Of a stretch of 38,796 nt of DNA, positions 1 through 38,796 are shown one piece after another (position 1 is the stretch's first letter; each line of letters opens with the position of its first letter). The notes below the pieces were generated by a model that saw only the letters and a program-made list of their open reading frames with translations, was not told the DNA's origin and did no database searches. Source of the DNA: Candidatus Roizmanbacteria bacterium CG02_land_8_20_14_3_00_36_15 (GTDB lineage: Bacteria; Patescibacteriota; Microgenomatia; UBA1406; GWC2-37-13); contig PEUF01000033.1 of the NCBI GenBank assembly GCA_002780795.1, positions 1-38,796 of the forward strand. The letters run 5' to 3'. The position numbers and the translations under genes are program-made.

Positions 1-39
1 TTTTTTAGTATAAACATTATAGCAGAGGCTCCTTGTTTA

Positions 40-48
40 TGTTATATT
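40..48 (+). promoter_or_regulatory. Extended -10 promoter, leaderless start
   Basis: TG-T-TATATT, an extended -10 box, ends 7 bases before the ATG at 56. Transcription would begin at or next to the start codon, and no Shine-Dalgarno is visible. No good -35 box is seen. Confidence 0.55.
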
Positions 49-55
49 AATTAAG

Positions 56-1228
56 ATGAAAAAATTTGTTAAAAAATATTTATCGACCATAATTTTTGTC
101 GGGATACTGATAAGAATCATTGCAATTTTAATATCTCCAGAAATCGCTGATACTAAAAATTATCATACGGTAGGGAAAATTTTTTTAGAAACAGGTTCCG
201 TTTATAAATATACTCAGGGTTTTTATCCATATCCACCTGTTTGGATTTATTATGAAGCCTTCTCAGTTTTAATTAGTAAATTGGTACACCTACCCTTTGT
301 ATTTATTATAAAAATTCCTATTGTTTTAGCAGATATTGGAATTATTTTTTTATTAATGAGAATATTAAAAGATAAGAAAAAAATTTTGCTTTATGTTTTA
401 AATCCAGTAGTTATTTTTGTTTCCAGTATTCTAGGGCAGTTTGATCCAATCGTTATTTTTTTTCTTTTATTAGCCTATATAAGTTTTATAAACAAATCAT
501 CAATAATTAAGACCGGTTTATTGCTAAGTGCTTCAATTTGTTTTAAGACTTACGCGATATTACTTTTTCCATTCTTTTTTCTAAATATTAAAAACATTAG
601 AAATAGGATTATATTTACCATAGCTACCTTAATACCATTTTTGATGATAATTTTGCCATTTATTTTTTCAGATTTTAACAGCATAAATAAAACATTTTTT
701 ACTTATACGGGAGCGGCTGATTATGGATGGTTGGCTTCATTTAAAGCGATGTCTGCCTTAATTGGAAAAACTTCGATTAACTTTTCTCCCATTAATTATC
801 TATTGCCAATATTACTAACTATTAGTAAGTATATTTTTATACCGAGTTATTTTTTATTAATATTTTGGTTAATACGGTTAAAAAAAAATCTTCTTATAGG
901 GATTAATTTAGTTTTTCTGTTATTTTTTATTATTCACGGCGGTATCGGTACAAATTTCTTGTTTTGGGTTATAGCTTTTCTCATGTTATATGATTCCAAT
1001 TTAGTTAAGACATACACTTTTTTTGGATTTCCTGCAGTAATTTTTTATGTTCTTGGACAGTTTTATGAACCTGTTCTTAAACACTATAATTTTTTGCTGT
1101 TCAAAACTCCGACGGTAGTCAATCTGTTTTATTTTATTACAACACTTGTTTTTTGGCTTTATTTAGTTGGTTTATTTTTTAATCTTTTGACGCAAAAAAA
1201 CTCGAAAGCCAATTTGGGAAAACGATAA
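56..1228 (+). CDS. GT-C membrane glycosyltransferase, GT87-like
   Basis: A 390-residue polytopic membrane protein with about ten hydrophobic segments, the first at residues 9-27. It probably transfers a sugar from a polyprenyl-phosphate donor on the outer face of the membrane. Support comes from the acidic residue in the first extracytoplasmic loop (D32), the aromatic-proline stretch at 57-63, and GQFDP at 127-131, which is typical of GT87/DUF2029 and PIG-M-like GT-C enzymes. The sugar and acceptor cannot be told. It is transcribed toward the methyltransferase on the other strand, and the two reading frames overlap tail to tail by 70 bases. The start is supported by the -10 box directly upstream. 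Confidence 0.7.
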   Translation: MKKFVKKYLSTIIFVGILIRIIAILISPEIADTKNYHTVGKIFLETGSVYKYTQGFYPYPPVWIYYEAFSVLISKLVHLPFVFIIKIPIVLADIGIIFLLMRILKDKKKILLYVLNPVVIFVSSILGQFDPIVIFFLLLAYISFINKSSIIKTGLLLSASICFKTYAILLFPFFFLNIKNIRNRIIFTIATLIPFLMIILPFIFSDFNSINKTFFTYTGAADYGWLASFKAMSALIGKTSINFSPINYLLPILLTISKYIFIPSYFLLIFWLIRLKKNLLIGINLVFLLFFIIHGGIGTNFLFWVIAFLMLYDSNLVKTYTFFGFPAVIFYVLGQFYEPVLKHYNFLLFKTPTVVNLFYFITTLVFWLYLVGLFFNLLTQKNSKANLGKR

Positions 1229-1851
1229 GTAAAAATTTGACTTAAACTGGCAATGATAAACCAAAAAAATTTCGGTTGAAAACGAATAGAGGAAGTTAAA
1301 TCAGAATTGGCGGTATCCTCTACTCTTTCGGTCCTCAACCATTTGATCCCGGCCAGTCCATAAGTTTTAAATCCTAGTTTATTCATCTCTTTGTTGGTCC
1401 AGCCCGACAGATGTTTTTGATGAGGATTACTATCAATCTCTTTTTGATCAACAAATCCATTAGGAGTGGTGACAATTACTTTTTTCCTGGCCCAGTTTTG
1501 AGTTTTTTTTAATATTTCCAAACCAGCCTTTTTTGGTAAATGTTCCAAAACATCAATAATAATGACGGCGTCAAAGCTTTTTTTTGGCAATTTTAACTGT
1601 TCGATTTTATTATTAAAATAATGGTGATGAATTTTTTTCTTTTTTGCCTGATCAAGATAAGGTTTAAACGGTTCAACCCCAACTTTATATCGAACATTTT
1701 TACAAAACTGAACTGGTGAATCAGCACCGCAACCTAAATCTAAAACCGTTTGGCAGTTAGCTAATTCTTTTTGAAGACAGTAAACCAGAGTAGGAATCAA
1801 TTTTTTAATAATCGCGCTATGATATAAAAAGTTTAAAATCTTTTTTTTCAT
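1159..1851 (-). CDS. Class I SAM-dependent methyltransferase
   Basis: A 230-residue Rossmann-fold methyltransferase. Motif I is VLDLGCG at 36-42, the acidic residue ending strand 2 is in GVEPF, and the AVIIIDVLEHLPKKAG segment is the usual post-motif region of the Methyltransf_11/23 type. The C-terminus is hydrophobic and basic, so it may touch the membrane. It is the last gene of a minus-strand run behind two GT2 genes (gap 11 bases to the upstream gene), so a glycan or lipid-linked sugar is a likely substrate; this is inference. Its 3' end overlaps the convergent GT-C gene. Confidence 0.75.
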   Translation of the reverse strand: MKKKILNFLYHSAIIKKLIPTLVYCLQKELANCQTVLDLGCGADSPVQFCKNVRYKVGVEPFKPYLDQAKKKKIHHHYFNNKIEQLKLPKKSFDAVIIIDVLEHLPKKAGLEILKKTQNWARKKVIVTTPNGFVDQKEIDSNPHQKHLSGWTNKEMNKLGFKTYGLAGIKWLRTERVEDTANSDLTSSIRFQPKFFWFIIASLSQIFTYRFPKLAFEFFCVKRLKNKPTK

Positions 1852-1862
1852 CTTAGATGTAT

Positions 1863-2885
1863 TTAAATTAATTTTTTGAAGCTTTCAAAAAGTTTTAATT
1901 TTAAACTGTATTTTATTAAAAGATCGTCGATGTTATTTTTTTGCCTAAGCGACTGAATTTTTCTTCTTTCGGAAAGTGTATTTGGAAGCTGATATAAATT
2001 CCAAAGCAGTGCCTTAAAATCGGCCAGAAAAAATCCTATCCGGCCGCGGAATAAAAAATACATCATCTCCCCTCCGAGTAAAAAGAAATAACCCGAAAGT
2101 GAAGTAAGTAGACGGTTTGGCTGACAATTTTTAAGAAGCGATCTCAAAATGTTTTTTTCACTCCAATAGCGTTTTAAACTGCGTTTGTAAAGAGGACCAA
2201 GAGTAGCCGAGACTTTGTGGTAAATGATTGATTTTTTGTTATAAACGATTTTACAGCCCAAAAGTCTTACTCGCCAAGATAGATCAAAGTCTTCATTCAA
2301 ATTAAAATAACGATCGTCAAAACCGGAAATTTTTTTATATAAGGTTCTTTTAATAATGAAAGAGCCGCCATAGGAAAAAAAAACCTCCTCTTGATTGGGA
2401 ATATCTTCAATTCTTTTTTGCGGATACTTCTGCATGCCAAATCCGTAAATATCGGCTATTCCACCGGCATTGTCGATCAGATGTTTGCCGCTTTTTTCGT
2501 CTTTATAATAGTTAACCAAAACACTGGTGCAGATTCCGATTGCTTTATCTTTTTCCATTGTATTAACCAATTCTTCAATGCATTTTTTGTCGAGCCTCAT
2601 ATCATTACTTTGAAAAATAACATAATTCCCCTTAGTATGAGCAAAACCAACGTTTGAAGCAGTGGCTGTTCCAAGATTACGCGAATCATCAGCAACAATC
2701 TTCACTTGTGGAAAATTAGTTTTAACAAACTCGCGGCTACCGTCAGTTGACAGATTATCCATCATAATCACTTCATCAGGAATAAGGGTTTGGCGGTAAA
2801 CCGATTCAAAATACTCCCCCAGATGCTGTTTGCCGTTGTAGTTTAAAACAATAAGAGAAACAGTTTTTCTTTTGTTTTTTTTCAT
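1863..2885 (-). CDS. GT2 family glycosyltransferase (rhamnosyltransferase-like)
   Basis: A 340-residue GT-A fold transferase. The N-terminal nucleotide-sugar domain begins SLIVLNYNG and has DNLSTDGS. The metal-binding position reads QSNDMRL instead of a classical DXD. An acceptor-side GGFDDRYF...EDFDLSWR block follows, which is the conserved ED motif of WbbL-like enzymes. Two weak hydrophobic stretches near residues 260-300 suggest membrane contact. The start codon overlaps the stop of the next GT2 gene upstream by 4 bases, so the pair is translationally coupled. It probably adds a sugar to a surface polysaccharide; donor unknown. Confidence 0.8.
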   Translation of the reverse strand: MKKNKRKTVSLIVLNYNGKQHLGEYFESVYRQTLIPDEVIMMDNLSTDGSREFVKTNFPQVKIVADDSRNLGTATASNVGFAHTKGNYVIFQSNDMRLDKKCIEELVNTMEKDKAIGICTSVLVNYYKDEKSGKHLIDNAGGIADIYGFGMQKYPQKRIEDIPNQEEVFFSYGGSFIIKRTLYKKISGFDDRYFNLNEDFDLSWRVRLLGCKIVYNKKSIIYHKVSATLGPLYKRSLKRYWSEKNILRSLLKNCQPNRLLTSLSGYFFLLGGEMMYFLFRGRIGFFLADFKALLWNLYQLPNTLSERRKIQSLRQKNNIDDLLIKYSLKLKLFESFKKLI

Positions 2886-3724
2886 TTTAACAGCCTAAAT
2901 TTGGTTAAAAGATAGGTAAATCCTACCGTAACTTTTAAAAAAAGCGTCGCCAGCACCAGATGAGGATGGGTTAGGAGTTTTTTCCATTTACCATGTTCGA
3001 TAAAAACACCAAAATATCGATAATAGAACCCTAACTGTTTTTTTATATCCAAATCATTTCTTCCCCACTTATTGATGTAGCGGTCAAAACTTTTTATATA
3101 ATAAGCTTTTTTTCTTAAATAACTATATATAGAAAAATCCTGTTCATTATGATAAAGGGGGGCAGTAATAATCTCAAACCTGCCTTGTTGTTTTAATCTT
3201 TTATCCAAATCCCAGTCCTCGCCGCCCCAGATTGATTGGTCAAAGCCACCGACGGTTAGAAAACCCTTTTTTCTTATAAAACGAACCGCGTCGATAACAG
3301 TGGCGTTATAAAAACTCCGTTCAAAATTGCGCACATGACACCAAAAACTATTACCGATTACAACTTCTGGGATATACAAAGCAAGAAGATTAGACTTGAT
3401 AGATTTTTGACCCTCAAACTTATTAATGCATTCCTTGATGACGTTTTTGCTCAAACTCATATCCGAGTCTAAAAATAACAAATACTCACCTCGACTCATT
3501 TTGGCGCCAAAGTTTTTTTGAGCCGACCGCTCCGGTCCTTTATTAAAAACTTTAGCGGTATGTTTTTTAGCAATTTTTTTGGTGTTGTCAATCGAATTAT
3601 TATCAACAACGATTATTTCGATATTTTTGTAGGTTTGGTTTTCAATCGAAAGAAGGCAGTCTTCAATAAAGTCCTGAGAGTTTTTGGTAGTGATAATCAC
3701 AGAAACTAAAGGATTTATTTTCAT
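2882..3724 (-). CDS. GT2 family glycosyltransferase
   Basis: A 280-residue GT-A transferase. It begins with PLVSVIITTKNS and has DNNSIDNT in the nucleotide-binding fold, LDSDMSL as the metal-binding motif, and GGFDQSIWGGEDWDLDKRL as the catalytic-base region. A C-terminal hydrophobic segment may anchor it. It is the first gene of the minus-strand run GT2, GT2, methyltransferase. A TATACT box preceded by TGT lies at 3745-3750, 20 bases before the ATG, giving a short leader without a Shine-Dalgarno. This promoter is back to back with that of the divergent TPR gene. Confidence 0.8.
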   Translation of the reverse strand: MKINPLVSVIITTKNSQDFIEDCLLSIENQTYKNIEIIVVDNNSIDNTKKIAKKHTAKVFNKGPERSAQKNFGAKMSRGEYLLFLDSDMSLSKNVIKECINKFEGQKSIKSNLLALYIPEVVIGNSFWCHVRNFERSFYNATVIDAVRFIRKKGFLTVGGFDQSIWGGEDWDLDKRLKQQGRFEIITAPLYHNEQDFSIYSYLRKKAYYIKSFDRYINKWGRNDLDIKKQLGFYYRYFGVFIEHGKWKKLLTHPHLVLATLFLKVTVGFTYLLTKFRLLK

Positions 3725-3778
3725 TGTTTTTGAGCTAGTTTTTTAGTATAACATAATTAAATTGTACTATAAATGTCT

Positions 3779-5395
3779 ATGTCCAATTTAAAAAATTTTA
3801 TTAAAACCAATCTCGCTTATTTTATTTTACTGTTTTTCCTGGTGCTGATTGTTTATGCAAATTCGTTAAATAACGGTTTTGTATCCGATGATATTCTGGC
3901 GATTCCTAAAAATCCGGTCATTGGCAGCGTTACTTCTTTTTTATCCCAGCCATATGCTTTTGTCCAACCACTATTATATTCGTTTGCTTATAAAGTTGGG
4001 GCTCTAAATCCTGCTATTTACAGATTAATCAATATTGTTTTTCATTTAGGGACAGTGTGGACGATTTATCTGTTGTTTTCTGCTTTGGGAAAAAAATCGG
4101 ATGGATTTTATCCGGCGGCAATTTTTGCTGTCCACCCGATTTTAATCGAATCGGTCGGTTGGATCTCTGGCGGACCATATGTTCGTTATAGTTTCTTTTT
4201 ATTAGCGGCACTGCTTACCTATATCATGTCAAAAAAAAATAAGCAGTTTTATTTTATTTCCCTTACCTTTACTGCTTTAGGATTATTTGCTTCAGAAAAA
4301 GCAATTGTTTTTCCGTTGATTCTTTTTCTATACGAGGTAACTTTTTCCGATATTCGCAGGAACTGGAAAAGGTTAATTCCTTTCTTTTTGTTAAGCTGCA
4401 TCTGGATTAGTTTATATGTTTTGAAAATCGGTATGCGCTATTCCAATCTTCAGAATGAATTTTATCAAAAACCAGTGATTTATAATCCCTTAATTCAACT
4501 ACCCATCGCCCTTACTTCATATTTGTCGCTGATCTTCTGGCCGGATAAACTGACCCTGTATCACTCGGAGATGAGTTTTAGCCAGGTGGAATACGGGATT
4601 AGGTTTCTGATAACATTAGGACTATTAGGAGGATTAGGGATATTCTGGAAAAAGAATCGGCTGATATTTTTCTGGCTGTCTTTTTTTATCGTTAGTTTGC
4701 TGCCGACCCTTCTGCCTTTTGGCTGGTCTTGGATTGTGGCCGAACGATATGTTTATTTAGGGACGATAGGAGTGTTGAGTGTTGTGGGTTACGTATTAGG
4801 AGCGATAATAAAAAATAAAAAGACAGAAGCAATTGGTTATTTAATATTTATTTTGATCATCTTGGGTTTAATGACGCGGACCATTGTCAGAAATATTGAC
4901 TGGAAGAACGAAGACAACCTTTGGATTGCCACCGGTAGAACCTCGTCTTCCGATCCGAAAACTCACAACAACCTTGGTGATGTTTACGGCCGTCAAGGTG
5001 ATCTAGCGCGTTCAGCCGAAGAGTTTAAAACAGCCATAAAATTAAATCCTTATTATGCCGATGCTTATCATAACTTAGGCAATACCTATCAGCAATTGGG
5101 AAAGACTGATTTAGCTCTGAAGAATTACCAACAAGCGATAAAATATAATCCCAGTCTTTGGCAGTCTTACCAAAATATGGCCGCTATATATTTTTATCAG
5201 GGTGCGATTGCTTCGGCCGAAGCCTATCTAAACCAAGCAATCAAAGTTAATCCCACTAACGCCTTACTTTATGCCAACCTGGCGGTCGTCTATTTAAAAG
5301 ACAATGACAAAATTACGGCAAAGAAATTGCTGGAGAAAGCTTTGGAAATAAATCCAAAAGATGAACAAATAAAAAAAATATATATTAGTTTATAA
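3779..5395 (+). CDS. TMTC-like GT-C glycosyltransferase with C-terminal TPR repeats
   Basis: About 538 residues. The N-terminal two thirds are a polytopic membrane domain that opens with a transmembrane helix followed by GFVSDDILAI, the acidic first-loop motif of GT-C enzymes of the PMT/TMTC type. Residues about 395-535 are soluble TPR units, with repeats containing NNLGDVYGRQGD, HNLGNTYQQLGK and YANLAVVYLK. The plan matches eukaryotic TMTC protein O-mannosyltransferases and many bacterial relatives, so it may glycosylate surface proteins (inference). An ATG at 3773 is also in frame, but the TACTAT box at 3765-3770 lies 8 bases before the 3779 ATG and only 2 before the 3773 one. The convergent radical SAM gene ends 11 bases away. 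Confidence 0.72.
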   Translation: MSNLKNFIKTNLAYFILLFFLVLIVYANSLNNGFVSDDILAIPKNPVIGSVTSFLSQPYAFVQPLLYSFAYKVGALNPAIYRLINIVFHLGTVWTIYLLFSALGKKSDGFYPAAIFAVHPILIESVGWISGGPYVRYSFFLLAALLTYIMSKKNKQFYFISLTFTALGLFASEKAIVFPLILFLYEVTFSDIRRNWKRLIPFFLLSCIWISLYVLKIGMRYSNLQNEFYQKPVIYNPLIQLPIALTSYLSLIFWPDKLTLYHSEMSFSQVEYGIRFLITLGLLGGLGIFWKKNRLIFFWLSFFIVSLLPTLLPFGWSWIVAERYVYLGTIGVLSVVGYVLGAIIKNKKTEAIGYLIFILIILGLMTRTIVRNIDWKNEDNLWIATGRTSSSDPKTHNNLGDVYGRQGDLARSAEEFKTAIKLNPYYADAYHNLGNTYQQLGKTDLALKNYQQAIKYNPSLWQSYQNMAAIYFYQGAIASAEAYLNQAIKVNPTNALLYANLAVVYLKDNDKITAKKLLEKALEINPKDEQIKKIYISL

Positions 5396-5406
5396 GCGAC
5401 GAAACC

Positions 5407-7029
5407 TTATTTATAACCAAAAAAATGTTTGAGTAGTTTCTTGCTGGCGTTTTTCCAGAATTTAAAGGAAAGAAAATTGACCCTGGTTTGATTGGGATCG
5501 AAGTCTAAAAGATGGGCCAGCAGTTTCCAGGCCATATAAAAAAGATATTTAAAATCGTGAAAACTTCTGATACTGACAATCTTTCTAAAAATATACTGGG
5601 GCGTCATAAAGGCCGAGTATAATTCTTGTTCCAGTTCATAAATCTTTTCTTTAGCAAAAGGTATTTTCATCACCGGTTCTCTCATATCATAACGTTCATA
5701 ATTTTCAGTCAATAACCAACCTTTTTCTTTACATTCTTTCCATAGCTTGCTTCCCGGATAAGGAATTACCAAAGTAGCTTGTATTGTGTTAAAGTATCCT
5801 TTTTGAAAACAATATTTAGCCAGTTTAATGGTTTTTTTGGCATCTTTATATGATTCCCAAGGATAGCCCAACATAATGGTGGCGTGCGGTTCCAGTCCGG
5901 CTTTGGCGGCCATCCGCCCGCCTTCAATTATTTCTTTAACTTTTATTCCCTTTTGGATTTTATCTAAAGTTTTTTGATTAGCCGATTCCATCCCATACAA
6001 AATAAAGCGAAAGTTGGCTTTTTTCATTAAATAATATAGATCTTGGTTAATGGCGTTGAAACGCATATTGCAGCCAAAGACGACTTTTTTGTTGTAACCG
6101 CTGTTGATCATTAACTGGCAGAATCTTTTCATTTTGTTTCCGGCAAACATGGTACCGGCGTCGTCGAAAATTTCTTTAACATGGTATTTGTCAACGACAT
6201 ACTTGACTTCGGCAAACAGCCTTTCGGGTGAAAAACTACGGTATGACCCCAATGGATAAAGCAGTTGGTCCCAGATGCAAAAGGTACAACGGTTCCACCA
6301 GCAGTCGCGGCCGCTGTACATGTAAGTTCCCGGAGTGTATTTGTAGTTGCCGTTTTCGTAAGCGTAAAGTTTCCATTTAGTCAGGTCGCGGTCGATGAAA
6401 GGAAGAGAGTTTAGGTCATGTTTTAGCGAAGCGGGGCCGGAGTTATAAATTTGTGACAGATTCTGTCGTGGCCCCAAGATCTCAGCGCTGTCGGGAACCC
6501 TTACAGACACGCCACCTAACGCCTCGTCATTTTTTCTCCAATAGACTCCCCCTTCGAGTTTTTCTCCTTTGTAAATATGGTTTAAAAGATTGACGAGGAC
6601 GAAGTCATAGTCGCCACCGGTAATTACGTAGTCAACTTGACTGTTCTCAAATGATTCAAGGGGAAGATAGGTAACGTGATCGCCAACAAGAATGATTTTT
6701 AATTTTAAATTTTTAATTTTTAATTGATTAATCATCTGCCAGTGAATTTTAATAACCGGAGTTTTTGTTTCAATTAGTAAATAGTCTGGTTTAATTTTTG
6801 TCAACTGTTTAACCCAGTCATCGTATGTTTGTTTTTCGGCGATGCCGTCCAGCCAGTAAACACGGTAGCCATTTTTTTTCAACATGGTGGCGGCATAGGC
6901 CGGTACCATCGGGTAGATGTAGGTGGGGCTGTTAAAATATTGAAACTGACGGTTTTGGGATAAAAGAGGAACGCCTTTTTTTGATTCAATTGGCGGATAG
7001 CCGATAACGATTTTTATTTTTTTATTCAT
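5407..7029 (-). CDS. B12-binding-domain radical SAM protein
   Basis: A 540-residue member of the BchE/HpnJ-like group. Residues about 1-200 look like a cobalamin-binding Rossmann domain that includes YIYPMVPAYAATMLKKNGY; no DxHxxG motif is seen, as is usual in this group. The radical SAM cluster site is CWWNRCTFC with cysteines 243, 248 and 251, spaced CX4CX2C rather than the usual CX3CX2C. The barrel has ATIMLGYPWES near residue 390. Two repeat-derived inserts are in frame: a 7-base-period stretch giving QLKIKNLKLKI, and a nested hairpin at 6433-6475. It overlaps the upstream GT2 by 8 bases, so it probably modifies a lipid or sugar carrier. The substrate is unknown. Confidence 0.8.
   Translation of the reverse strand: MNKKIKIVIGYPPIESKKGVPLLSQNRQFQYFNSPTYIYPMVPAYAATMLKKNGYRVYWLDGIAEKQTYDDWVKQLTKIKPDYLLIETKTPVIKIHWQMINQLKIKNLKLKIILVGDHVTYLPLESFENSQVDYVITGGDYDFVLVNLLNHIYKGEKLEGGVYWRKNDEALGGVSVRVPDSAEILGPRQNLSQIYNSGPASLKHDLNSLPFIDRDLTKWKLYAYENGNYKYTPGTYMYSGRDCWWNRCTFCIWDQLLYPLGSYRSFSPERLFAEVKYVVDKYHVKEIFDDAGTMFAGNKMKRFCQLMINSGYNKKVVFGCNMRFNAINQDLYYLMKKANFRFILYGMESANQKTLDKIQKGIKVKEIIEGGRMAAKAGLEPHATIMLGYPWESYKDAKKTIKLAKYCFQKGYFNTIQATLVIPYPGSKLWKECKEKGWLLTENYERYDMREPVMKIPFAKEKIYELEQELYSAFMTPQYIFRKIVSIRSFHDFKYLFYMAWKLLAHLLDFDPNQTRVNFLSFKFWKNASKKLLKHFFGYK
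6433..6475. repeat. Nested hairpin element inside the radical SAM gene
   Basis: GGGGCC at 6433-6438 pairs with GGCCCC at 6470-6475, and inside it GACAG-ATT-CTGTC (6455-6467) forms a second perfect stem. It lies in a region (around GPRQNLSQIYNSGPASL) that looks extra between the B12 and radical SAM domains. Only one copy was found here. Confidence 0.5.
6695..6727. repeat. 7-base-period AT repeat in radical SAM gene
   Basis: On the coding strand, imperfect units of the type TTAAAAA repeat with a 7-base step and encode QLKIKNLKLKI, just before the strand leading to GDH in the B12 domain. Confidence 0.55.
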
Positions 7030-8053
7030 AGATATTTTTTTTGACCTTTCCGACGAAAAAACCTTTGACGAAAATTATACCATAGGTGAGATGGGTCAAA
7101 AAAAGAACGGGAAAGACAACTAAGGAAACAATTATTTTCTTAGTATTAACGAATGATTGTATGATTAGAAGAAAATTTAATATTGAATATATTAGTAAAG
7201 GAAAAGCAAGAATCAAGAAATAAGAGGTAAGAAAACCTATTCTAAATAATAAATAATAAATAATAAATAATAAAAAGAAAAAGAGGTAAAAAATAAATAA
7301 AGTAGGAATGAGGTAAGAGACTCTTCTGGAATTGCGGTCGCCGTGGGCGAAAAAAGCGCCTCGGTGAAAGCCATAGTTGGCGTGCTGTTTGAGATAAGCA
7401 ATTAAATTGTTCCTTCGATGATGATAAACGACCAGTTTCGGCGAATAAAGGATTTTTTCCTTTCTTTTATAGACCAAATCCTCACAGAGTTTACTGTCTT
7501 CGCCGGGCCAGTAATCACTGTTAAACCCCCCCAGTTTTTTAAAAACCTGTTTTTTGATAAAAAAGTTCATCGACGGATAATCATCAACAAATCTTTCTTT
7601 CATTGGAATAAAACGATAACAGTAATTACCGCTACCGATCCAGGAAACAAGAATTTGATCAAAAACCCGTTCCCAGAAATTAGCGGCCGCCGGGAGAATA
7701 CCCGGTCCACATAGTACTGAAAACCGTTTTGTTTTAAATAAATAAGTAGCATTTTTTAGCCAGTTTTTTTCAGGATAAGCATCGTCATCAATAAAAACGA
7801 TAATTTCTCCAGTTGCCTTCTCTACTCCAATGTCTCTTTTCTCTGCCGGCCGACTGATTTTACCGGTAGGAATAATTTTTAGCCAAGGATAACATGTTAG
7901 GAGAGTTGAGTAATCGAGCGGTAGATTGTTTGGTAAAACGATTACTTCAAAATTTCGCCATGTTTGTCTGTTTAAGGCAGGCAGGTTTTCTAGAAGAAGA
8001 AAATCATTGATTTGACGTGTTGGAATGATAATCGAAAATAAGGGTTTTTTCAT
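7022..8053 (-). CDS. GT2 family glycosyltransferase with C-terminal membrane helices
   Basis: A 343-residue GT-A enzyme. It has FSIIIPTRQ at the start, RDIGVEKATGEIIVFIDDDAYP carrying the DDD metal site, and a GEDSKLCEDL acceptor motif with YHHRR after it. Residues about 245-330 contain two to three membrane helices. The first of these is encoded by four exact 7-base units (7244-7271), so one helix is partly made from a tandem repeat. The ATG overlaps the DPM1-like gene upstream by 4 bases, and the 3' end overlaps the radical SAM gene by 8, so the three genes form one operon. Donor and acceptor are unknown. Confidence 0.8.
   Translation of the reverse strand: MKKPLFSIIIPTRQINDFLLLENLPALNRQTWRNFEVIVLPNNLPLDYSTLLTCYPWLKIIPTGKISRPAEKRDIGVEKATGEIIVFIDDDAYPEKNWLKNATYLFKTKRFSVLCGPGILPAAANFWERVFDQILVSWIGSGNYCYRFIPMKERFVDDYPSMNFFIKKQVFKKLGGFNSDYWPGEDSKLCEDLVYKRKEKILYSPKLVVYHHRRNNLIAYLKQHANYGFHRGAFFAHGDRNSRRVSYLIPTLFIFYLFFFLLFIIYYLLFRIGFLTSYFLILAFPLLIYSILNFLLIIQSFVNTKKIIVSLVVFPVLFLTHLTYGIIFVKGFFVGKVKKNIYE
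7244..7271. repeat. Four exact 7-base tandem units in a GT2 gene
   Basis: The plus strand reads AAATAAT four times in a row with no mismatch. The gene reads the opposite strand and gets FIIYYLLF, part of a membrane helix. A change of one unit would shift the frame. Confidence 0.85.
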
Positions 8054-8796
8054 CGTTGATAATATCGAATAATATTCTTTCTATAAAAAATTGCCAGAGT
8101 ATCAACCAAAATTCCCCAAATCGCTCGTATACCGGCGGCGGTGGTGATCGGACTAAGAGAATAATCAAGTTTGATCGGAGCTTCATAAATTCGTCTAAAC
8201 CCTAATATTTGAGCGACGACTAAAAACTCCAGATCACCGGCAAATTTTTTTTCCAATAGTCTGGGTAAAACTTTCTGTAAAACATCTTTTTTGAAAATTT
8301 TTATACCGGCTTGTGTGTCGCGTACATTGAGACCAAAAAGAAATTTTACTAAGTAATAGTATCCGTAACTTAGTATTTTACGGTTTAAGGGATAGTTGAC
8401 TTGAGAGGCAGGATGTCTTTTTGAGCCGACGATAATATCGGCGTTATACCACTCCATGTGTTCAAGAAGCATTGAGATGCCGTTGGGGTCGATTTCCATG
8501 CCGGCATCGATAAACATGACATAGTCTCCCTTGGCCTTTTTCATTCCCATGCGAATGGCATAACTTTTTCCCTGGTTTTTTATGTAACCCACGGTGACGA
8601 CACCGGGAAGCATTGCCTGTTTTATTTTTTCGATAGATTTATCTACAATACCATCAACTACAACAATAATTTCGTGATGATAACGAATTTGATCGAGAAT
8701 TTTTTTTATCTGTTTAAGATTCTCCACAATGGTTTTTTCCTGTTTATAGACCGGTATAATCAGAGTGAGAAAATGGCTATTTGTTCTTTTATCCAT
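8050..8796 (-). CDS. DPM1-like GT2 polyprenyl-phosphate glycosyltransferase
   Basis: A 248-residue GT-A protein of the dolichol-phosphate mannose synthase type. It has LIIPVYKQEKTI, VVDGIVDKS in place of the DDGS loop, and FIDAGMEIDP at the metal site (DAG rather than DAD). RDTQAGIKIFKKDVL and KKFAGDLEFLVVAQILG are the signature blocks of this subfamily. It probably charges a lipid carrier with a sugar used by the GT-C enzymes of this region. It is the first gene of a three-gene operon. A perfect TATAAT lies 6 bases before the ATG. Confidence 0.8.
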   Translation of the reverse strand: MDKRTNSHFLTLIIPVYKQEKTIVENLKQIKKILDQIRYHHEIIVVVDGIVDKSIEKIKQAMLPGVVTVGYIKNQGKSYAIRMGMKKAKGDYVMFIDAGMEIDPNGISMLLEHMEWYNADIIVGSKRHPASQVNYPLNRKILSYGYYYLVKFLFGLNVRDTQAGIKIFKKDVLQKVLPRLLEKKFAGDLEFLVVAQILGFRRIYEAPIKLDYSLSPITTAAGIRAIWGILVDTLAIFYRKNIIRYYQR

Positions 8797-8802
8797 TGTT
8801 TT

Positions 8803-8808
8803 ATTATA
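8803..8808 (-). promoter_or_regulatory. TATAAT box, leaderless start of the DPM1-like gene
   Basis: A consensus TATAAT on the minus strand with 6 bases to the ATG at 8796. Transcription would start on the ATG itself. Confidence 0.6.
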
Positions 8809-8827
8809 AAATAAAAAGTAAGTTTTT

Positions 8828-8835
8828 GTTAAAAT
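8828..8835 (+). promoter_or_regulatory. Extended -10 box upstream of 8845
   Basis: TG-T-TAAAAT (TG at 8827-8828, hexamer 8830-8835) ends 9 bases before the ATG. It is divergent from the DPM1-like promoter, and no Shine-Dalgarno is seen. Confidence 0.5.
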
Positions 8836-8844
8836 GTCAAAAAT

Positions 8845-9174
8845 ATGGGTTCGTCAATACTAAAAAAGTTAATTATAAGTTATATTTGGTTAGCCGCCTT
8901 CTTTATTTATCAAAAATCTGGTCAGCCGTGGTTGGCTGGTTTGGTTTTTGACCCAGTGATCAATCTGTTCTTTTCATTAGTCCCGATACTTTGGCTTTTT
9001 AGCGTTTCTTCAAAGACAAATACCATTTTAGCGGTCCTTTTTTTGACGGGAACTGCTTTTTCTTCGATTTTTCACAATGATTTATTAGCAGAAAAGTTTG
9101 CTATTCTGACCTATTGTTTTTTAGTCGCATCGGTTCTTCAACAAATAAAATTACTATTTAATCCTAAGGCTTAA
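8845..9174 (+). CDS. Small membrane protein of unknown function
   Basis: 109 residues with three to four hydrophobic segments and short polar links; no motif I recognise. It sits 9 bases before the next plus-strand membrane protein gene and probably shares its transcript. The -10 box upstream and the lack of an antisense alternative support it as a real gene. Its place between glycosyltransferase operons suggests a role in surface glycan assembly, but nothing in the sequence shows this. Confidence 0.6.
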   Translation: MGSSILKKLIISYIWLAAFFIYQKSGQPWLAGLVFDPVINLFFSLVPILWLFSVSSKTNTILAVLFLTGTAFSSIFHNDLLAEKFAILTYCFLVASVLQQIKLLFNPKA

Positions 9175-9183
9175 AAAATAATC

Positions 9184-10275
9184 ATGATAAAATTGACGAT
9201 CATTAATCAACTATTACTTGAGTTAGCCAAATTACCGGTTTTGATAATATCATTTATTTCTGTCGGTTATTTTATTATTATTAATCTGCTAAATTTGCTG
9301 CTGCCTGAGATGACCGAAAAAAACATAGTATTTAATATCGAAAGCAGCGATCTAAATAAATTAGTAATCCTTTTAATTTTCCTCAACGCGTTAACGATCT
9401 TTTTTTTTATTAAATTTAAGAAAGTCAAATTAATATCCGTTTTATCCTTGAACAAAAAGGAAATAATAATTTACGGGCTTACTTCTTATTGTTTAGTTTC
9501 TTTTATAAGACAGAATTTAAGTCTTTTTGTCTTTTTAAAGGATATTTTATCGACAATCCTTTTTTTTCTCATTTTTTTTCTGTTACCACAGCTGGTTAAT
9601 TTCTACTCAAATTTCAGACTTGATTATTTAGGAATGATACTGATAAAAATTAGAAACGATATTAAACAGATTGAGTTACGATCTATTAACTGGCGTGGCC
9701 TTTTTATTGATTTCGTCAAATTTATCTTTAAAAAGCTTCCCTACCTAATAATTCCTATCTTTTTTACAGTTGTTGGCTTGTTTTTTTTGAGATTGATTTT
9801 TGCAAAAATTAATGTCTATTTACTGCATCAGAGTTTTTTACATAAACAGTTTCTTATCACTAGAATTAGACCAAAAGAGACGATAATCGCTGAAACTGTT
9901 ATCCTTGATGGATACAATTTTGGTTTCAAAGAAAATGAATTCTTTCAATTAAAGACCAGCAAAGGTTCGGTAAGCGGCATCAAAGATTGGAATAATAACA
10001 AGGTGGAATTTGTCGTTCCTCTTGATCTACCCGAAGGAAAAAATGAACTTTGGTTGGAAAGGACTAAAACAGCCAGCAGCCAGTCGGCCTTGATGAAAAC
10101 CAATAAGGTTGATTTGACTATTTTGTCAAGATGGGATTTTTATCCGCAGCAAAAAGATTATCAGTATCCCCCATCCTTTTTAGACTACTTTAGGATAACC
10201 GTAAAAAAATTAAAAAGAATTATTTTTTTTAACTGGGGTGTCATCCAACTCTGTGGGAAGTTGATTAATTGCTGA
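9184..10275 (+). CDS. Membrane protein with extracytoplasmic IPT/TIG-like domain
   Basis: 363 residues. About four membrane segments occupy residues 10-215. An Ig-like domain follows at about 229-290, with RPKETIIAETVILDGYNFG, WNNNKVEFVVP and LPEGKNELWLERT. This is the pattern of IPT/TIG folds: a G-x-NFG turn followed by a strand ending in VP. The tail of about 70 residues is basic and aromatic. The domain is likely displayed on the outer face and may bind carbohydrate or protein. The convergent flippase gene ends 9 bases downstream, with no room for a terminator. Confidence 0.6.
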   Translation: MIKLTIINQLLLELAKLPVLIISFISVGYFIIINLLNLLLPEMTEKNIVFNIESSDLNKLVILLIFLNALTIFFFIKFKKVKLISVLSLNKKEIIIYGLTSYCLVSFIRQNLSLFVFLKDILSTILFFLIFFLLPQLVNFYSNFRLDYLGMILIKIRNDIKQIELRSINWRGLFIDFVKFIFKKLPYLIIPIFFTVVGLFFLRLIFAKINVYLLHQSFLHKQFLITRIRPKETIIAETVILDGYNFGFKENEFFQLKTSKGSVSGIKDWNNNKVEFVVPLDLPEGKNELWLERTKTASSQSALMKTNKVDLTILSRWDFYPQQKDYQYPPSFLDYFRITVKKLKRIIFFNWGVIQLCGKLINC

Positions 10276-10284
10276 TTTCCTACT

Positions 10285-11574
10285 TTAATCCTCCTTCGTA
10301 AAAAAACTAAAATTTTTAGTTCTCGAAACTTCAATAAAAATTACCAGGGCATAGACAATAGCTGATAAAAGAGAAAAAAACAGGTTGATATTAATCACCG
10401 ACACCATTGTTTTACCAAAGAAAAATAGACCGACAGCATAAAAAAAGACAAAAAAGGCAATAATTAGAGAAAAAGACGAATTTTTGGCAATAAAAAAACC
10501 ATTGAGAAAAGAAATAATACTGTATAAAACTCCAAAGATTGCTGCTTTGGGTAAAAGATCAATAATCGAGTAATAGTTTTTATTGAAAATGAGAGAAACA
10601 AAAAACCGCCCAAAATAAAAATATAGACCGTAAAGAATAAGCCCAGAAACAATCAGGATAACGAGTGACATAAATAGAGTTTTTCTATGAAGTTTTTTTT
10701 GTTCTTTACTGGAAAAAAAAATGAAACTAAGGCTAATGAGCGGTGATAAAACATAAAAAATTATTTTAGCAAACAGACTCCAGCTGCCGTAAATACCGGC
10801 AGTATCGGCTGGAAAAAATTTTTTTACAAAAATAACATCAAAGTTATTGAGTAAATTAATGGCAAAAAGTGAGATGGCGGTGATGATAATCCGCCGATCA
10901 AAGATAAGCGCGATTAACCTTTTGTTGATTACTATACTTTTGGCAACAATTTTTTTGGTAATTTTATCGATACGGTACTTAGACATGACGATGCCTAGCA
11001 ATGAAGAAAAGATGATAAAGACAGCAATGGTGTCGAGTTCCCCGACGTGGAAATAGACAAACAAAGGACCGGTTAATTTTATTATCACCGAAATAATAGC
11101 AATAAAAGAGAAGAAACCAAAAAGATGAAGAGCTTGCAGGCCGGCCGAATAGATGACACCGATAATATTAAAAATCGTCAGGACAAGAAGAGTGAACGAG
11201 AAAAGCAAAGAAAGATTGGTAATCCTTGGGAGAAAAAAACCTGATAAGAAATATAATATTAAAAGATACCGCCAGTGGTAAATTCGCTGCCAAAACCAAT
11301 CCTCCCCCATTTTAAAGTATGAAAGACGCAGTTTCCCCTTTTCTCCCAGGCGGCGGATGATATCAACGGTAATAACGGTTATCGGTAAGGAAAAAATCGT
11401 CAGATATGAAAAAAGCGCGGTTATTTCGCTGTATTTAGCCGGACCGAGCAGTTTACCGCTTAAAGAGTTAAAAAGATAATTAAGAAAACCGCCGAGAAAG
11501 TTGGCCAGCGTAAAAAAAAGTCCTCCTTTAACGAATTTATTGTTGAAAGCGGATTTTATCCACCGTTTAGCCAT
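10285..11574 (-). CDS. Wzx-like polysaccharide flippase (MOP superfamily)
   Basis: A 429-residue protein with about twelve membrane helices. The N-terminus has the typical GGLFFTLANFLGGFLNYLFN pattern followed by LLGPAKYSE, as in the Polysacc_synt/Wzx families. It would move lipid-linked glycan units across the membrane and fits the surrounding glycosyltransferases. It is transcribed alone. TATAAT lies 6 bases before the ATG. Substrate specificity cannot be read from sequence. Confidence 0.75.
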   Translation of the reverse strand: MAKRWIKSAFNNKFVKGGLFFTLANFLGGFLNYLFNSLSGKLLGPAKYSEITALFSYLTIFSLPITVITVDIIRRLGEKGKLRLSYFKMGEDWFWQRIYHWRYLLILYFLSGFFLPRITNLSLLFSFTLLVLTIFNIIGVIYSAGLQALHLFGFFSFIAIISVIIKLTGPLFVYFHVGELDTIAVFIIFSSLLGIVMSKYRIDKITKKIVAKSIVINKRLIALIFDRRIIITAISLFAINLLNNFDVIFVKKFFPADTAGIYGSWSLFAKIIFYVLSPLISLSFIFFSSKEQKKLHRKTLFMSLVILIVSGLILYGLYFYFGRFFVSLIFNKNYYSIIDLLPKAAIFGVLYSIISFLNGFFIAKNSSFSLIIAFFVFFYAVGLFFFGKTMVSVININLFFSLLSAIVYALVIFIEVSRTKNFSFFTKED

Positions 11575-11580
11575 GGGAAA

Positions 11581-11586
11581 ATTATA
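11581..11586 (-). promoter_or_regulatory. TATAAT box, leaderless start of the flippase gene
   Basis: Perfect TATAAT on the minus strand, 6 bases before the ATG at 11574. Confidence 0.6.
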
Positions 11587-11603
11587 CAGGAATTTATAAA
11601 GAG

Positions 11604-11648
11604 TTCATAAAGTTTATAAAGTCCGTAAAGTCCATAAAGTCTGTAAAT
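11604..11648. repeat. 9-base tandem repeat array between divergent promoters
   Basis: Five contiguous 9-base units of the form TYYRTAAAG (TTCATAAAG, TTTATAAAG, TCCGTAAAG, TCCATAAAG, TCTGTAAAT). The array lies between the promoters of the flippase gene and the GT2 at 11692. A related array lies at 33365-33447. Confidence 0.8.
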
Positions 11649-11678
11649 TTTTTTAGAATTTATTAAGTTCTTGGATGA

Positions 11679-11684
11679 TATAAT
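11679..11684 (+). promoter_or_regulatory. TATAAT box, leaderless start of 11692 gene
   Basis: TATAAT ends 7 bases before the ATG at 11692. This favours that ATG over the in-frame TTG at 11671, which lies upstream of the box. Confidence 0.6.
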
Positions 11685-11691
11685 ATTCACT

Positions 11692-12369
11692 ATGAATGAT
11701 AAAGTATTTATAGTCATGCCGGCATATAACGAAGGCAAAGTAATTGCTAACGTCATCGCCGGCGTAAAAAAAGCCGGCTATAACAACGTTATCGTGGTTG
11801 ACGATGGATCAGATGATGATACGAGTGTTAAAGCGGAACAGGCTGGCGCCGTGGTCGTTCGCCATCTGCTTAACCGAGGTAAGGGTGCGGCGGCCAAGAC
11901 AGGAGTTGAGGCGACCAAAATCTTAGGGGCTGATGTCGTCGTCACTTTTGACGCCGATGGTCAGCATGAGCCATCAGACATAAAAAAACTGGTTCATTAT
12001 ATCAACGAAGGTTATGAAGTGGTTTTAGGAACAAGAGATTTTTCCAGAAAAGAAATTCCTTTTTTCAAGAAACTAGCCAACCTGATTGCTAATGTCTTTA
12101 TTTGGTTGATTTATAGCGTTTGGGTGGAAGACAGCCAGTCAGGTTTTCGCGCCTATTCAAAAAAAGCTTTGCGAGTGATCGATTTAACCAGCGACCGTTA
12201 TAACTATGAGAGCGAAGTCATTAAAGAAATAGCCAAACACAACTTAAACTATAAGCAGATGCCGATTAATGTTTACTACACCGAGTATTCTCAAAAAAAA
12301 AATCAGCGGCAAAATTTTATTAGCGGTTTGGAGACGTTGTTAAAAATAATTGCAAACCCTGTTGATTAA
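11692..12369 (+). CDS. DPM1/DPG-synthase-like GT2 glycosyltransferase
   Basis: 225 residues. It shows a full GT2 set: VFIVMPAYNEGKVI, VVDDGSDDDT, a FDADGQHEP metal site, and DSQSGFRAYSKKAL followed by YNYESEVIKEI. These are the hallmarks of bacterial polyprenyl-phosphate glycosyltransferases. No C-terminal membrane helices are present; the next gene, DUF2304, supplies a small membrane protein as is common for this pair. Probable product: a polyprenyl-phosphate sugar. It is first in a three-gene operon. Confidence 0.85.
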   Translation: MNDKVFIVMPAYNEGKVIANVIAGVKKAGYNNVIVVDDGSDDDTSVKAEQAGAVVVRHLLNRGKGAAAKTGVEATKILGADVVVTFDADGQHEPSDIKKLVHYINEGYEVVLGTRDFSRKEIPFFKKLANLIANVFIWLIYSVWVEDSQSGFRAYSKKALRVIDLTSDRYNYESEVIKEIAKHNLNYKQMPINVYYTEYSQKKNQRQNFISGLETLLKIIANPVD

Positions 12370-12386
12370 TTTATTCTGAATAAATT

Positions 12387-12734
12387 ATGAAAATAACTTT
12401 GATTCAAATTGGTTTAGCATTAATTTCACTATTTATTATTGGTGACCGTATTCAGCGTTATTTAAGAAGGGAAATTTCCCAATCGATTTTTAAATTGATT
12501 TCCTTTTTGACCGTCTGGACCGTAGTTTTAATAATCAGCCTGTTTCCGACAACGGTTTACTACATATCAAGGAAGTTAGGTTTTGGCGAAACCCTTAATC
12601 CGTTAATCTTTGCCGGATTTATCATCGTTTTTTTACTGATATTTAAAATCATCAGCATTATTGAAGAATTAGAAAGGCATATCACTAAAATCGTCAGACA
12701 GGAAGCTTTAAAAAACATTAAAAAACGAAGATGA
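12387..12734 (+). CDS. DUF2304 family membrane protein
   Basis: 115 residues. The topology is TM-RIQRYLRREIS-TM-TM followed by a basic amphipathic tail, which fits DUF2304, a family usually found next to DPM1-like GT2 genes. It may anchor or assist the preceding enzyme. A 19-base near-perfect palindrome (AATTTATTCTGAATAAATT) ends just before the ATG, and no Shine-Dalgarno is present. Its TGA stop overlaps the next ATG by 4 bases. Confidence 0.75.
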   Translation: MKITLIQIGLALISLFIIGDRIQRYLRREISQSIFKLISFLTVWTVVLIISLFPTTVYYISRKLGFGETLNPLIFAGFIIVFLLIFKIISIIEELERHITKIVRQEALKNIKKRR

Positions 12735-13816
12735 GGACTCCCCTGGTGGCAGTTTTGGTTTTATGCACCAATGAAAAAAAATTTCTTAAAGGCGTGGTTG
12801 ATTCCCTGCTTAAACAGACCTACAACAACTTGAGAATATACATTTTAGATAATAACTCAGAGGATGGATCAAAAGAAATAATCTCAAATCTCTCGCCCAG
12901 GGGGCGATCGTCCTTTGGACGAAAATATCAAACCTCAAATCTTACGAGTATCTATTTCAAAAGCAACCTAGGGTACGCAAAGGCTAATAATATTGGTTTA
13001 CGAAGAGCTTTTGGGGATGGGGCTGATCTTTGTCTTGTTCTCAACTGTGATACGGTTTTAAAGAAAGATTGTGTTGAGGAGTTAGTTGAGTCTTATTTGG
13101 AGAAAAAAAAGGAAGAAATAAAAGTCGGTCTGATTCAGCCGGTAATTTTGTTGGCTAACGATAGGAAAAAGATCAACGGTGTCGGCAACGCCATCCATTA
13201 CCTGGGTTTTGGTTACTGTCAGGACTATTTAAAAAGCTATAAAAAACAGAGCGTTGATAAAGAAATTTATTCTGTATCCGGCGCGGCAATGTTGATGACA
13301 CGAGAATATTTTCGCCAAGTTAGTGGTTTTGATGAGGAATTTTTTATGACTGGTGAAGATCAAGACATATCATGGAGAGGGTTACTTTATGGCTATCGCC
13401 ACTTTCTGTCTCAGGGAGCGCAGATTTATCATTATTACCAGTTTGGCCGCCATAAATTAAATAAATACCGGGAAGAAAAAAACCGCCTGATGATGCTTTT
13501 AAAAAATTATTCGGTAAAATCTTTGATTTTACTTTCGCCAATGTTAGTTGTTAACGAACTGGCGCTGATTTTATATAGCCTGTTTGAGGGATGGTTTTTT
13601 TTGAAGATAAAAACTTATTGGGCGATTTTAGTAAATTCAAAAACTATTCTAAAAAATCGAAAAATAATTCAAGCAAAAAGAGTTGTGAATGATAAAATTT
13701 TATTCTCAAGATTCAAAGCCGTAATTCACTTTAATCCTATTAATAACTTTATTATTCAAAACCTGGCAAACCCAGTATATTGGTTTTATTACCATCTAGT
13801 TTATATTTTTATATAA
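12731..13816 (+). CDS. GT2 family glycosyltransferase carrying repeat element B
   Basis: A 361-residue WbbL/rhamnosyltransferase-like GT2. It has VLVLCTNEKKFLKGVV, DNNSEDGSKE, VLNCDTVL as the metal site, and SGFDEEFFMTGEDQDISWRG. Between DGSKEIIS and the next strand (TSIYFKSNLGYAKANN) sits an extra segment, residues about 54-71, SPRGRSSFGRK plus YQTSN. It is encoded by a double-hairpin element also found in the GT39 gene. The insert falls on the loop after strand 2 of the GT-A fold, where extra length is tolerated. Its 3' end overlaps the convergent methyltransferase gene by 16 bases. Confidence 0.8.
   Translation: MRTPLVAVLVLCTNEKKFLKGVVDSLLKQTYNNLRIYILDNNSEDGSKEIISNLSPRGRSSFGRKYQTSNLTSIYFKSNLGYAKANNIGLRRAFGDGADLCLVLNCDTVLKKDCVEELVESYLEKKKEEIKVGLIQPVILLANDRKKINGVGNAIHYLGFGYCQDYLKSYKKQSVDKEIYSVSGAAMLMTREYFRQVSGFDEEFFMTGEDQDISWRGLLYGYRHFLSQGAQIYHYYQFGRHKLNKYREEKNRLMMLLKNYSVKSLILLSPMLVVNELALILYSLFEGWFFLKIKTYWAILVNSKTILKNRKIIQAKRVVNDKILFSRFKAVIHFNPINNFIIQNLANPVYWFYYHLVYIFI
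12891..12941. repeat. Element B copy 1 (double hairpin, in frame)
   Basis: A 51-base stretch with two adjacent hairpins, CGCCC/GGGCG (12894-12906) and CGTCC-TTT-GGACG (12909-12921), then a tail of 7-base CTCAAAT-like units. It differs from 35049-35099 at 3 of 51 positions. Both copies are read in the same frame. Confidence 0.85.
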
Positions 13817-14523
13817 TTTTTTTTGGCAGTAATAATAAAATAGTGGGAAAGACAAAGGGGGAAGAATTTTGATGGTTTAAATATAAAATTAAAAAAAAAT
13901 AAGAAAATCGGAAAAATATATATAAATGGAAAAAAAAAGTATTGTCCACAGCTCTCAATAATTTGTAATTTATTTTTTTTCAGTAATTCTTCAAGTTCAT
14001 TTGGTTGATATTCATATAGATGAAAGGGATTGTTATATTTGGGAAAAATTTTTTTTATCAACCTTGTAAGAATATAATTGGGGCTACTAATAATAATTAG
14101 ACCATTTTTTTTTAGAACACGTCTAAATTCTACGATTGTTTTTATTCCGTCAGTTTTTTTCAGGTGCTCAATTGTTTCAAAACAAACTATATAGTCAATC
14201 GATTGATCAGGAAACGGTAAAATTTTTATATCAGTTTTAATAAATTTTATTTTTCTATTTTTATTTTTTTTAATTAAGTAATTAACTAAAGAAGAACTGT
14301 GATCAATTCCGACGACATTAAACTGTGTTTGGTTTTGTAGGATATTGCTTCCATAGCCAAGGCCACAAGCGGCGTCAAGAATGGTTGTTTTTTTATTATG
14401 TTGTAATTTCCTAATTGTTTTGGCCGCATACTCATAACGACTTATATGAAGTATTTTTTCGGCCGGGTTTATTTTCGTGTCGTAAGGATCGAGCCTTTCC
14501 GGTATATTAATAAGTTTTTTCAT
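13801..14523 (-). CDS. Class I SAM-dependent methyltransferase (Methyltransf_11 type)
   Basis: 240 residues. Motif I is ILDAACGLGYGSNIL, the strand-2 acidic residue is in VVGIDHSS, IDYIVCFETIEHL is motif II, and VLKKNGLIIISSPN is motif III. A hydrophobic stretch near residues 200-225 may attach it to the membrane. It follows the DUF2142 gene by 4 bases and is probably co-transcribed. It is likely a glycan or lipid methyltransferase; the substrate is not shown. Confidence 0.78.
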   Translation of the reverse strand: MKKLINIPERLDPYDTKINPAEKILHISRYEYAAKTIRKLQHNKKTTILDAACGLGYGSNILQNQTQFNVVGIDHSSSLVNYLIKKNKNRKIKFIKTDIKILPFPDQSIDYIVCFETIEHLKKTDGIKTIVEFRRVLKKNGLIIISSPNYILTRLIKKIFPKYNNPFHLYEYQPNELEELLKKNKLQIIESCGQYFFFPFIYIFPIFLFFFNFIFKPSKFFPLCLSHYFIITAKKNYIKI

Positions 14524-14527
14524 ACAT

Positions 14528-15745
14528 TTAAAAATAAAATCTTGATACGATATTTTGAAATATTAAAGTAATTATTATTATGCAAACAGCGGCAATTAAC
14601 CAGTTCGGTATATTTAATTTTATGATTTTCATTTTAGGAAAGTATCTCTGGCGGATATTAATTAAAAAAAATAGTAAGAACGGAAAAATCAATAAAAAAT
14701 ATCTTCCTTGGATTCCTTCTATAACCTTACTTTTGTATGGGGTCCAGAAAAGATAGTTAATAAAAAGCAAAAAGAGGTAAAAAATAAAAATAATGGAACC
14801 CAAAATAATATTTTGCCAGTTTAAAAGCAGTAATTTTTTTTCTAGTTTAGTTTGATAGATAGTAAATAGGATTAAAAGAATATAGAAAAAATAAGTGAAA
14901 TAATCTAAACCGTACTCAAGCCAGCCAAAAATTCCGATAACTCCTTGCAGGTAAAATGGAAATTTAATAAAAGTAGTTTTAATGATAATTTCTAAAATGG
15001 AAAACGGATTAGTTTTTAAAAGAATAATTTGATCAGCTGGGTTTATGGTTGTAGGATAAGCTACTTTGACCACCGCTCGACAAATTAAAAAACCAACAAA
15101 AGCGATAATTAGAACAATGACCCAATTAATTTTTTTTAATCTGCTCTCAACGAGTTTTATTCCGGAGACAAAAATAGTTAGAGCCAACATAATTTGAACC
15201 CCATCGTAACTATATGCAGTCAGTTGATGAAGAGTCATAGGCAAAAAAAAAGTAAGAAGAATAAGCGGTTTTATGGACTTTGGACAATGTTTTAAAAGAA
15301 AGTAAAACCAAATTAGAAAAAAAATATAGGCGAAAAAGCGGCCGCTAAAAAAAGACAGAAATTGGTTGAAATAAAGAAACTGGGAAATTAAGAGACCGAC
15401 CGACTGCGGTAGATAAGAAATAGGCGGTAGTTGACAAATTGAGGCAATATTGATAACTGAGGGTTGATAGTTGGCTTTGGTCGAAAAAACTTCATTGATC
15501 CAAACCAACAGACCCATTTTTTTATTTTCTTTAGCAATAATCGACTGTAATTTTTCTTCATTTATCAAAATCGTAAATTGTTTGGGGACGGTTATTTGAT
15601 TGTTAGCCGGACAGTAAAAAACTCCGTGAGTGACGGCTAAAGCTTTTTTAAAATGGGTGGTCTCATCAGCCTTTTGAAAAGGAGGAATGAAAAAAATAAA
15701 TATGGCGCCAACAAGAATTAGGTAAACAGCGATTATTTTTCTCAT
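14528..15745 (-). CDS. DUF2142 polytopic membrane protein
   Basis: 405 residues with about ten membrane segments. The opening helix is followed by IPPFQKADETTHFKKA, the DUF2142 hallmark with its acidic first-loop residues, and IQGRYFLLIFP near the C-terminus also matches the family. DUF2142 proteins resemble GT-C enzymes and usually lie in polysaccharide loci, so a glycosyltransferase role is likely but unproven. It is divergent from lepA with a shared 34-base promoter region. Confidence 0.75.
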   Translation of the reverse strand: MRKIIAVYLILVGAIFIFFIPPFQKADETTHFKKALAVTHGVFYCPANNQITVPKQFTILINEEKLQSIIAKENKKMGLLVWINEVFSTKANYQPSVINIASICQLPPISYLPQSVGLLISQFLYFNQFLSFFSGRFFAYIFFLIWFYFLLKHCPKSIKPLILLTFFLPMTLHQLTAYSYDGVQIMLALTIFVSGIKLVESRLKKINWVIVLIIAFVGFLICRAVVKVAYPTTINPADQIILLKTNPFSILEIIIKTTFIKFPFYLQGVIGIFGWLEYGLDYFTYFFYILLILFTIYQTKLEKKLLLLNWQNIILGSIIFIFYLFLLFINYLFWTPYKSKVIEGIQGRYFLLIFPFLLFFLINIRQRYFPKMKIIKLNIPNWLIAAVCIIIITLIFQNIVSRFYF

Positions 15746-15764
15746 TTTATGGATTACATTATTC

Positions 15765-15770
15765 TATAAT
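15765..15770 (+). promoter_or_regulatory. TATAAT box upstream of lepA
   Basis: TATAAT ends 9 bases before the lepA ATG, leaving a leader of at most a few bases and no Shine-Dalgarno. Confidence 0.5.
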
Positions 15771-15779
15771 AATTAGACG

Positions 15780-17672
15780 ATGGTTAATACAAATAATATC
15801 CGTAATTTTGCCATTATTGCCCATGTGGACCATGGAAAGAGTACTTTAGCCGACCGTTTTTTGGAACTGACTGGAGTCATAAAAAAAGGACAACACGAGG
15901 ATCAGTTTTTGGATAGAAATCCAATTTCGCGGGAAAGAGGAATTACGATTAAACTAGCACCGGTGAGAATGAAATACAAAATAACCAATAACCAAAATCC
16001 AATAATCAAACAAATTCAAAATTCCAATGATCAAAATTTAAAACAGTTTGGAGCTTGGAATTTGGAGCTTGGAGCTTCAAATTTAGAATATATTCTGAAT
16101 TTGATTGATACTCCTGGTCATGTGGATTTTTCTTATGAAGTTGATCGAACCTTGTCTTGTGTGGAAGGAGTGATTCTTTTGGTTGATGCGACGCAGGGGG
16201 TCCAGGCGCAGACAATCGCTAATGCTTATAAGGCGATTGAGAAAAATTTAATTATTATTCCGGCGATTAACAAAATTGATCGGGCTAATGCCGATATTGA
16301 ATCAACAGAGAAGCAGATAAGGGAATTTTTAGACGTTAGGGAAGACGAAATATTTTTGGTGTCGGCAAAAACGGGAGAAGGCGTTGAAAAATTATTAAAG
16401 GCGGTGATTAATAAAATTCCATCGCCCGAAGAAAGCTCGATACCGAAATTTTTTCGCTCCATGGGCGTGCTCCCGCGTCAAACGCGGTTGCTCACCTCCC
16501 AAGTCGCAAAAAACTCGGTATCTTCGCTCATCTTTGATTCTTACTATGATACTCACCGGGGGGTGATTACCTTTACCCGAGTTTTTAACGGTCAGTTAAA
16601 AGCAGGTGATAAAGTAAAGCTGTTTCAAGCTAATCAAGAATTTGAAGTGCAGGAAGTCGGTTATTTCAACCCTAATTTAATAAAAAAAGACAGTCTTTCA
16701 ACCGGCGAGATTGGTTATGTTGTAACTAATTTAAAAGATATTCATCAGGTCCGTGTTGGTGATACCCTTACCGAAGAAAATAGTACCAATCCTCCCCTAG
16801 CCGGTTATAAACAGGTTCGACCGATGGTTTTTGCCTCAATCTTCCCGACCGACACTCATGACTTTCTCAATTTAAAAAAATCATTGGAAAGACTTTATCT
16901 TAACGACTCTTCTCTTATTTTTACTTCTGTTCATAGTCAAGCATTGGGAGCTGGTTTTCGGGTTGGTTTTTTAGGACTGTTGCACGCCGACATTGTCCGT
17001 GAACGACTTGAGCGAGAGTTTAATCTTAATTTAGTCCTTACCCCGCCTCAGGTTGAGTTTAAATTAGAGAAGAATCATTTTTATGAACCATATGTCAAAT
17101 TATTAATTATTACACCGCAAAGATATCTAGGCAATGTGATGAAACTGGTCGAAGATTATCGAAGAGAGTTTGTCACCATGGATAATAAAACCCAAATCTC
17201 AATCACCTATACGATGCCGATGAGCGAGATGGTGTCGGATTTTTATGATAAGTTAAAAAGTGTTAGCTCGGGCTACGCATCGCTCGATTGGGAGTTCATT
17301 GAGTATCGACAGGTTGAAGCGAATAAAATGACAATTTTACTTAATAGTCAGCCGGTCGATGAGTTCTCTGAAATAGTTGTTAAAGAAAGAGCAATCGAGA
17401 AAAGTCAGCAGTTAACAAAAAGGTTAAGAATAATCGTCCCCCGCCAACAGTATGAAGTAAAAATTCAGGCGCAATATAAGGGCAAGATTATTGCTTCAGA
17501 AAGAATTGCTCCTTTTAGAAAGGATGTCACCAGAAAACTCTACGGCGGTGATAGGACAAGGAAAGATAAGTTACTGGATAAGCAAAAAGAAGGAAAAAAG
17601 AAGATGAAAATGGTTGGTCGGGTGGAAATACCAAAAGAGGCGTTTATGAAGTTATTTAAAATTAGGAGTTAA
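15780..17672 (+). CDS. lepA: Elongation factor 4 (LepA) with two repeat-derived inserts
   Basis: A 630-residue ribosome-associated GTPase that back-translocates or remodels stalled ribosomes. G1 is AHVDHGKST (14-22), then RERGITIK, G3 DTPGH, G4 NKID and G5 SAK. The LepA-specific C-terminal region ends in KLYGGDRTRKDKLLDKQKEGKKKMK. Compared with E. coli LepA there are two extra pieces. One is about 30 residues after RMKYK (about 70-101), encoded by fourteen 7-base units. The other is about 23 residues between IPSPE and LIFDSYYD (about 221-248), encoded by element A. The domain before PQRYLGNV is about 20 residues shorter than in E. coli. Both inserts lie on expected surface loops, so the enzyme is probably active. 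Confidence 0.95.
   Translation: MVNTNNIRNFAIIAHVDHGKSTLADRFLELTGVIKKGQHEDQFLDRNPISRERGITIKLAPVRMKYKITNNQNPIIKQIQNSNDQNLKQFGAWNLELGASNLEYILNLIDTPGHVDFSYEVDRTLSCVEGVILLVDATQGVQAQTIANAYKAIEKNLIIIPAINKIDRANADIESTEKQIREFLDVREDEIFLVSAKTGEGVEKLLKAVINKIPSPEESSIPKFFRSMGVLPRQTRLLTSQVAKNSVSSLIFDSYYDTHRGVITFTRVFNGQLKAGDKVKLFQANQEFEVQEVGYFNPNLIKKDSLSTGEIGYVVTNLKDIHQVRVGDTLTEENSTNPPLAGYKQVRPMVFASIFPTDTHDFLNLKKSLERLYLNDSSLIFTSVHSQALGAGFRVGFLGLLHADIVRERLEREFNLNLVLTPPQVEFKLEKNHFYEPYVKLLIITPQRYLGNVMKLVEDYRREFVTMDNKTQISITYTMPMSEMVSDFYDKLKSVSSGYASLDWEFIEYRQVEANKMTILLNSQPVDEFSEIVVKERAIEKSQQLTKRLRIIVPRQQYEVKIQAQYKGKIIASERIAPFRKDVTRKLYGGDRTRKDKLLDKQKEGKKKMKMVGRVEIPKEAFMKLFKIRS
15985..16082. repeat. Fourteen in-phase 7-base units inside lepA
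   Basis: The stretch divides exactly into fourteen 7-mers. The left arm is of CCAAnnn type (CCAATAA, CCAAAAT, CCAATAA). The right arm is of TTGGnnn type (TTGGAGC, TTGGAAT, TTGGAGC, TTGGAGC at 16048-16075). The arms are roughly complementary, so the whole could fold as an imperfect hairpin. It is in frame. Confidence 0.85.
16439..16522. repeat. Element A copy 1 inside lepA
   Basis: 84 bases, in frame. The ends are inverted (GATACCGA at 16439 and TCGGTATC at 16515-16522). The core has GGGCGTGCTCCC, a stem CCGCG-TCAAA-CGCGG, then CACCTCCCAAGTCG. The second copy is in miaA at 18005-18089. Confidence 0.85.
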
Positions 17673-17697
17673 GAGTTATGAGACAAGGAAATCGCTT

Positions 17698-18678
17698 TTA
17701 AATTTCTTTCCATTGTATATTTTTATCTTTTTTCATGAAAGTTAACTGGCGTTTGGCGTATTGAACCTCGGCAGTGATCCATTGCTTAATCGCTTCTTCT
17801 TTATTAACTTTTCCTTCCAAATAACTGATTATTTGTTGGTAACCGATAGTTTTTAATCCTGGATCGGTTTTTTTGTAGCCCTTTTTTAAGAGGGATTTGA
17901 CCTCCTCTATGGCCCCCTGTTTGAGGCGTTTTTCTACTCTGGTTTTGATTGCTTGGCGAAGTTTATTTTTGTCTTTATATTTAAGACCGATTAAAAGGAA
18001 GCTTGATACCGTGTTTTTCACTCCACTGGGCGTGCTCCCCCGACTAAAGTCGGGTTGCGCACCTCCCAAGTCGTTCAAAACAGGTATTCTCGCTTCCTTT
18101 CTGAAACATTTGGAAATTTCTATCTTTCTTATCAGTCTTCTCGGATTATTTTTATCACTATTGTTTAATTGATTAAACGATTGAACATTAATTCCTTTGA
18201 GAATCTTTTGTAATTCTTTGACGGATTTATTGTCTAATTTTTCGCGGAGTTTGAAATTAGGAGGAACTTCATAATCAAAACCATAAAGGAGATGCTTTAA
18301 ATAGAAATAACTTCCTCCAACGATGATTGGGGTAATTTTCTGTTTTAAAAGTTTTTTAATAAGATAAAGAGTGCATTGTGTCCAATCGTATGAAGAAAAG
18401 CGTTGTTTGGGATCGACAATGTCATATAACCAGATTTTAGATTTTAGATAATAGATCTTAGATGATAGAGGATAATAACCAATATCAAAATTTAGCTTTG
18501 AACTTTGAGATTTGAACTTTGAGTTTTTCTTTATATCTTTTCCGGTAATAATATCTAATTTTTTATAAACCTGTCTAGAATCGCAGTTGATTATTTCCCC
18601 ATTATATTTTTTGGCCATTTGGATAGCCAATTTTGTTTTTCCAGTGGCAGTTTGGCCAGTGATTATGATAAAATTCAT
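17698..18678 (-). CDS. miaA: tRNA dimethylallyltransferase (MiaA) with two repeat-derived inserts
   Basis: A 326-residue enzyme that adds the isopentenyl group to A37 of tRNAs reading UNN codons. The P-loop is GQTATGKT (8-15), DSRQVYKKLDIITGKD follows, and TIGYQQIISYLEG is the C-terminal MiaA signature. Residues about 47-82 (KFKSQSSKLNF and after) come from a 7-base-period repeat, and about 194-226 (DLGGAQPDFSRGSTPSG) from element A read on the opposite strand to its lepA copy. Both replace or extend loops. It lies 25 bases from the convergent lepA stop and 35 bases from folD. Confidence 0.92.
   Translation of the reverse strand: MNFIIITGQTATGKTKLAIQMAKKYNGEIINCDSRQVYKKLDIITGKDIKKNSKFKSQSSKLNFDIGYYPLSSKIYYLKSKIWLYDIVDPKQRFSSYDWTQCTLYLIKKLLKQKITPIIVGGSYFYLKHLLYGFDYEVPPNFKLREKLDNKSVKELQKILKGINVQSFNQLNNSDKNNPRRLIRKIEISKCFRKEARIPVLNDLGGAQPDFSRGSTPSGVKNTVSSFLLIGLKYKDKNKLRQAIKTRVEKRLKQGAIEEVKSLLKKGYKKTDPGLKTIGYQQIISYLEGKVNKEEAIKQWITAEVQYAKRQLTFMKKDKNIQWKEI
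18005..18089. repeat. Element A copy 2 inside miaA
   Basis: GATACC at 18005 and GGTAT at 18083-18087 are inverted ends. Outside them GGAAGC (17998-18003) and GCTTCC (18092-18097) extend the pairing. The core shares GGGCGTGCTCCC and CACCTCCCAAGTCG with the lepA copy, but the stem between them is CCCGAC-TAAA-GTCGGG instead of CCGCG-TCAAA-CGCGG, a compensated change. Confidence 0.85.
18432..18525. repeat. 7-base-period element inside miaA
   Basis: On the coding strand, CTCAAAG, TTCAAAT, CTCAAAG and TTCAAAG follow one another. After a middle part come ATCTAAG, ATCTATT, ATCTAAA and ATCTAAA. Two arms of 7-mers in frame. Confidence 0.75.
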
Positions 18679-18713
18679 ATTCTTAACCCGTTTCTAAGCC
18701 TATTTTCTATCTT

Positions 18714-19574
18714 CTACTTCTGCAGTTTTGCCGCTTCAACAAGGTTTTTATAAAGATAGAGAACGTCAATCGGGCCGACTCCGCCGATTATTGACGTGTA
18801 AAATGAAGCAATTTTTCTGATCTCTTTTTCCTCAAAGTCTCCCTTTAACTTGCCGCTTTCTCTTCTGAGCCCGACATTGATTAAAATAACGCCTGGTTTG
18901 ATCTGTTGAGAATCGATAACTTTTTTACCTACGGCTGAAATAATAATATCGGCTTCTCGGCAATAATTTTCCGGTTGAGGAGTTTTTGAGTGAATATTGA
19001 TGTAGTTTATTTTAAAACCGGTCAAGGTTTTTCCAATAGGTTGTCCACCGGTGATACCACGTCCAATTAAAACAACTTTTCTATTATGAAATATTTTTTT
19101 GAAAAGAAACCGGTCTTTTTCCGGATCAATAAAAAGCTGGCGCCCGGACAGCGGTTTATAAAAAAGATATTTAAAAATTGTTAAAACGGCCAAGCCGATC
19201 GGAGGGTAAAAAGGCGTTTTGTGACGGTGGCCCTCAATTTCTTTTTCCAGAGGGATATAGTTATAGATGCTGTTGGTTGACAGTTGAGCCGGTAACGGTT
19301 GCTGGATAATAACGCCAGTGGTATGTTGATCGATTGATTTTTCTTTAATTTTCATCATGAATCTTTCGAAGTTGGGCACCGATTTGAGATGAATGAACTC
19401 AAAGTCAATCTTCAGTTGACGTGCCAGCTGTTTTTTGATTTTGACAAAAGAAAGTTGCTCGGGCGACTGGCCGACAAGAAAAACAACCAGTTTTAACTTA
19501 TTTTTTATCCCTTTTACCTCTTTTTTTATCTCTTTCTTCATTAGGTTGGTGATTGCTTTGCCGGAGATTTTCAT
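18714..19574 (-). CDS. folD: Bifunctional methylene-THF dehydrogenase/cyclohydrolase (FolD)
   Basis: 286 residues from MKISGKAITN. It would interconvert 5,10-methylene-, methenyl- and 10-formyl-THF with NADP. The catalytic lysine is K47 (in FVKIKKQL), Q91 is in QQPLPA, the nucleotide loop is GRGITGGQPIGKTL, and GGVGPIDVLYLYKNL is the C-terminal signature. Two active-site positions differ from E. coli and human: the YxxxK tyrosine is F43, and the DVDG aspartate is E114. An in-frame ATG 15 codons upstream would overlap gyrA. The chosen start has an extended -10 box 7 bases before it and clears the gyrA stop by 13 bases. Confidence 0.9.
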   Translation of the reverse strand: MKISGKAITNLMKKEIKKEVKGIKNKLKLVVFLVGQSPEQLSFVKIKKQLARQLKIDFEFIHLKSVPNFERFMMKIKEKSIDQHTTGVIIQQPLPAQLSTNSIYNYIPLEKEIEGHRHKTPFYPPIGLAVLTIFKYLFYKPLSGRQLFIDPEKDRFLFKKIFHNRKVVLIGRGITGGQPIGKTLTGFKINYINIHSKTPQPENYCREADIIISAVGKKVIDSQQIKPGVILINVGLRRESGKLKGDFEEKEIRKIASFYTSIIGGVGPIDVLYLYKNLVEAAKLQK

Positions 19575-19581
19575 CAAGAAT

Positions 19582-19590
19582 ATTTTATCA
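19582..19590 (-). promoter_or_regulatory. Extended -10 box of folD
   Basis: TG-A-TAAAAT on the minus strand ends 7 bases before the ATG at 19574. It decides the folD start and lies just after the gyrA stop. Confidence 0.55.
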
Positions 19591-22128
19591 CACGAAGGCG
19601 GCCGAAACAACTTGATCATTCTTTTGCGAAAAACGCATTAAAATGACACCTTTGGCTGTTCTTGATCGGGAAGGAATCGCCGTAGCAGGAATTTTGACAA
19701 CCTGCCCCTTGCCGCTGGTAATAATGATGGTAGAGTTGTTTTCATTCAATATCTTGACAAAAGCCAGTTGACCGGTTTTCAGGTCGATCAAGCTGACTTT
19801 TACCCCTTTTCCGCCGCGATGTTGGCCGCGAAAATTAGAGAGCTTGGTTTTTTTACCAATCCCCCTTTCACTGATCACCATAAGATTTTTTTTAAATTCT
19901 TGGTCGGAGAAAAGATCGGCGGAAACGACCTCGTCATTCTCACCTAACTCGACTCCTTTGACACCGATTGAGGCACGGCCAACGGCTCTTACTTCTTTTT
20001 CTTTAAAGACGATCGCCTTACCCATTTTAGTGGTCATAATGGCGTTTTGTTTGCCGTCGCTGATCTTTACCCAGAGTAATTCATCATCTTTTTCTAATCT
20101 AATGGCGATGATGCCGTTGGTGCGGATATTGGCATACTGATCAAAGGGTGTTTTTTTCACCGTCCCCTTTTTAGTAAACATGATAATAAAATGGCGACTG
20201 CTGGCCGATGGTTGACGATTCGAATCATCGGAATAAGTAAGGATAGAAGTAATCTTTTCCTCGGCTTTAATAGGAATAATGTTGATGACCGCTTTTCCTT
20301 TAGCAATACGCGAACCTTGAGGGATATCCCAAACCCTGGTTTGGAAAACGCGGCCGGTATTACTGAAAAAGAGCATGTAATCATGAAGCATGGCTGTGGT
20401 AATATAATAAACATTGTCTGACTCTTTTGTTTCGATGCCGGTGACCCCTTTCCCGCCACGAAGCTGAACTCGGAATGTCTCGCGGGGAACGTGTTTGATA
20501 TATCCTTCTTTGGTTAGGACGACAATCACCTCTTTATTTTCGATAAGCTGTTCGTCAGTGATTTCTCCCGGCTTGGATTTTATAATCTGGGTTCTTCGTT
20601 CATCACCATATTTTTTCTTTAGGTAGAGTAGTTCATTCTTTACCACCTTCAAAATTTTGAAAACATCTTTTAAAAGACTTTCAAGGTAGAGGATAGTTTC
20701 TTTAAGCATAGCCAGTTCGTCTTCGACCTTTTGTCTTTCTAAGCCGGTTAACCGCTTGAGCTGCATATCCAGGATTGCTTGAGCTTGAAGCTCGGAAAGA
20801 CCAAATTTTTTTATTAAATTTTTCTTAGCCTCGGCTTCGCTAGTAGATTTTTTAATCGTTTCAATTATCTCGTCGATATGATCTAGGGCGATGAGATATC
20901 CATCAAGAATATGGGCACGTTGTTTAGCTTGATTTAATTCGAAAGTTGATCTTTTAATAATCATCTGAACTCGGTGTTTAAGATAATCTTCCAAGATTGA
21001 TTTTAGAGAAAGAGTCTGGGGAACGCCGTCGACCAAGGTAACCATATTGGCCGGAAAGGAAGTCTGTAGTTCAGTATGCTTAAAAAGATTGTTAATAACC
21101 TTTTTCGGCGAACTGTCACGTTTCAACTCAATCACAATCCTGATGCCTTCACGGCTTGACTCGTCGCGCAGATCCGAGATGCCAACGATTTTTTTATCGG
21201 TGACTAATCGGGCAATCTTTTCCACCAGATTGGCTTTGTTGACTTGATAAGGAAGCTCGTTGACCACTAAAGCGGTTTTTCCCTTACCCAGATCTTCATC
21301 TTCAATCTTGGCTCGGATAAGAATAGAGCCCCGACCGGTTTCATAGGCTTGTTTAATGTCATTGTATCCGTAGATGATGCCGGCAGTGGGGAAATCCGGT
21401 CCTTTAACAAAAGATAAAAGACTGTCGATTTCAACCTCAAAATTTAATCCTTTGGCTTGTTGATCAATATTAATTGAGTCAATTGTCAACTGTTGACTCT
21501 TTTTCGTGTTGAACTGATAATTTAATTTAGCTTTGTCAATCATAAAACATAGAGCGTCAATAATTTCGGAAAGATTGTGGGGAGGGATTTTTGTGGCCAT
21601 GCCGACGGCAATACCTTCAGCCCCCATCAGTAGCAAATGAGGCAGCTTTGCCGGCAAAAAAGTCGGTTCTTTTAACGTCCCATCAAAATTGTCTATCCAG
21701 TCAACTGTTTCTTTTTCTATATCAAAAAGGAGTTCTTCGGCAATCTTAGTTAGTTTTACCTCGGTGTAACGCATAGCCGCCGGCGGGTCGCCATCGATTG
21801 ACCCGAAGTTTCCCTGACCTTTAATAAGAGGATAACGCATGGAAAATGTTTGGGCCATGCGAGCCAGTGTTTCATACACGGCGGCGTCACCATGAGGATG
21901 ATATTTGCCCAAGACTTCGCCGACGACCTTGGCGCTTTTAGAAAATCTTGCTCCCGAGGTTAGACCCATCTTATACATCGCATAAAGAATCCGCCGGTGG
22001 ACCGGTTTTAGACCATCACGGACATCAGGAAGAGCACGGGAGACAATGACACTCATGGCGTAGTCTAAGTAAGCGCGTTTCATCTCTAAAGTTATTTCTG
22101 CTGGTTGGATGGATTGCTTGTTATTCAT
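19588..22128 (-). CDS. gyrA: DNA gyrase subunit A
   Basis: An 846-residue subunit that cuts and rejoins DNA in the A2B2 gyrase. The catalytic tyrosine is Y121 in AAMRYTE. The quinolone pocket reads [10 protein letters not shown], with Ala (A82) where E. coli has Ser83 and Glu for Asp87. The C-terminal wrapping domain has a GyrA-box QLRGGKG (usual Q-K/R-RGGKG), supporting gyrase rather than topoisomerase IV. Two extra segments look repeat-derived: about 30 residues before [12 protein letters not shown] (hairpin at 21476-21499), and [11 protein letters not shown] in a beta-pinwheel blade (hairpin at 20205-20231). It starts 14 bases after hppA. Confidence 0.95.
20205..20231. repeat. Small hairpin insert in gyrA C-terminal domain
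   Basis: CCGATG at 20205-20210 pairs with CATCGG at 20226-20231 around a centre containing GATTCGAATC. It encodes part of the extra [11 protein letters not shown] segment. Confidence 0.5.
21476..21499. repeat. Hairpin and 7-base-step insert in gyrA
   Basis: GAGTCAA and TTGACTC flank an inner GTCAAC-T-GTTGAC. The units GAGTCAA, TTGTCAA and CTGTTGA follow a 7-base step. It lies in the extra segment before GPDFPTAG. Confidence 0.55.
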
Positions 22129-22142
22129 TTATCATTTGAATT

Positions 22143-24164
22143 TTATCTAATAAACGGGGCAATTAATAAAGCAATTATATTCAGGACTTTAATCATCGGA
22201 TTGATAGCCGGTCCAGCCGTGTCTTTATAGGGGTCGCCGACGGTGTCGCCGGTAACGGCGGCCTGATGGGCAAAACTTCCTTTTCCGCCCAACTGGCCTG
22301 ATTCAATATACTTTTTAGTGTTATCCCAAGCCGCTCCGCCGGTTGTCATCGAAATGGCGACAAACAGACCGGTTAGGATACTGCCAACGAGCATTCCTCC
22401 TAAAGCTTTTGCTCCGAACCCAAAACCGATTATTATCGGCGCAAAAATTGGGATTAAGGTAGGAACAATCATCTCTTTAAGAGCTGCTTGAGTGACAATG
22501 TCGACTGCCCGACCGTAATCGGGTTTTGACTTTCCACTCATTATTCCTTTAATCTCTTTGAATTGGCGCCTGACTTCATTGACAATGGCCGTGCTGGCTT
22601 TACCGACTGCCTCCATGGCTAAAGCGGCGAAAAAATAAGGTAAAGCGCCACCGATAAATAAGCCAATTAAAACATAAGGATCAGCCACAGAAAAATTGAT
22701 GGCTAAAGTAGATTTTTTTAAAAGTTCTTGAGAAAAACAGGCAAAAAGTACTAGAGCCGCCAAACCAGCCGATCCGATGGCATAGGCTTTTGTGACTGCT
22801 TTAGTGGTGTTGCCGACCGCATCCAAAGTATCGGTCACCGCGCGCACTTTTTCATCACAACCGACCATCTCAACAATACCGCCGGCATTATCGGTGATTG
22901 GTCCAAAGGCGTCAATGGCGACGATGATTCCGGTAAGAGAAAGCATACTCATGGCGGCGATGGCAACACCATAAATTCCGGCGAAGTGAAAAGCTAATAA
23001 TATTCCAAATGAGATTAAAAGAATCGGCGCCAAGGTTGATTTCATCGACACCGCCAGTCCGGCAATGATATTGGTCCCGTGGCCGGTGGTTGAAGCCTGA
23101 GCGATGGATTTCACCGGAGAATATTTTTTCGAGGTGAAATACTCAGTAATAATCACCAATCCGACGGTGACAACTAAACCAATTAATGAAGTATAGAAAA
23201 GGGAAAGCGAGTTAATAGTACCAATACCTTGAGGAAAGAGTTTAAAGGTAATCGAATAAAAACCGAAAACTGAAAGAAGAATACTAACTGACAGTCCTTG
23301 GTATAAAGCGGCCATAATATTTTTTCCTTTAAGTTTGACAAACCAGCTGCCGATAACACTGGTGATGATTGAAATCGCACCAATCAGTAATGGATAAAAG
23401 ATAACTAATTGATTTCTAGGGAAAAGAAGATTGCTTAAGATCATAGCAGCCACGGCGGTGACGACATAAGTTTCAAAAAGGTCAGCGGCCATACCGGCGT
23501 CATCACCGACATTATCACCGACTAGATCGGCGATAACACCGGGATTACGTGGGTCGTCCTCAGGAATACCCTTCTCGATTTTGCCGACCATGTCTGTTCC
23601 CACATCGGCTGACTTAGTATAAATACCACCGCCAAGTCTGGCAAAGACCGAGATTAAAGAGCTGCCGAATCCCAAAGCGATTAGTGGTTGGAAATCTAAG
23701 GTAGCCTGATGAAACAAGGTAATTAGGTAGTAAAAACCGGAAACGGCTAACAAAGCTAGACCGGCTACCATCAGTCCGGTTACCGATCCGCCAGAGAAAG
23801 CAAGAGAAAAAGCTTGTGGTAGTCCTTTTTTGGCCGCCTGGGCGCATCTAATGTTGCTGCGGACGGCGACACTCATACCAATGATACCGGCGACGGCGGA
23901 AAAGATCGCGCCGATGGCAAATCCTAAAGCGGTAGTCAAACCGAAGACAAAATTAAGAATTATAAAAATAAACAAACCGATAATAGCGATTATTTTGTAT
24001 TGACGTTTGATATAGGCATTGGCACCAACATTGATAGCGTCGGCAATCTCGTTCATTTTATTATCGCCCTGAGGATAAGATAAGACTTTAAAGATTAATA
24101 GTAAACTGTAACCGATAGACAAAATCCCGGCGAAAATCGACAAGATTATTGGATTAATAATCAT
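22143..24164 (-). CDS. hppA: K+-independent H+-translocating membrane pyrophosphatase
   Basis: 673 residues with about 16 membrane helices. It couples pyrophosphate hydrolysis to ion pumping across the cell membrane. The substrate motifs are [20 protein letters not shown] with [15 protein letters not shown] after it, and [16 protein letters not shown]. The subtype-deciding pair is K455 and T458 in GNTTKAVTK. In the family, Lys and Thr here mark the K+-independent, proton-pumping type. It lies between gyrB (27 bases) and gyrA (14 bases) on one strand, so it is probably co-transcribed with gyrase. Confidence 0.95.
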
Positions 24165-24191
24165 AGTTTTAATTATTAATTAATAAATAGA

Positions 24192-26159
<1,968 letters not shown>

Positions 26160-26162
26160 TTA

Positions 26163-26168
26163 ATTTTA
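26163..26168 (-). promoter_or_regulatory. -10 box of the gyrB-hppA-gyrA unit, leaderless
   Basis: TAAAAT on the minus strand with 6 bases to the gyrB ATG and no Shine-Dalgarno. Confidence 0.5.
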
Positions 26169-26202
26169 GCTTAAATATAAGCTATTTTAAAGTAGAAATT
26201 AG

Positions 26203-26598
26203 TTATTTTAGTTCAACCTTACCTCCGGCGGTTTCAAGCTTTTTCTTGGCTTCTTCGGCCACATTTTTTTTCACCTCCTTTAAAAGTTCTTGGGGTGCAC
26301 TCTCAACCATCTTTTTTGCCTCCATTAAACCCAGATTAGGTAAGATTTCCCGGACAGCTTTAATAACGGCTAGTTTATTAGCACCGCAGTTGCTCAAAAC
26401 AACGGTAAAACTGGTTTTTTCTTCTTTAGCGGCATTAGCTCCATTAGAAACGGCTGCAGCTGGAGCGGCTACTGGCATGGCGGAAACACCAAATTTTTTT
26501 TCTAGATACTCGGAAAGTTCTGCCATTTCAATCACAGTTAAACCCTCGATCTCTTTGGCAATCTTATTTAATTTTTCTGAAAGTTGTTTATCAGTCAT
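26203..26598 (-). CDS. rplL: Ribosomal protein L7/L12
   Basis: A 131-residue stalk protein that recruits translation GTPases. The N-terminal dimerisation helices (residues 1-35) are followed by an Ala-rich hinge ([18 protein letters not shown]). The C-terminal domain has [22 protein letters not shown] and [10 protein letters not shown]. It has a strong Shine-Dalgarno, AGGGGGTGAT. The TGA inside that sequence is the stop of rplJ, so the stop of one gene and the ribosome site of the next share bases. Confidence 0.96.
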
Positions 26599-26603
26599 AA
26601 AAT

Positions 26604-26613
26604 ATCACCCCCT
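26604..26613 (-). promoter_or_regulatory. Strong Shine-Dalgarno of rplL containing the rplJ stop
   Basis: AGGGGGTGAT on the minus strand, about 6-8 bases before the rplL ATG. The TGA at 26605-26607 ends rplJ. It is one of only two clear ribosome binding sites in the window. Confidence 0.8.
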
Positions 26614-27144
26614 GCTCTGAGATTTTTGTTTAAGAATATAGACAAATTTGTTAATATTAAACTTTGTAGCCAAAGTGAATCTTCGGGCCGGATTAGTCAA
26701 ACCACCAATAATCTTGGCGATGAGCTGGTCCTTCGCTGGTAATTGAGCAATTTTTGTCAACTGAGCTGAATCATAAATAATCTGGTCGAGAATACCAAAC
26801 TTAAAAGTAAAGTTTTTTTTGTTAGCAGAAAAATCGGAAAATTGTTTAAGACTACGACTCCAGTCTTCACCTAAATAAATGATCAAAGTAGATTCCTTAA
26901 GGGGGAAAAAATTTTTTTTCAGGTCTTTGAATAGTTTATCGTTAGACGATAAAATGTTGATTGCTTTTTCAAAAAGAGAATTTTTAACGACCGATAAGGC
27001 AGAGTTAGCTTTCTTTAAACTTTTTCGCAAGCCGTCAAAAAGTTGAGTCGGTACTTCGCTATATTTAAGGAGAACAAAGTTTTTAGTTTGTTTTAACGAC
27101 TGATCAATCGATTGAACCTGAGCTATTTTTTTTAAACTAGCCAT
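26605..27144 (-). CDS. rplJ: Ribosomal protein L10
   Basis: A 179-residue stalk base protein that binds 23S rRNA and carries L7/L12 dimers. N-terminal MASLKKIAQVQSIDQSLKQTKNFVLLKYSEV and KANSALSVVKNSLFEKAI match the L10 rRNA-binding domain. NPARRFTLATKFNINKFVYILKQ forms the C-terminal helix region that binds L7/L12. AAAGGAGA precedes the ATG. A structured leader lies upstream and may be the site of autogenous control. rplL follows 6 bases after the stop. Confidence 0.93.
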   Translation of the reverse strand: MASLKKIAQVQSIDQSLKQTKNFVLLKYSEVPTQLFDGLRKSLKKANSALSVVKNSLFEKAINILSSNDKLFKDLKKNFFPLKESTLIIYLGEDWSRSLKQFSDFSANKKNFTFKFGILDQIIYDSAQLTKIAQLPAKDQLIAKIIGGLTNPARRFTLATKFNINKFVYILKQKSQSRG

Positions 27145-27230
27145 ATGTCTCCTTTCCCCCCGCTAAGCGGGGTTCTCCCTTGGGAAATTTTATCCCCTCT
27201 AAGCGGCGGAACCCAAGGTCTCAAGGACAA
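27145..27230 (-). ncRNA. Structured leader of rplJ-rplL, possible L10 autoregulatory leader
   Basis: On the minus strand the leader contains CCTTGGG and CCCAAGG as a long-range stem. A perfect hairpin CCCCGC-TTA-GCGGGG follows directly before the AAAGGAGA ribosome site (27148-27155). Its position matches known L10(L12)4-binding leaders, but I could not match the kink-turn consensus, so the function is inferred. It could instead be one more of the palindromic elements of this genome. Confidence 0.4.
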
Positions 27231-27234
27231 TGTT

Positions 27235-27240
27235 ATTATA
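27235..27240 (-). promoter_or_regulatory. TATAAT box of rplJ-rplL
   Basis: Perfect TATAAT on the minus strand about 90 bases before rplJ. Unlike most promoters here it would make a real leader. Confidence 0.55.
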
Positions 27241-27298
27241 ACAAATTTCTTAGAAAAACTCTTACCCACCGCACTACGAAATCTTGTTTGGGAAGATG

Positions 27299-27316
27299 CC
27301 TCGAGCTTAAGCTCGA
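27299..27316. repeat. Perfect palindrome downstream of rpmE
   Basis: TCGAGCTTAAGCTCGA, with weaker flanking pairing (GAAG and CTTC), lies just after the rpmE stop. There is no U-run, so it is not a standard terminator. Confidence 0.6.
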
Positions 27317-27324
27317 AGAATGCT

Positions 27325-27624
27325 TCACATTTCTTGCAACAGTTCCTTAAGGCTTTTTAATTTTTTTGCTCCCCTTTGTTCTTTTTTGTTTTTTTTGGAA
27401 GCTTTATTTGCTTGATAATTTTTAGCTAGCTGGCGTTTCTTTTCAAATTGATCAACTTTGCCTTTACTGTCAATATAACGGTGTTCACCAGTATAGAGGG
27501 GATGGCATTTATAGCAGACTTCAACAGTAAGAGTTTTTTTAGTTGACCCGGTAGTAAAAATATTACCGCAGGAACAAACAACCTGAGCATCTTCATAGAA
27601 TGTTGGGTGAATGTTAGCTTTCAT
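27325..27624 (-). CDS. rpmE: Ribosomal protein L31, zinc form
   Basis: 99 residues. The zinc ribbon has CSC near residue 18 and CYKC near 37, followed by HPLYTGEHRYID, which matches the C+ (zinc-binding) type of L31. The C-terminus has an extra basic tail of about 30 residues (KKNKKEQRGAKKLKSLKEL) beyond the usual 66-75 residue length. An extended TGT-TATAAT box lies 8 bases before the ATG. Confidence 0.93.
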   Translation of the reverse strand: MKANIHPTFYEDAQVVCSCGNIFTTGSTKKTLTVEVCYKCHPLYTGEHRYIDSKGKVDQFEKKRQLAKNYQANKASKKNKKEQRGAKKLKSLKELLQEM

Positions 27625-27632
27625 AGCGAAAT

Positions 27633-27638
27633 ATTATA
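27633..27638 (-). promoter_or_regulatory. Extended -10 box of rpmE
   Basis: TG-T-TATAAT on the minus strand ends 8 bases before the ATG at 27624. Confidence 0.6.
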
Positions 27639-27643
27639 ACACA

Positions 27644-27717
27644 AATTAAACGGTTAAAGATTAAATGTTAAACAGTTAAACAAACGTTAAATATTAAACC
27701 TTTAAACGTTTAACAGT
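27644..27717. repeat. Intergenic 7-base-period arms between prfA and rpmE
   Basis: Units such as GTTAAAG, ATTAAAT and GTTAAAC on the left and GTTTAAC-like units on the right make two loosely complementary arms. They fill the whole gap. Confidence 0.65.
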
Positions 27718-28407
27718 TTAACTGATTAATACCTTGTCCCACTTTCCCTGTTCAATAATTTCCTCAAGGTTGTAAAAACTTTTTCCGATACGGTGGTCGG
27801 TAAGTCGGTTCTGAGGAAAGTTATAGGTCCTGATTTTTTCCGCCCGTTCGCCGCTGCCGATATTTTTTACATAAGAATAAATTGCCCCTTTCTTTTTTTC
27901 TTCTTCAAGTTGGTAAAGTTTCCCGGCCAAAAGATCCATGGCAATGCGGCGGTTGGCTTCTTGATAGCGTTCTCGGCTGGCGGTAGTAACGATTCCGGTT
28001 GGTTTATGAGTGAGACGGACGGCCGTCGATACTTTATTGACATTTTGACCGCCATGGCCGCCGGAACGATAGAACTGCCATTCCAGGTCGCTGGGATTAA
28101 TTTTGATATCTGACTGGATAATCTGAGGTAAAACGACGATTACTGCTGTTGAAGTGTGGACGCGACCATGACGTTCAGTGACAGGAGTTCGTTGGACTCG
28201 ATGAACGCCGGTTTCGTTTTTGAAAAGCGGAAACGCGTTAAGGCCGTTAATTCTAATAATGTCGTCGTCGAGATAAATATATTTAAAACCTTTTTTCTGG
28301 GCAAATTTCAAATATGAAAGTAAAAGTTCCTTCATCCATATTTTTGCTTCATCGCCACCAACGCCGGGAAGAGCTTCGATAATGGCGATATTTGGGTTAA
28401 TTAGCAT
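27718..28407 (-). CDS. prfA: Release factor 1-like protein lacking domain 1
   Basis: 229 residues against about 360 in RF1. It opens directly in the region equivalent to E. coli residue 106 ([15 protein letters not shown]). It keeps the RF1 anticodon-like PVT in [10 protein letters not shown], so it should read UAA/UAG. The catalytic GGQ is in [10 protein letters not shown], and the C-terminal part is [14 protein letters not shown]. The whole N-terminal helical domain of about 100 residues, which contacts the L11 stalk, is absent. An in-frame TGA four codons upstream of the ATG rules out a missed start. Everything else looks intact, so this appears to be a shortened working factor rather than a pseudogene. 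Confidence 0.85.
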
Positions 28408-28411
28408 ATAA

Positions 28412-28500
28412 AAATATCAAATAACAAATAAGAAATTTTTATTCAATAACCAATAATTAATATTTAAATATTTAATATTTTTTGTTGATTAAAAATTTAT
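28412..28500. repeat. AT-rich 7-base-step repeat between hisS and prfA
   Basis: Units such as ATCAAAT, AACAAAT, AAGAAAT and CAATAAC, CAATAAT follow a 7-base step, then the palindrome AATATTTAAATATT. There is no coding potential. Confidence 0.5.
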
Positions 28501-28506
28501 TATTAA

Positions 28507-29823
28507 TTATTTATTATTAAAAAATTTTAATAACTCTTGTTTATTTAGTTCCTTCTGCTCTCCTGTTTTCATATCTTTAAGTTTGATAATATTTTTTTGC
28601 GCTTCTTCCGGTCCAATGATAATAACATAAGGAATTCCCTTTTTGTCGGCATATTTGAGTTGTTTATCGAGTTTTGTTACCTCGGGATAAAGCATAGTAG
28701 AAATATCATTCTTTCTTAATAATGTACCAATATCAATGAGCTTATCTAAAGTTTTTCCATCAAAATAAGTTAGCAAAACCTTAGTTGGGACAGAAGAAAG
28801 ATTGACCATTTTTCTTTCTTTGATAATTTCAACAATTCTCTCTATCCCAAAAGATCCGCCAGTAGCGGGTATTTTTTCTCCAACAAACTTCCCTATAACG
28901 TCATCGTAACGACCGCATCCAGCCACTGATCCAATTCCCCCGTCAATGATTTCGAATTCCCAAACAGGACCATTGTAATAAGCTAATCCTCGAGCAATAT
29001 AAGGGGAAAATTTATAAGTTTCTTTAGAAATTTTAGCTAATTTTAAATATTTAAATATCTGTTCTAGTTCGTTCAGTCCTTCCATCGCAACGGGAATATC
29101 TTTTAATAATCCTTTATATTTTTGCATAAGCTCTTCCGTTTCTCCTTTTGTGTTAATAATACTTAAGATTTTTTCTACCACCTCAAGAGGAATTTTTCTT
29201 TTTCCTAACAATTCTTTTTTTACTTCAGTGAGACCAATTTTCGGTAGTTTATCAATACATAAACAAATGGGAATAAACTGTTCATTTTTAGCCCCAGAAA
29301 ATTTAATAATTCCATTTAAAAACTTTCTATTGCTAATATTGACGATGAATTTTTTGAAACCGAGTTTTTCCATGACCTCAATTCCCATCTGGATAAACTC
29401 CGCGTCAGCAAGAACTGATGAGGAGTCAATAGTATCGGCATCACATTGAGTGAACTCACGAAAGCGCCCTTTTTGCGGTTTTTCTGCACGCCAAACTGTT
29501 TGGATTTGATAACGTTTATAGGGAAAAATAATTTTATTAATATTTTCTGCAACGGCTCTGCACATTGAAATCATCACCTCATATTTAAGCATGATATCCC
29601 GTCCACCTTCATCTTTAAAACGATAAAAAAGTTTTATTGCTTCTTCCCCGGACTCTCTTAAAAAAACGTCGCTATATTCAAGAGCAGGTGTTTCTAAAGG
29701 TTCGTAACCATATTTTTCAAATACAGACTTGAATATATTGATAACATATTCACGGATAACAATATCATCGGCAAAAAAATCTCGGAATCCTTTTAATCTT
29801 TGTGCTTGAATTCTTTTGTTCAT
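28507..29823 (-). CDS. hisS: Histidyl-tRNA synthetase
   Basis: A 438-residue class II synthetase. It opens with RLKGFRDF. Motif 2 is in YQIQTVWRAEKPQKGRFREF followed by QCDAD, the histidine-specific block reads ARGLAYYNGPVWEFE (usually RGLDYYTG), and motif 3 is GGSFGIERI. The anticodon-binding domain follows to the end. An extended TG-A-TATAAT box lies 8 bases before the ATG. The Asp-to-Ala change in the RGLDYY block is uncommon but occurs in a segment that varies between HisRS groups. Confidence 0.94.
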   Translation of the reverse strand: MNKRIQAQRLKGFRDFFADDIVIREYVINIFKSVFEKYGYEPLETPALEYSDVFLRESGEEAIKLFYRFKDEGGRDIMLKYEVMISMCRAVAENINKIIFPYKRYQIQTVWRAEKPQKGRFREFTQCDADTIDSSSVLADAEFIQMGIEVMEKLGFKKFIVNISNRKFLNGIIKFSGAKNEQFIPICLCIDKLPKIGLTEVKKELLGKRKIPLEVVEKILSIINTKGETEELMQKYKGLLKDIPVAMEGLNELEQIFKYLKLAKISKETYKFSPYIARGLAYYNGPVWEFEIIDGGIGSVAGCGRYDDVIGKFVGEKIPATGGSFGIERIVEIIKERKMVNLSSVPTKVLLTYFDGKTLDKLIDIGTLLRKNDISTMLYPEVTKLDKQLKYADKKGIPYVIIIGPEEAQKNIIKLKDMKTGEQKELNKQELLKFFNNK

Positions 29824-29831
29824 ATTTGTTA

Positions 29832-29840
29832 ATTATATCA
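29832..29840 (-). promoter_or_regulatory. Extended -10 box of hisS
   Basis: TG-A-TATAAT on the minus strand ends 8 bases before the ATG at 29823. Confidence 0.6.
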
Positions 29841-29857
29841 ACTTATAAATATAAATT

Positions 29858-29877
29858 AACCCGCCTTTCAGCGGGTT
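29858..29877 (-). terminator. Rho-independent-like terminator after degP
   Basis: AACCCGC-6 base loop-GCGGGTT stem, followed on the minus strand by a T-rich run. It lies between the degP stop and the hisS promoter. A weaker ATCACC/GGTGAT pair sits between it and the stop. Confidence 0.65.
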
Positions 29878-29937
29878 GATTTCTAATATTCTATAACAGT
29901 TTAATATCACCTGCTGCCAGTCGGGTGGTGATGAAGA

Positions 29938-31116
29938 TTATTGACTATATGTTTCGAGAGTGACGGTTTTTTCTAAAACTTTTCCTTGACGCCAGACTTT
30001 AATGTTAACCCGGTCGCCAACTTTCTTATCATTTATCAACCGGGCCAGTTCTTGATTATCGTTACCCTTGACTCTTTCGTTGTCAAACTCGGTAATAATA
30101 TCTTCTACGTCCAGAGCAGCTTTTTCCGCCGGCGAACCCTTAATTACTTCGATAATATAAGCTCCCTCAACCACATCGTTTAAAATGGCCGTTTGTTTAT
30201 CAACCATTTTATAACGAAGGCCGATATAAGGTCGCTCAAAAGATCCGCCTTTTTTATTAAAATCATCTATTAGCTGTTTAACAACATTAATCGGAATGGC
30301 AAAGCCGATATTTTGCCCTTCTTGGGCAATGGCAGTATTAATGCCAATAGCCTCACCTTTAGAATTTAATAATGGACCTCCTGAGTTTCCCGGGCTGATA
30401 GCGGCGTCGGTTTGGATAACGTTATCCAGTTTTTCCACATATCCCTCAAAGGGTGAACCGGCAGTGATTCCTCGACCTAGTCCGGAAATAATACCGGAGG
30501 TAACCGTATTCGTAAACTCACCCAGTGGTGTTCCGATGGCGATAACCAGTTGCCCCAGTTTTAACTTTGACGAATCTCCAAGTTTTAGGGCTTTTAAGCC
30601 GCCAGCAGGCGGTTCGATTTTCAAAATGGCTAGATCATTAAGTGGATCTCGATAAATATTTTTTACATTGAGCTTCTTGTTGTCATTGGTTAAGATCTGA
30701 TAACTGGTCTCGGTATCGGAAACGACATGTTTATTAGTAATAATCAATCCATCTTTAGAGATAATAAAACCGCTGCCGATATTTTGCTCAACTTTTTTGG
30801 TTGTTCCCGGTACCTGTTGAAAAGGAGAAAAAGGGTCAAAGGGGTTAAACTGATAAACGTTACTTGTAGTTGTAGATTTACTTATACCGACAGTGACCAC
30901 CGACGGTAACGATTCCTCTACCACTTTAGTGATGACCGATTCTTGGTAGACAACCGTTTGTTTTTCGGTCAGCTCAGGAATTTTTTTTAGTGAGCTTAAC
31001 GGCGATCCCCCAAAAAGTTTTTCTAGATTAATCGATGGTAAGAGTTTTGTTTGTTGACCAATAGCAAGAATGATAATCAGAGCAGCTAAAAGAAAAAAAA
31101 GTTTTTTCATAATCAT
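29938..31116 (-). CDS. degP: HtrA/DegP-type serine protease with PDZ domain
   Basis: 392 residues. An N-terminal membrane anchor (4-20) precedes a trypsin-like domain with catalytic H130 (TNKHVV), D161 (NDLAIL) and S245 (GNSGGPL). A single PDZ domain follows at about 295-388. It would degrade or refold damaged proteins outside the membrane. It lies 11 bases after ctpA, so the two proteases and the protein upstream form one unit. A TACTAT box overlaps that short gap. ATGs at 31116 and 31110 are both possible starts. Confidence 0.93.
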   Translation of the reverse strand: MIMKKLFFLLAALIIILAIGQQTKLLPSINLEKLFGGSPLSSLKKIPELTEKQTVVYQESVITKVVEESLPSVVTVGISKSTTTSNVYQFNPFDPFSPFQQVPGTTKKVEQNIGSGFIISKDGLIITNKHVVSDTETSYQILTNDNKKLNVKNIYRDPLNDLAILKIEPPAGGLKALKLGDSSKLKLGQLVIAIGTPLGEFTNTVTSGIISGLGRGITAGSPFEGYVEKLDNVIQTDAAISPGNSGGPLLNSKGEAIGINTAIAQEGQNIGFAIPINVVKQLIDDFNKKGGSFERPYIGLRYKMVDKQTAILNDVVEGAYIIEVIKGSPAEKAALDVEDIITEFDNERVKGNDNQELARLINDKKVGDRVNIKVWRQGKVLEKTVTLETYSQ

Positions 31117-31127
31117 TAGTTATAGTA

Positions 31128-32375
31128 CTATTTGATTAATTGGTCAATAGCTTTATCGAGTTGTTTGTCATCGTTTCGAGTCATAGTATTACCTTCTTTA
31201 ACCTGATTTTCGACTTTAACATCTGGTTCAATCCCTTTGCCATTAATCCAATCTCCGTTAGGGAGAATCCACTTAGCCACGGTAACATGAAGACCGGCAT
31301 TTTTATCTAAATCGATTGCTTCTTGGACAGATCCTTTCCCAAAGGTTTTTTCGCCGATGAGTTTGGTTCTCTTGTGATCTCGCAGGGCGCCTGCGACAAT
31401 CTCTGAGGCGGAAGCAGAACCTCTATTAATTAGAACAACCAATGGAATATTTTTTAATCGGCCATTTTTTAGGACGTAGTAAGTTTTATTTTCGGTTGTC
31501 GTTGATTCTTGTTTAACGACGATTTTTCCAAAAGGGAGGAACTCTGATGCTAAGTAAACCGCTCCGTCCAAGAAGCCACCTGGGTTATCACGTAGATTTA
31601 AAACTAAACCCGCAATTTCCTTCTTATCCCACTGGTTTTTGATTTCAGATATTGCCTTATCCCACTCTTGATTAGTATTTTCACCAAACTGATTAAGATT
31701 CAATATGGCCACTTTTTGCTTATTTTTAGTTTCGTAACTTAGCTCGACCGATGGAACATTTATCTGTTTGCGGACAATCTCGACATTAACTTCTTTTCCA
31801 TTTCTTAATAAACCGAGCTTAACTTTAGTTCCCTTTGGGCCACGAATTTTGGCAACGGCTTGAGTTAGTGTCCAGTTTTTTGTTGATTGCTTGTCAACTT
31901 TGCTTATTACGTCTCCAGATTTAACGCCTGCTGTTTCGGCCGGTGAGTTTTTCAGAGGGGCGACTATGATAATTTGATTATCTTTTAGACCAAGTTGGGC
32001 ACCAATACCTTCAAATTTCCCACCCAAATCATCTTTCGATTGTTTATTTTCGTCTGGCGTAAGAAAAAAAGTGTAAGGATCATTTAATGAAGCGACTAAT
32101 CCTTTAATAGCGCCATAAAACATTTTTTGTGGATCAAGCTTGTTCTTATCAACATATTTTTTTTCTACCTTATCCCATACTTCCCAGAAAAGAGAAAAAT
32201 CAACGTTTTTTATTTTGCTTTGACTATTACCGGTAGGTGCATTAACAATGTTGTAATCTGTTCTTTCGATTTTGAAGCGAAGAGTATTATATTCCCCTAT
32301 TTTATAACCGGATCCGAAAAGAAAAATAGCGATAGATAAAACAAAAAGGATATTAGTTATTTTGTTTGGTTTCAT
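31128..32375 (-). CDS. ctpA: S41 family C-terminal processing peptidase
   Basis: 415 residues. An N-terminal membrane helix (8-25) is followed by a PDZ domain (about 110-205). The catalytic Ser-Lys pair is S322 (RGSASASEI) and K347 (GEKTFGKGSVQ), 25 residues apart as in Prc/CtpA. It cleaves C-terminal tails of exported proteins or wall enzymes. Its ATG overlaps the stop of the upstream gene by 4 bases, and degP follows, giving a coupled envelope-proteolysis operon. Confidence 0.93.
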   Translation of the reverse strand: MKPNKITNILFVLSIAIFLFGSGYKIGEYNTLRFKIERTDYNIVNAPTGNSQSKIKNVDFSLFWEVWDKVEKKYVDKNKLDPQKMFYGAIKGLVASLNDPYTFFLTPDENKQSKDDLGGKFEGIGAQLGLKDNQIIIVAPLKNSPAETAGVKSGDVISKVDKQSTKNWTLTQAVAKIRGPKGTKVKLGLLRNGKEVNVEIVRKQINVPSVELSYETKNKQKVAILNLNQFGENTNQEWDKAISEIKNQWDKKEIAGLVLNLRDNPGGFLDGAVYLASEFLPFGKIVVKQESTTTENKTYYVLKNGRLKNIPLVVLINRGSASASEIVAGALRDHKRTKLIGEKTFGKGSVQEAIDLDKNAGLHVTVAKWILPNGDWINGKGIEPDVKVENQVKEGNTMTRNDDKQLDKAIDQLIK

Positions 32376-33091
32376 ATATAAAAATATATTCTACTAGATT
32401 GTTTATCAATTAAACAATAAGGAAATTTTATACTGGTGATTTTCTTGAAATCGGCAATATTTTTTATTTGAGCAGTTCCGATTCCGTGTCTTTCATCGAG
32501 TCTAGTTAAGCTTACCAAACCAAGAGCGCCAATCGCCTCAATCTTTGCTTGAATCAACGCATTAAACGACTTGCTAATTATAATTCTATTTTCAATTTTA
32601 GAACTAGTAAGACCATAGATATCAGATTGTTCAAAATAGTAAGTTTGACCGCCAAAATTCGAACTGCTTGATGTCAGCTCAAATTGCTCAGCTTTTTCTA
32701 ATTTTAATTCTAAATAATTTTTGCGAATATCAATAACCTCGCCTTTAAAAAAAGCTTTAGTAGTGGTTTTGAATTTTTCGTCGTCGGAAATAATAATTTT
32801 CCCTGAGTTGTGATCAATTATTTTAATGATGCCGTTGACCGGACTGGTAACAATTTTTTTTCCGAAGAAATCTTTTTTAATTGCAATGGCCTCTTCTTTT
32901 TTTACCTGATCACCAACTAATTTCTTTAAAAAACGAAAGATGTTTTTTGGTGAGATTTTGAGGTCTCTGCTAATAAATACCTCTGTTTCTAGATTAGTTT
33001 TTTTTTCTAAGAATAGATCACCAAAGCTAACTTCATTTCTCGGTTTTAAAAGACAGCGACTATCTTCTGATATATGAACTTTTACTATCAT
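32372..33091 (-). CDS. Barrel-sandwich-hybrid-like protein of unknown function
   Basis: 239 residues, no signal peptide. Residues about 58-100 (GDQVKKEEAIAIKK, FFGKKIVTSPVNGIIKII, SGKIIIS) have the biotinyl/lipoyl barrel-sandwich pattern seen in RnfC and efflux adaptors, but without a modified lysine motif. The C-terminal part, about 140-239, looks like a beta-rich domain with GALGLVSLTRLDERHGIGTAQIKNI. I do not recognise the family. It is the first gene of the operon with ctpA and degP (4-base overlap), so a role in envelope stress or proteolysis is possible. Confidence 0.7.
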   Translation of the reverse strand: MIVKVHISEDSRCLLKPRNEVSFGDLFLEKKTNLETEVFISRDLKISPKNIFRFLKKLVGDQVKKEEAIAIKKDFFGKKIVTSPVNGIIKIIDHNSGKIIISDDEKFKTTTKAFFKGEVIDIRKNYLELKLEKAEQFELTSSSSNFGGQTYYFEQSDIYGLTSSKIENRIIISKSFNALIQAKIEAIGALGLVSLTRLDERHGIGTAQIKNIADFKKITSIKFPYCLIDKQSSRIYFYI

Positions 33092-33098
33092 AAACTAC

Positions 33099-33107
33099 AT
33101 TATAACA
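33099..33107 (-). promoter_or_regulatory. Extended -10 box of the 33091-ctpA-degP operon
   Basis: TG-T-TATAAT on the minus strand with 7 bases to the ATG at 33091. Confidence 0.62.
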
Positions 33108-33148
33108 AGATCAGTTTATAACTTGATTGGTGGGGGATCGATCTTTTC

Positions 33149-33355
33149 TTATTTTACTCCCTGGTAGGAAACATAAGGGAGCAACCCTAAATGACGAGCG
33201 TATTTAATCTGTTTAGTTAGTTTTCTTTGATGTTTAGCACAAAGGCCGCTATAGTCTCTACCTAAGATCTTTTTTCTTTGCGAATTAAATTTAGCCAGAT
33301 TATCAATATCCTTATAATATGGCTCAGTTTGATATCGACAAAAGAAACATCTCAT
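33149..33355 (-). CDS. rpsR: Ribosomal protein S18
   Basis: 68 residues. [34 protein letters not shown] is the S18 core that packs against S6 on the 30S platform. The N-terminal MRCFFC keeps a CxxC that could bind metal together with the cysteine of GLCAKH. It follows ssb, giving the standard rpsF-ssb-rpsR order, but a 90-base repeat-filled gap separates them. Confidence 0.93.
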
Positions 33356-33364
33356 ATAATATAG

Positions 33365-33447
33365 TTTATAAAGTTGGTAAAGTTTTTAAAGTCCTTAAAG
33401 TATTTCTCCTTACGAACTTTACAACTTTACGGACTTGATGAACTTTT
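33365..33447. repeat. 9-base repeat arms in inverted orientation between ssb and rpsR
   Basis: The left arm is TTTATAAAG, TTGGTAAAG, TTTTTAAAG, TCCTTAAAG. After about 16 bases the right arm has the same kind of units on the other strand (TCCGTAAAG, TTGTAAAG). The whole could form a long imperfect hairpin and shares its unit with 11604-11648. Confidence 0.8.
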
Positions 33448-33964
33448 AAAACGGAATGTCTTCAGGGTTCACATCCTCATTAACCGCTTCTTTTTTATCC
33501 TCCTTTTCTTTAGTTTTTTTGGTTTTTTCTTCTTTAGTTATTTCCTTATCGGAGGCAGTTAAACTATCGTCGGTAGCCGCTTTTTTTTCATCAGTTTTTG
33601 CAGCGGATTTTTCCACCACTGTTTTTCTCCCGTCACCAAAAACAATAAAATCGTCAAGAACAATCTCGGTAATGCTTCTTTCCTGACCGTCCCGGCCGAC
33701 GAAAGTTCGGTATGTTAATCTTCCTTCAAGGTAAACTTTTCTTCCCTTATTGAGTATTTTTCCGCATAGCTCGGCTAATTTTTGCCAGGCGACGATTCGA
33801 TGATACTGGACATCTTCTTTTTGCTGTCCGTCAGCCGTTGTCCATGACCGATTAGTAGCCACGCCAAAGGTACAGACGGCAGTCCCTGTCGGCGTATATT
33901 TTAATTCAGGATCGCGAGTCAGGTTACCAATAATAATTGCCCGATTTAATGAACGACTGGCCAT
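33446..33964 (-). CDS. ssb: Single-stranded DNA-binding protein
   Basis: 172 residues. The OB fold spans 1-108 (MASRSLNRAIIIGNLTRDPEL, then GTAVCTFGVATNRSW, VYLEGRLTYRTFVGRDG). A charged linker rich in Lys, Glu and Thr follows, then the acidic partner-binding tip PEDIPF. It coats single-stranded DNA and recruits repair and replication partners. A TATACT box lies 6 bases before the ATG, overlapping the rpsF stop region. Confidence 0.95.
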   Translation of the reverse strand: MASRSLNRAIIIGNLTRDPELKYTPTGTAVCTFGVATNRSWTTADGQQKEDVQYHRIVAWQKLAELCGKILNKGRKVYLEGRLTYRTFVGRDGQERSITEIVLDDFIVFGDGRKTVVEKSAAKTDEKKAATDDSLTASDKEITKEEKTKKTKEKEDKKEAVNEDVNPEDIPF

Positions 33965-33970
33965 AGTTTT

Positions 33971-33976
33971 AGTATA
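33971..33976 (-). promoter_or_regulatory. TATACT box of ssb, leaderless
   Basis: On the minus strand with 6 bases to the ssb ATG, inside the rpsF-ssb gap. It would allow ssb expression apart from rpsF. Confidence 0.5.
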
Positions 33977-33979
33977 AAT

Positions 33980-34252
33980 TTATAATTCGTGCGTTAAAAT
34001 CAAATAACGGATTATTTTTGTATTAAAATTTAACTTTTCTTTAAATTCCTTTATCTGAGGTTTAGCTAATTCAATTATCCATTGATAAAAACTAGCGCTT
34101 CGATTTTTTTTAATTGGAAAGGCTAAAGTTTTCTTTCCCCAGCTTTCTTCCTGGTTTATTTTACCGTTTAAGGAAGTAATAAGCTCTTTTATTTTTTTTA
34201 ACTCTTCTTCTTCATTAAGAAGAAAGGTAAACTCGTATGTTGGTATAGACAT
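33980..34252 (-). CDS. rpsF: Ribosomal protein S6
   Basis: 90 residues. TYEFTFLLNEEEE, GKKTLAFPIKKNRSASFYQWIIEL and LNFNTKIIRYLIL are the S6 beta-alpha-beta fold with its S18 contact. It is first in the rpsF-ssb-rpsR unit, divergent from the GT39-like gene. No Shine-Dalgarno. Confidence 0.92.
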   Translation of the reverse strand: MSIPTYEFTFLLNEEEELKKIKELITSLNGKINQEESWGKKTLAFPIKKNRSASFYQWIIELAKPQIKEFKEKLNFNTKIIRYLILTHEL

Positions 34253-34311
34253 GAGCTAATAATTATTAGTGATTAGTTAGTGGTTACTGGTAAATTCTTA
34301 ACTTTTGAAAG

Positions 34312-34317
34312 TATAAT
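34312..34317 (+). promoter_or_regulatory. TATAAT box, leaderless start of the GT39-like gene
   Basis: TATAAT ends 7 bases before the ATG at 34325. It lies downstream of the alternative GTG at 34280, so the longer form is unlikely. Confidence 0.6.
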
Positions 34318-34324
34318 ATTTGAT

Positions 34325-36295
34325 ATGGCGAAAATCAATAGCAATAGTAGTAATTTTAAATTTAAAATTTTAAATTTAAAATTCCCGATATTTATATTTT
34401 TCTTTTTTCTTCTTACTTACACGCGCTTTATAAATATCGGTTGGGGATTACCCTATCCGATGCATCCGGATGAACGGAATATAGCGGTCGCAGTTCAAAA
34501 CTTGAACTGCGAAGTTCAAAGTTCAAAGTTCAAAGTTCAAAGTTGTTTTAATCCTCATTTTTATGCTTATGGACAGTTTCCTTTGTATTTAGGACATGGA
34601 CTTGTTTGGTTGTTGAAATTTTTTAATGGAAGGTTAGGAACACCGATTAGTTTTCTGGAAGCAACGATTAGTTTGAGGACAATTTCGGCAATAGCATCGG
34701 TCATAAACGCATTGATGTTGATTAAAATTATTCAACTAATCTCCAATCAAGGTCAAAATTTAAATTCTAAAAGAAAATTGATTTCTAATCACACATTATT
34801 AATTACGTCCCTAATCCTTATTTTTTCTCCTTATTTCATTCAGTTTTCCCATTTTGGCACAACAGAATCACTTTTAATGTTGTTTTATAGTTTAATAATA
34901 TATTTATGTTTGCTTTTTTTTCAAAAAATACTAAATACTAAATACTTTATACTTTATACATCTTTCATCAGCGGTTTGGCGATAGCGACGAAAGTGTCAT
35001 CAGCAGTTTTCATAGGAATACCTCTAATAGCAATAATAAATTCAAAATTCTCGCCCAAGGGGCGATCGTCCTTTGGACGAAAATCTCAAAACTCAAATCG
35101 ACATCTTAAAGCTCAAAACCATTTTACTTCTAATTTTTTACTTGTATTTTTGACTTTTACCTTTTTACTTTCGACTTTTATTTTTACAATCCTCTTTTCT
35201 CCTCATAATCTTATTAATTGGCAGGAGTTTATTGGCGCCTTAAGATATGAATCAGAAGTAGCCACCGGGGCGATAAAAGTTTTTTATACACGACAGTTTG
35301 AAGGAACAGTCCCCTATTGGTTTCAGTTGACTAAAATTTTTCCTTATGCGTTGGGATGGCCGGTTTTCGTCTTAGGAATATTAGCTTTTTCAGGATTAAG
35401 TTGGAGAAGCCGAGAAATCAATCTATTAAGATTGGCTTTTTTATTCTACTTTATTCCTAATGGTTTGCTCTATGCTAAATGGACAAGATTTATGGCACCA
35501 ATTTTTCCTTTAATATTAATATTTTCTATATTTTTTTTATTAAAATTGTATGATTGGTTTTATAATTATATTCGGATAAGTTCAAAATTCAAAATTCAAA
35601 ATTCAAAATTACAAGTCAAAATTAAAAATTTTAAAACTTTTGACTTTTTACCTGTATTTTTGACTTTTACCTTTTTACTTTTAACTTTTATCAGTATTTT
35701 ACCTGGTATTTCTTATCTTTCTGTTTATCAAAAACTTGATGTTCGTTTTCAGGCATCGAAATGGATTTATGAGAATATTCCCGATGGAAGCTATATTTTA
35801 TCTGAGACCGCAAATGTTGTTGATATTCCAACAGCAAATCCAAAATCCAAAATGCAAAATCCAAATCAAGTTCAAAATTCAAATTACAAAATAATTTCGT
35901 TTAATTTTTATGATTTGGATGAAAACCCGCAACTACAAGAAGAATTAAAAGAGCATTTAGCGAAAGTTGACTATATTTTTGTACCGTCAAGAAGAATTTT
36001 CGCAAATCACTACTGTGGTTCCTTGTCATCCCGACCGACCCCGACATTACGTCAGGGGAGTGGGGGGATCTTTGGTAACAAATGCCAAATGTTAAAAAAA
36101 GAATATCCTTTACTTAATGATTATTACGAGAAATTATTTTCAGGAAAGCTAGGATTTGAAAAAGTAGCGGAATTTTCCAGCGGTCTTAATGATGAGCAGG
36201 CGGAGGAAACGTGGAGCGTGTTTGACCACCTTATTATAAGAATATTCAAACGTAATTCAACAAATCCAAAATCCAAACAAACTTCAAATTTCTAA
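34325..36295 (+). CDS. GT39/PMT-like GT-C glycosyltransferase rich in repeat inserts
   Basis: 656 residues. The first membrane helix is followed by LPYPMHPDERNIAVAV, the acidic first-loop motif of ArnT/PMT-type enzymes. About ten further helices and a C-terminal extracytoplasmic region follow. It probably moves a sugar from a polyprenyl phosphate to a protein or glycan. Repeat-derived segments include 34352-34383, 34512-34544, element B at 35049-35099, 35581-35690, 35836-35890, a GC hairpin at 36016-36081 and the stop region. Removing the last hairpin joins IFANHY with CQMLKKEYP cleanly, and removing the second joins QNLNC with FNPHFYAYG. Confidence 0.78.
   Translation: MAKINSNSSNFKFKILNLKFPIFIFFFFLLTYTRFINIGWGLPYPMHPDERNIAVAVQNLNCEVQSSKFKVQSCFNPHFYAYGQFPLYLGHGLVWLLKFFNGRLGTPISFLEATISLRTISAIASVINALMLIKIIQLISNQGQNLNSKRKLISNHTLLITSLILIFSPYFIQFSHFGTTESLLMLFYSLIIYLCLLFFQKILNTKYFILYTSFISGLAIATKVSSAVFIGIPLIAIINSKFSPKGRSSFGRKSQNSNRHLKAQNHFTSNFLLVFLTFTFLLSTFIFTILFSPHNLINWQEFIGALRYESEVATGAIKVFYTRQFEGTVPYWFQLTKIFPYALGWPVFVLGILAFSGLSWRSREINLLRLAFLFYFIPNGLLYAKWTRFMAPIFPLILIFSIFFLLKLYDWFYNYIRISSKFKIQNSKLQVKIKNFKTFDFLPVFLTFTFLLLTFISILPGISYLSVYQKLDVRFQASKWIYENIPDGSYILSETANVVDIPTANPKSKMQNPNQVQNSNYKIISFNFYDLDENPQLQEELKEHLAKVDYIFVPSRRIFANHYCGSLSSRPTPTLRQGSGGIFGNKCQMLKKEYPLLNDYYEKLFSGKLGFEKVAEFSSGLNDEQAEETWSVFDHLIIRIFKRNSTNPKSKQTSNF
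34352..34383. repeat. 7-base units at start of GT39-like gene
   Basis: AATTTTA, AATTTAA, AATTTTA, AATTTAA in exact phase. They encode FKFKILNLKF before the first helix. Confidence 0.75.
34490..34544. repeat. Hairpin plus four exact 7-base units in the first loop of the GT39-like gene
   Basis: GCAGTTCAA-AAC-TTGAACTGC (34490-34510) is a perfect stem. AAGTTCA follows four times (34512-34539). The repeat encodes VQSSKFKVQS, inserted next to the catalytic loop. Confidence 0.8.
34926..34960. repeat. 7-base units in the GT39-like gene
   Basis: AAATACT three times, then TTATACT and TTATACA, five units in exact phase. They encode ILNTKYFILYT between two membrane helices. Confidence 0.7.
35049..35099. 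repeat. Element B copy 2 (double hairpin, in frame)
   Basis: 48 of 51 bases match 12891-12941. It encodes SPKGRSSFGRK in the same frame as in the GT2 gene, and is followed by 7-base TCAAAAC-like units. Confidence 0.85.
35138..35180 (+). repeat. 43-base direct repeat, copy 1
   Basis: It matches 35648-35690 at 40 of 43 bases and encodes the helix segment VFLTFTFLLSTF. Confidence 0.8.
35581..35690 (+). repeat. 7-base array and 43-base direct repeat copy 2
   Basis: TTCAAAA four times in exact phase (35581-35608), giving FKIQNSK. AAGTCAAAA/TTTTGACTT then flank an AT-rich centre. The right arm (35648-35690) has TTTTGAC-like 7-base units and copies 35138-35180. Confidence 0.82.
35836..35890. repeat. 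7-base units in the GT39-like extracytoplasmic region
   Basis: AATCCAA, AATCCAA, AATGCAA, AATCCAA and then AATTCAA-like units encode NPKSKMQNPNQVQNSNYK. Confidence 0.7.
36016..36081. repeat. GC-rich hairpin insert (element C) in the GT39-like gene
   Basis: CCCCGAC (36039-36045) pairs with GTC-A-GGGG (36051-36058), with further C-rich and G-rich flanks. It encodes SRPTPTLRQGSGG. The GC content is far above that of the host gene. Confidence 0.7.
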
Positions 36296-36310
36296 AATCC
36301 AAAATTCAAA
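36258..36310. repeat. 7-base units across the stop codon of the GT39-like gene
   Basis: ATCCAAA, ATCCAAA, later ATCCAAA and ATTCAAA cover the last codons (TNPKSKQTSNF) and the 15-base gap to cysS. Confidence 0.65.
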
Positions 36311-37702
36311 CTAATTTCTTTTTATTTTATAATTATTATTCTTAATATCTTCAATAGAGTAGCCTAAAGATTTAATTTTTTTTCTTAGCTCGTCAGATTT
36401 TTTGAAGTCTTTGTTTTGACGAGCTATTTTTCTTTCCTCGACTAATTGAATGATTTCTCTAGGAATTTTTTCTTCGGAGGTTTTTTCAAGATTCAGACCG
36501 AAAACTTTGTCAAACTCAAAAAGTTGTTCGAGTTTTTGTTTGGATGAGAGGTTAGTTTTCAACATTTCCCACATGACAGCGACTGCTTGAGAAGTTTGCA
36601 GGTCATTACTTAACGCATCATTAAACCGCTTCGTAAAATAATTTTCGGCAGAGTTTTTAGCCGAAGTTTTTTCTTTTTTTAAATCTAAAACAATATTTTT
36701 TAATTTATTTAGTCCTTCCTGAGCCGATGTAGCCGACTCCCAGGTAAAGTTCATCAACTGGCGGTAATGGGATTGAAGAAAGAGATAACGGATTGCCAAT
36801 GGTTCAATTTTATGCTTTTTTAAGTCATCAAGTGTATAAAAATTATTGAGAGATTTACTCATTTTTTGGTTATCAACCATTAAAAAATTATTATGAAACC
36901 AAAAGCGGACAAAGAGTTTTCCGGTCGCTCCTTCTGATTGGGCGATCTCGTTTTCATGGTGAAGGGGGATATGGTCAACGCCGCCGGTATGGATGTCAAT
37001 GGTTTCTCCTAAATACTTCATACTCATCGTTGAACACTCAATGTGCCAACCGGGAAAGCCGTCGCCCCAAGGCGAATTCCAATGCATCGTATGATCTTTA
37101 AAGCGGCCGACTCGAAAAAACCATAAAGCAAAATCGGTCGGATGTTTTTTTCCCGGGTCAAGATAGACATCGTCGCGAGCGCCTTTCAATTTTTCTGAAA
37201 GTTTTTGGCCGGAAAGCTTTCCATAAGAGGCGAATTTAGAGGTGTCGAAATAAACTGCTTCCTTAGTTTTATAAGTTAAACCTTTCTTCTCCAACTCTCC
37301 AATTAATTGGAGCATTTCTTTGATATGGTCGGTGGCGCGGCAGGTGATATCAGGCGGGATTATGTTTAAGGCGTCGGTAGTTTTAAAGAAAAAATCAGTA
37401 TAAAACTTGGCTGTATCCCAGACGGAGCGACCAGTTTTTTTGGCGCCTTTTTCCAGTTTGTCCTCTCCCCGATCGTCATCACCAGTTAAGTGTCCTACAT
37501 CAGTGATATTCATCACATGTTTAACTTTATATCCTGAAAAAATTAGTGTTCGCTTAAGGACATCGTTATTGACATAGGTTCTCATGTGACCAATATGGGT
37601 GTAGTCATAAACAGTTGGACCACAGGTGTAAAGAGTTACATTAGGTGGGTTTAAAGGTTCGAAAGCTTCAAGACTACGAGTTAAAGTATTATAAAGTTTC
37701 AT
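36311..37702 (-). CDS. cysS: Cysteinyl-tRNA synthetase
   Basis: A 463-residue class I synthetase. The zinc ligands include C27 (YTCGPTVYD), the cysteine of WHIECSTMS and the [10 protein letters not shown] histidine. HIGH is at 36-39 and KMSKS at 280-284. The DALR-type helical domain completes it. Length and motifs are normal, with no repeat insert. A TATAAT box lies 7 bases before the ATG and directly after the end of the decayed cysK. Confidence 0.96.
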
Positions 37703-37709
37703 ATCAATG

Positions 37710-37715
37710 ATTATA
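37710..37715 (-). promoter_or_regulatory. TATAAT box, leaderless start of cysS
   Basis: Perfect TATAAT on the minus strand with 7 bases to the ATG at 37702. Confidence 0.6.
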
Positions 37716-37717
37716 AC

Positions 37718-38402
37718 TTATAACAAACTTAAATATCTATCGCCACTATCAGGGAAAATGGTGATAATCGTTCCACTTTTAATTTTTTTAGCGACTTTAA
37801 TTGAACCCCAAAGAGCGGCGCCGATGAGATACCGACAAAAATTCCCAGTTTTTTTGCTAATCTTTCATATAAGTAAAAGCAGCCTCTTCTTCATCGATGG
37901 AAATTATTTGATCAACCAGATTTTTTTCGAAAATTGCTGGCCGGAAATATTGAAGATTCCTTAATCCTTGGATTTTGGTGGGGAATCTTGAGTTAAGGCC
38001 AACCGTTTGAATCTCTGGTCGTTGCTCATTAACGATTTTTTTTGCCAGGTTAATATCGTTATCATCTTCTGTTAAAATTATTTTAGCCCCATAAGCTTTA
38101 AGTAGTTTTCTTCTTTCAAGGCTGACTTTATCCGGCATAACAGCGGTAAAACGATAGCCTAAAATAGCTGAAACCATTGCCAAGGAAATACCGGTATTTC
38201 CGGTGGTTGGTTCGATTAACTCAAGATTTGGATAAAGTTTTTTAGATGTAATTGCTTGATTAATCATAAAAAGAGCTACCCGGTCTTTAATCGAACCGCT
38301 AGAATTGAAGTTTTCTAACTTGGCATAGATTTTGACATTTTTATTAGGAGAATATCTCCTAAGTTCGACAACCGGTGTGTTGCCAATTATTTTGATTGAA
38401 AA
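37718..38402 (-). pseudogene. cysK: Decayed cysteine synthase
   Basis: Recognisable cysteine synthase with several lesions. The N-terminus IIGNTPVVELRR and the PLP lysine in SSGSIKDR are present, but no ATG, GTG or TTG lies in frame before them back to the preceding stop. The substrate loop PTTGNTGISLA is intact. After AKKIVNEQ about 75 residues are gone, including the GTGGT loop that binds the PLP phosphate. Near the C-terminus one base is missing after TYMK (premature TAG) and another in GISS-GAAL. Restoring both gives RLAKKLGIFVGISSGAAL and the normal end TIFPDSGDRYLSLL. A 19-base palindrome (38344-38362) also sits in it. Sequencing error could explain the frameshifts but not the deletion. 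Confidence 0.85.
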
Positions 38403-38796
38403 TATGTAGTTAAGGCTTGATAGATATTGGTCTTTTGTTTGAAATATTTAGCAAAATTATTTTTATCAACCCATTTATGCCAATCATGTTCGTCCGAAAG
38501 TCTTAGTTTTCCCGCTAAATATTTGCATTGATAAAAAATTATAAAGATCTCTTTTCCGGCGCTTCGATGCTCGGAATTACTAGGCACTTTAAAAAATCCA
38601 ATTGAACTAGGTTTCTCAATTTTAATTTTGAATTTTGTTTCTTCAAAAACCTCACGTTTTAAAGCCTCAATAAAACTATATTCTCCTTCCTGAATTTTTC
38701 CTCCGGGTAAGTCTATTGTTTTTAATACGGAGTCACGAAGGATTAAAATTTTTCCTTTTTTATTAATGATTGCTTTTTGCCCAACGTAAAAAAGTT
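38387..38796 (-). CDS. Nudix hydrolase, 5' part beyond the window
   Basis: About 136 residues visible. The Nudix box is GGKIQEGEYSFIEALKREV followed by FEE. It has one residue more than the canonical spacing between the first Glu and the RE pair. It hydrolyses a nucleoside diphosphate linked to another group; the substrate is unknown. The frame is open to the window edge, so the start lies outside. The stop overlaps the cysK remnant by about 16 bases. An inner GTG giving VPSNSEH would cut off the Nudix box and is not the start. Confidence 0.85.
   Translation of the reverse strand, partial: LFYVGQKAIINKKGKILILRDSVLKTIDLPGGKIQEGEYSFIEALKREVFEETKFKIKIEKPSSIGFFKVPSNSEHRSAGKEIFIIFYQCKYLAGKLRLSDEHDWHKWVDKNNFAKYFKQKTNIYQALTTYFQSK

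Follow-up and report, generated by a model that had tools for sequence, protein, structure and literature searches.

A 30-bp double hairpin in protein and RNA genes of Patescibacteriota, probably a miniature mobile element

Our analysis of a 38,796-nucleotide stretch of a Candidatus Roizmanbacteria genome (the window) and of related genomes indicates that a 30-bp sequence folding into two hairpins (Element B) is probably, at a rough probability of 0.7, a miniature non-autonomous palindromic mobile element, which has spread in this genome and across the phylum. The initial annotation had described one double-hairpin segment in two unrelated genes of the window, and this is borne out: at least 15 copies lie in unrelated genes. 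The same spread contradicts two other explanations, namely that the segment is general in the GT2 and GT39 families or that the two copies reflect gene conversion between homologous regions.

The two window copies and the 30-bp unit

The window represents contig C28 of the host genome (1.06 Mb, 59 contigs, 35% GC). Positions 12891-12941 match positions 35049-35099 at 48 of 51 bases, as had been claimed, and the hairpins CGCCC/GGGCG and CGTCC/GGACG with their CGATCG junction match the earlier description exactly. Both copies are read on the coding strand in one common frame, as SPRGRSSFGRK (ORF 12731-13816) and SPKGRSSFGRK (ORF 34280-36295), the former positioned after DGSKEIIS, as the initial annotation had it, and between two conserved blocks. 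A relaxed core pattern gave four matches in the window (i.e., two sites, each on both strands) versus 0.03 expected. The assignment of the hosts to glycosyltransferase families is firm for GT2 (PF00535, E 5e-21) but weak for "GT39" (PMT_2, E 2.5e-4, under the Pfam cut-off). The element as a whole occurs far more widely than in glycosyltransferases, also in 23S rRNA and tmRNA. The features of the window are as follows:

12731..13816, + strand: host gene of copy 1, glycosyltransferase family 2, 361 aa (PF00535, E 5.2e-21); frame open through the element
12877..12892, + strand: left heptamer flank of copy 1, AATCTC AAATCTC; a neighbour, outside the mobile unit
12893..12922, + strand: copy 1 of the double hairpin within the GT2, TCGCCCAGGGGGCGATCGTCCTTTGGACGA (30 bp), read as S-P-R-G-R-S-S-F-G-R; its length follows from empty sites and the outer-pair test
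12893..12907, + strand: hairpin 1 of copy 1, 6-bp stem and 3-nt loop (predicted fold and covariation)
12908..12922, + strand: hairpin 2 of copy 1, 6-bp stem and 3-nt loop (predicted fold and covariation)
12923..12941, + strand: right heptamer flank of copy 1, AAATATC AAACCTC AAATC; a neighbour, outside the unit
34280..36295, + strand: host ORF of copy 2, membrane protein, 671 aa, with a weak PMT_2/GT39-like match (PF13231, E 2.5e-4, under the cut-off) and also several heptamer arrays
35035..35050, + strand: left heptamer flank of copy 2; a neighbour, outside the unit
35051..35080, + strand: double-hairpin element copy 2, 30 bp, TCGCCCAAGGGGCGATCGTCCTTTGGACGA, coding S-P-K-G-R-S-S-F-G-R
35051..35065, + strand: hairpin 1 of copy 2 (predicted fold)
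35066..35080, + strand: hairpin 2 of copy 2 (predicted fold)
35081..35099, + strand: right heptamer flank of copy 2; a neighbour, outside the unit

The conserved unit consists of two hairpins placed back to back, TNNNCCANAGGNNNA directly followed by TNNNCCTNTGGNNNA, each with a 6-bp stem and a 3-nt loop. It is nearly palindromic and has the constant core CCANAGG / CCTNTGG. Among 57 copies the 28-mer has, with few exceptions, a T as its left and an A as its right neighbour; these two letters pair and, therefore, the unit comprises two 15-nt hairpins and measures 30 bp. Beyond these edges pyrimidines are preferred before the unit and purines after it. As DNA the 30-mer is predicted to fold into the two hairpins at -11.2 kcal/mol, which none of 200 shuffled sequences equalled, and as RNA at -16.6 kcal/mol. 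In approximately 0.6 Mb of the host genome that was read directly, hairpins of this type almost always occur in adjacent pairs. A role as transcription terminator is unlikely, as neither strand has a run of T after the hairpins.

The structure is strongly supported by covariation. In 65 copies (63 distinct), 98.5% of the pair cells hold standard pairs and the covariation score for two hairpins is 0.413 versus a shuffled mean of 0.105, with none of 500 shuffles as high. A single long hairpin was rejected, since its score (0.120 versus 0.114 shuffled) is no better than chance. The search patterns fixed some of the stem letters and pairing was, therefore, rechecked at positions left free. The first pattern left the third stem pair free, and of 82 copies 74 and 72 have a Watson-Crick pair there, versus shuffled means of about 25. 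A search fixing only the core left the outer four pairs unconstrained, and each of these is Watson-Crick in 25 to 34 of the 34 copies. Variation in one hairpin is independent of that in the other. Stems that are unlike yet paired are also found at orthologous sites, i.e., in an ABC-transporter leader (G031/G006), in tmRNA (L078/L190) and in 23S rRNA (L077/L181).

Quasi-palindrome template switching could also make hairpins or keep them perfect, with neither mobility nor selection on structure involved. Template switching yields paired changes in one step, and the tmRNA and 23S rRNA sites, where both stems differ yet pair, fit such a process. It leaves unexplained, however, the constant core and loop letters, the fixed length of 30 bp and the dozens of unrelated sites, and it also has to contend with the independent variation of the two hairpins. 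As a full explanation we hold it to be very improbable; template-switch repair could be the source of the covariation alone and is a possible means of stem maintenance.

Copies, host genes and empty sites

The double-hairpin pattern detected about 15 good copies on 11 contigs of the host genome, while a reversed-pattern control gave none; a core-only search (CCANAGG..AT..CCTNTGG) brought three further, decayed copies as well as one match that is probably due to chance. The element is present in 19 of 83 genomes of the order and in 21 of 380 genomes sampled from the phylum (all of ~0.4 to 2 Mb). Its presence is patchy and its copy number low (5 to 18), both points against a mobile element. Spread by viruses was rejected, as the strict pattern matches nothing in the viral contigs searched, and the sole exact match among general genome contigs, in a Halieaceae sequence (L015), is attributed to chance, its second half forming no hairpin.

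Comparison of filled and empty sites supports mobility. Opposite the copies in the ABC-transporter gene of G031 and in the Mur-ligase-like gene of G025, relatives show exact 30-bp gaps (site comparisons L068/L100 and L022/L163). In G076, four copies (L208-L211) sit in the loop of another repeat, and deleting exactly 30 bp from them recreates the uninterrupted repeat CATTCCCGCGAAGGCGGGAAT, which is present elsewhere in that genome. No target-site duplication was found at the filled and empty sites compared. Other empty sites show a net difference of 18 or 27 bp instead of 30 bp, which counts against the mobile reading and points to local change or loop remodelling alongside or after insertion.

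Thirteen of the 15 host-genome copies lie in ORFs, one in helix 98 of the 23S rRNA and one is intergenic. Hosts with Pfam annotation include ribosomal protein L5 (C-terminus; insert peptide SRPKGDRPLDENPK), a nucleotidyltransferase-DUF359 protein and a GHMP kinase (both between domains), a Clp-type ATPase, DsbD, an amine oxidase, a GT1 and the GT2 of the window. In relatives, the element occurs, among other genes, in CTP synthase, leucyl aminopeptidase and a ComM-type ATPase and, as judged by sequence motif, in DNA ligase and an aminotransferase. Taking all copies tested, 40 of 56 lie within ORFs of at least 100 aa.

The frames of the ORF copies are distributed 21:15:4 (p 0.004), the rare frame being the one that encodes a hydrophobic peptide, which is avoided. 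Frames through the host-genome copies are open in 93% of cases versus 58% for random 30-mers. That both window copies share a frame, as initially annotated, is correct but no rule: five copies in the host genome use this frame, eight use another (SRPxGDRPLxEK) and none the third. The frames also bear on a further explanation, in which ribosomes skip the element so that it is not translated, like the bypassing elements of yeast mitochondria. Hairpin-forming inserts inside coding genes of conserved proteins would fit this idea, but its length is divisible by three, its frames are open and its copies favour the two hydrophilic frames over the hydrophobic one, a preference that matters only if the element is translated. 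We, therefore, consider bypassing extremely improbable.

Structural RNA genes form a second class of hosts. The helix 98 copy of the host genome is located at G000:C54:11889-11916 (L014:1501-1528), and two relatives (L077, L181) carry the element at the same place with other stems. In the tmRNA genes of two related genomes it lies near the 3' part, at the same place in both (L078:680-709 and L190:609-638), with stems that are unlike but paired. In five further loci (L081, L137, L139, L186 and L200, around nt 1339) it sits in the would-be D-loop of tRNA-like 5' fragments, and a few bases further on begins an ORF that resembles a small GIY-YIG nuclease. The idea that tRNA genes are simple hosts was rejected, as deletion of the 30-mer gave no tRNA with ARAGORN; Rfam found no tRNA across these copies, with one weak overlap at L200. 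These hosts are, therefore, best termed tRNA-like only.

The conserved pairing could alternatively mean that the hairpins are kept as working RNA elements (for protein binding, mRNA stability or translation) and spread for that function. The structure is indeed conserved in transcripts of protein genes, rRNA and tmRNA, and among the non-Watson-Crick pairs on the coding strand G-U exceeds A-C (11 versus 5). This excess is, however, not significant (p 0.105), the host genes are functionally unrelated and mostly not common to different genomes, and related genomes lack the element at the same sites, so that we regard an RNA function as decidedly unlikely.

The 7-base arms that the initial annotation had linked with the hairpins turned out not to belong to the unit. 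Many copies in the host genome do have 7-base periodic flanks above background, but most copies of relatives lack such arms and the empty sites differ by the 30-mer alone. Conversely, heptamers occur without hairpin in the second host ORF of the window and in the DNA ligase loop of relatives (the L069 site). The AAANNTC heptamers are, thus, a separate type of tandem repeat that shares similar permissive places. All 13 ORF copies of the host genome have the same orientation relative to the gene. The reverse complement of the flanking heptamers contains TGA and would be selected against as a stop; the common orientation, therefore, probably belongs to the heptamers and not to the element, which is itself nearly palindromic.

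Other repeats were noted in the course of this analysis. The ORF at 34280-36295 has more heptamer arrays (TTCAAAA and AAGTTCA types) than any other gene of the window, and two mutually similar arrays of 9-base units (ATAAAGTCC type) lie near gene ends at 11589-11662 and 33359-33414. In one genus, a single DNA ligase loop (L069 and the orthologues L086, L087, L090 and L092) holds the double hairpin, a decayed remnant of it or various heptamer arrays; this loop is a site that repeatedly accepts inserts. At L083 (query nt 545-577), GATCCTGAAATAAATTCAGGATGACA is a hairpin repeat that is very abundant in the genomes of one related genus.

Possible movement and comparison with known elements

If the element is mobile, an enzyme acting in trans would recognize the hairpin shape and the constant core (CCANAGG / CCTNTGG), with either single-stranded DNA or a transcribed copy as RNA as its substrate. 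Insertion would take place with little preference in target sequence (pyrimidines before and purines after the site). Copies may then survive in genes because 30 bp correspond to ten codons with mostly open frames, and because hairpins that fold on their own would be tolerated in loops of both proteins and RNAs. A small GIY-YIG nuclease gene occurs within 300 bp of 9 out of 31 copies in four relatives, versus ~0.3 expected by a rough estimate from gene counts, but of none of the host-genome copies; this proximity is a lead, not a result. Tentatively, the element may be described as phylum-wide, defined by its structure and not its sequence, 30 bp long and neutral to frame and fold, entering protein genes, 23S rRNA, tmRNA and tRNA-like sequences and moved by a putative enzyme possibly linked to small GIY-YIG nucleases.

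A more familiar source of mobility would be a REPIN or BIME, i.e., a REP doublet moved by a resident RAYT-type Y1 tyrosine transposase. REPINs are extragenic, have longer spacers and possess a cognate RAYT flanked by the same REP (PMC3116915), features not found here; as in our element, an inverted pair of hairpins is the replicative unit, which is non-autonomous and dispersed (PMC3116915). The host genome possesses five single-copy Y1/RAYT-type transposases (L025-L029). Enzymes of the IS200/IS605 type insert single-stranded DNA without target duplication, which also counts for this reading. However, the four Y1 genes of the host genome with recognizable flanks have on both sides a different hairpin of their own and not Element B, no Y1 gene that was examined in relatives has the double hairpin at its flanks, and G025, G037 and G079 bear the element but gave no Y1 match. 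Furthermore, the flanks of 57 copies hold no unpaired GTAG tag, only the closing T...A pair and the pyrimidine-purine preference, and most copies are intragenic (13 of 15 in the host genome, 40 of 56 overall in ORFs). Mobilization by the resident Y1/RAYT genes was, therefore, rejected, and the REPIN reading in general seems unlikely. Some Y1-flanking hairpins of the host genome, e.g., CACCCCGGGGGTG, have a few dispersed copies of their own.

REPs tagged with GTAG or CGTC have stems of 8-9 bp, a tail and a tetranucleotide tag that stays unpaired (PMC3733652). Like our element they are palindromic repeats sometimes found in genes, and CGTC repeats dimerize, often as unlike units, without a dedicated transposase (PMC3733652). 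In Element B, in contrast, the CG(T)CC letters belong to a 6-bp stem, in which the outer letters pair and vary, and no unpaired CGTC occurs at one end.

The palindromic elements of Rickettsia (RPE; Ogata 2000) are long single stem-loops of 105-146 bp with terminal inverted repeats (PMC2229807). They resemble our element in that palindromes are inserted in frame into numerous unrelated protein genes, mostly of conserved proteins, as well as into RNA genes (PMC2229807). Element B shares the in-frame insertion in unrelated protein genes but not the single stem-loop of 105-146 bp: it has 30 bp, two independent hairpins and no fixed stem sequence, and belongs to another phylum. Similar, too, are the double-hairpin elements of Allomyces mitochondria and the repetitive hairpin-forming elements that sponge mitochondria contain (PMC2800124, citing Paquin 2000). 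These are mobile, consist of two small GC-rich hairpins in an AT-rich genome, lack flanking duplications, and occur in variable rRNA regions and occasionally in protein genes, as here (PMC2800124). Element B likewise has two adjacent GC-rich hairpins, and some of its filled sites differ from their empty counterparts by precisely 30 bp, with no duplication of the target. However, the mitochondrial elements are organellar, and in-frame use in proteins is the exception there and the rule here; the likeness is one of form, Element B being short and not conserved in stem sequence. Element B is, thus, a member neither of the RPE, given its size and their single stem, nor of the REPINs and tagged REPs, given that it lacks a tag and a flanking transposase and is intragenic. 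In the literature searched, to which subscription journals mostly do not belong, no description of it was found.

If our reading is correct, hardly any mobile element with a defined unit would be smaller than Element B, which would make new peptide and RNA segments in essential genes while leaving these genes unbroken. Its many copies would serve as natural insertion experiments in loops that tolerate them, in enzymes as well as in 23S rRNA and tmRNA. Protein-coding palindromes, so far mainly known from Rickettsia and Wolbachia, would then also be on record from a large bacterial phylum with small genomes, and strict covariation would allow direct tests of how such palindromes move, an old question.

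Follow-up and report, generated by a model that had tools for sequence, protein, structure and literature searches.

The miaA Gene, the Fold of Its Product and the Inserts at the Locus

The 38,796-nucleotide stretch of Candidatus Roizmanbacteria DNA analysed here in its entirety (the window) carries a miaA gene on the minus strand, at 17698..18678, which encodes a tRNA (adenosine(37)-N6)-dimethylallyltransferase of 326 amino acids. The product passed both tests applied for MiaA, with a profile match to TIGR00174 of 180 bits against a curated cut-off of 148.65, and a model that reproduced the solved MiaA fold. The protein matched MiaA structures of the PDB, and for the model, computed with AlphaFold2 on a 32-sequence alignment (pLDDT 89, pTM 0.85), the best VIA match was 3foz_A (Z 28.8, 280 aligned residues, rmsd 3.3).

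Between the TGKD and WLYD motifs lies a variable loop of 34 residues (residues 49-82; 18433..18534, minus strand), predicted from the model to form a small beta sheet. Arm 1 of this loop (18496..18523, minus strand) is composed of the units CTCAAAG, TTCAAAT, CTCAAAG and TTCAAAG, codes for SKFKSQSSK and coincides with the predicted strand 56-61. It is followed by a FDIGYY strand (18472..18489, minus strand) that is common to heptad-free relatives and lies within the predicted strand 64-73, and then by arm 2 (18432..18463, minus strand), in which the units ATCTAAG, ATCTATT, ATCTAAA and ATCTAAA and a final ATCT code for SKIYYLKSKI across the predicted hairpin tip and strand 78-83. The blocks covering residues 51-70 have pLDDT values of 92-93, so that arm 1 is modelled as a confident beta strand and not as floppy filler; the tip block 71-80 has a mean pLDDT of 71.

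The gene contains a second insert at residues ~190-231 (17986..18111, minus strand), which is predicted to be disordered (pLDDT <50 at residues 205-223) and is dispersed in the genome, where four further places match within these residues. Its inverted repeat, CCCGACT and AGTCGGG separated by AA, can be read directly at 18039-18054, and the MiaA genes of several relatives have hairpins near the same site. In lepA, an insert with tandem heptad repeats (residues 71-102; 15990..16085, plus strand) remains unmatched between two aligned stretches of the solved LepA 2ywe. An earlier proposal, made from the sequence alone, that miaA holds both element classes within one gene, as lepA does, agrees with these findings, since miaA combines heptads with an inverted-repeat insert and the heptad insert of lepA is absent from 2ywe. 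A second stretch of lepA, at residues 218-246 (~16431-16517, plus strand), is also unmatched to 2ywe.

Seven-Base Periodicity of the Two Arms

The sequence-only reading had described CTCAAAG/TTCAAAT and ATCTAAG/ATCTAAA units that keep a 7-base step on the coding strand, and both families were found inside miaA. The tandem 7-nt units exceed chance by a wide margin in arm 2, with a lag-7 score of 17/21, and more weakly in arm 1, which scores 16/21 at lag 7 and 18/21 at lag 14. Across the window, 19 loci scored at least 16/21 at lag 7 and 10 scored at least 17/21, against 0.25 and 0.025 expected, respectively, from 200 dinucleotide-preserving shuffles. The contribution of the encoded peptide was assessed by fixing the protein and drawing codons from the gene's own usage in 5000 trials. 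The periodicity of arm 2 was regained in 2/5000 redraws and that of arm 1 in 194/5000, which makes arm 1 the weaker case. The periodicity is, thus, a DNA-level signal that is clear for arm 2 and weak for arm 1.

Length of the Loop

In solved MiaA proteins, the TGK region and LYD are separated by about 10-12 residues, compared with 34-35 here, which bears out the statement that other MiaA proteins are short at this position; among the Patescibacteria matches listed, the loop ranges from 4 to 76 residues. Arm lengths were compared in 40 loops possessing the GYY strand, including that of the gene described here. The commonest length of arm 1, before GYY, was 18 residues (14/40 loops, the present one among them); therefore, arm 1 is not an expansion and no net insertion is needed to account for it. 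After GYY, the commonest length of arm 2 was 7 residues (15/40), whereas the present arm has 13, a length also seen in L037 and L038, both of which bear heptads there. The suggestion that the arms expand the loop consequently holds for arm 2 and fails for arm 1. The evidence named beforehand as speaking against it, namely relatives that match this position in length yet have no repeats there, exists for arm 1 (L037, L050, L053, L055 and L068, all with 18 residues) and was not found for arm 2. The five nearest rows on the MiaA tree (L127, L064, L066, L140 and L044) have loops of only 4-18 residues, and this sequence comparison suggests that the hairpin may be dispensable.

Recurrence of Arrays in the Loop among MiaA Genes

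A total of 122 distinct MiaA genes were gathered, and the loop was located in 115 of them; the seven left out include the broken gene of genome G309. Lag-7 arrays of at least 17/21 were detected inside the loop in 6/115 genes (L034, which is the gene described here, plus L036, L037, L038, L063 and L143) and outside it in 2/115. The loop makes up 11814 of the 103374 scanned positions, and the binomial chance of such an enrichment is 5e-5, or 3e-4 when the present gene is excluded. The repeated units differ among genes: YTCAAAK and ATCTAAR occur here, GTCAAAA in L036, AACCCAT in L037, CTCAAAR and ACTATAA in L038, AATACTA in L063, and CCAACGA in L143. The two arms carry different units both in the present gene and in L038. 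In L143, arm 1 holds an additional array of slightly lower score (15/21), whose periodicity was regained in 1/5000 codon redraws. For the array of L037 the count was 0/5000, and in most arms the redraws indicate identity at the DNA level.

Arrays of at least 16/21 were present in 10/115 rows; placed on the MiaA tree, they require nine changes, much as the 9.7 obtained with shuffled labels; the starred branches alone force at least four. Repeated, independent gains of the loop arrays are therefore the simplest reading. At 17/21, the other lags represented in the loop by more than a single gene were lag 8 (L127, L140 and L150) and lag 14 (L034, L080 and L135), with the remaining lags found in 0-1 genes each. 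L127, L140 and L150 are close relatives with short MiaA loops of 8-base periodicity. A model in which the arrays grew from 7-base repeats already present in array-free relatives was rejected as a general rule, given that such seeds appeared at 1/32 per anchor against a background of 0.019, without excess. Single seed-like cases were L045, with CAATCTAAAATCTGG, which contains the arm-2 unit of the present gene, and L157.

Heptads are not the only repeats hosted by this loop. In L158 (genome G005), arm 2 contains a dispersed palindrome of 60 bp, for which that genome gave 37 matches, some of them representing both strands of one copy. The loop hairpin of L072 closely resembles another in its own gene, at the second site of insertion. 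The loop of L049 has a core of ~22 bases common to few other places. In the miaA gene of G309 (L169, ~410-740), an array of AAAAGTC heptads and a palindromic-looking stretch lie in the loop; just past these repeats starts a deletion with a change of frame, which breaks the gene. A hairpin scan of the MiaA loops at a strict threshold found hairpins in two loops and, elsewhere, in six genes, with none of score at least 18 in the loop described here. Most of the loop peptides that resemble elements, namely those of L064, L065, L071, L083, L085, L108, L117 and L156, were called by eye only. The loop seems to tolerate almost any content that preserves the frame.

Heptad Load of the Genome and the Family

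The 238.8 kb of the genome hold 44 lag-7 arrays, compared with 0-7 at the other lags from 4 to 15, except for 31 at the harmonic lag 14, so that period 7 is favoured over its neighbours genome-wide. Among sampled relatives of similar GC, 13 lag-7 arrays were counted in 100 kb of G025, two in G007, one in G073 and none in G222, so that densities extend from zero to about that of the present genome. According to simple ORF calling, 28 of the 44 arrays lie wholly in predicted coding sequences, against 40.3 expected at a coding fraction of 0.917, which indicates that genes are avoided yet not spared. Three-unit matches of the TTCAAA type number 35 in this genome, and those of (TCAAANN)3 number 62, whereas the reversed controls gave 0 in both cases.

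Comparison of 72 family genomes showed a wide range of (TCAAANN)3 load, from none in 22 of them to as many as 97, with loads of 0 to 97 within the single genus g20. The median per Mb was 34.9 in the six family genomes with loop arrays and 7.9 in 58 others (one-sided p 0.017). Two genomes with loop arrays that are related at the order or class level had low sampled loads, namely 1 in the 40 kb sampled from G039 and 1 in the 39 kb from G048, which take in miaA itself.

The 72 genomes were screened for four families of candidate trans-acting factors, namely PF00078 reverse transcriptase, DinB, MutS and the Y1 transposase. The reverse transcriptase was present in 11/72 genomes and was not found in the present one (~91% complete); a template-writing enzyme of the PF00078 family is, therefore, unlikely as the maker of the arrays. 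The absence of DinB tracked the heptad load (p 0.017), a link that weakened to p 0.08 given GC. For MutS, present in 9/72 genomes, the link with load had p 0.16 raw and 0.017 given GC, and G025 and G003 run counter to it. The Y1 transposase tracked the load (p 0.0004; partial rank r 0.38 given GC), and a (TCAAANN)3 load of zero was observed in 8/52 genomes with Y1-type transposase genes, compared with 14/20 without them. In these tests, the GC value of 64 genomes was a proxy derived from their miaA locus. Associations between load and genes are exploratory, because phylogeny was controlled by just three well-supported (starred) independent pairs, and the Y1 link may reflect confounding by phylogeny.

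Origin and Maintenance of the Arrays

Taken together, we consider it likely that both arms simply belong to a genome-wide heptanucleotide load and survive in miaA owing to the tolerance of the TGKD-WLYD hairpin for change. Short arrays would be made across the genome by a process that acts on DNA in fixed steps of 7 bases, the maker being most simply polymerase slippage or misalignment. Selection would then clear arrays that break genes and keep those whose frame is free of stops and whose length is divisible by three. Such a filter on the reading frame could explain features of both arms. A TTCAAAG array is open in every frame and its cyclic reading is always FKVQSSK; a perfect ATCTAAA array would place an in-frame TAA every 21 bases, and the units of arm 2 in the TAA phase are ATCTATT and, at the W codon, ATCTGGT, possibly altered under this filter. 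The arrays of miaA would persist in the hairpin, a site tolerant of change that probably lies at the protein surface, where they would be neutral and tolerated without function. Several observations point against such a tolerated load: the commonest length, weak DNA signal and confidently predicted strand of arm 1, the lack of excess of seed repeats at the anchors, and the low loads of G039 and G048. In addition, slippage by itself leaves the unchanged length of arm 1 unexplained.

A rival account is selection at the protein level, in which strands rich in K, S and Q suit a hairpin that is useful in Patescibacteria and the DNA periodicity is a by-product of the peptide. In its favour, arm 1 has the commonest length, an F at position 7 as in relatives, and a confident predicted strand. 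This account is nevertheless improbable, as codon redraws seldom regained the periodicity of arm 2 or of the L037 array, the loops of near relatives have 4-18 residues, and period 7 is in excess genome-wide as well. Ready-made heptad arrays could instead have been moved into the loop in the manner of palindromic elements, an origin favoured by the dispersed palindrome in arm 2 of the G005 MiaA and by the many sites with TTCAAA-type units in the present genome (35 matches, 0 reversed). However, the units vary by lineage and differ between the two arms of one gene, and arm-1 arrays keep the position-7 aromatic residue of array-free relatives in four of five cases (L034, L036, L063 and L135, but not L038), which makes such movement unlikely.

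Chance resemblance in an A-rich loop might be argued at least for arm 1, whose periodicity was equalled in 194 redraws and whose score of 16/21 is reached by 0.25 loci in a shuffled window. Nineteen loci at or above this score in the window, the 35 three-unit matches of its unit type in the genome against none reversed, and the position of arm 2 and the loops of relatives above chance render this reading improbable. We also give a small probability to a dedicated 7-base-step process, operating in certain lineages of Roizmanbacteria but not in their close relatives, that would write heptads into DNA, could rewrite sequence in place and would be recorded by tolerant protein loops. Its basis is the load of 0 to 97 across the family genomes, together with the relation of load to Y1-type transposases (tested by only three well-supported independent pairs), and the length of arm 1 suggests rewriting without length change. 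A contingency switch, in which one 7-base unit gained or lost shifts the frame and toggles MiaA off and on, is very improbable: the unit is not a multiple of three and the G309 lesion starts next to heptads and palindromic-looking sequence in the loop, but the arrays in the present miaA are short and imperfect and that lesion deletes coding sequence past the loop rather than one unit.

Relation to Known Repeats

Rickettsia palindromic elements are repetitive DNA tolerated in frame within housekeeping proteins and have a palindromic consensus. The two arms of the loop are non-palindromic and, thus, do not belong with them; a closer comparison is offered by the L158 element and by the second insert of miaA.

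Heptanucleotide repeats are a known, little-studied class. In the available text of PMC4679880 and PMC4692102, they are described as the most abundant class of long simple sequence repeats in most genomes, and slippage was put forward for them in 2007 (Mrazek, via the Introduction of PMC4679880). The miaA arrays resemble these long repeats in their 7-nt tandem units. However, in-gene units of the latter, as far as these texts describe them, favour multiples of three, whereas a non-triplet unit is found here in frame in a conserved enzyme; the arrays of this study also recur at one loop across lineages. Among named types, the TAACTGA heptamers of Beggiatoaceae, Cyanobacteria and Bacteroidetes (PMC4679880, available text) are likewise direct repeats scattered in the genome with no evident transmission mechanism. 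They consist of one fixed heptamer, mainly intergenic and upstream of starts, with in-gene copies mostly at protein edges, while many units occur at an internal loop in MiaA, and the YTCAAAK and ATCTAAR units described here lie within a coding region. The GGGNATC and GGGGAYT heptads of Xanthomonas and Nostoc are also spread genome-wide, with variable unit number in these genera; in the text available from PMC4692102 they are quadruplex-forming and under-represented in coding regions. They are G-rich, in contrast to the A-rich miaA heptads, which have no G tracts. The amino-acid tandem repeats of Borgs, as presented in the available part of PMC9879509, share A-rich tandem units in reading frames and genome-specific formation. 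Their in-gene units are all divisible by three and mostly fall in disordered regions, unlike the 7-nt unit of miaA and the predicted strand of arm 1.

A literature search for in-gene heptads in Patescibacteria gave none among the matches listed. The present data extend the known picture by a housekeeping enzyme that bears a non-triplet unit in frame, by a loop reused time after time by unrelated repeats, and by a load that ranges within one family from none to many. Among the tandem repeats of bacteria, heptamers occur in excess, and the step of 7 has so far rested on a proposal (polymerase contact length) rather than on a test. A family of close, small genomes with loads from zero to ~100 therefore makes the cause mappable by comparison, and the MiaA loop offers a ready catalogue of the repetitive DNA that a housekeeping enzyme can absorb.

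Other Arrays in the Window

A predicted membrane-protein ORF (34280-36295, plus strand) contains about six separate heptad arrays, at 34350-34385, 34503-34548, 34923-34969, 35575-35618, 35663-35692 and 35833-35867. At 7237-7283, an array that is T-rich on the coding strand codes for hydrophobic residues in the membrane part of a glycosyltransferase-like ORF. A 9-base tandem unit of the AGTCCATAA / TAAAGTCCG type is common to the intergenic stretches 11602-11651 and 33363-33446; directly downstream of ssb, at 33410-33446, the repeat goes on in nearly inverted form.
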